The notes under the pieces are model-generated. The model was given only the letters and a program-made list of their open reading frames with translations. It made no database searches and had not been told where the DNA came from. Shown here piece by piece: positions 1 to 31,399 of a stretch of 31,399 bases of DNA. Source of the stretch: a virus; IMG/VR virus record IMGVR_UViG_3300027833_000156, positions 1 through 31,399 of that record; one strand, written 5' to 3'. The stretch's first letter is position 1. The number at the start of each line of letters is the position of its first letter. The position numbers were made by a program, and so were the translations under genes.

Positions 1-195
1 AAAAAGCTGTTATCCAGTTTCGAGAGTGTGCGAAACGGAATCTGGCAAGCTCACATGGCATTCGCAGAACACGGCGACAAGATAGCGATGGCATGTATGC
101 GAGCGCACCACAAAGGAGTAAACCAATCTATTATCGATTTAGGTGGCGATGCCATCGAGTTGCCCGATCTTGAATCTTCTTTGGAGAACCACTAA
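1..195 (+). CDS. C-terminal end of an unidentified phage protein (partial)
   Basis: The frame is open from the first base of the window to TAA at 193-195, giving 64 residues. The true start lies upstream, so the ATG at 55 need not be a start. The visible part is mixed helical in character, with several Met, His and acidic residues and an acidic tail ending in LENH. I do not recognise a family. It is co-directional with the small genes that follow and probably belongs to the same early transcript. A short non-coding stretch and a 7-codon minicistron (227-250) separate it from the next gene. Confidence 0.6.
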   Translation, partial: KKLLSSFESVRNGIWQAHMAFAEHGDKIAMACMRAHHKGVNQSIIDLGGDAIELPDLESSLENH

Positions 196-226
196 TTAAC
201 GTGTCGAGGGACGAGATCACCGTTCA

Positions 227-250
227 ATGGCAAGTTCAACAGCCCAGTAG
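227..250 (+). other. Seven-codon minicistron ending in the junction element
   Basis: ATG at 227 followed by six sense codons and TAG at 248-250 encodes MASSTAQ. Its last codons and stop form the left half of the repeated CCCAGTAGGG junction element. The same Gln-TAG ending closes the 71-aa and 45-aa genes downstream. It may be a remnant of a gene lost between two copies of the junction, or a leader that delivers ribosomes to the 71-aa gene by reinitiation. No ribosome binding site is obvious, so translation is unproven. Confidence 0.25.
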
Positions 251-265
251 GGCGCACACATTATG
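242..265 (+). repeat. Stop-start junction element, copy 1
   Basis: Reads GCCCAGTAGGG, then CGCACACATT, then ATG. The stop TAG (248-250) and start ATG (263) are separated by exactly 12 bases. It matches copy 2 almost base for base. Confidence 0.7.
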
Positions 266-478
266 AACAGATACGAAGAGCAACAAGATGAGTGGCAACT
301 AGCCACTGACTACTGGATTGAGCTTACCCTCGAAAAATACAAGGGGTATGACATTGATGACCTCACCCAAGTATTTATGCGAGGACCCTTCGCTGGCTGG
401 AGTGAACGCATGGTGCTGGAGTTAGCAATGAAGATGGATGACGCAAATACAAAAGTACCAAGACATAAAACCCAATAG
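263..478 (+). CDS. Small hypothetical protein, 71 aa
   Basis: This is a small acidic, helical protein with no membrane segment (MNRYEEQQDEWQLATDYW at the N-terminus, ending HKTQ). I do not recognise a family. ATG 263 is chosen because it sits at the fixed 12-base distance from the preceding TAG in the junction element. The gene ends in a second copy of the same element. Its place at the start of the replication arm suggests an early-expressed accessory gene, but its function is unknown. The antisense frame at 310-594 is a shadow of this gene and its neighbour. Confidence 0.6.
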   Translation: MNRYEEQQDEWQLATDYWIELTLEKYKGYDIDDLTQVFMRGPFAGWSERMVLELAMKMDDANTKVPRHKTQ

Positions 479-493
479 GGCGCACACATTATG
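470..493 (+). repeat. Stop-start junction element, copy 2
   Basis: Reads CCCAATAGGG, then CGCACACATT, then ATG, with TAG at 476-478 and ATG at 491, again 12 bases apart. It differs from copy 1 by one base in the core. Confidence 0.7.
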
Positions 494-628
494 AATGAAC
501 CAAATGAAACTATGGGTATGATTGCCGCTTTACTTGCTTTTGCAGTATTGTTCTTACTGCCTATGCTAGCACTGGCATTCTTGATTGAATGCATTATACT
601 ACCGCGCCTCTCTCCAATAGCCCAGTAG
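491..628 (+). CDS. Small single-pass membrane protein, 45 aa
   Basis: A 45-residue frame starts at the junction element and ends at TAG 626-628. After a polar N-terminus (MNEPNETMG) a hydrophobic stretch of about 25 residues (roughly 9-35, rich in Leu, Ala, Phe and Ile) predicts one membrane-spanning helix. A short tail ends in SPIAQ. The start follows the same 12-base stop-to-start spacing as its neighbours. It could be a small inner-membrane early protein such as an inhibitor or a holin-like peptide, but nothing in the sequence decides this. It lies far from the recognisable lysis cassette on the other strand. Confidence 0.5.
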   Translation: MNEPNETMGMIAALLAFAVLFLLPMLALAFLIECIILPRLSPIAQ

Positions 629-642
629 GGGATACTAACATG
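620..642 (+). repeat. Stop-start junction element, copy 3 (diverged)
   Basis: Keeps GCCCAGTAGGG around the stop (TAG 626-628). The right half is altered to GATACTAAC, with ATG at 640 and a spacing of 11 bases. Confidence 0.55.
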
Positions 643-726
643 AAAACAATCTTTACCTTCATTAACATATACATCTTCTTGGCTATTTTAATAGCCTTAA
701 AACTAATTTCCTCACTCATCGATTAG
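640..726 (+). CDS. Tiny hydrophobic peptide, 28 aa
   Basis: ATG 640 to TAG 724-726 encodes 28 residues that are almost wholly hydrophobic after MKT, with one Lys near residue 21 and an SSLID end. It would make a single membrane helix. It sits between copies 3 and 4 of the junction element and keeps the pattern of one small gene per element, which is the main support for it. No family is recognised and no function can be assigned. Confidence 0.4.
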   Translation: MKTIFTFINIYIFLAILIALKLISSLID

Positions 727-741
727 GACGCACCCATTATG
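722..741 (+). repeat. Stop-start junction element, copy 4
   Basis: Reads ATTAGGACGCACCCATTATG, with TAG at 724-726 and ATG at 739, 12 bases apart. It is a diverged copy that keeps the GGxCGCAC and CATTATG blocks. Confidence 0.55.
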
Positions 742-1095
742 AACAATATGACATACACAACACTAATCCTTGTTTTAATCTTAATTGAATCCAATGGCGA
801 CGACTCAGCTGTAGGTGACAACGGAAAAGCCTACGGATGCCTCCAGCTTCACGCAGAATACGTTGCAGACGCCGCTGAGTATGCCAATGAAGATTGGGTG
901 CATGAAGACGCATTTGACCGCAAAACAGCTATCAAAATCTTTGAAGCTTATATGGATCGTTACGCAACTCCCAAGCGTCTAGGCAGAATAGCCACAGCAG
1001 AAGACATCGCAAGAATTCATAACGGTGGTCCGAATGGTTACAAAAAGAAATCAACAAAAGCTTACTGGAATAAAGTAAGCTCAATATTTAATTAA
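739..1095 (+). CDS. Lysozyme-like / lytic transglycosylase-like protein, candidate endolysin
   Basis: The 118-aa protein has the compact phage version of the goose-lysozyme/SLT fold. It has the catalytic-Glu segment IESNG (Glu17), then GDNGKAYGCLQL (about 28-39), HEDAFDR (about 55-61), and the substrate-cleft motif IHNGGPNG near residue 95. Such proteins cleave peptidoglycan glycan strands. There is no binding domain. The hydrophobic run before Glu17 (about residues 7-16) is probably the first helix of the fold rather than a full signal anchor, though a SAR-type N-terminus is conceivable. ATG 739 fits the junction element, and ATG 748 is an alternative. The gene lies in the replication arm, away from the holin and spanin genes on the other strand, so it may serve lysis or entry. 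Confidence 0.75.
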   Translation: MNNMTYTTLILVLILIESNGDDSAVGDNGKAYGCLQLHAEYVADAAEYANEDWVHEDAFDRKTAIKIFEAYMDRYATPKRLGRIATAEDIARIHNGGPNGYKKKSTKAYWNKVSSIFN

Positions 1096-1099
1096 CTAT

Positions 1100-2926
1100 A
1101 TGCAACACCCATTATTTGTACCTCAATCAAGTTGGCGACCGCCATCTCAACTACCAAGCTTTGAAAAAGTAATAGCAATTGACTTAGAGACCTGCGACCC
1201 AAACCTCAAACAACATGGACCAGGATATAAACGAAATGATGGAAAGGTTGTCGGCATTGCAATTGCAGATGAACACCAAGAAATATACCTACCTTTTGAC
1301 CACTTAGGTGGAGACAACATAGATAAAAGAATAGTACTAAGCTATGTAAGTAATCTAGTAAAAAACAGCAGCGAGATCTTGTTTGCAAACGCTGCTTACG
1401 ACCTCGGATGGCTTGAGACGCTGGGGATTTCCGTCTCTTGCCCAATCCGTGACGTACAAATTGCAGAAGCACTCATTGACGAAGAACAGTTCTCTTACAG
1501 CTTAAACAATCTATCTAAGAAATACCTAAAGCGAACTAAGTTCGAAGAGAAACTAAAAGAAGCAGCATACGCATACGACATTGACCCCAAAGCAGAGATG
1601 TGGAAACTACCTGCTAGACACGTAGGTGAGTATGCTGAGATGGATGCTAGAAACACTTGGGACGTGTATCAATATCAAATCCCAGTATTACAGGAGCAAG
1701 GCTTATGGACTGTCTGGGAACTTGAGTGTAAACTGACACCAGTCCTTGTACACATGTCAATGAAAGGTGTGCCAGTAAACGTAGACAAAGCAGACCAATT
1801 AAATGAAGAGCTAAAAAAGAGAGAAGCTATACTTAAGCAAAACTTTAAAAACCTAGACATTTGGTCACCACCACAACTAGCAAAATACGTAGAAAGCTGT
1901 GGAATCTTAGTACCAAAAACAGAAAAAGGTAACCCATCAGTGACTAAAGACTTTTTAGTATCTTGTGATCACCCAAAAATTAAATTAATCCATGAAGCAA
2001 GAAGCATTAACAGACTCAGAAAAGTTTTCGTTGAGGACATTATCTTACACAAAAATTATAAGGGACGAATCCACGCAGACTTCAAACAAACTGCATCGGA
2101 CTCTGGTGGCACTCGTTCTGGGCGGCTATCTTCAGCCAACCCAAACATGCAGCAAGTACCAAAACGAAGTGATATTGGTAAAGCCATCCGAGCATTATAC
2201 ATTGCAGAACCAGACTCACTCTGGTGTAAAGCAGATTACAGTTCCCAAGAACCACGTCTCCAAGTTCACTATGCACTCATTGGTGAATTCGGACGACCGC
2301 TTGCTAGAGCTGTAGAAGCAAAAGAAGCATTCGAACGAGGAGAAAAGCTTTACACATTCTTTGAAAAAGCAACAGGACTGCCGTATGACACATGTAAGAT
2401 GTTATGCTTAGGTATCAGTTACGGAATGGGTATGAAGAAAATGGCTACATCACTAGGCATTTCCGAAGAAAAGTGCAAGAAAACTATGGAACAGTTCAAT
2501 ACAGAAGCTCCTTTCTTGAAAGTACTATTCGACAACGTGATGAATATGGCTAGCTCTAGAGGGTACATTAAAACCATTCTAGGACGTAGAGCACGATTTG
2601 ATTCTTGGGTTTCTTCCTACGGAGACACACCAGTAAAAGGATACGGCAAAGCAAAAGCAATGTTTAAAGGCAAAGCAATTAACCGAGCCTTTACCAGTAA
2701 AGGACTAAACAGACTCATTCAAGGATCAGCAGCAGACCAAGCAAAGAAGGCTATGGTAGATGCATACGAAGCAGGATTTGATATGAGACTGCCAGTTCAC
2801 GATGAAATTAATGCAATGGTAAGTTCAGAACAAGAGAGTTTAGACTTGAAATTGATAATGGAAAATGCTATACAACTAAAAGTACCTGTTATCGCAGACA
2901 TAGATCTCGGACCAACATGGTGCTAA
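1100..2926 (+). CDS. polA: Family A DNA polymerase with 3'-5' exonuclease domain
   Basis: This is the phage replicative polymerase, 608 aa. The DnaQ-like exonuclease domain has DLE (Asp28, Glu30), NAAYD (Asp101) and YAEMD (Tyr178, Asp182), so proofreading looks intact. The polymerase domain has TRSGRLSS near 338-345, motif A DYSSQEPR (Asp379, Glu384), motif B KMLCLGISYG (Lys433, Tyr441), NRLIQGSAAD near 537-546, and motif C VHDE (566-569). All catalytic acids are present. By hand alignment the residue equivalent to E. coli Phe762 is Leu437, and the position of Arg754 is Tyr429. Both are unusual compared with bacterial Pol I. There is no 5'-3' exonuclease domain, as is usual in phages. It starts five bases after the lysozyme-like gene. 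Confidence 0.97.
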   Translation: MQHPLFVPQSSWRPPSQLPSFEKVIAIDLETCDPNLKQHGPGYKRNDGKVVGIAIADEHQEIYLPFDHLGGDNIDKRIVLSYVSNLVKNSSEILFANAAYDLGWLETLGISVSCPIRDVQIAEALIDEEQFSYSLNNLSKKYLKRTKFEEKLKEAAYAYDIDPKAEMWKLPARHVGEYAEMDARNTWDVYQYQIPVLQEQGLWTVWELECKLTPVLVHMSMKGVPVNVDKADQLNEELKKREAILKQNFKNLDIWSPPQLAKYVESCGILVPKTEKGNPSVTKDFLVSCDHPKIKLIHEARSINRLRKVFVEDIILHKNYKGRIHADFKQTASDSGGTRSGRLSSANPNMQQVPKRSDIGKAIRALYIAEPDSLWCKADYSSQEPRLQVHYALIGEFGRPLARAVEAKEAFERGEKLYTFFEKATGLPYDTCKMLCLGISYGMGMKKMATSLGISEEKCKKTMEQFNTEAPFLKVLFDNVMNMASSRGYIKTILGRRARFDSWVSSYGDTPVKGYGKAKAMFKGKAINRAFTSKGLNRLIQGSAADQAKKAMVDAYEAGFDMRLPVHDEINAMVSSEQESLDLKLIMENAIQLKVPVIADIDLGPTWC

Positions 2927-2940
2927 ACAACTAACAACAT

Positions 2941-3543
2941 ATGACAAAAAACAATACAACAGATGAGTTCCTACAAGAAGAAGAAAACATCATACCTTTT
3001 GGACAAATTGAGGTGTGTACACCAGCCAACGTTTCCGACGGAGCTTTGGCTGAAATTACGGATTTGGGTAGAGTTCTGGATGATCTCGATCAAAGCATAC
3101 TTGCGGAAGAAGTAACCATAAGTGATCTAAAAGCTCGGCGTAAGCAAGTAGCAGAAGAATTGCTCCCAGACCTAATGGCAAGCTCTGGTCTTAAGCTAAT
3201 GCAACTTGACAACGGAACAAAAATCCGAATTGATGAGTTTGTTGACGCTAAGATTAAAGATGCAGTAACAGCATTCGATTGGCTTCGACAAACAAACAAC
3301 GAATCTATTATCAAAAATCAAATCACAATCTCTCTAGAGCGTGGTGATGTTGATAAGGCTCAAGAAGTAATTCAAAATTTAAAAGAGAGTCATGATATTG
3401 ATGCTGAAGTTAAAATCAGTATTCACAATCAAACTCTCAAGTCTTTCTGTCGTGATGCTCTGGACAACCCAGAGCTGGCAGAATCCTTACCTCGTGAAGC
3501 CTTTGGTATCTACCAAGGTAAGCGAGCGAAAATAACCAAATAA
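2941..3543 (+). CDS. Conserved phage protein of unknown function, 200 aa
   Basis: A soluble, largely helical, acidic protein. Residues about 45-75 look coiled-coil. A central segment (LPDLMASSGLKLMQL, then NGTKIRI) and a C-terminal block (HNQTLKSFCRDAL, then FGIYQGKRAKI) resemble a conserved protein often seen beside DNA replication genes of podoviruses and siphoviruses. No catalytic motif is visible. It begins 14 bases after polA and ends 14 bases before the ssDNA-binding candidate, so a role in replication or recombination is inferred from context only. Confidence 0.6.
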   Translation: MTKNNTTDEFLQEEENIIPFGQIEVCTPANVSDGALAEITDLGRVLDDLDQSILAEEVTISDLKARRKQVAEELLPDLMASSGLKLMQLDNGTKIRIDEFVDAKIKDAVTAFDWLRQTNNESIIKNQITISLERGDVDKAQEVIQNLKESHDIDAEVKISIHNQTLKSFCRDALDNPELAESLPREAFGIYQGKRAKITK

Positions 3544-3557
3544 AGAAAAAAAGAAAT

Positions 3558-4286
3558 ATGGCGTTCGACATAACAACAGTAGCAGGTCAAGGCACAGAGA
3601 ATCTAGATTCAGGTTCTTCCTTGCCGTTCATCCGCATCCTCCAAGATTTGAGTCCTCAACTCAAACCACAAAAAGACGAATACGTAGAAGGCTCAAAGTC
3701 TGGAGACTTATTCTTTGCTAAGACGCAAGGACTAATTGAACAACCTGCTGAAATCATCCCTTGTTACACACAATCCATCTACACAGAATGGGTTCCTCGC
3801 TCCAAAGGCGGCGGTTTCAAGGGTAATCACCCGCTCACGATCGTTAGTCATGCAAACTACGAAAAAGGTCGTGACCGTCAATATGATGAATGGCTTGGTG
3901 AAAACGAGCTGAAGTTCACCACATACTGGTTTGTGCTTCTTAAGCTCAACGGTGCGTGGGAACAAGCAGTCATTCCATTCACATCATCTCAGCTACGTAT
4001 CTCACGTAAGCTGACGACAGACATCAACCGCTTCCGTTACGACGGAATGGACGTAGCACCACCGCTCTACGCTCAAGCTTGGAAACTTGCTTCGGTTATG
4101 GAAACAAGTAAAAATGGCGACGACTACTTCAACTTCTCATTCGAAGAACCCCGTGTTCTAGATTTTGAAGATGATGAAGGAATCCTCACACTTGCTTCCG
4201 AGACATACAACAGTGCATCAGATACACCCCTCCTCCAAACTGAAGAGCGACCTAAGCTCTTGAGTGCGGATGCTCTACCGTACTAG
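3558..4286 (+). CDS. Probable phage single-stranded DNA-binding protein
   Basis: The 242-aa protein opens with a segment close to PFIRILQDLSPQL, then YVEGSKSGDLFFA. This is the signature opening of a phage family commonly annotated as ssDNA-binding or recombination-associated. The acidic C-terminus (FEDDEGI near residues 200-207, TEERPK near 230) fits the acidic tails of many SSBs that recruit partners. Aromatic residues in the middle (YTEW, TTYWFV) could stack on bases. It lies between the polymerase and primase blocks and is followed directly by a strong terminator, so it ends the first transcription unit. The family match comes from memory of the motif, so the functional call is moderate. 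Confidence 0.6.
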   Translation: MAFDITTVAGQGTENLDSGSSLPFIRILQDLSPQLKPQKDEYVEGSKSGDLFFAKTQGLIEQPAEIIPCYTQSIYTEWVPRSKGGGFKGNHPLTIVSHANYEKGRDRQYDEWLGENELKFTTYWFVLLKLNGAWEQAVIPFTSSQLRISRKLTTDINRFRYDGMDVAPPLYAQAWKLASVMETSKNGDDYFNFSFEEPRVLDFEDDEGILTLASETYNSASDTPLLQTEERPKLLSADALPY

Positions 4287-4299
4287 TAGTCAACCTCAT

Positions 4300-4333
4300 G
4301 CCCCTAGTCTTTTAATAAGACTAGGGGCTTTTT
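4300..4333 (+). terminator. Rho-independent terminator after the SSB-like gene
   Basis: A perfect 12-bp stem (GCCCCTAGTCTT at 4300-4311 with AAGACTAGGGGC at 4317-4328), a 5-base loop TTAAT, and five T (4329-4333). It begins 14 bases after the SSB-like stop codon. Confidence 0.9.
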
Positions 4334-4346
4334 GACCTTATATTAT

Positions 4347-5888
4347 ATGATACCAATTGCAGACTTAGCCTTTAAATTCAACGACCTTTTTATTTGTAAT
4401 CCAGAAGTACACGGACAAACCAGCTTAACTGGTAAGACTCGTGACCGTGATGGCAAACAAGATTCAAAGTCGTTTTTAGTTAAAGCTCCCCTTACAACAA
4501 ACGTTTGGGAAGAGCACCTTAAAGGCACTAAGATCATTGGATGTACTCCACTATTTAACGAAGACAGAGTTCGTTGGGGAGTCCTAGATGTAGATGTATA
4601 CCAAGAATCCAGTACACTAGAAGAACTAATAGCAAAAGTAAAAGAACACAAACTACCATTCGTTGTGTGCCGATCCAAATCTGGCGGTGCTCACGTTTAC
4701 TTATTTTTCACAGAAGATGTATCTGCATCTTCTGTAATCGACAAACTAAAATCTTTTTCTGCTTTCTTTGGTCACGGTGCTTGTGAGATATACCCCAAGC
4801 AACCAAAGATCGGAACTAGAAAAGATAACTCTAGATACGGTAACTGGATAAACATGCCGTATAGCGGCAACCCTACACTCCAGTATGGGATAACAGAAGA
4901 GAATGTATCTCTTAACCCAGAAGAGTTCATTGAATACGCTAACAGCAAAGCACTAACAAAAGACGCTTTCGCAGAATTAAAAGTACCAAACCTAGTAACA
5001 GAAGAACTACCAGAAGGACCACCGTGTTTAAATTATATATTCCAGAACCGTGCGCAGCACAGCGAGTCCAGAAACATCACACTATCAAATGTCGCTGTAT
5101 ACTTAAAGAAAGCACAGCCAAGTGAATGGAAGCAGCTATTGCAGAAGTATAATAGGAAGTTCTCAGAACCCCTAGAAGACCGAGAAGTAGAAGCAATCAT
5201 TAGCTCCTACTCTAAAAAAGACTACAAGTATCAATGCTCCAATCAACCTCTGTGTAAATACTGCGACGCTAGTCTTTGTGGTCAAAGAAAATTCGGTATT
5301 GGTAAAGAAGAGTTCTTACCAAATAACAGATCTCTTATGCAACTAAAAAGTGATCCACCTTTGTGGTTCTTGGCTTTAGATAACGAAGAGATTCAGTTGA
5401 CTACTGAACAGTTTGACAACTTCAACCAGTTTAACCAGAAAGTAATGGAGAAACTGCTATTTAAGTATCCACCAATTAAACAAGAAGACTGGATCAATCA
5501 GCAAAACCTACTACTAAAGAACTGCACACAAATTGACATCCCGTTCGAAATGACACCAGTTGGTCAGTTTGTTGAGTATGTTGCAATGTTTGCAGCTAGT
5601 GCTAGTGATAACCCAAACAACATTAAATTGGGACCAATCAAACAACACGGATGTTTTTACTTCCGAATGGTTGACTTAAAAGATTACTTGAGCCAACAAA
5701 GATTTAAAGAATTACCAGACAACAGAATACTCTCAGCTCTAAAACAAGTTCTTAAAGCTGATGCAGTAACACACAAAATAAAAGAACCAGTAAAGATGAA
5801 CGTTCGGTGTTGGCGAGTTAGAGAAGAATCTCTAAACCTCGACCCATCCGTTCCTCTTCCAGACCTAAATGAACAATCAGCCTACTAA
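4347..5888 (+). CDS. Archaeo-eukaryotic-type (AEP) primase with Cys cluster
   Basis: The 513-aa protein carries AEP-superfamily motifs. These are WGVLDVDVY with two metal-binding Asp (81, 83), SGGAHVYLFF with His116, and EIYPKQ (147-152) followed by GNWINMPYSG (from 165), the pattern of primases in TOTE-like and phage AEP systems. A helical region resembling PriCT follows. A Cys cluster C-x5-C-x2-C-x4-C (297, 303, 306, 311) probably binds zinc or an Fe-S cluster. The C-terminal third is unrecognised. It should lay RNA or DNA primers for PolA. ATG 4347 is preferred because the TTG at 4332 lies in the terminator U-tract. No Shine-Dalgarno is visible. It overlaps the helicase gene by 20 bases. 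Confidence 0.85.
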   Translation: MIPIADLAFKFNDLFICNPEVHGQTSLTGKTRDRDGKQDSKSFLVKAPLTTNVWEEHLKGTKIIGCTPLFNEDRVRWGVLDVDVYQESSTLEELIAKVKEHKLPFVVCRSKSGGAHVYLFFTEDVSASSVIDKLKSFSAFFGHGACEIYPKQPKIGTRKDNSRYGNWINMPYSGNPTLQYGITEENVSLNPEEFIEYANSKALTKDAFAELKVPNLVTEELPEGPPCLNYIFQNRAQHSESRNITLSNVAVYLKKAQPSEWKQLLQKYNRKFSEPLEDREVEAIISSYSKKDYKYQCSNQPLCKYCDASLCGQRKFGIGKEEFLPNNRSLMQLKSDPPLWFLALDNEEIQLTTEQFDNFNQFNQKVMEKLLFKYPPIKQEDWINQQNLLLKNCTQIDIPFEMTPVGQFVEYVAMFAASASDNPNNIKLGPIKQHGCFYFRMVDLKDYLSQQRFKELPDNRILSALKQVLKADAVTHKIKEPVKMNVRCWRVREESLNLDPSVPLPDLNEQSAY

Positions 5889-7401
5889 CAAAAATCAAAC
5901 AATCTTCGTAGCCAGTGCTGGCACAGGTAAGACCACAACACTGATGGACTTACTTACAGACTGCCTAGAGAAAACAGAACCTCGCAATATATGTTTCACT
6001 ACCTTTACCAAAGCTGGTGCAAACGAAGCTATTGATCGAGCATTAGCTAAAAATTTAAAGTATCACTTATCAGACTTTGAAGGATTCAGTACACTACACG
6101 CTTTGTGCTATCGACGCATCCAGCGTAAACAGATGCTCAGCGGACAAGACTATAAGCTACTAGGTGAGCTTACAGGCTATCCTATCTCTGGGGGTTCTGC
6201 ATACTCAAACAAAGATGGCTTAGTTTACAACAGCAATGCTGGAGATAAAATCCTATACTACGACAGCCTAGTACGTAACCTTAAGGTGTCTGCCGAAGAA
6301 GTGCTTAACGCACAGATTGGTGCTCGTGTAACTGCGGAACAACTTACAGCCTTCAGTGAGTTCTACAAAGAATTTAAGATCACTAAAAACAAGTACGACT
6401 TTACTGATCAGCTTGAGCAATTCATTGAACAAGACATATCACCAAACTTTGACTATGTGTTTATTGATGAAGCCCAAGACTTATCTCCGCTTCAGTGGGA
6501 TGTAGTTGATTTCTTATGTAAGGGTGCTAAAGAAGTGTTCATTGCTGGTGACGACAAACAAAGTATCTTTAAGTTTGCTGGGGGTGATCCAGCTTCGCTT
6601 ATCAATCGCAAAGGTAACCGAGTTGTTCTTGATGTATCCTACCGACTACCAAAACCAGTCCTTAAGTATGCAGAAAGAATTGCTAAAAAGATTACTGAGA
6701 AACAAAAATACAAAGTAACCAGTAGAAAAGAAGAAGGATCTGTTCAGCATATTCACAGTTTGCATGACATAGATATGAGCAAAGGGACTTGGTTTTTGCT
6801 TTGTCGGAATAAAGCAATGCTATCAATCTTTGAACACGAGTTAATGCGTAAGAAACAGTTGTTTGTATCTAGCGGTGTAAACTCTTTGTTTAATCAAAGC
6901 CAAATCAAACATATCCTTATGTGGGAACAGCTTCGTCGGGGTTATAAGTTTAAAGCTTCTGAGATTAAAAAGCTGTATCACGACTTCCTCCCAACAGGCA
7001 GTGTAATTGCTAGAGGTTGTAAAAAGTTGCTGGACTCCATGCCAGACGGAGAACTCTTTGACAAAGATCAACTTGTTGACAACTTTGGATTAAAGACTAC
7101 TGCTAAATGGAACTTAATATTTAAACTTCCAGATATCACAAAAGAAATCCTACTAAAAGCAGAATCAGAAGGTAAGCTAGAACGTAGTGGCGATGTTGAG
7201 CTAAGTACAATTCACGCAACCAAAGGTCGTGAAGCTGACAATGTAATCATCCTACCAGATATGACTGAGACAACCTACAAAGGTATGTTAAAGGATATGG
7301 ACAACGAGCATCGTGTTTACTATGTTGCAGCCACTCGTGCAAAAACAAACCTATACATTCACACACCAGTAACCAATCGGTTTTACCAACTACCCCAATG
7401 A
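5869..7401 (+). CDS. UvrD/Rep-like superfamily 1 DNA helicase
   Basis: All SF1A helicase motifs are visible in the 510 aa: Walker A ASAGTGKT (15-22), motif Ia FTTFTKAGANEA, TLHALCYR (75-82), motif II IDEAQD (199-204), motif III GDDKQSIFKFAG (227-238), motif IV SYRLP (257-261), motif V TIHATKGREADNVI (447-460), and motif VI VYYVAATRAK (483-492). The protein is shorter than bacterial UvrD (about 720 aa), with reduced 1B/2B insertions. It should be an ATP-driven 3'-5' translocase. Position between the primase (20-base overlap) and the SNF2-like gene (4-base ATGA overlap) implies translational coupling and a shared job at the fork or in recombination. Confidence 0.95.
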   Translation: MNNQPTNKNQTIFVASAGTGKTTTLMDLLTDCLEKTEPRNICFTTFTKAGANEAIDRALAKNLKYHLSDFEGFSTLHALCYRRIQRKQMLSGQDYKLLGELTGYPISGGSAYSNKDGLVYNSNAGDKILYYDSLVRNLKVSAEEVLNAQIGARVTAEQLTAFSEFYKEFKITKNKYDFTDQLEQFIEQDISPNFDYVFIDEAQDLSPLQWDVVDFLCKGAKEVFIAGDDKQSIFKFAGGDPASLINRKGNRVVLDVSYRLPKPVLKYAERIAKKITEKQKYKVTSRKEEGSVQHIHSLHDIDMSKGTWFLLCRNKAMLSIFEHELMRKKQLFVSSGVNSLFNQSQIKHILMWEQLRRGYKFKASEIKKLYHDFLPTGSVIARGCKKLLDSMPDGELFDKDQLVDNFGLKTTAKWNLIFKLPDITKEILLKAESEGKLERSGDVELSTIHATKGREADNVIILPDMTETTYKGMLKDMDNEHRVYYVAATRAKTNLYIHTPVTNRFYQLPQ

Positions 7402-8822
7402 TCTACAAAACAAAACCATTAGCGCACCAAGAAGACGCAGTAAATAGATTTGCAGAAAAAGAATACGGTGCTCTGTTCTGTGAAATGGGTACAGGCAAAA
7501 CAAAGATTGTCTTAGACATCTTAAGAAACTCTGCCGACCTGTTCGAAGCTATTGTTATTGCTCCTAATGGTTTGCACCATAACTGGGACATCAATGAAAT
7601 ACCCAAACACTTAGGTAACTCAGATTTAAATCCAGTTGTCACGTATTGCTGGAAAGGTCCAATCAAGAGTAAGAAAGCCAAGCAAGAGCTTTCACGGTTC
7701 TTTATGACTAGAGATGCTTCTCGCATCCTACTAATAAACATCGAAGCACTTAGGACAGCCGCAGGTTTTGATACAGTCAACACATTCTTAAAGTATTGCT
7801 TTGGTCTTAAGCACATGATCATTGACGAATCTACGTGCATTAAGAATCCCAAAGCAATGCAAACAAAGCGGGTGCTTAAGCTAGCGGATCAAGTTGACAG
7901 GAAGTGGGTTCTTAACGGAACACCTATCACACAGAGTCCACTAGATTTGTTTACTCAGTGCAGATTCCTAAGTAAAGATGCAATACCTTTCAATACTTAC
8001 ACAGCCTTTAAACACGCATTTGCCATTGAAACTACAATGACTATGGGTAGCCGAGCGTTTCGTAAGATTATTGGATACCAGAACCTAGAACGATTGACCA
8101 AGTTACTTGAACCATTTACACTAAGAATCGAGAAGAAAGACTGTCTTGACTTACCCGAAAAGACCTTTGTTAAACAGGCTATTCAGTTACATCCAACTCA
8201 GCAACGCATATACGACAGTATGAAAAACGACTGTATTGCTCTTTTAAAAAACGGAGAATTGGTTACATCTACAATTGCTCTTACCAAAATCGTCAAGCTG
8301 CACCAAATCCTTACAGGGTTTGTGACAGATGACGAAGGCACAGCTCACGCTATTGAAAACAACAGAATAGCTGCGCTCTTGCAAATAGCAGAGACACAAA
8401 AGCCTTTAGTTGTGTTCTGTGCCTATAAATTTAACGTTCAAGAAATTAAAGCAGCATTACGGAAACAGTTTCCAGAATCAAAGATAGCTGAGTTTCATGG
8501 AGATGTATCTAACACTGCACGAAACGAATCTGTTAGGCAGTTTCAAGAAGGAGAAGCAGACTTTTTCTTAGCTACTTCCGCTGCTGCAAAGGGTTTGACA
8601 TTACACCGTGCATCGACAATGGTATACTACTCAAACAACTATAGCCTTGAAACCAGACTACAAAGCCAAGACCGTATTCATAGAATCGGTCAAGATAAAA
8701 AATGCACATACATCGACCTTGTTGTACCCAACACAGTTGATGACGCTATCTTAAAAAGACTAGAAGAAAAGAAAGAGTTGTCCAGCATGGTGCTTGACGA
8801 CCTTATTGAAATAATTAAATGA
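7398..8822 (+). CDS. SNF2-family superfamily 2 helicase/translocase
   Basis: The 474 aa form a minimal two-lobe SF2 motor. Lobe 1 has LAHQEDAV, Walker A EMGTGKT (29-35), IVIAPNGLHHNW, DEST (143-146) and LNGTPI (172-177). Lobe 2 has FHGDV, ATSAAAKGLTLHRA (392-405) and the SNF2 box QSQDRIHRIGQ (422-432). There is no nuclease or accessory domain. Phage proteins of this kind act as dsDNA translocases or recombination motors. The start overlaps the UvrD-like stop by four bases (ATGA), and its own stop overlaps the next gene the same way, so the four genes are probably one coupled operon. Confidence 0.93.
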   Translation: MIYKTKPLAHQEDAVNRFAEKEYGALFCEMGTGKTKIVLDILRNSADLFEAIVIAPNGLHHNWDINEIPKHLGNSDLNPVVTYCWKGPIKSKKAKQELSRFFMTRDASRILLINIEALRTAAGFDTVNTFLKYCFGLKHMIIDESTCIKNPKAMQTKRVLKLADQVDRKWVLNGTPITQSPLDLFTQCRFLSKDAIPFNTYTAFKHAFAIETTMTMGSRAFRKIIGYQNLERLTKLLEPFTLRIEKKDCLDLPEKTFVKQAIQLHPTQQRIYDSMKNDCIALLKNGELVTSTIALTKIVKLHQILTGFVTDDEGTAHAIENNRIAALLQIAETQKPLVVFCAYKFNVQEIKAALRKQFPESKIAEFHGDVSNTARNESVRQFQEGEADFFLATSAAAKGLTLHRASTMVYYSNNYSLETRLQSQDRIHRIGQDKKCTYIDLVVPNTVDDAILKRLEEKKELSSMVLDDLIEIIK

Positions 8823-9025
8823 CACACACAAACACAATCAGAGAAAATATGAAAGTACCAACAACCAACAGGTCTTTATTCAATCAAAGACCAGAAACTA
8901 TTTTAGAACGGGGGTTACACACAATGACCCTAGCCTGTGAAGCATTGGTTATACAGAACTCAGCTCTGAATGATCAAATTGATGCACTAACTAAAGATAT
9001 ACTAGAAGCTGACAACAAAGGTTAA
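8819..9025 (+). CDS. Small hypothetical protein, 68 aa
   Basis: The start overlaps the SNF2-like stop by four bases (ATGA). A second ATG at 8849 follows an A-rich stretch and could be the main start, giving 58 aa. The C-terminal half (about residues 35-66) is a leucine-rich, heptad-like helix suitable for a short coiled coil. No family is recognised. The operon position suggests an accessory partner of the helicases. Confidence 0.55.
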   Translation: MTHTNTIRENMKVPTTNRSLFNQRPETILERGLHTMTLACEALVIQNSALNDQIDALTKDILEADNKG

Positions 9026-9029
9026 AATT

Positions 9030-10187
9030 ATGCTAACAAACAAAGAACAACAAGCACTTGACGCTTTTCTAGAATATAGAAATAAAACTGAAGTTGCACG
9101 ATCTTTGGGTGTTGCAGAATCAACTATTAGAGCAACTCTAAAACGAGTTGAGCGTAAAGGATTTGCTCCTTGGCTCAGTGGAGCAATCACACCCGATCAT
9201 CTATCCGTAGCAAAAACCACTGTCCAGTACGGACCAGATGGTGAGGTGCAACGAGAGTGGAAACGACTTCTGCCAAATGCAGAAGCTATGACAGACTTCG
9301 TTGATGCACTGTGCGAACGAGCCGAAGGAACACTAAAGATTGCACCAGCACCCAAAGTAACACGTCAACGTAAAGATGTGTTGGCTGAGATCTGCTGCTT
9401 CGATGCGCACATTGGTATGTATGCCGAGGCAGGAGAAACTAACAGTCAAAACTACGACTCGGACATTGCTGTGAAACGTATTCACAACACTACGGACGCT
9501 CTGCTGTGTCGCATGAACAACCCAGAGCAAATCGTTGTCACCTTTGGTGGTGATATGCTACACGCAGACACTCGGAGCAATAAGACAGAGATGAGCGGTA
9601 ACGTACTAGACGTTGACAGCCGCTACCATATGGTTGTCGAAAAAGCAGTCACAGCTTGCTACGATGTTGTAGCTATGGCTTCCGAAGTAGCTGAAAAGGT
9701 TACCGTAGTTATACTGGAAGGCAACCACAGCTGGCACTCCGAAGTCTGGCTTGCTCAGGTATTAAGAGCAGCTTACTCCCAATGTGACCGTGTTGAAGTT
9801 GTTATGCAACGATCAGCTCGTAAGCACATGGTCTGGGGAGACAACTTACTGGTATGGACACACGGAGACTCCGTAGCCATGACCAAGTGGCAAGGTATTA
9901 TCTCAACTGAGTTTGCTCAGTTATGGGGCAAGACCAAGTGGCGTCACCTAAAGATGGGACACGTACATCACAAGAATGCTCGTAACGGAAAGAGCCTTGT
10001 AACATCTGACCAGAATGGTGGTTGGGTAGAGAACCACGGTCTCTTGGTCGAGTACCTCCCTGCCCTATCAGCCACGGATGCTTGGCATGCATCAAAAGGA
10101 TTTATCGGTAGCCAACAAGCAATGACTGGCTTCGAGTACCATAAGAAACAAGGACTAATAACCAGACTATATGAACCAGCGTGTTAA
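9030..10187 (+). CDS. Metallophosphoesterase with N-terminal helix-turn-helix
   Basis: Residues about 5-45 form a helix-turn-helix (NKTEVARSLGVAESTIR). From about 118 there is a calcineurin-like metallophosphoesterase core with every metal motif: DAH (Asp125, His127), GGD (Asp175), GNH (232-233), THGD (His278) and GHVHH (His311, His313). Enzymes of this superfamily include Mre11/SbcD-type nucleases and other phosphodiesterases. The HTH argues for a DNA substrate. The protein is 385 aa. A weak AAGG lies before ATG 9030. It is the last gene of the right-going arm and its stop is one base from the stop of the opposing fibre gene. A nuclease or end-processing role beside two helicases is an inference. 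Confidence 0.88.
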   Translation: MLTNKEQQALDAFLEYRNKTEVARSLGVAESTIRATLKRVERKGFAPWLSGAITPDHLSVAKTTVQYGPDGEVQREWKRLLPNAEAMTDFVDALCERAEGTLKIAPAPKVTRQRKDVLAEICCFDAHIGMYAEAGETNSQNYDSDIAVKRIHNTTDALLCRMNNPEQIVVTFGGDMLHADTRSNKTEMSGNVLDVDSRYHMVVEKAVTACYDVVAMASEVAEKVTVVILEGNHSWHSEVWLAQVLRAAYSQCDRVEVVMQRSARKHMVWGDNLLVWTHGDSVAMTKWQGIISTEFAQLWGKTKWRHLKMGHVHHKNARNGKSLVTSDQNGGWVENHGLLVEYLPALSATDAWHASKGFIGSQQAMTGFEYHKKQGLITRLYEPAC

Positions 10188-10188
10188 C

Positions 10189-10809
10189 CTAGAGTCTCAC
10201 CAACGTAAGATAAACATTTCTTGAGGAACCTGATGTAGTGCTGACTCTTTGAAATTGAATATTTATATCGCTAGTGCTACCTGCTGGTACTGTTAGAACA
10301 TATAACTGACTAACAGACTCATAATCTCCAGTAGGTTTACCCTGGGTTTCATTAATTCGATGGCTTAAAAGAGTAGTGCCTGAAGAACGCAAGTTTACAA
10401 GAAAGTAATCGTTATTGTCGCCGTCGTCTTCATAGAACTCCCCTATACAGGTTATAAGGTAAATTCCTTCACTCACCCGCACTCCACCATCATATGTACC
10501 AGAAGTAAGAACTGTACCTATGTTGTCTGGATCAGAATCTTCAGTAAGCTGTATAATACTAGTACCAGAATAAAAAGTATTAGCTGTACGGGAGTATCTT
10601 GCTACTTTGGTTTTTAAGGCAGCAACATCAGCTTCAATAGCAGACGTGTCTACGTCAACACCAGCTATTGCGGTATCCACATAAGCCTTTACCCCACCGC
10701 TAGTGACCATAAGAGGACTTATGTCAGTCGGCGTAGTATCTGCACCAGCTACCTTTTGAATAGATGCATCTACTACTGCTGCTGAATTAGTTAGAGTATA
10801 TTCTGCCAT
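10189..10809 (-). CDS. Tail-fibre-like protein, paralogue 1 (206 aa)
   Basis: The first 55 residues or so (TLTNSAAxxDxxxQKV, then TPTDxSPLMVTSGGVKAYVDTxI) are nearly the same as in the next gene upstream. The remainder differs. Residues about 75-206 are beta-rich, with many Gly, Ser, Thr and aromatic residues, like the trimeric beta-sandwich heads of phage fibres or C1q-like receptor-binding modules. A short coiled-coil-like stretch (about 57-72) joins the two parts. The likely role is a virion-attached receptor-binding or decoration protein, inferred from architecture. It is the last gene of the late arm. Confidence 0.6.
   Translation of the reverse strand: MAEYTLTNSAAVVDASIQKVAGADTTPTDISPLMVTSGGVKAYVDTAIAGVDVDTSAIEADVAALKTKVARYSRTANTFYSGTSIIQLTEDSDPDNIGTVLTSGTYDGGVRVSEGIYLITCIGEFYEDDGDNNDYFLVNLRSSGTTLLSHRINETQGKPTGDYESVSQLYVLTVPAGSTSDINIQFQRVSTTSGSSRNVYLTLVRL
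10676..10745. repeat. 70-bp direct duplicate within fibre paralogue genes, copy 1
   Basis: By eye this matches 11239-11308 at all but about four of 70 positions, at a constant offset of 563 bases. It encodes the shared SPLMVTSGGVKAYVDT segment. Confidence 0.85.
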
Positions 10810-10814
10810 AATTG

Positions 10815-11372
10815 TTATACTAACCTAGATAATTTAAAAGTTAAATCGTAAGTAGCAGTCTTCGGGTTGCCAAATAAATTGGATTTTAATTTTATTGTTT
10901 GACCTTGAAGCATCGGTACGGGTTCTCTAGTAAAAGCAAAACGTGTGTTCGTAAAACTAGTAGATTCATTTGTTCTTACCGACGCTGGGTCACCACCAAT
11001 AGTTTCATTTAGATTTTCCCAATACAAGAAAATAGAGTTGAGTCCAGAGGTTGAGAAATAATAAGTTCCCACCAATAACCCAACATATAACCCATCCTCA
11101 GGTGCTGTGAATGTAACTAGAGTGGTAGTAGAGCTAACTGTCCCTGATATAGAAAAAGTTTCTTTGTAAAAATCTTCGCTTAATTCAGCAACTTCTGTAG
11201 TTAGAGTTGCAGTCGCTGGATTATTCGCAATCTCCGTGTCCACATAAGCCTTTACACCACCGCTAGTGACCATAAGAGGACTTAGGTCAGTCGGCGTAGT
11301 AGTTGCACTTACCACTTTCTGTAGTGCGCTATCAATATCTGCTGCTGAATTAGTTAGTGTAAAAGTAGACAT
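10815..11372 (-). CDS. Tail-fibre-like protein, paralogue 2 (185 aa)
   Basis: It shares its N-terminal ~55 residues with the downstream 206-aa protein, including a 70-bp near-identical stretch of DNA. It then carries a different beta-rich domain (about residues 70-185, with strands such as TTLVTFTAPEDGLYVGLLVG) that resembles C1q/TNF-like fibre heads. The shared N-terminus is probably the docking module and the variable C-terminus the ligand-binding part. It lies five bases upstream of its paralogue. The start ATG follows AATTT with no Shine-Dalgarno. Confidence 0.6.
   Translation of the reverse strand: MSTFTLTNSAADIDSALQKVVSATTTPTDLSPLMVTSGGVKAYVDTEIANNPATATLTTEVAELSEDFYKETFSISGTVSSTTTLVTFTAPEDGLYVGLLVGTYYFSTSGLNSIFLYWENLNETIGGDPASVRTNESTSFTNTRFAFTREPVPMLQGQTIKLKSNLFGNPKTATYDLTFKLSRLV
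11239..11308. repeat. 70-bp direct duplicate within fibre paralogue genes, copy 2
   Basis: Partner of 10676-10745, with no insertions or deletions between the two copies. A further shared stretch lies near both start codons. Confidence 0.85.
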
Positions 11373-11375
11373 AAA

Positions 11376-11639
11376 TTAACATTTCCATTTGCGCAACGCT
11401 AAAGTCTTCCTTGTTGGACGACCCTTTGAATCTTTTGCTGGACCTTTTACACCAGACATACGAGCACAGAATGACTTCTTCCGCCCTGCCCGTTTTCCTT
11501 TGGGATTGGATTCAGTAACTGGAGCCTTGAGCTTCGATCCAGTCTTGTTGTTGTAATACGAGCGACCCTTGGCACTAAGACCCCCAGATGGGTTCTTATG
11601 CTCCTTCCTCATTGATACTTTTACTTTTTTTCTCGCCAC
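11376..11639 (-). CDS. Conserved small basic phage protein (DUF6321-like)
   Basis: The 87-aa protein is very Lys/Arg-rich. It has the pattern NPSGGLSAKGRSYYN, then GSKLKAPVTE, NPKGKRAGRKKSFCARM and GRPTRKTLALRKWKC, which I recognise as the small conserved phage family DUF6321. The conserved Cys residues near the middle and at the C-terminus are present. A nucleic-acid-binding or virion role is plausible but not established. The start is GTG 11639, nine bases after AAGGGAG, one of the few good Shine-Dalgarno sequences here. ATG 11609 is an alternative. It overlaps the end of a candidate 52-aa gene. Confidence 0.75.
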   Translation of the reverse strand: MARKKVKVSMRKEHKNPSGGLSAKGRSYYNNKTGSKLKAPVTESNPKGKRAGRKKSFCARMSGVKGPAKDSKGRPTRKTLALRKWKC

Positions 11640-11754
11640 AATTACAATCTCCCTTCCTTTCGCAATTCCGAATTGCTTTCCTCAAGACACTGACAGCTCT
11701 TTCGCCCTCAGTCAAGTCAAGTTCTTTTCTCAGCTTACAGTGCCTATTTCGCAT
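11596..11754 (-). CDS. Candidate 52-aa Cys-containing basic protein, overlapping both neighbours
   Basis: An ATG at 11754 lies inside the last codons of the 130-aa gene (ATGCGAAATAG, 11-base overlap). The frame runs 52 codons to TAA (11598-11596), 44 bases into the DUF6321-like gene in another frame. The product begins MRNRHCKLRKELDLTEGE and contains RNCERKGDCNCGEK, so it is basic with four Cys, three of them clustered (C-x6-C-x-C). GAAGGAAA lies upstream at a workable distance. It fills a gap of about 100 bases that would otherwise be empty in a tightly packed genome. The family is not recognised. Confidence 0.42.
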   Translation of the reverse strand: MRNRHCKLRKELDLTEGERAVSVLRKAIRNCERKGDCNCGEKKSKSINEEGA

Positions 11755-12136
11755 TAGCTTTCATTTTCCTTCTTTCATTATTTACAGCAGACCCCACTAT
11801 GGTACTTTTCTTAGCTACTTTTTTTAAAATTTCTTTGTTTCGGTCATTATCTGCGTTTTTTAGGTCTTTGTTTACTCTATCTAGATCACTTGTGCCAGCT
11901 TTCTTTTTATTTTGTTCAAGTAATTTTCGCCTCTCTGCTTGTTCTGCTTTAGCCCTTTGCTGTGACCTTACTTTAGCCTCTGTTGCTTTTTTAGCAGCTA
12001 CTTTTGTTGCCTTCCTAGCTGCCAGACCTTTTGTAACTTTCTTAGTTACTGTTTGTGCAGCAGCAATAGCTATCCGTCCACCCCTCATCGCTGGGATAAA
12101 GAATTGCGACGCTGGACTGATCATTGGTTCTGGCAT
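11744..12136 (-). CDS. Basic Ala/Lys-rich coiled-coil protein, 130 aa
   Basis: After a Pro-containing N-terminus (MPEPMISPASQFF), the protein is strongly basic and almost all helical from about residue 28 to 130, with Ala/Lys/Glu heptads. It lies between the lysis cassette and the DUF6321-like protein in the late arm. It could be a DNA-associated or structural minor protein. Low complexity prevents a family call. The start ATG follows AATAATT with no Shine-Dalgarno, and the start lies two bases from the lipoprotein stop. Confidence 0.55.
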   Translation of the reverse strand: MPEPMISPASQFFIPAMRGGRIAIAAAQTVTKKVTKGLAARKATKVAAKKATEAKVRSQQRAKAEQAERRKLLEQNKKKAGTSDLDRVNKDLKNADNDRNKEILKKVAKKSTIVGSAVNNERRKMKANAK

Positions 12137-12138
12137 AA

Positions 12139-12327
12139 TTATTGATTCTCTAAAGTGTTTACGTAATCAAGGATTTCTCCTATAGTTTGTTTCTGATACT
12201 GATTAAATTCGTGGTTGTTCAGTTCCTGTAGGAACTCTGGAACCCGACTCTTCTTTATCGTCACGCACCCATTCATCAATAAGCTTGCTGTTACGATTAT
12301 ACCTACGATTCTTAACTTCTTTAACAT
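12139..12327 (-). CDS. Small lipoprotein, candidate outer-membrane spanin (o-spanin)
   Basis: Taking ATG 12327 gives 62 aa with a textbook lipoprotein signal. It has MLKK, a hydrophobic core (about 7-18), and MNG followed by Cys21 at the lipobox. The longer upstream frame from 12390 would spoil the signal peptide, so this start is preferred. The start lies inside the 66-aa gene in another frame, the classic nested Rz/Rz1 arrangement. The mature part is about 42 polar residues and lacks the Pro-rich stretch of lambda Rz1. In Gram-negative lysis the o-spanin pairs with an inner-membrane spanin to fuse the membranes. If correct, the host is Gram-negative. Confidence 0.55.
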   Translation of the reverse strand: MLKKLRIVGIIVTASLLMNGCVTIKKSRVPEFLQELNNHEFNQYQKQTIGEILDYVNTLENQ

Positions 12328-12403
12328 ACGAATTTTGAATTGTAAATAATACATTTGCAATCTTAGGAAAAGCAAGTAGTAAACTAACAACTAGCTTTAT
12401 CAT
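12203..12403 (-). CDS. Small membrane-anchored protein, candidate inner-membrane spanin partner
   Basis: The 66-aa protein has an N-terminal hydrophobic stretch (about residues 3-22), then a highly charged region with NRRYNR and LIDEWVRDDKEE. Its ATG overlaps the stop of the 60-aa holin-like gene by one base (TAATG), and it contains the start of the lipoprotein gene in another frame. This layout matches spanin pairs, although the periplasmic part is short for an i-spanin. An alternative is a third small holin or antiholin. The function is called mainly from position and topology. Confidence 0.5.
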   Translation of the reverse strand: MIKLVVSLLLAFPKIANVLFTIQNSYVKEVKNRRYNRNSKLIDEWVRDDKEESGSRVPTGTEQPRI

Positions 12404-12585
12404 TATTCTTTAGCCTTACCAACATTAAGTGCGAGCCAATCAACAACCTTATAGATCTTAGCAACCCAAGTGTCGTCTTTTGGTGTAGGAGTAAGTGCAG
12501 CAATAGCGGAAGCAGCTGCTACAACAGAACTAGCCACTCCAATAAGAGTGCCAGCGTTTGTGATGATCCAGTTTAGTATATCCAT
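12403..12585 (-). CDS. Holin-like small membrane protein, 60 aa
   Basis: Residues about 8-31 are a hydrophobic Ala/Val/Ile-rich helix (AGTLIGVASSVVAAASAIAAL). TPTPKDDT follows, then an amphipathic segment KIYKVVDWLALNVGKAKE. The layout of membrane helix, TPTPKDD turn and VDxLALNVG(K/R) tail is a pattern I associate with holin-like proteins in marine phage lysis cassettes. It lies between the 54-aa holin-like gene (two bases away) and the spanin-like pair. It would sit in the inner membrane and could act as holin or antiholin. Confidence 0.6.
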   Translation of the reverse strand: MDILNWIITNAGTLIGVASSVVAAASAIAALTPTPKDDTWVAKIYKVVDWLALNVGKAKE

Positions 12586-12587
12586 AA

Positions 12588-12752
12588 TTATTTTTCTTGT
12601 AGTTCCTTAATTACCTTGACTGCGGATGCAGTCATATAGACTAGAGTAGCAAGACCTACGACTAGCCCTAGAAGTTCGTTAATGTGACCTAGTTCAATGG
12701 TAGCGATGAAGCCCCCTGTCCCTATGGTAGATTTGTAAATAATATCGTGCAT
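12588..12752 (-). CDS. Class II-like holin, 54 aa
   Basis: The frame from ATG 12752 to TAA encodes 54 residues. A first weak membrane segment (about 9-24, STIGTGGFIATI) is separated by GHINE from a second, stronger one (about 28-43, LLGLVVGLATLVYM). A basic tail (VKVIKELQEK) follows. This is the usual plan of short two-helix phage holins, which control the timing of lysis by permeabilising the inner membrane. AAGGAATT lies upstream of the start. It is the first gene of the lysis cassette, just downstream of the repeat-rich fibre gene. Confidence 0.65.
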   Translation of the reverse strand: MHDIIYKSTIGTGGFIATIELGHINELLGLVVGLATLVYMTASAVKVIKELQEK

Positions 12753-12776
12753 TCAAATTAATTCCTTAATCAATTG

Positions 12777-14309
12777 TTAAACGGTTCTCATGCGGAAACT
12801 TAGTAGGTCAATGAGTGAGCCAGTTCCTCCAGATGAATTGTAATATCTAAGGTCACAGGTTGTCGTGGCTGTGCAGGTAAGTGTAGCCTTTACGTTGTAT
12901 CGAGTCGAATAAGCAGCGCCATTATTGGCGCTCAACTCTGAACCAATTGTGTTAAATTGTGTATATGTTGCGTTCCAGTTGGTGGCAGCATCAACATCCC
13001 ACGACCTTGTTGTCCACCCAGACCTTGAATACTGACCAGTAACATTATTATCAATCATTGTAGTGTCGTTGGTCGCTTGGATTGATATTTCCAAAGCCAT
13101 GCCAGCGGATGGATCAGCCAACACAAATTCAGGATTAAAGGCTGGACCACCCTGCGCATAAAAAGTTAGTATATCAAAATCCAGCTCGTAAGTGACTCCT
13201 GCTGTAAGCGATAACTCTGCAACCTTAGTAAAATTCGTAGATCCCTGAGCGATAACATAGTCACCACGCTGTTGTTGTGACAGAAATGTTGCGCCATTCC
13301 TTATGGCAAATGACTGAGACGCAGGAAGAAACGAAAAAGACTCTAGGAATGGCGTAAAATTATAAATCACACGGTCATAATATCTTAAATCAGTTGCTCC
13401 GCCCCCAGTATTAGGAACCCAATAATAAGCATGATCCGCTATCTGCTCCCCAGCATCTTCAGGGGGGGTTGCTCCCCAAACTCCGATATTACACGCCCCA
13501 ATTTGACTATTAAGGGCAGAAGTAGAAGCATCAAATGCAAATCCGTTGAAGCCATTATTGCCAGCGTTTTCTGACATCTCTGCCACAAATCCGAGATCAG
13601 CAAATGTCACTGCCGTGGATCTTTTAGGTTCAAGGGTGTAGTTAGCTGTGGTGACTCCAACCTTGGCATTGTTAGTTACAATGTCCGCTGCTTGAGCTGG
13701 TGTAATACCAACCTTGGCATTATTGGTTGTAATGTCGCTTGCCTGAGTTGGTGTGATTCCAACCTTGGCATTGTTTGCTGTAATATCAGATGCTTGTGTT
13801 GGTGTAATACCAACCTTGGCATTGTTAGCTGTAATGTCACTTGCTTGTGTTGGTGTGATTCCAACCTTAGCATTGTTCGCTGTAATATCAGATGCTTGTG
13901 TTGGTGTGATTCCAACCTTAGCTGTGTTAGTTGTGATGTCACTTGCCTGTGCTGGAGTAATTCCAACCTTAGCTGTATTAGTTACAATGTCACTTGCTTG
14001 TGTTGGTGTAATACCAACCTTGGCATTGTTAGCTGTAATGTCACTTGCTTGTGCAGATGTAATTCCAACTTTAGCTGTGTTTGTAGCAATATCTACTACA
14101 TTTGTAGCAATATCTACTACATTTGTAGCAATGTTAGCTGCATTCGTAGCAATGTCTGTTGCATTTACTCCCTCAGCAGCAGTCGCACGAGTTGTTTCGG
14201 TAGTAATAGCTGTCTCATTTGCCGTAACTCCTAGATACGTTTTAGCCTCTGCAAGTGTTTGCTTTGCAAGAAGAGCATCGAGATCGGAAGATACGGTAAG
14301 ATTGGGCAT
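12777..14309 (-). CDS. Tail fibre protein with tandem 17-residue repeats
   Basis: The 510-aa protein has three parts. The N-terminus (1-50) has a linker followed by short 7-residue repeats of the ATNVVDI type (about 54-78). Next, eight tandem 17-residue units near AKVGITPTQASDITANN plus a partial ninth (about 79-220) form what should be a long trimeric coiled-coil or triple-helical shaft. The C-terminal part (about 230-510) is beta-rich with many aromatic and Gly/Asn/Thr residues, probably the receptor-binding head. No chaperone or peptidase domain is recognised. It lies after the internal virion proteins, as fibre genes do in T7-like phages, and has its own promoter candidate. Confidence 0.8.
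   Translation of the reverse strand: MPNLTVSSDLDALLAKQTLAEAKTYLGVTANETAITTETTRATAAEGVNATDIATNAANIATNVVDIATNVVDIATNTAKVGITSAQASDITANNAKVGITPTQASDIVTNTAKVGITPAQASDITTNTAKVGITPTQASDITANNAKVGITPTQASDITANNAKVGITPTQASDITANNAKVGITPTQASDITTNNAKVGITPAQAADIVTNNAKVGVTTANYTLEPKRSTAVTFADLGFVAEMSENAGNNGFNGFAFDASTSALNSQIGACNIGVWGATPPEDAGEQIADHAYYWVPNTGGGATDLRYYDRVIYNFTPFLESFSFLPASQSFAIRNGATFLSQQQRGDYVIAQGSTNFTKVAELSLTAGVTYELDFDILTFYAQGGPAFNPEFVLADPSAGMALEISIQATNDTTMIDNNVTGQYSRSGWTTRSWDVDAATNWNATYTQFNTIGSELSANNGAAYSTRYNVKATLTCTATTTCDLRYYNSSGGTGSLIDLLSFRMRTV
13668..14075 (-). repeat. Eight tandem 51-bp repeats encoding a 17-aa fibre unit
   Basis: Eight in-frame 51-bp units with scattered, mostly synonymous differences, and a ninth partial unit beyond 13668. 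Adjacent units are not identical at the DNA level (for example TTGGCATTG versus TTAGCTGTG at the same place). The antisense Cys-rich and Ala/Val-rich frames here are mirror shadows. Confidence 0.92.
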
Positions 14310-14336
14310 ATTATTAAGTAGTAATTATAGTGTATA

Positions 14337-14363
14337 TTTATAGTTTAGGTCATTCATTGTCAA
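14337..14363 (-). promoter_or_regulatory. Sigma-70-like promoter before the fibre/lysis block
   Basis: On the minus strand a perfect TTGACA (14363-14358) is followed after 15 bases by TATAAA (14342-14337). An alternative TAAATA gives a 17-base spacer. It lies in the short gap between the 1618-aa gene and the fibre start codon. Confidence 0.5.
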
Positions 14364-14370
14364 GGATTTG

Positions 14371-17300
14371 CTACCTCTTTTCATTTGCAGCAGCCTCAGC
14401 ACGACCAGAAAGGTCTGTTTGTATATTTTGAGTGGTTTCCCCCATAACAAAAGCAATTGCCTTGGTCATTACAGGACCGACTACTGGGTATTGTTCCCCA
14501 GTAAGAGGCTTGGCTGCCTTCTTAAAGTCACCCTTTGCAACATCAACCACGGTTCCACCTACTGGGGACAGCACTGATGCAGGACCAAACTGAGCAACAT
14601 TCATCCCCATTTCAGCAATCCCCGGAATACCAGACTGACGAATAATGCGAGAAAGCTCAAAGGTTGTCATATCTAGTGGATCAATCGGTTCCTTACCTTT
14701 TGACAGATCCTTAAGTACAGTCGCCATATATCCAAAAGCTAGGGCTGTTCCAATGTAAGTTGCTAGGTGAGCCATCTTAAATGCATTGTGGGCTTGCTCA
14801 CCCTTGTAACCGTGCATAAACCTACGATATACAACACGAGACATCCCAAGAGGGAAACTAGTGTACTGTAGGGCAGTACGAGCTACTTCACCGTCAATTT
14901 CACCAGCTTGTAATCCAAGTCTAGAAATAGCCTGTGCTCCAGCATCTGGTTCCAAAACTCCTTCTTTCATATAAGAAACTAGGAATCCACTGACCTTTTG
15001 CTGAAGTTTTGCATTGGGAATATTGGATGAACCCAGACGATATTTTCCATCGGCTGTTTTTACAACGTACTTACTTAAAGCCTTTAGCTCTTTTTCAGTA
15101 AACCCAAACTCCATCATTCTTGCTTTTAATGTTTCAGTAAGCTTCTTAGCACGAAACTGTTCGCCCATGCTATTTGTAATTAAGTCAATGAAAAGTTGCT
15201 GGTGTGCGGCTGTTGCTCTGTTTAAACCATTAAGTTCAAACATAATGTCATTAGCCTTACCCAACCAACCTCCAGTAACAGACTCACCAGAAACAGTGCG
15301 TTGAGCCATTTGACGTGTAATCAAATCAAAGCCAGCTCCTTGAGAGCGATACCACGCAGCCATGTCTTTGTTTTTACCAGCAAACTGTGTAGCAATAGCT
15401 TCCTTGTATGCTGCAATAAAGTTTCTGTAGTTTACGTCTCCGTTAATATACTGAAGTGTTGAAAGTATCATTGGTATATCACTTAACGTAGATATACCAG
15501 AACCACCCAAGAACAATACATTAGAACCTTTTCGTAGGTTTTGAGCTGTGTTTGCAATATTAACATCCACAGGATTATCCAGCATACCAGTAACCTGCTT
15601 TGCTGTAGCATCTAAAATATTAAATCCTTTTTGATTAACCAACCCAGATTCTCTGGCAGCACCTATAATCATATTGTATGGGTCATGACCTAGATTTTTA
15701 ACCAAAGCAATTCTTTCAGATCGCCCACGGATTTGTCCTAATAGCAAACGCCCAAGGTTATCATAGTTACCTAGTTTGATTAATGCTTCTGTTTTAAACT
15801 GCTCCTTGTAAGCAAGCTTTGCTGTCTTACGCATTGAACCAACTGCCGATGTTTCACCATCACCAAGATCTTCAAATTTACCAGATTTAATTTCATTGTA
15901 CATACGTGCAAGAAATTGATTAATTTCAAACTTAACAAAAGGCTCTGGCGTAGCTTTAATATCTTTTGCTTTTTTCCCACCAGATTTTCCCTGCATAACA
16001 CCGCCGTGCAAGCGAGTTGTTGAATCTACGTCAAGTACCTTTAACATGTAAGATACAAACTCTGCTTCAGACATAGCAGCTATGACATTGCGGTCATACT
16101 TCATACTGTATCCACTAAAGTTTTTGCTATCCCGAATGTTAACACCCAAGTGGTTAATCTCAGCCATCTGACCACGATTAACTGTTTTGATGATGTCCAC
16201 CAACTTTTCAAAGTACTCAAGACCTTCAAGCCTTTTTGGAATCTCTCCTGTGGAGATTGCTTCCATTAAATCAAGGTGCATCTGCAAAGACGCTTCTTTT
16301 AGATTCCGCCCATAAATTTCAGCAATCTTTGGATTCTTTAAAGCAGCATCTCGGTAGGATGACATATAACTACTTGGATCTTCTCCAAGAAATACTTCTA
16401 ACAAATCGTTGTTTACTAGAAACTCAATTATAGGAGACTGATCCTTAATAGTCTGTGCGTCGATCTTTCTTTGGATAGATGTATCCCGATCAACATCCTT
16501 ACGCAAACTACCGTCTAGCACTGTTTTTAACTGAGCTAGTTTTTGCGCTGGAGTTTTCTTACTCTTAACAATTAAATTCAGTTTATCAGAAATAGCTCCA
16601 TCATGCACAAATCTAAGGATCATAGCTAGGTTTTCTTCGTGCATATACTTATTTACACGCCCCATCTTTTCCCCCTTACCCAGTGTCTCGTCTAGGAGGA
16701 TAAATCCAATCCGCTGAGTCAGCTCTAGTGGTGCTCCAGCTTTCTTCAAGTCAGCTAGTCGAGCTACAATATCTTCTTGCTCTGATGCCGACTTAAGAAT
16801 CTTAACTACCTTTGTACGTCGTTTCTCCATTCCCAAAAGATTTTGAGTAATAGTCTCTACGTATCCAGATAGGTAGTTGTATCCCATGTCATCTAGCTTT
16901 TTGCGAGTATTTGCAATGTAGATGTTTATTTCATCCCTAGTCAACCCAGCAAGGTTTTCTCGACCAAGCAAGGGAAGAATGGAGTCATCACCCAGCAAGT
17001 TGTTGATAGTGTCTTCTAGGTACTTAGCAGGGTCTGCCATGTACTTGTCCTGCTCCGCAGCACGAGACTTCAAGTTTGGATTCTCGTAAGCAGCTTTTTG
17101 AAGGGGTTGTCCTTGATTAACTGAGTTAAATGGAACACTTGGTTCTTCTTCAGACAACTTTATAAGCTTATTTACCTCTTTAGTTTCGTTACGAAGTTTG
17201 TTAAGTATTGTAGCTACTTCAGCAGCTACGTTACTTGGATCCTTTATTCCAGTAAATAGGTTCTCATACCCATCTGCTTTTAAAATTTTAGCCCCATGTG

Positions 17301-19227
17301 AAATTAATCTTTCAACAATTTTCTGGTATTTATTGTAAAGTACTGGGTCATTATTCTTAATTGCACTCCAAAAGGCTTCTTGTGTGAGCGCAAACTCAAG
17401 AAGATGGCTGGGAGCTTCAAGATTAAAAAAGTTAACTACATCACCCTTATAAACTATGTTTTTGTAACCCCTATCATCTAGTGTTTTTTCCATTGCTTTT
17501 TTAACAGAGTCTTGGTCAGCAGCACTCAATAGTTTTAAATACGTCTTTCTATCAGATTGAGATACAGAATGCCAAGCCTCATGGAACAGTGTTGACAATA
17601 CTTTTGTAAACACTGTTTCACTTACGGGAAGTTTACTATTAATTCTTTCACTAGAAATACGTGCGTCATCAAATATAATATGAGGCTGAGCTATGTAGTT
17701 CATTCTGTCGTTTGGTTGAACCCAACCCAAAGCAAGACTTGGATGCTTATCTTGTTGTTTTGCAATAGATACTGGAACCGCTCCTTTAGAATCATCACCA
17801 AACAAAACATCATTTACTATTTTATTTGCTTCATCAATAACTTGAGAATACCGTTCACCGTAAATATCTTCAACTACTTTAGCTGCGACTTCAATTTCTT
17901 TTTTAAGTTGGGCAATTTTAACTGGGTCACCGCCATTAAATAGTTCAAGCTTTAGTTGCTCTTCTAGTTCTCTTGCACGAGAAGATGCATCAATTAAAAA
18001 CTCTTCGGCAGCTACCTTTGAAGTGCTTTCAACGCCTACATCTTTTGTAATTATATTTTTTGCACTGATTATAGGAACAGTGTCACCTGCTTCCCTAATT
18101 TCAATGTTATTTTCTTTTAAGAACTTAACATCCGCTTCAGTAAGATTGTTTGTCTTCCCTTTTAAAACAGCGTCTGTAATTCTCTTACTTGCAAGTTTAA
18201 ACTCTCTGTTAGTAACTACAATGCCTTCTTTATTCTCCTTAGCTTTTGCAAGATAAGATGCCGAAAGTTTTGCATTCAACCCCGTCGCCATAAGGTGTGC
18301 CTCATGCATGTGTGTAACAGAAGACATATCCATAAAGTCTTTTGCTGTTATATCTTTACTGGGTACACGCCCTTCTGCAATATCTGTTAACCGTGTGCTT
18401 GAGTTAATAAACTTCTTTAGAGCTTTTCTTCCGTTTTCGTATGCATGATTAAATCCAGATTCTATTGGGCTTTCAGTCCCATCCATTATATTGCTAAATG
18501 TAGCATAGTCTTTTTCTGCTTTTCTAACTACCGATGCTGTTTTATTAGCCCTAACAGCACTTCCTGCTGCAATTGTTCCAGCAAATATACCAGTCATCCC
18601 CACAGTAGTTGTTACCTGATCCCAAGTATAGTCTTCAATCCCCTGATCTATTTGCATCATTGCATATGGGACTTCTGTTGCAGCACTATACCCTAGGATA
18701 TTTTTAAACGTGCCTTTAGCTGTGTGATAAGACGCAGCCGCACCTTTACCTGCTGCTGCGTACATAGCTCCTTTTTTTACACCAGCACCAACACCAAAAC
18801 CAAGCCAATTAGTGGGGTCAGTAACCATGCCAGTAGCAACACCAGTAATTATGTTAGTAACGGCTCTGTTTTGTCCTTGTGTTATTTCATTGTAATAATC
18901 AAGTCTTGCTTTTTTTTGAACCCGTCGTTCAAATGTAATTGGGCTTTCATTAGCCCTAAATTCAAGACCGAGAGTTGCAGCAGGAGATTCTTCATACTGT
19001 TTTGGTGTAACAGGTAGATATTTTCCATCCTCCATCTGGCTGGTTTCATATCGTTTTTTAGCAGAATCAGCAATTAGGGTAATAAAATTACGATCCATAG
19101 TTGCTAGGGATGTTGCTAACATACCCTTACCTAATCCGTAATCAGTGGAGCTATACTCACCACCAGAAATTTCTTCAAAGGATCTTGCTCTAATAAGAGT
19201 GTTTGGGTCTTTAGGGGAAAGATTCAT
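14371..19227 (-). CDS. Giant internal virion protein (T7 gp16 position) with HExxH metallopeptidase-like motif
   Basis: The 1618-aa protein is the third internal virion gene and holds the place of T7 gp16, the ejected core protein that builds the DNA channel. It shows no obvious SLT transglycosylase motif. Instead, residues 545-560 contain LFHEAWHSVSQ, a zinc-peptidase-like HExxH (His549, Glu550, His553). Hydrophobic segments occur near 120-165 and 205-225, and in the C-terminal region near 1486-1505, where AFGYMATVLKDLSKGKEPIDP resembles the conserved end of phage internal virion or large polyvalent proteins. Long stretches between are helical and charged. The AT-rich leader has no Shine-Dalgarno. 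Confidence 0.85.
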   Translation of the reverse strand: MNLSPKDPNTLIRARSFEEISGGEYSSTDYGLGKGMLATSLATMDRNFITLIADSAKKRYETSQMEDGKYLPVTPKQYEESPAATLGLEFRANESPITFERRVQKKARLDYYNEITQGQNRAVTNIITGVATGMVTDPTNWLGFGVGAGVKKGAMYAAAGKGAAASYHTAKGTFKNILGYSAATEVPYAMMQIDQGIEDYTWDQVTTTVGMTGIFAGTIAAGSAVRANKTASVVRKAEKDYATFSNIMDGTESPIESGFNHAYENGRKALKKFINSSTRLTDIAEGRVPSKDITAKDFMDMSSVTHMHEAHLMATGLNAKLSASYLAKAKENKEGIVVTNREFKLASKRITDAVLKGKTNNLTEADVKFLKENNIEIREAGDTVPIISAKNIITKDVGVESTSKVAAEEFLIDASSRARELEEQLKLELFNGGDPVKIAQLKKEIEVAAKVVEDIYGERYSQVIDEANKIVNDVLFGDDSKGAVPVSIAKQQDKHPSLALGWVQPNDRMNYIAQPHIIFDDARISSERINSKLPVSETVFTKVLSTLFHEAWHSVSQSDRKTYLKLLSAADQDSVKKAMEKTLDDRGYKNIVYKGDVVNFFNLEAPSHLLEFALTQEAFWSAIKNNDPVLYNKYQKIVERLISHGAKILKADGYENLFTGIKDPSNVAAEVATILNKLRNETKEVNKLIKLSEEEPSVPFNSVNQGQPLQKAAYENPNLKSRAAEQDKYMADPAKYLEDTINNLLGDDSILPLLGRENLAGLTRDEINIYIANTRKKLDDMGYNYLSGYVETITQNLLGMEKRRTKVVKILKSASEQEDIVARLADLKKAGAPLELTQRIGFILLDETLGKGEKMGRVNKYMHEENLAMILRFVHDGAISDKLNLIVKSKKTPAQKLAQLKTVLDGSLRKDVDRDTSIQRKIDAQTIKDQSPIIEFLVNNDLLEVFLGEDPSSYMSSYRDAALKNPKIAEIYGRNLKEASLQMHLDLMEAISTGEIPKRLEGLEYFEKLVDIIKTVNRGQMAEINHLGVNIRDSKNFSGYSMKYDRNVIAAMSEAEFVSYMLKVLDVDSTTRLHGGVMQGKSGGKKAKDIKATPEPFVKFEINQFLARMYNEIKSGKFEDLGDGETSAVGSMRKTAKLAYKEQFKTEALIKLGNYDNLGRLLLGQIRGRSERIALVKNLGHDPYNMIIGAARESGLVNQKGFNILDATAKQVTGMLDNPVDVNIANTAQNLRKGSNVLFLGGSGISTLSDIPMILSTLQYINGDVNYRNFIAAYKEAIATQFAGKNKDMAAWYRSQGAGFDLITRQMAQRTVSGESVTGGWLGKANDIMFELNGLNRATAAHQQLFIDLITNSMGEQFRAKKLTETLKARMMEFGFTEKELKALSKYVVKTADGKYRLGSSNIPNAKLQQKVSGFLVSYMKEGVLEPDAGAQAISRLGLQAGEIDGEVARTALQYTSFPLGMSRVVYRRFMHGYKGEQAHNAFKMAHLATYIGTALAFGYMATVLKDLSKGKEPIDPLDMTTFELSRIIRQSGIPGIAEMGMNVAQFGPASVLSPVGGTVVDVAKGDFKKAAKPLTGEQYPVVGPVMTKAIAFVMGETTQNIQTDLSGRAEAAANEKR

Positions 19228-19250
19228 TTATTTATTTTTGTTTTTCAAAT

Positions 19251-22082
19251 TTAAGGTTGCAATGATTGAAGCATCGGTCCACCCCCTCCACCACTTCCAA
19301 AATTAGAAACAGACTTAATTGCAGCATCAGAGTCTGCTTCGAATATAATATCTGCCATCATCTTAGTTTGGGCTGAAGAACTACTAAGAGCAAGAGCTGG
19401 GTAAAGCTCAAAAGCAGCTGGACCTTGAGTATATTCAGAAAGGTGGTCCATTACAACAGATTCTTTAACAAATACAGGGATACCATTTTCATCTCCCCAA
19501 GGCTCATATTTGCCTTGTGTTGGATTAAATAGTTCAACAGTATATCCAGCTACTTCTACCAATTGGTTTGTTACTGGGTCTACTGTTTTTCTACTAGTCA
19601 TTTTAATACGACTAATTGATTGCCCATCTCCCGACCATAAACCTGAATTTAAGAAACCCTTATCTGGGTTATACTCATTTGTACTTAATCCTCTTGCTAA
19701 AGCAATTGCATATTCTTCAGGTGAAATACCCATAGATACTCCAGAGCTATCAGCACCATCAGAATAAGATCGAGCAGAACCGTAAGCTGGCTTTATTTTG
19801 ATGTCTTCCCCTCTCGCAGCTTTATCAGCTTGGCTGTCAAAAACATTTTTAAAAGGTGCGATGTTATAATCTGCAAAAGCTTTAGATACGGCAGCTTTAT
19901 TGAAATTGCCACTTCTTGCAAGAGAAATAAGCACAGCGTTTTGAAGTCCTTTTACAGCGGTCTTAGCTTTTATCTGTGGCTGATTACCCATTGCTAAATC
20001 AAATGCAGATTCAAGTTTTGACAACACTCCAAACCGACTTGATTCTTCATTTGGATCAACAAACATATTCCAAACTGGAGCACTTACTTGCACAGCCGAA
20101 CCATCTGCCGTTCTTCGAGTTACACCAAAAACAGGTATAATATTTTTGGCTTCTACTTGTTTTGCAATAAGTAGTTGTTGTCCCGATGATTTTCCCCCCT
20201 TTGAACTAGTTAAAACCCCCCTAAGAATCAACTGTAGTGATTCGGCAACTTGTGAGCCAGTAGCACCTTCAATAGCAAAGTTTATTAATTGTGGTAGTTC
20301 TAAAATATTTTGTGAAGATGCTTCTGGGTCATCTAAGTTTACCATAGTAGCCGTATATCGTAAGTCTACATCAGCTTTTTGATCTTCTGTAAGGTTGTCA
20401 TACGATGTAAGTAAATTAACAACATCGCTTGCAGCAGCTTGCAAGTCTTCTCCACCACTAACACGCTTTGCTACCATAGCTGTGCTCAAAGCAGTTAAAC
20501 TATCATTTGATGATCCAGCACTATTAAACTTTCTCATAGAAGCTTCAGCTACTGTTGATAGTGCGCCTATTTTAAAATTCTTTGTAACACTGTTCACAAG
20601 AGAATTTGTAATCTCCTCTGGAGCAGCATCCATATCAATAGTTGGTGTGAGTATTGAAAATTCTTGCCAAACAATGTTATTACCAACTCCAATACCAGCT
20701 AAACCAGCATCCATACCAGCACCCGTTACTTGTTCCCTAATTGTAGTATCATAGTAATATTTTGCTTTTGCGAGATCTTCAGGTGTTTCGGATTCAAGCA
20801 ACTTTTTATACTCTGGAAATAATCTAGCCCACGCAGTAGAATCACCAAGTGCTAATTTAGCTTCTACTTCATTAACAGCGTTTTTAATTCCAGCAGAAAG
20901 GTTTTTCCTTTCGGAAGATTGAAACTCTAACTCAGAGTTTTCACCCAGTCGTTCAAGTATAGTTTCATCAGATAATCTATTTTCTTCTGTTGATTTAATA
21001 ATTTGTGCTGCAATATTCTGAACAATAGATGGTTCTCCATCATCTCCCTGAATATAAGCAAATAACAGATTCCTCTTAGAATCAAACTTTTTTTGATTTT
21101 CGAGAGTTAACCTAGACTTGTCTACATTACTAGATGCTTGTAACCCCTTTACTGCTGATAAGTGACCATCTCCGTTCGCGCCCACACCAATAACTAAATC
21201 AAAAAAATCTTTAGCATACCCTTCTGCTAATTTATCTTGAACTGCTGGATCTGAAACAACTTTTAATTGTTTATCAAACTCACCAGCTAGCCCCTCTATT
21301 TCTTTTGGATTAAAGTTATAGTCTGGATTTCCCCGAACAAATTCTGAAATTTGATCATACCGAGACTGCAACTCTTCTGGTGAAGCTGCTGTGCTTAGCT
21401 GATGTTTTGCACCCATCAAAAGTGGTGCTCTTTTAGCAGCTAAGTAACTAGCTTTTGATTCTGAATTACTAAGACCATCGTGATAAGCTTTAATGTTAGC
21501 ATATGCGTTTTTTTCACCAAAAGCTTGAAACTCTGTAGCACTTTGTCCATTTGGTGATTCTAGCATCATATTTACAACAGACGCATTAGTTTTATCTAGG
21601 TCTTCTGTAGTCTGCCTAACAATAATAGCTTGATTCTGGTCAACTTGCCTTCGGTTATCCAACTTATCCCAATTAGTCTGAAAACCAGCACTCAATGCCC
21701 CAAGAGACTTGGGGTTGAGTTTACCCCCTGCATTCTGGTTTAAGTGTTTATTCCAATCTGTGTTACTTGGATTTAAGCTAAGAAAGGCTTTATCTGATGC
21801 TTCAATAGCTTCAACGGTTCCAGAATCTAGTGCTGCTTTACGGGCAACCTGCCACTCATCCAACTTATCAGTATACATGTTCCCTGCTTCCTGACCAAGA
21901 AGCTCTTGAGCTTGTTGGTCTTTCTTTGCAATAATTCCACCTACTTGTCCTGCAAGTTGCCCCACTTTAGACAAGCCTTCAGCTACCTCAGAAAGACCGC
22001 TTCTGTAACGGGATGTACTATCGAATGCAGCAAAAGGAGCTTTTTGCTGTTGTTGGGTGTTCGCTGATAATTGAATTGCCAT
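19251..22082 (-). CDS. Internal virion protein (T7 gp15 position)
   Basis: The 943-aa protein begins MAIQLSANTQQQQKAPFAAF and then a helical segment typical of gp15-like ejection proteins. It is largely alpha-helical, Ala/Ser/Lys/Glu-rich, without membrane segments or Cys-based motifs. It ends in a short Gly-rich stretch (GSGGGGGPMLQSL). T7 gp15 forms part of the internal core and the trans-envelope conduit. Size, order and composition fit that role. It lies 12 bases downstream of the gp14-like gene and 23 bases upstream of the gp16-like start. Confidence 0.8.
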   Translation of the reverse strand: MAIQLSANTQQQQKAPFAAFDSTSRYRSGLSEVAEGLSKVGQLAGQVGGIIAKKDQQAQELLGQEAGNMYTDKLDEWQVARKAALDSGTVEAIEASDKAFLSLNPSNTDWNKHLNQNAGGKLNPKSLGALSAGFQTNWDKLDNRRQVDQNQAIIVRQTTEDLDKTNASVVNMMLESPNGQSATEFQAFGEKNAYANIKAYHDGLSNSESKASYLAAKRAPLLMGAKHQLSTAASPEELQSRYDQISEFVRGNPDYNFNPKEIEGLAGEFDKQLKVVSDPAVQDKLAEGYAKDFFDLVIGVGANGDGHLSAVKGLQASSNVDKSRLTLENQKKFDSKRNLLFAYIQGDDGEPSIVQNIAAQIIKSTEENRLSDETILERLGENSELEFQSSERKNLSAGIKNAVNEVEAKLALGDSTAWARLFPEYKKLLESETPEDLAKAKYYYDTTIREQVTGAGMDAGLAGIGVGNNIVWQEFSILTPTIDMDAAPEEITNSLVNSVTKNFKIGALSTVAEASMRKFNSAGSSNDSLTALSTAMVAKRVSGGEDLQAAASDVVNLLTSYDNLTEDQKADVDLRYTATMVNLDDPEASSQNILELPQLINFAIEGATGSQVAESLQLILRGVLTSSKGGKSSGQQLLIAKQVEAKNIIPVFGVTRRTADGSAVQVSAPVWNMFVDPNEESSRFGVLSKLESAFDLAMGNQPQIKAKTAVKGLQNAVLISLARSGNFNKAAVSKAFADYNIAPFKNVFDSQADKAARGEDIKIKPAYGSARSYSDGADSSGVSMGISPEEYAIALARGLSTNEYNPDKGFLNSGLWSGDGQSISRIKMTSRKTVDPVTNQLVEVAGYTVELFNPTQGKYEPWGDENGIPVFVKESVVMDHLSEYTQGPAAFELYPALALSSSSAQTKMMADIIFEADSDAAIKSVSNFGSGGGGGPMLQSLQP

Positions 22083-22094
22083 TGTTTGCGGGGG

Positions 22095-22718
22095 TTACGA
22101 TGCTGCTTTTGCCTGTGCTCCATATGAACCTGCTGATGCCATAGAACCCAGTAAGTTCCCAGCAGCAGCAGTTCGTGTAGCAGAAGCTTGGTTTCTAAAT
22201 TGAGTTGCTTGGTTTGCTGCTGCGGATAGTGTCATAGCACGATCTGCTTGACCTAGTGCATATGCTTGTCCAGATTGGCGAACTACTTCACCTGCTTGCT
22301 TAGAGTAGCCGTAGTTTGCTTGTCCTGCATCAAAATCAAAGGAAGCTAGTTTATCATAAGCTAAAGTTTCTTCTGATTTAAATACATCCTCAAACGTACC
22401 ACCTTGGGTAGCAAACATGTTCTTTGTTTTAGCTAGGTCTGTATTAATCTTCTGATTAATAAGTACCCGCTCACGCTCTGCTTTTTGCATCTCGATATTC
22501 TTACCGAGAGCCAACTGGGATTCTTGAAACGCAAGGTCATTTACCCGCCCCTGCGCATTGTTAGATGCAATAGTGGCGTTGTAATTACCCTGTGCTTCTG
22601 CTGCGTCAGCAGCATACTCTTGAGCTTTTGCATTTCTTTGCGCACCAACATAAGACACAACACCTGACGCGGCTGTTGCTACTGCTGATATTGCGTACAT
22701 TACTGCTACTGAAGCCAT
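22095..22718 (-). CDS. Internal virion protein (T7 gp14 position)
   Basis: The 207-aa protein has an N-terminal hydrophobic helix (about 4-24, AVMYAISAVATAASGVVSYV). A long Ala/Gln/Asn-rich helix follows (QRNAKAQEYAADAAEAQGNYNA), typical of gp14-like proteins that insert in the outer membrane during ejection. The tail is Ala/Gly-rich. The next gene upstream encodes tail tubular B and the next two downstream are the other core proteins, exactly the T7 order. The start follows AATTAA, and the stop of tail tubular B is immediately adjacent. A promoter candidate lies just upstream. Confidence 0.85.
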   Translation of the reverse strand: MASVAVMYAISAVATAASGVVSYVGAQRNAKAQEYAADAAEAQGNYNATIASNNAQGRVNDLAFQESQLALGKNIEMQKAERERVLINQKINTDLAKTKNMFATQGGTFEDVFKSEETLAYDKLASFDFDAGQANYGYSKQAGEVVRQSGQAYALGQADRAMTLSAAANQATQFRNQASATRTAAAGNLLGSMASAGSYGAQAKAAS

Positions 22719-25700
22719 TTAATTAAGATCTGTTTTAGTTGTTAAAGACGCAAGTGTCAAGGGATAAGGTTCGGTATGTTTAATTGTTGGTACATTGTCT
22801 ACACCATAGTGCGACCCAGCAACCACTTGTTCCCGATCAAATCCTGTAAATCCATCTCCTACGTTGTAGGCAGTAGCTACTCGGTTTAACCCAAATGTTT
22901 CCTTAACCCCAACAGAGTAACTAAATGAGTTAATCAAGAATGGTTTAATAGATATAATTCGTGCATTGTCAGAGCCGTAAGCTGGTTTGTTAGATCCATC
23001 CCATGTCGGGAACATCATTTTAAGCTCACCAATGTAACGCAATCCAACAACAAGTTTCTTAGTTGTTGACGCAGCATTGATTGTAATATTACCATCAGCG
23101 TCAACTGTCTGCTCGCCCACATATACACCATCCTGTACAACAGCAACTACATCACCTTCAATGAATCTAGGACTTACAGAGATAACCTGCTGGTCAAGGA
23201 ATGTGTAATACAAAGAGAATCCATCAGGTCTAAAATAAGTAAATTGAGGATCTGGTCTGTTGAACCTAGAGCGAAGGAACGATAGACCATCAATCTTAAT
23301 GTGGCTGTCCAGCATGGTATACTCCGTCAACTGAACTGGATCTGTCTCTGAAAGAGATTCAGTAAATAAACGACCATTACGCTCAATAACAATCCATAGT
23401 TGATCTAAGTTAGTGTTTGAACTCTTATGGAGAACAGTCATATCTTTTACCACACCATTTGTCTCCTGCTGAGACCATGCATAGAACTCTTCCTGTCTGT
23501 GGTATGACAAACAAAATAACTTACCCGAAGTAGTTAGAACCCAGATTCTTGGTTGGGGTGTGTGCTGGTAAGCTACTCGTACAATCGGATCAGTTAAGAA
23601 AGTTGGGTAAATTAACTTAGATACATCATTGGAGGATGAGTTCTGGATATTTAAATCAAATTTGTACTCCATCAACCGAGTGCCTGATTGGTCTGGGTAG
23701 AACACAGAGCTGCCAACAATCTCAGCTTGATCTTCACATGGTTCTTCCTCTGTAAGCTCAATTCGGATTGTTTTAGGGCTAATACTAGATTGGTATTGGT
23801 TTGGTACAACTCGGTAGATTCCACCACTTGTACCAATAACTAAGTCTCGTCCAGAGCTAAGCCAACGAATAGCCGCCGTAGTGTTAGATAGGTTGTACGT
23901 AATAGCGTCCGTATCTAATACTGTGCCATCATCCTGTGTTGGTTGGAAGCTTTGGTCATCATCAGAGCGACTAAAGTAAATAACATTTCCAGCAGCGTAC
24001 GTACCGCCGAAAATTCGGCGTTGCTCATACTTACTAGTTGTTCTGGGGTAGTTGCCAACAAACCAAGCACCTAACTTAATTGACTCAAATCTTCCTTCGT
24101 TTTCAAAACCAAGTGTTCGTTTATCGCGGGGAACTGGGTTTTTTAATTCTGCAACAACTCGTGACTGGTCAAGAAAGCGAACAATTTTTAAATATACATT
24201 TCCAGAAGGTAGCTTACCATTAATATTCCTACCGACATCTTCGGCAGCGAAAGCTACTTTGTCAGTAGAGACAGTTACATCATTTGCAATTGGCTCAATT
24301 GAGAGCTGACTTGAAATTGCAGGAAGTATAAGGTTAGTTCCTTGTTCTACCTTGTTTGTATTAAAACACTGGCAAACATCAAACTGCTTTGCAGTTGATA
24401 GGTTGGCAACAACACTGGTGGAAACACCAACTACATCAGAAACATCATTGTGGTTATTAGCAGCATTAACTAAAGTAGTGTTAAATGGAATTGTTCTATT
24501 TCCAGTTGGATTTTGGACACCAACAACAATTTTAATATCCCCATTAACATCTGGTCCTTTGGAATAATATTGCGGCTGTGTTGAAAGAGTTTTATATATA
24601 GAGCCAGCTTGATAACTGTTGTTATTAAAAGCAGTAGTTCCCCTGAAAAATTCGACTGGGTGATCCTCGGTTCCTACGTGCTCTGAAATCTGAACCCAAC
24701 GAATATTTGTTCTGTTGTTACCTACGGCAACTTCATCGGATCTACGATCATCTGCTACACGAACCCAAGCACCAACTTGTCCACTATTAAAAATTGTGGT
24801 GTCCGAGCGTAGTTCAATTTCATTTTCTTTTACACCTTCTTGCTTTAGGATAGCTATAGACTCTGTGGTTCCTGCTGTTTCATGGTTATCTAAAAGAAAC
24901 AATTGAGCACCCGCATCTTCAATGTCCAGCACCGTATCTACGGGAGAAACAAATACTACTTGGCTTGTTGGATTTGCTAGAGTATAGTTTGTGCTAGTAG
25001 CCGCATCAACAACTTTTCCTAGAAACTGCTCATCACCAATGTTATACTCAACGTAGTAGTCTAACCAAGCAGGTGATCCAGCAGTAACGATAGGAGCAAA
25101 GTCAGTTCCTGTGGTGGTAATCTTAACGTATCGCTCGCTTTGTGAGATTGAATACTTTGTATTTGATTGATCTGTTTCTAGAAATGGCTCAACCTTGATG
25201 TCCATGTCCTCAAGAGTCCAATTGGTGTCCCCCTGAATCTCAATGTTTGCGTTGAGTGTTAAAAGATCACTACTTATAAGAGTGTCAATAACTCCACCGT
25301 CATCAGCTTGCAGAGTTGTAGATACAAAAACAATATCTGCGCTTAGCTTCTTTGGGTAGTAGCTACCATGTGTGATATACAGGGCATCTGTTTCTGAACT
25401 AAAGCGAAGGTCATCTAGCTCTGCATTTGAGTACGGTGACGCCAGTGTATCCAATAACTCTCCACCGCTGTTATAAACAGAGACTGTTTGGTTTCCAAAT
25501 ACAACCCTATAGGCTTTATCTGTGGCTACAACTAGGTCAACAGATACACTCTTTTCATCAACAGAAGTAAGTTCGTTGCTGTACTTAAATCCTGTTCGAA
25601 AAACAGCAGGACCTTGAAGACTAGGAAAGAAGTTCTTAAACGTTCTAGCCGAATTAGCTACACGCTTAATATCAAGCCGACCAAGAATGTAGTCGCTTAT

Positions 25701-25745
25701 CAGCCCACCAGAGAAATCAGTTTGAACATTGCTATACCTTGCCAT
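22719..25745 (-). CDS. Tail tubular protein B (nozzle, T7 gp12-like)
   Basis: The 1008-aa protein opens with the family signature: FSGGLISDYILGRLDIKRV, then ARTFKNFFPSLQGPAVFRTGF. It is longer than T7 gp12 (about 794 aa), with extra beta-rich material in the middle (about 170-500). Repeated beta-propeller-like segments (for example WLSSGRDLVIGTSGGIYRV) fit the nozzle fold. It forms the distal tail tube to which fibres attach. The start overlaps the end of tail tubular A by 14 bases. Confidence 0.93.
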   Translation of the reverse strand: MARYSNVQTDFSGGLISDYILGRLDIKRVANSARTFKNFFPSLQGPAVFRTGFKYSNELTSVDEKSVSVDLVVATDKAYRVVFGNQTVSVYNSGGELLDTLASPYSNAELDDLRFSSETDALYITHGSYYPKKLSADIVFVSTTLQADDGGVIDTLISSDLLTLNANIEIQGDTNWTLEDMDIKVEPFLETDQSNTKYSISQSERYVKITTTGTDFAPIVTAGSPAWLDYYVEYNIGDEQFLGKVVDAATSTNYTLANPTSQVVFVSPVDTVLDIEDAGAQLFLLDNHETAGTTESIAILKQEGVKENEIELRSDTTIFNSGQVGAWVRVADDRRSDEVAVGNNRTNIRWVQISEHVGTEDHPVEFFRGTTAFNNNSYQAGSIYKTLSTQPQYYSKGPDVNGDIKIVVGVQNPTGNRTIPFNTTLVNAANNHNDVSDVVGVSTSVVANLSTAKQFDVCQCFNTNKVEQGTNLILPAISSQLSIEPIANDVTVSTDKVAFAAEDVGRNINGKLPSGNVYLKIVRFLDQSRVVAELKNPVPRDKRTLGFENEGRFESIKLGAWFVGNYPRTTSKYEQRRIFGGTYAAGNVIYFSRSDDDQSFQPTQDDGTVLDTDAITYNLSNTTAAIRWLSSGRDLVIGTSGGIYRVVPNQYQSSISPKTIRIELTEEEPCEDQAEIVGSSVFYPDQSGTRLMEYKFDLNIQNSSSNDVSKLIYPTFLTDPIVRVAYQHTPQPRIWVLTTSGKLFCLSYHRQEEFYAWSQQETNGVVKDMTVLHKSSNTNLDQLWIVIERNGRLFTESLSETDPVQLTEYTMLDSHIKIDGLSFLRSRFNRPDPQFTYFRPDGFSLYYTFLDQQVISVSPRFIEGDVVAVVQDGVYVGEQTVDADGNITINAASTTKKLVVGLRYIGELKMMFPTWDGSNKPAYGSDNARIISIKPFLINSFSYSVGVKETFGLNRVATAYNVGDGFTGFDREQVVAGSHYGVDNVPTIKHTEPYPLTLASLTTKTDLN
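22732..22760 (-). promoter_or_regulatory. Sigma-70-like promoter before the internal virion genes
   Basis: On the minus strand a perfect TTGACA (22760-22755), a 17-base spacer and TAAAAC (22737-22732). It lies in the last codons of tail tubular B and 14 bases before the gp14-like start codon. Confidence 0.4.
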
Positions 25746-26343
25746 AGTTTTGGTGTGCGCCTATAAATGATGAATTGTTATCATTGATGTATGTCTGCGC
25801 TGGTCCTTGTCTTCCCTGTAACATTCGTGCTCGACGCAAAGCTAGTGTATATTGTTTGAACAATATCTCATGACGATTTTCTGAACCAGACAACTCAATG
25901 ACCATGTTCTGAGCCATGTGTAGGGTAAGTAGTCGAGTAATGAATGGAGGAAGACCTGCGGCAGATGTTTCAAGATCTGGAAGGTATGCATATGTTAATG
26001 CAACTTGTGCTGTTGCGCAGTAGAGATTGCCATTTGCAAACCTATAGTCAGACAGTAGGTAATCTTCGTTGTCCTCAAGAATGAGGAATAAATTAAAATC
26101 TACAGGAAGCGTATACTCGTAAGTAAAGTTCTTAAATACTGTAGATGTAACACCAGTGAGTGTTATTCGTTTTGTGTTGTAATTAAATATATTATCGCCA
26201 AACAATTCAGTAATTGCTTGCGAATATGCACGAGAAACTACCTCGTAAGTAGTGCTCTCCTCATCATTTGAATTGATGTGGTAGCTACCTGCCATTCGAA
26301 GGGCAGAGTTTAGTATTTCCAGCTTGTTTGTTTCAATAGCCAT
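25732..26343 (-). CDS. Tail tubular protein A (adaptor, T7 gp11-like)
   Basis: The 203-aa protein has the family's features: EILNSALRMAGSYHI at the start, AYSQAITELFGDNIFNYNTKR (about 51-71), YEYTLPVDFNLFL in the middle and a helical C-terminus with LALRRARMLQGRQG. It makes the dodecameric adaptor ring between portal and nozzle. Length matches T7 gp11 (196 aa). The start codon directly abuts the U-tract of the terminator after the capsid gene, so readthrough must feed this gene. Its end overlaps tail tubular B by 14 bases. Confidence 0.9.
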   Translation of the reverse strand: MAIETNKLEILNSALRMAGSYHINSNDEESTTYEVVSRAYSQAITELFGDNIFNYNTKRITLTGVTSTVFKNFTYEYTLPVDFNLFLILEDNEDYLLSDYRFANGNLYCATAQVALTYAYLPDLETSAAGLPPFITRLLTLHMAQNMVIELSGSENRHEILFKQYTLALRRARMLQGRQGPAQTYINDNNSSFIGAHQNYGKV

Positions 26344-26385
26344 AAAAAAAGGAGTAGCCCCCCCCGAATTTACAGGAGGGGCTAC
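26344..26385 (-). terminator. Terminator after the major capsid gene
   Basis: On the minus strand, GTAGCCCCTCC (26385-26375) pairs with GGGGGGGCTAC (26364-26354) across a 10-base loop, with one mismatch. TCC and seven T (26350-26344) follow. The T run ends at the base before the tail tubular A start codon. Confidence 0.85.
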
Positions 26386-26393
26386 AAACAGAA

Positions 26394-27434
26394 TTACTCA
26401 GCGCAACGGATTTCGCCAGAAACTTCACCCCACATACGAGATGCTTCAGCACAAAGCTTGAAGTACAGGTAAGGAATGTTTTTCTTAGCTGGGACGCGCC
26501 ACACATCACCCTTAAGGGCAGTGCCTGTGGACATCTTAAGCGAGCGAGGAGTTGAGATGATAACACGACGTGCGCCATCAGCATCAGCGGTAAGACGCTC
26601 AGTTTGAATGAAGCGGAAGCCCATGAATGTTGTGACATTACCTTCTGCAAGGTTCTTACGAACCGAGTAGTCAGAGTTGATCACTTCATCGATACGGAGC
26701 AGGTCATCGAGTTGTTTCGCAGATAGGAAACAGTTGATGGTGTCATCTTGGGTAATTGCCTCAAGACGAAGCATTGTGTGGCGAGCCGCACGAAGCTTAT
26801 CAAGAGTAAGACCAGAGGATGCACTTGCACCAGCAGCCACATACTCTTCACCAATACTGAAACCTTCTTTGTCACCAGCAACAACCGCATACTTGCCGTT
26901 AGTTGTGATACTACCGGCAGAAACAGCACCAACCGAGATAAGGCTGTTGTTGATATCACTAGCAGATTTTACGAAGTCGATTTGAGTTGCCCCACTCTTG
27001 CCTGTGAAGGCAGGTCCGAAGAACTTATCAATGATGATGTCGTCAATCTTACGCTTACCAGAGGAAAGCAAAGCTTGAGTGTAAGCATTCATTGGGTCAG
27101 TGAGTACACGCTTGAGATCCTTCTCGTCGATATACTTACCTAATTCGTAGTCACGAAGACCAATACGGCGACGATCATGTACGATGTCGGAGTTAGGATT
27201 GTCACCATAACGAGTAGCATCCTCAGCCATAGGCTCGGCTGCACCAATACGGTCAAAGTATTGGAACTCTTCGTTTTGGGACTCCTGCTCAAAGTAAGGC
27301 TGGAGTTTAGATGTAGTTTGTTGGAACGCTTGTTCGAAACCAGCTTTGAACGATTCAACGTAAGCTGTGTTGATTGTGATGCCGCCTGGAGGTGTTCCAG
27401 TATCAGCTTGGTATGCAGGTGGTACGTATGCCAT
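26394..27434 (-). CDS. Major capsid protein (T7 gp10 position)
   Basis: The 346-aa protein is the expected size for a podovirus major capsid protein with the HK97 fold. Recognisable segments include the N-arm (AYVESFKAGFEQAFQQTTSKL), RYGDNPNSDIVHDRRRIGLRDYEL (about 92-115), DPMNAYTQALLSSGKRKID, and the C-terminal RSLKMSTGTALKGDVWRVPAKK. It lies between scaffold and tail tubular A as in T7. It has strong terminators on both sides, implying a separate or boosted transcript for the most abundant virion protein. The start is preceded by TATATATT with no Shine-Dalgarno. Confidence 0.9.
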   Translation of the reverse strand: MAYVPPAYQADTGTPPGGITINTAYVESFKAGFEQAFQQTTSKLQPYFEQESQNEEFQYFDRIGAAEPMAEDATRYGDNPNSDIVHDRRRIGLRDYELGKYIDEKDLKRVLTDPMNAYTQALLSSGKRKIDDIIIDKFFGPAFTGKSGATQIDFVKSASDINNSLISVGAVSAGSITTNGKYAVVAGDKEGFSIGEEYVAAGASASSGLTLDKLRAARHTMLRLEAITQDDTINCFLSAKQLDDLLRIDEVINSDYSVRKNLAEGNVTTFMGFRFIQTERLTADADGARRVIISTPRSLKMSTGTALKGDVWRVPAKKNIPYLYFKLCAEASRMWGEVSGEIRCAE

Positions 27435-27465
27435 AATATATAGTAATAAGTTGGGTTAAGTTTAA

Positions 27466-27543
27466 TTAGAAGTTTGCTTTTCGATGAGCTACCCTTTCGG
27501 ACTCTTCTAGTTTTACGAAACCAACGGCTTTCCAAAGCTGCAT
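27466..27543 (-). CDS. Candidate 25-aa leader peptide upstream of the capsid gene
   Basis: ATG 27543 to TAA 27468-27466 encodes 25 residues (MQLWKAVGFVKLEESE..., ending KANF). It lies between the terminator hairpin and the capsid start, 31 bases before the latter. The composition is protein-like, with Trp, two aromatic residues and alternating charges. A role as a true micropeptide or as a translated leader acting on the capsid transcript are both possible. No Shine-Dalgarno is visible and the length is below what can be judged by coding statistics. Confidence 0.35.
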   Translation of the reverse strand: MQLWKAVGFVKLEESERVAHRKANF

Positions 27544-27552
27544 TCGGACCCC

Positions 27553-27588
27553 AAAAAGGGGCTATCCCAATACTACTGGAATAACCCC
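27553..27588 (-). terminator. Terminator between scaffold and capsid genes
   Basis: On the minus strand, GGGGTTATTCC (27588-27578) pairs with GGGATAGCCCC (27568-27558) using two G-T pairs, across a 9-base loop. Five T follow (27557-27553). Confidence 0.75.
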
Positions 27589-27606
27589 TGTTTTACTCAA
27601 TGTCAA
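27578..27606 (-). promoter_or_regulatory. Possible promoter upstream of the capsid gene, overlapping a terminator
   Basis: A perfect TTGACA on the minus strand (27606-27601) has only a weak -10 match (TATTCC at a 17-base spacing), which lies in the terminator stem. It sits between the scaffold stop and the hairpin. Confidence 0.3.
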
Positions 27607-27614
27607 GTAAAAAG

Positions 27615-28556
27615 TTACGACGGATACAATGTCGAGTACAAGTTGGCTCGTTTTTCTAGAACCTGCTGTCGTTTAGTCCTATCCGCCATGCTCAACTCAG
27701 ATGGGTTTGACATGATCAACGATGCATTGTCTGTGTCCAACTCCTGAATAGCAGTCTTAACTCCATGAACGTTTTGATTTGTAAAACCACTAGCTGGGTT
27801 GTTGTTTGCCAGCGGCAGTGTGTCTCCAGCTACTTCTGAAATACGGTGAAACAACTTAAGCACTGCTGGGTGGTTTGCCATAACTGGATCTGACTCAACC
27901 AATTCCTTCAATTCTGGAATTTCGGATGTCAGTGCCTCATATGCTTGGTTTGCCTGTTTGAGATTAGTCTCATACTTGTCGCCCCAATCAACTTGCACAT
28001 CTGTACGTAATTCATTGATTTTATTCTGTGCGCTTGTGTCCATCTCAGCTTGCCCCTCTAAACCCATTTTCATGTAGCGAGAATAGAGCTTATCAAACTG
28101 TTGCTGGTTTAGACCCATGTCACCTGCAAAATCAACAAGTTCTTGGGTTGCTTCTTCTGGGAGGTCAGGTACTGCCTCAAAACCCTCGATCTTTAATTCA
28201 TCTGGGATTGAGTACTCCGAGTCCTTTGGTCGAATCTGGTCATAAAAACCAGACCATTCATCATCTCCCCAATCTTCTTGTGGAGCTTGCAACCGTTTAG
28301 TACCCAAAGCACTTTGCGCGTTTACTAGTTGGTCTGCTAGGGAGTGCAGCGACTTTGTATTCCGCAACGAATCGTGCTGCTTAAGCTCATCGGGAAGAGA
28401 GTCATAAAACTCCGAGTATGTGCTTTCATCGGAAACAGGAGCCGAGTCTGTTGTTTTTTGTGCTACTGGTTCGGGTGCTACTGGTTCGGGTGCTAGACCT
28501 AAACCGCTTGGTGCTTCTCCAGCAACAGGTGCTGGTTCATTAATTTCTTCACTCAT
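27615..28556 (-). CDS. Capsid assembly scaffold protein (T7 gp9 position)
   Basis: The 313-aa acidic protein opens with a Pro/Ala/Glu-rich disordered stretch with repeated APEPVA. It continues with SEFYDSLPDELKQHDSLRN (about 48-66), a common feature of T7-like scaffolds, and then helical, Glu/Asp/Gln-rich segments. The C-terminal part with DRTKRQQVLEKRANLYSTLYP is basic, as expected for the shell-binding end of a scaffold. It lies just upstream of the major capsid gene. Start ATG follows AATCAAT with no Shine-Dalgarno. Confidence 0.85.
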   Translation of the reverse strand: MSEEINEPAPVAGEAPSGLGLAPEPVAPEPVAQKTTDSAPVSDESTYSEFYDSLPDELKQHDSLRNTKSLHSLADQLVNAQSALGTKRLQAPQEDWGDDEWSGFYDQIRPKDSEYSIPDELKIEGFEAVPDLPEEATQELVDFAGDMGLNQQQFDKLYSRYMKMGLEGQAEMDTSAQNKINELRTDVQVDWGDKYETNLKQANQAYEALTSEIPELKELVESDPVMANHPAVLKLFHRISEVAGDTLPLANNNPASGFTNQNVHGVKTAIQELDTDNASLIMSNPSELSMADRTKRQQVLEKRANLYSTLYPS

Positions 28557-28564
28557 ATTGATTT

Positions 28565-28831
28565 CTATTTGTTTTCCATTTCGAGCCGATTAATAAGCTC
28601 TTGCGGATCATCCTGACCCAGCAAAGTTAAGAAGCTCATAGCCAAACGTCTACGCCCCTCACACTCACGGAGTTTTGACTCCTCTGTGTGAAACACTGGT
28701 TTAGTTACATGACACTCACGTAGCAACACCTTAAAAAACCGCTGCCCGTGCGGAGTTTCTAAAATGTTGATGAGGTCTTCTTTAAGCTGCGCTTTCTTGC
28801 GCAGCTTATCAAGGGAATTTAGTAATGACAT
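28565..28831 (-). CDS. Bbp19-like small phage protein, 88 aa
   Basis: The segment ILETPHGQRFFKVLLRECHV (about 23-42), followed by FHTEESKLRECEGRRRLAMSFLTLL, matches the pattern of the Bbp19-like phage domain: a TPxGRxFxxxLL.EC helix and an EGRR helix. Proteins of this kind recur between portal and scaffold genes in podoviruses. Their molecular role is not established. The N-terminus (about 1-20) is basic and helical. It starts one base after the portal stop and is followed eight bases later by the scaffold gene. Confidence 0.7.
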   Translation of the reverse strand: MSLLNSLDKLRKKAQLKEDLINILETPHGQRFFKVLLRECHVTKPVFHTEESKLRECEGRRRLAMSFLTLLGQDDPQELINRLEMENK

Positions 28832-28832
28832 T

Positions 28833-30449
28833 TTAAATGTTCAGCAACTGACCAATACCTTCTGGATCTATTTGCTTCGCTTGCGCGACATCCTTCAGCG
28901 CACCTGTGATTTGTGGTGCTGCTTGCATTTGTTGCATTTGTTGCTGCTGCTCTGCGGCTGCGGCGTTTTGTTCGTTAACTACTTCTGCTGATTTGACCAC
29001 ATCTGGATCAAGGTTACGGTATTTAGCATAATTGGCTAAAAGTTTTTGCTCATCAATAGCACCCATGATTTCTGGCTTAACTTGGGCAAGAGGAGCTATA
29101 TCCTGCATAAAAGCACTGATATCAGAAAGACGTGTTGCATATTGTGATTGTGCTGCTGGGCTAGAGTAACTGATCTCAAGTAAAGCACCATTCAATGACT
29201 CTGGTCGCTCAGGTAGCTGTCCTTGGCGTTCTAATAGGGCAAATGTCGCTTCGATGGCTGGTCCGAGGTACTCGGTCTCCATACGACCTAGAAGCGGCGC
29301 AAGCTGGTTTAGCATCTGTCCACGGGTGTCTTGAATCTCGGTGACACTCTGACGCTCCTTCTTTTCTTGTCGAATGATCTGATCAACAAAGAATGAGCGG
29401 TTAACAGAATCACGGTACATGCGGATCATCTCCATCACATACTGAGGTTGGTTGCCAGCCATGATTGGACTTGGTTTCTCACTACCAGCTTCATGAAACA
29501 TGATCTGGCGAGAACCGTACTTCATTGGCAGCATAATACTGTCTTCTTCTGCTGTAAGCGTAGGGAAGTTCAAGTATTCTGCGGAAATCAACGCCTCCTT
29601 GACCATCTTATTCAAAGATCGAATCTGAGAGAGACAAGCAAAAGCAGGACCACGACCATAAACTTCATCAGCCAACTTAGACCAACGAGGTACGAGGAAT
29701 GTAAAATAACTAGAACCACTCTCTTGAATTGGTTCTTTTAGTGTAGGACACCAATAAGTAACCTTATATGGACGACCCTTACCGACTCGGCTACCCTTCT
29801 TTGCGGCTGGATCTGTGTTTGGCTCAATTGTGTAGATAAGTTCGTACTTATTATGTACGGAGTTATCTTTATTAAAACCATCCATATCCGCAACCTGTGG
29901 GAATGCTTGCATCATCTGACGCGCAGTCTTGTAGCAGCGATAGTAAACAGTATCTACTGATCCGTGCTGATCTGTGTCAAAAAATACATCAGCAAGAGGA
30001 CGAGAGCGAAAGTTCACTACTCCATCAACTTCTGAGATCTGGACAGGAGATGTACCATAAGCACCAATATCTAGGAAACACTCATGACTAGAGTTATAGA
30101 ACTGGGACTTGGGTAGTGCAAATTCATGTAGGATTCGGTCAGCGACATCCTGCATGTATTTCTTTTCTTCTGGGTTTAGCTCCCCAGACGGTGTGTTCGC
30201 TATTCGCAAATAGAACCAACGATCAGATTTAGGAATAAGGTTCGAACTAAGACCATTAGCAAACATCTGGTTACACCAGACTGCTGTATCATCATAAAGC
30301 TCCCTAGATCCATCATCTTGAAAGGGTGTCTGCCCGTGATCAAACTTTTGTGTGTTTGGTCGGACATACATCTGGGCATCAAGAAACATGCTGTCAAGGT
30401 TAGACCTTAACAGCTTTAGTTCCTCGTATCTTTGCAGAAGATTAACCAT
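28833..30449 (-). CDS. Portal / head-tail connector protein (T7 gp8-like)
   Basis: ATG 30449 gives 538 aa. The upstream GTG at 30467 lies inside the preceding gene and is less likely. Family segments include LQRYEELKLLRSNLDSMFLDAQM at the start, YDDTAVWCNQMFANGLSSNL (about 50-70), YGTSPVQISE, and a C-terminal QRQSV-type helix region near the QDTRGQMLNQLAPLLGRME segment (about 370-390). The tail is Gln-rich (AAAEQQQQMQQMQ). It forms the dodecameric DNA gate of the capsid and binds terminase. Its start overlaps the end of the polyproline gene by eight bases. Confidence 0.93.
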   Translation of the reverse strand: MVNLLQRYEELKLLRSNLDSMFLDAQMYVRPNTQKFDHGQTPFQDDGSRELYDDTAVWCNQMFANGLSSNLIPKSDRWFYLRIANTPSGELNPEEKKYMQDVADRILHEFALPKSQFYNSSHECFLDIGAYGTSPVQISEVDGVVNFRSRPLADVFFDTDQHGSVDTVYYRCYKTARQMMQAFPQVADMDGFNKDNSVHNKYELIYTIEPNTDPAAKKGSRVGKGRPYKVTYWCPTLKEPIQESGSSYFTFLVPRWSKLADEVYGRGPAFACLSQIRSLNKMVKEALISAEYLNFPTLTAEEDSIMLPMKYGSRQIMFHEAGSEKPSPIMAGNQPQYVMEMIRMYRDSVNRSFFVDQIIRQEKKERQSVTEIQDTRGQMLNQLAPLLGRMETEYLGPAIEATFALLERQGQLPERPESLNGALLEISYSSPAAQSQYATRLSDISAFMQDIAPLAQVKPEIMGAIDEQKLLANYAKYRNLDPDVVKSAEVVNEQNAAAAEQQQQMQQMQAAPQITGALKDVAQAKQIDPEGIGQLLNI

Positions 30450-30669
30450 ACAAACCAGTTCCGCCACCTAAAGAGGAGCGACCCTGTGTTTTCTTTGTAG
30501 CTACTGGCTTGCGTTTGACCGCTGTGCCAGAACTAAACTGAGAACCAAAAGTAAGCTTCTTCGATACCGCTTGCGCTACCTTAACTGGCTGCCGAGCTGT
30601 TGGCGTCGGAGGAGGGGGAGGCGCAGGAGGTGGTGGTGGTGGAGGTGGCTTTTTTGGTTTAGATCCCAT
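30442..30669 (-). CDS. Polyproline-containing small protein, 75 aa
   Basis: ATG 30669 gives 75 residues. MGSKPKK is followed by eight Pro, Ala, five Pro and TPTA. A basic linker then leads to GRSSLGGGTGLYG. The longer frame from 30855 lies over the 129-aa gene in another frame and is not favoured. Small proteins of this layout (polyproline run and GRSSLGGG end) occur beside podovirus portals. Their role is unknown. The run of Pro codons should need host EF-P for smooth translation. It overlaps both neighbours by a few bases. Confidence 0.6.
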   Translation of the reverse strand: MGSKPKKPPPPPPPPAPPPPPTPTARQPVKVAQAVSKKLTFGSQFSSGTAVKRKPVATKKTQGRSSLGGGTGLYG

Positions 30670-31048
30670 AAGAAATGATTCGTTTAAATGTTTTCCAGCT
30701 GTAAAATTTATACGGATCATCCGTATGCATCTTTTGATAACGGCAAAAGTGTACCCTGTCAAGGGGAAATGGTGCAAGATCAAAGAACTGAAGTAAGGTT
30801 CGTTCTTTTTCTCTGTGGGAAGCATAGGCGATGTGCCAATATGAGCCTTCTTCATCAGCCCTCACTTCAACGAGAAAAAGATAATCTGGTCCTCCAAAAA
30901 AATATTTACCAGACAATGAATCACTATTAATGTAATAATCTAGTAGTTGAATGAAATCCTCACCCATAGAGTGGTAAAGAACCACTGCTTCATCCAACAG
31001 GGACAACCTGTGGTACTCACCAATTGATGTTTGTAACTTGGTACTCAT
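30659..31048 (-). CDS. Conserved phage protein of unknown function, 129 aa
   Basis: The protein is alpha/beta in character: a helical N-terminal third, a strand-rich middle (DYLFLVEVRADEEGSYWHIAYAS, about 55-77), and an aromatic/basic end (HFCRYQKMHTDDPYKFYSWKTFKRI). The C-terminal pattern is seen in small podovirus proteins located between terminase and portal, and an acetyltransferase-like fold is conceivable, but there is no clear acetyl-CoA loop. The start overlaps the terminase end by 32 bases. An internal promoter candidate for the portal block lies near its end. Confidence 0.6.
   Translation of the reverse strand: MSTKLQTSIGEYHRLSLLDEAVVLYHSMGEDFIQLLDYYINSDSLSGKYFFGGPDYLFLVEVRADEEGSYWHIAYASHREKERTLLQFFDLAPFPLDRVHFCRYQKMHTDDPYKFYSWKTFKRIISYGI
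30734..30762 (-). promoter_or_regulatory. Sigma-70-like promoter before the polyproline/portal block
   Basis: On the minus strand a perfect TTGACA (30762-30757), a 17-base spacer and TATCAA (30739-30734). It lies inside the 129-aa gene about 65 bases before the polyproline start codon. Confidence 0.4.
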
Positions 31049-31399
31049 GATTTACTTTTTTGCTCTTTCCCATTGTTGGTTGCTTCAAACCAACAGCCAA
31101 CGTCCTAAAGCCATCCGCACCATGCGAATTTGAGTCGTGTACGGGGCTTTTCCTGAAAACCCCCTTAGAACTATCAAATTCCTTATGGTAACCCTTTAGG
31201 GCTTCAATGCCTGCGTAGCAGTCATTCTTAGAGAACCAACACCTTGGCAAAAGATTACGCACTGCCTCGATCCCGTCGATGATTGGCAGCTTCTTCACAG
31301 TAGTAAACTTCAGCCCCAAGCTCCTTGCGGTCTCTATTCGGGACTTACCAGTACCCAACTCACGCACCTTAATGTCATGCGGTGCAAAGTGCTTGGCGT
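31017..31399 (-). CDS. terL: Large terminase subunit, C-terminal part (cut by window edge)
   Basis: The minus-strand frame is open to the end of the window, so only the last ~127 residues are seen. The GTG at 31367 is internal. Visible motifs belong to the RNase H-like nuclease domain of large terminases: HFAPHDI, then RELGTGKSRIETARSLG, WFSKNDCYAGIEALKGYH, and near the end PVHDSNSHGADGFRTLA, whose HD and GAD residues supply metal ligands. The protein cuts concatemeric DNA and, with its missing N-terminal ATPase, packages it through the portal. It is the first gene seen in the late arm and ends 32 bases inside the 129-aa gene. Confidence 0.92.
   Translation of the reverse strand, partial: AKHFAPHDIKVRELGTGKSRIETARSLGLKFTTVKKLPIIDGIEAVRNLLPRCWFSKNDCYAGIEALKGYHKEFDSSKGVFRKSPVHDSNSHGADGFRTLAVGLKQPTMGKSKKVNHEYQVTNINW

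Follow-up and report, generated by a model that had tools for sequence, protein, structure and literature searches.

The stretch of DNA analysed here, which we call the window, is an IMG/VR record of 31,399 bases that is classed as linear and therefore probably represents a fragment of a larger genome. Genes for a T7-like virion (tail tubular proteins, capsid and portal, and the terminase end) occupy its minus strand, and a replication operon lies on its plus strand. The source phage is a marine podovirus with a T7-like virion, and the window shows no nucleotide similarity to known phages. The genes of the replication region, with their family matches, are the following:

739-1095, plus strand: lysozyme-like gene beside the module (Destabilase 2e-8)
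1100-2926, plus strand: family A DNA polymerase (PolA), 608 amino acids (DNA_pol_A 7e-53, DNA_pol_A_exo1 3e-12)
2941-3543, plus strand: Pam3 gp33-like protein, 200 amino acids (DUF7307 1e-21, phrog_2378)
3558-4286, plus strand: Pam3 gp34-like protein, 242 amino acids (Pam3_Gp34 5e-43)
4347-5888, plus strand: stand-alone AEP-superfamily primase, 513 amino acids (AEP-TOTE, PF22548, 9.4e-14; phrog_21866 1e-79)
5869-7401, plus strand: UvrD/PcrA/Rep-type helicase, predicted SF1A, 510 amino acids (UvrD-helicase 1e-32, phrog_1967 4e-82)
7398-8822, plus strand: SNF2-family dsDNA translocase, 474 amino acids (SNF2-rel_dom 2e-26, Helicase_C 2e-17, phrog_62 helicase)
8819-9025, plus strand: 68-amino-acid protein (p68), no family match
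9030-10187, plus strand: HTH and metallophosphoesterase (MPE) protein, SbcD-like, 385 amino acids (phrog_704 exonuclease 1e-74)

The last five of these genes had been singled out in a preliminary description of the window as a tightly packed block, and recomputing their spacing from the sequence gave exactly the values reported there. Namely, the primase, ending at 5888, overlaps UvrD by 20 bases, UvrD overlaps SNF2 and SNF2 overlaps the p68 frame by 4 bases each, and the HTH-MPE gene follows after a gap of 4 bases. The replication unit, however, starts further left than had been proposed, at PolA, gp33 and gp34.

The longest reading frame of the primase opens at TTG 4332, and most relatives match from its residue 6, in agreement with the start at ATG 4347 chosen earlier. 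The protein carries the AEP motifs DVD (81-83) and GGAH (113-116), a PriCT-like region and a cluster of cysteines conserved across relatives (C297, C303, C306 and C311), and a domain search found no helicase domain of its own in it. Its AlphaFold model is confident in the catalytic half only and poor outside it, the best solved match being the CRISPR-associated Prim-Pol 7nqe (E 1e-7). The AlphaFold model of the UvrD protein, built from 26 relatives, has a pLDDT of 84.9, and every one of its top matches among solved structures is a UvrD, PcrA or Rep; judged by this model, the enzyme belongs to SF1A, a class of helicases that move in the 3'-5' direction. The relatives of the SNF2 protein in the PDB are of the INO80/Rad54 type.

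The polymerase is indeed of the Leu type, as had been stated before: Leu762, in the O-helix KMLCLGISYG, is invariant across 40 PolA sequences, where we take position 762 to be the one given by the E. coli O-helix motif. The enzyme also carries a DEDD-type 3'-5' exonuclease domain. Separately, the window PolA (1100-2926) has a tyrosine at the position of E. coli PolA Arg754 (GLPYDTCKMLCLGISYG), invariant in 40 of 40 relatives; arginine is kept at that position in the Leu762 PolAs of the phages HTVC023P, HTVC027P, 023Pt_psg01 and DSL-LC04. As for the two proteins downstream, gp33 is a fixed neighbour of gp34 and the primase in the window's relatives, and was confirmed by profile in Nanhaivirus R26L. 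A comparison of the gp34 profile with solved structures found no relative, and the open papers gave nothing usable on Pam3 gp34 or on TOTE; our guess would be that gp34 is a single-strand-binding or clamp-like accessory.

Conservation of the core genes and exchange at the end of the operon

A scan of IMG/VR yielded 56 loci whose primases are closely related to that of the window, at 63-99% identity, and the order PolA, gp33, gp34, primase, UvrD, SNF2 is intact in all 56 as far as each contig reaches, with UvrD and SNF2 both near PolA in every relative whose contig is long enough. What is more, the short overlaps recur: of the 27 relatives that have primase and UvrD side by side, 22 show an overlap of 14 or 20 bases between the two, and UvrD and SNF2 overlap by 4 bases in 23 of 34. 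Taken together, the intact order and the recurring overlaps argue that the arrangement is not due to chance. The 68-amino-acid protein was detected in 23 of the 34 relatives reaching past SNF2. The lysozyme gene has two locations, one upstream of PolA and one separating primase from UvrD, and the primase tree requires two changes of location. Between PolA and gp33, some relatives have a small "maz" gene and others do not. Pairwise identities, which derive from non-independent pairs and are descriptive only, correlate at r 0.93-0.95 among PolA, primase and UvrD, at 0.87-0.93 between gp34 and these three, at 0.74-0.79 between SNF2 and these three, and least of all for the alternative MPE (0.28-0.47).

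In other words, the proposed conservation of a five-gene block holds for the core genes, which are kept in relatives, but not for the HTH-MPE, which is not a fixed member. Among the 30 relatives in which the gene following SNF2/p68 was identified, 7 carry an HTH-MPE of the phrog_704 type and 23 one of the phrog_221 type, two families between which BLASTP finds no alignment. A primase tree that includes the window shows five changes of type, of which four or more fall on well supported branches, so that the slot has switched between unrelated families at least four to five times. In addition, the MPEs of the window and of locus L049 are 95% identical, while their primases are 64% identical. Both the switches and this mismatch mark the slot as an exchange site beside the tail genes, and an exchangeable MPE gives no evidence about the fork. 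Given the switching on the primase tree, we rejected the HTH-MPE as a coupled replication nuclease, at least as a fixed part. The HTH match of the window's own last gene, to PF13384, is weak and falls short of the cut-off. The gene also matches phrog_704, annotated "DNA repair exonuclease"; its identity as a metallophosphoesterase rests on the PHROG match and on motifs. The replacement of one HTH-MPE family by another, unrelated one at 9030-10187, beside the tail-fibre genes, is an observation in its own right, as is a tail-fibre-like reading frame at 12777-14309 with many 'NNAKVGITPTQASDIT'-type repeats and no family match.

Ring helicases in closed relatives and in other phages

The preliminary description had noted the lack of a hexameric helicase, and this is true within the window. 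That said, the absence of a ring helicase from a fragment of 31.4 kb is weak proof, and it is closed relatives that carry the wider claim. Three relatives (40.5, 42.1 and 42.3 kb) end in exact terminal direct repeats of 123, 64 and 127 bases, as expected of closed assemblies, even though IMG/VR classes them as linear. In all three, DnaB_C gave no match, while the same model was positive in all 14 control genomes; DUF5906/SF3 gave no match; and AAA_25 gave nothing over its cut-off, its sub-threshold matches lying at the Walker A of UvrD. Indeed, among reading frames of at least 100 amino acids in these genomes, the only plausible canonical Walker A is that of UvrD, the other motif matches falling in PolA and the capsid protein, and neither a P-loop loader nor a recognisable DnaB loader was found there. 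Those of their large reading frames without a counterpart in the window belong to the early, E1/JAB, MPE or tail genes, and no ribonucleotide reductase (RNR) appears among the annotated large frames. As for the choice of models, D5_N alone was rejected as an SF3 probe for being insensitive: DUF5906 detects phages ZP6, K228 and Chi, all three missed by D5_N, and for this reason DUF5906 was searched on the target set. AAA_25 was searched as well because DnaB_C missed the AAA_25 protein of phage Jersey. For the core genes, then, we found neither a ring helicase elsewhere in the genome nor a breaking apart of the block, the two outcomes that the preliminary description had named as contrary to its reading.

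A fourth candidate, G002 (50.8 kb), was rejected as a closed genome, since the contig runs on into unrelated sequence beyond its 127-base repeat and has, in addition, a second and different virion gene set; the two different internal virion gene sets (L072-L074) and the internal 127-base repeat suggest a chimeric assembly. We also note that the early region of G003 (L066:10683-13944), and likewise of G001, G002, G004, G005 and G006, contains a conserved cassette that resembles PRTRC-type ubiquitin-like cassettes and is not found in the window. It comprises a 74-amino-acid protein that may be ubiquitin-like, an E2-like protein whose cysteine motif is ICTG (Prok-E2_D only 0.05), a ThiF/E1-like protein (ThiF 2e-15; PRTRC_ThiF 3e-11, with an NCBIfam score below the curated cut-off) and a JAB-like protein (PRTRC_A 1.5e-8, likewise below the curated NCBIfam cut-off) whose HxH-x7-SxxD motif is invariant in 6 relatives. 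In two relatives, the early region further encodes a sigma-70 region 4 protein of 99-100 amino acids (L066:10300-10599 and L058:9453-9755; 2.9e-22 in G003).

Beyond these relatives, tblastn found 24 phage records with the window's primase family, of which 14, picked to cover the groups, were examined. Their hosts range from SAR11 to Klebsiella, and they include the pelagiphages HTVC023P, HTVC027P and 023Pt_psg01, Nanhaivirus R5C, R26L and Pan1, DSL-LC04, and siphovirus-type records from Acinetobacter, Klebsiella, Salmonella and Providencia. All 14 carry a phrog_1967 UvrD, an SNF2 domain above cut-off and Pam3_Gp34, and none gave a match to DnaB_C or DUF5906 or one to AAA_25 over its cut-off. 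Compared with the window, their primases are 26-36% identical and the gene order varies. In several of them, primase and UvrD adjoin or overlap each other. In the three Nanhaivirus phages, the order gp34, primase, UvrD is kept with a primase/UvrD overlap of 14 bases, PolA being absent from the region displayed. In HTVC023P, 023Pt_psg01 and DSL-LC04, the SNF2 gene occupies another place or is encoded on the opposite strand.

Because SNF2 is as universal in this sample as UvrD, presence alone cannot separate the two motors. Twelve further phages were drawn from searches with UvrD and SNF2. Three of them have UvrD and are free of DnaB_C, DUF5906 and over-threshold AAA_25, and the other nine have SNF2 without a full-length UvrD. 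Three of these nine (PA01, PAE1 and kaset) show partial matches to Dda-like SF1 helicases and were left unclassified. Of the remaining six, which lack any UvrD/Dda-like helicase, five contain a ring-type helicase domain: ZP6 (Alteromonas), K228 (Vibrio) and Chi (Salmonella), small phages that share an AEP-type primase, PolA and SNF2 with the window and have no UvrD, carry a Prim-Pol fused to the ring-forming DUF5906 (SF3), Jersey has its AAA_25 protein and Javan505 D5_N. In the sixth, Emalyn, no ring helicase was found. SNF2 is thus compatible with ring helicases, and the window-type UvrD was never found alongside one in 17 phages, which are small numbers without phylogenetic correction. Since SNF2 phages without a UvrD/Dda-like helicase usually carry a ring domain, the fork motor is more likely to be UvrD, with SNF2 as an accessory, a separation that rests on six SNF2 phages without UvrD, one of them ring-negative. 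The two had originally been put forward as interchangeable motor candidates; the phage comparison favours UvrD.

How the fork may be opened

In bacteria and in most studied phages, replication forks are opened by hexameric rings. What stands of the replication reading in the preliminary description is a module of AEP primase, UvrD, SNF2 and Leu762 PolA without a ring, whereas the fifth gene, the interchangeable motors and the TOTE parallel do not. On balance, we consider it somewhat probable that this podovirus core copies its genome without a ring helicase, with the UvrD-type enzyme and the AEP primase acting as a non-hexameric helicase-primase, in principle like the herpesvirus UL5-UL52. The helicase would run in front of PolA along the leading-strand template, in the 3'-5' direction, PolA may contribute strand displacement of its own, and the primase would lay down primers; gp33 and gp34 would be obligate accessories, the SNF2 motor would travel on duplex DNA, clearing proteins off, and the HTH-MPE would be an exchangeable, nuclease-like cassette at the operon end. 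It counts against such a helicase-primase that UvrD-type enzymes alone are poorly processive.

By analogy, a herpes-like SF1-AEP helicase-primase would be the best model. What the herpes simplex complex UL5-UL52-UL8 shares with the phage module is a non-hexameric SF1 helicase and an AEP-domain primase at the fork (PMC8187027, PMC12695949). UL5, however, is an SF1B enzyme moving 5'-3' (PMC12695949), so that the predicted SF1A helicase of the phage would have the opposite polarity. UL8 has no known counterpart in the phage module, and the phage complex is putative. In the T7 gp4, DnaB or SF3 type of replisome, on the other hand, the fork carries a ring helicase of the kind for which the window and its relatives gave negative or below-cut-off results (DnaB_C, DUF5906 and AAA_25).

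Could the phage instead recruit the DnaB of its host through an unrecognised adaptor, with UvrD and SNF2 as helpers in repair, recombination or displacement? Small unrelated proteins, such as lambda P, do let some phages recruit host DnaB, and the closed relatives encode unassigned early proteins of about 290-316 and 111 amino acids; gp33 and gp34 have no assigned function either. We nevertheless regard this as unlikely: the phage supplies its own polymerase and a primase of the AEP type, unlike DnaG, the partner of DnaB; UvrD diverges together with PolA and primase and is universal in the 14 distant phage records; and a P-loop loader is missing from the closed relatives.

Less probable still is a fork opened by strand displacement through PolA alone, both UvrD and SNF2 being accessory. 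Keown et al. 2022 (PMC9069017) did observe displacement in two of five primer-extending Leu762 viral PolAs and linked the SNF2 neighbourhood to strand-displacing PolA, but the displacement was seen at high enzyme concentration and mostly with Phe762 enzymes, and the presence in every relative of a UvrD that diverges with PolA and primase would be left unexplained. As for SNF2 as the fork motor, its universality in the set and its place next to UvrD speak for it, but we hold it to be very improbable: SNF2 proteins are duplex translocases rather than strand-separating helicases (PMC9069017), they coexist with ring-type helicase domains in UvrD-less phages, the link of SNF2 to PolA and primase is looser than that of UvrD, and the gene is displaced in the three phages named above. 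Finally, a reading of the module as a TOTE-type conflict system, or as a variant of such a system, inside a phage, which the above-cut-off Pfam AEP-TOTE match and an SF2 ATPase might suggest, is scarcely credible, since the genes always form a PolA-centred operon with gp33, gp34 and UvrD, the neighbours in 56 relatives are replication genes, the primase-UvrD-SNF2-gp34 set is ordinary in at least 14 phage records, and nothing beyond the primase domain is in common, whose best matches (a phage primase family and a CRISPR-associated Prim-Pol) indicate that the AEP-TOTE hit reflects an AEP clade and not a system.

The combination of Leu762 PolA, UvrD and SNF2 without a ring helicase has largely been described already. 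In the accessible part of Nasko et al. 2018 (PMC6302109), it is the second commonest replication arrangement of Chesapeake Bay virioplankton, is free of ring helicases and RNR, and always has UvrD accompanied by SNF2; the likeness of that group II module to ours lies in these traits, namely Leu762 PolA, neighbouring UvrD and SNF2 and no ring helicase. The same part of the study deals with contigs and reports neither the AEP primase nor gp33/gp34 nor a discrimination between UvrD and SNF2. In the open papers, we found no earlier report that links the module to a stand-alone AEP primase and gp34 as constant partners, or that has UvrD, not SNF2, track the absence of ring helicases.

More tentatively, a whole class of tailed phages of podovirus and siphovirus type, with hosts from SAR11 to Klebsiella, may replicate by an SF1A-AEP helicase-primase with obligate gp34 and the help of SNF2. 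The co-occurrence is clean in phages whose hosts can be cultured (Dinoroseobacter, Klebsiella and Acinetobacter), which makes the module testable. In such phages, the label "DNA helicase" given to SNF2 probably names the wrong motor. If the proposal is true, bacterial viruses would have their own equivalent of the herpesvirus helicase-primase, its helicase running in the opposite direction. A conserved and widespread phage module that has only monomeric-type motors would demonstrate a further fork design that works inside bacterial cells.
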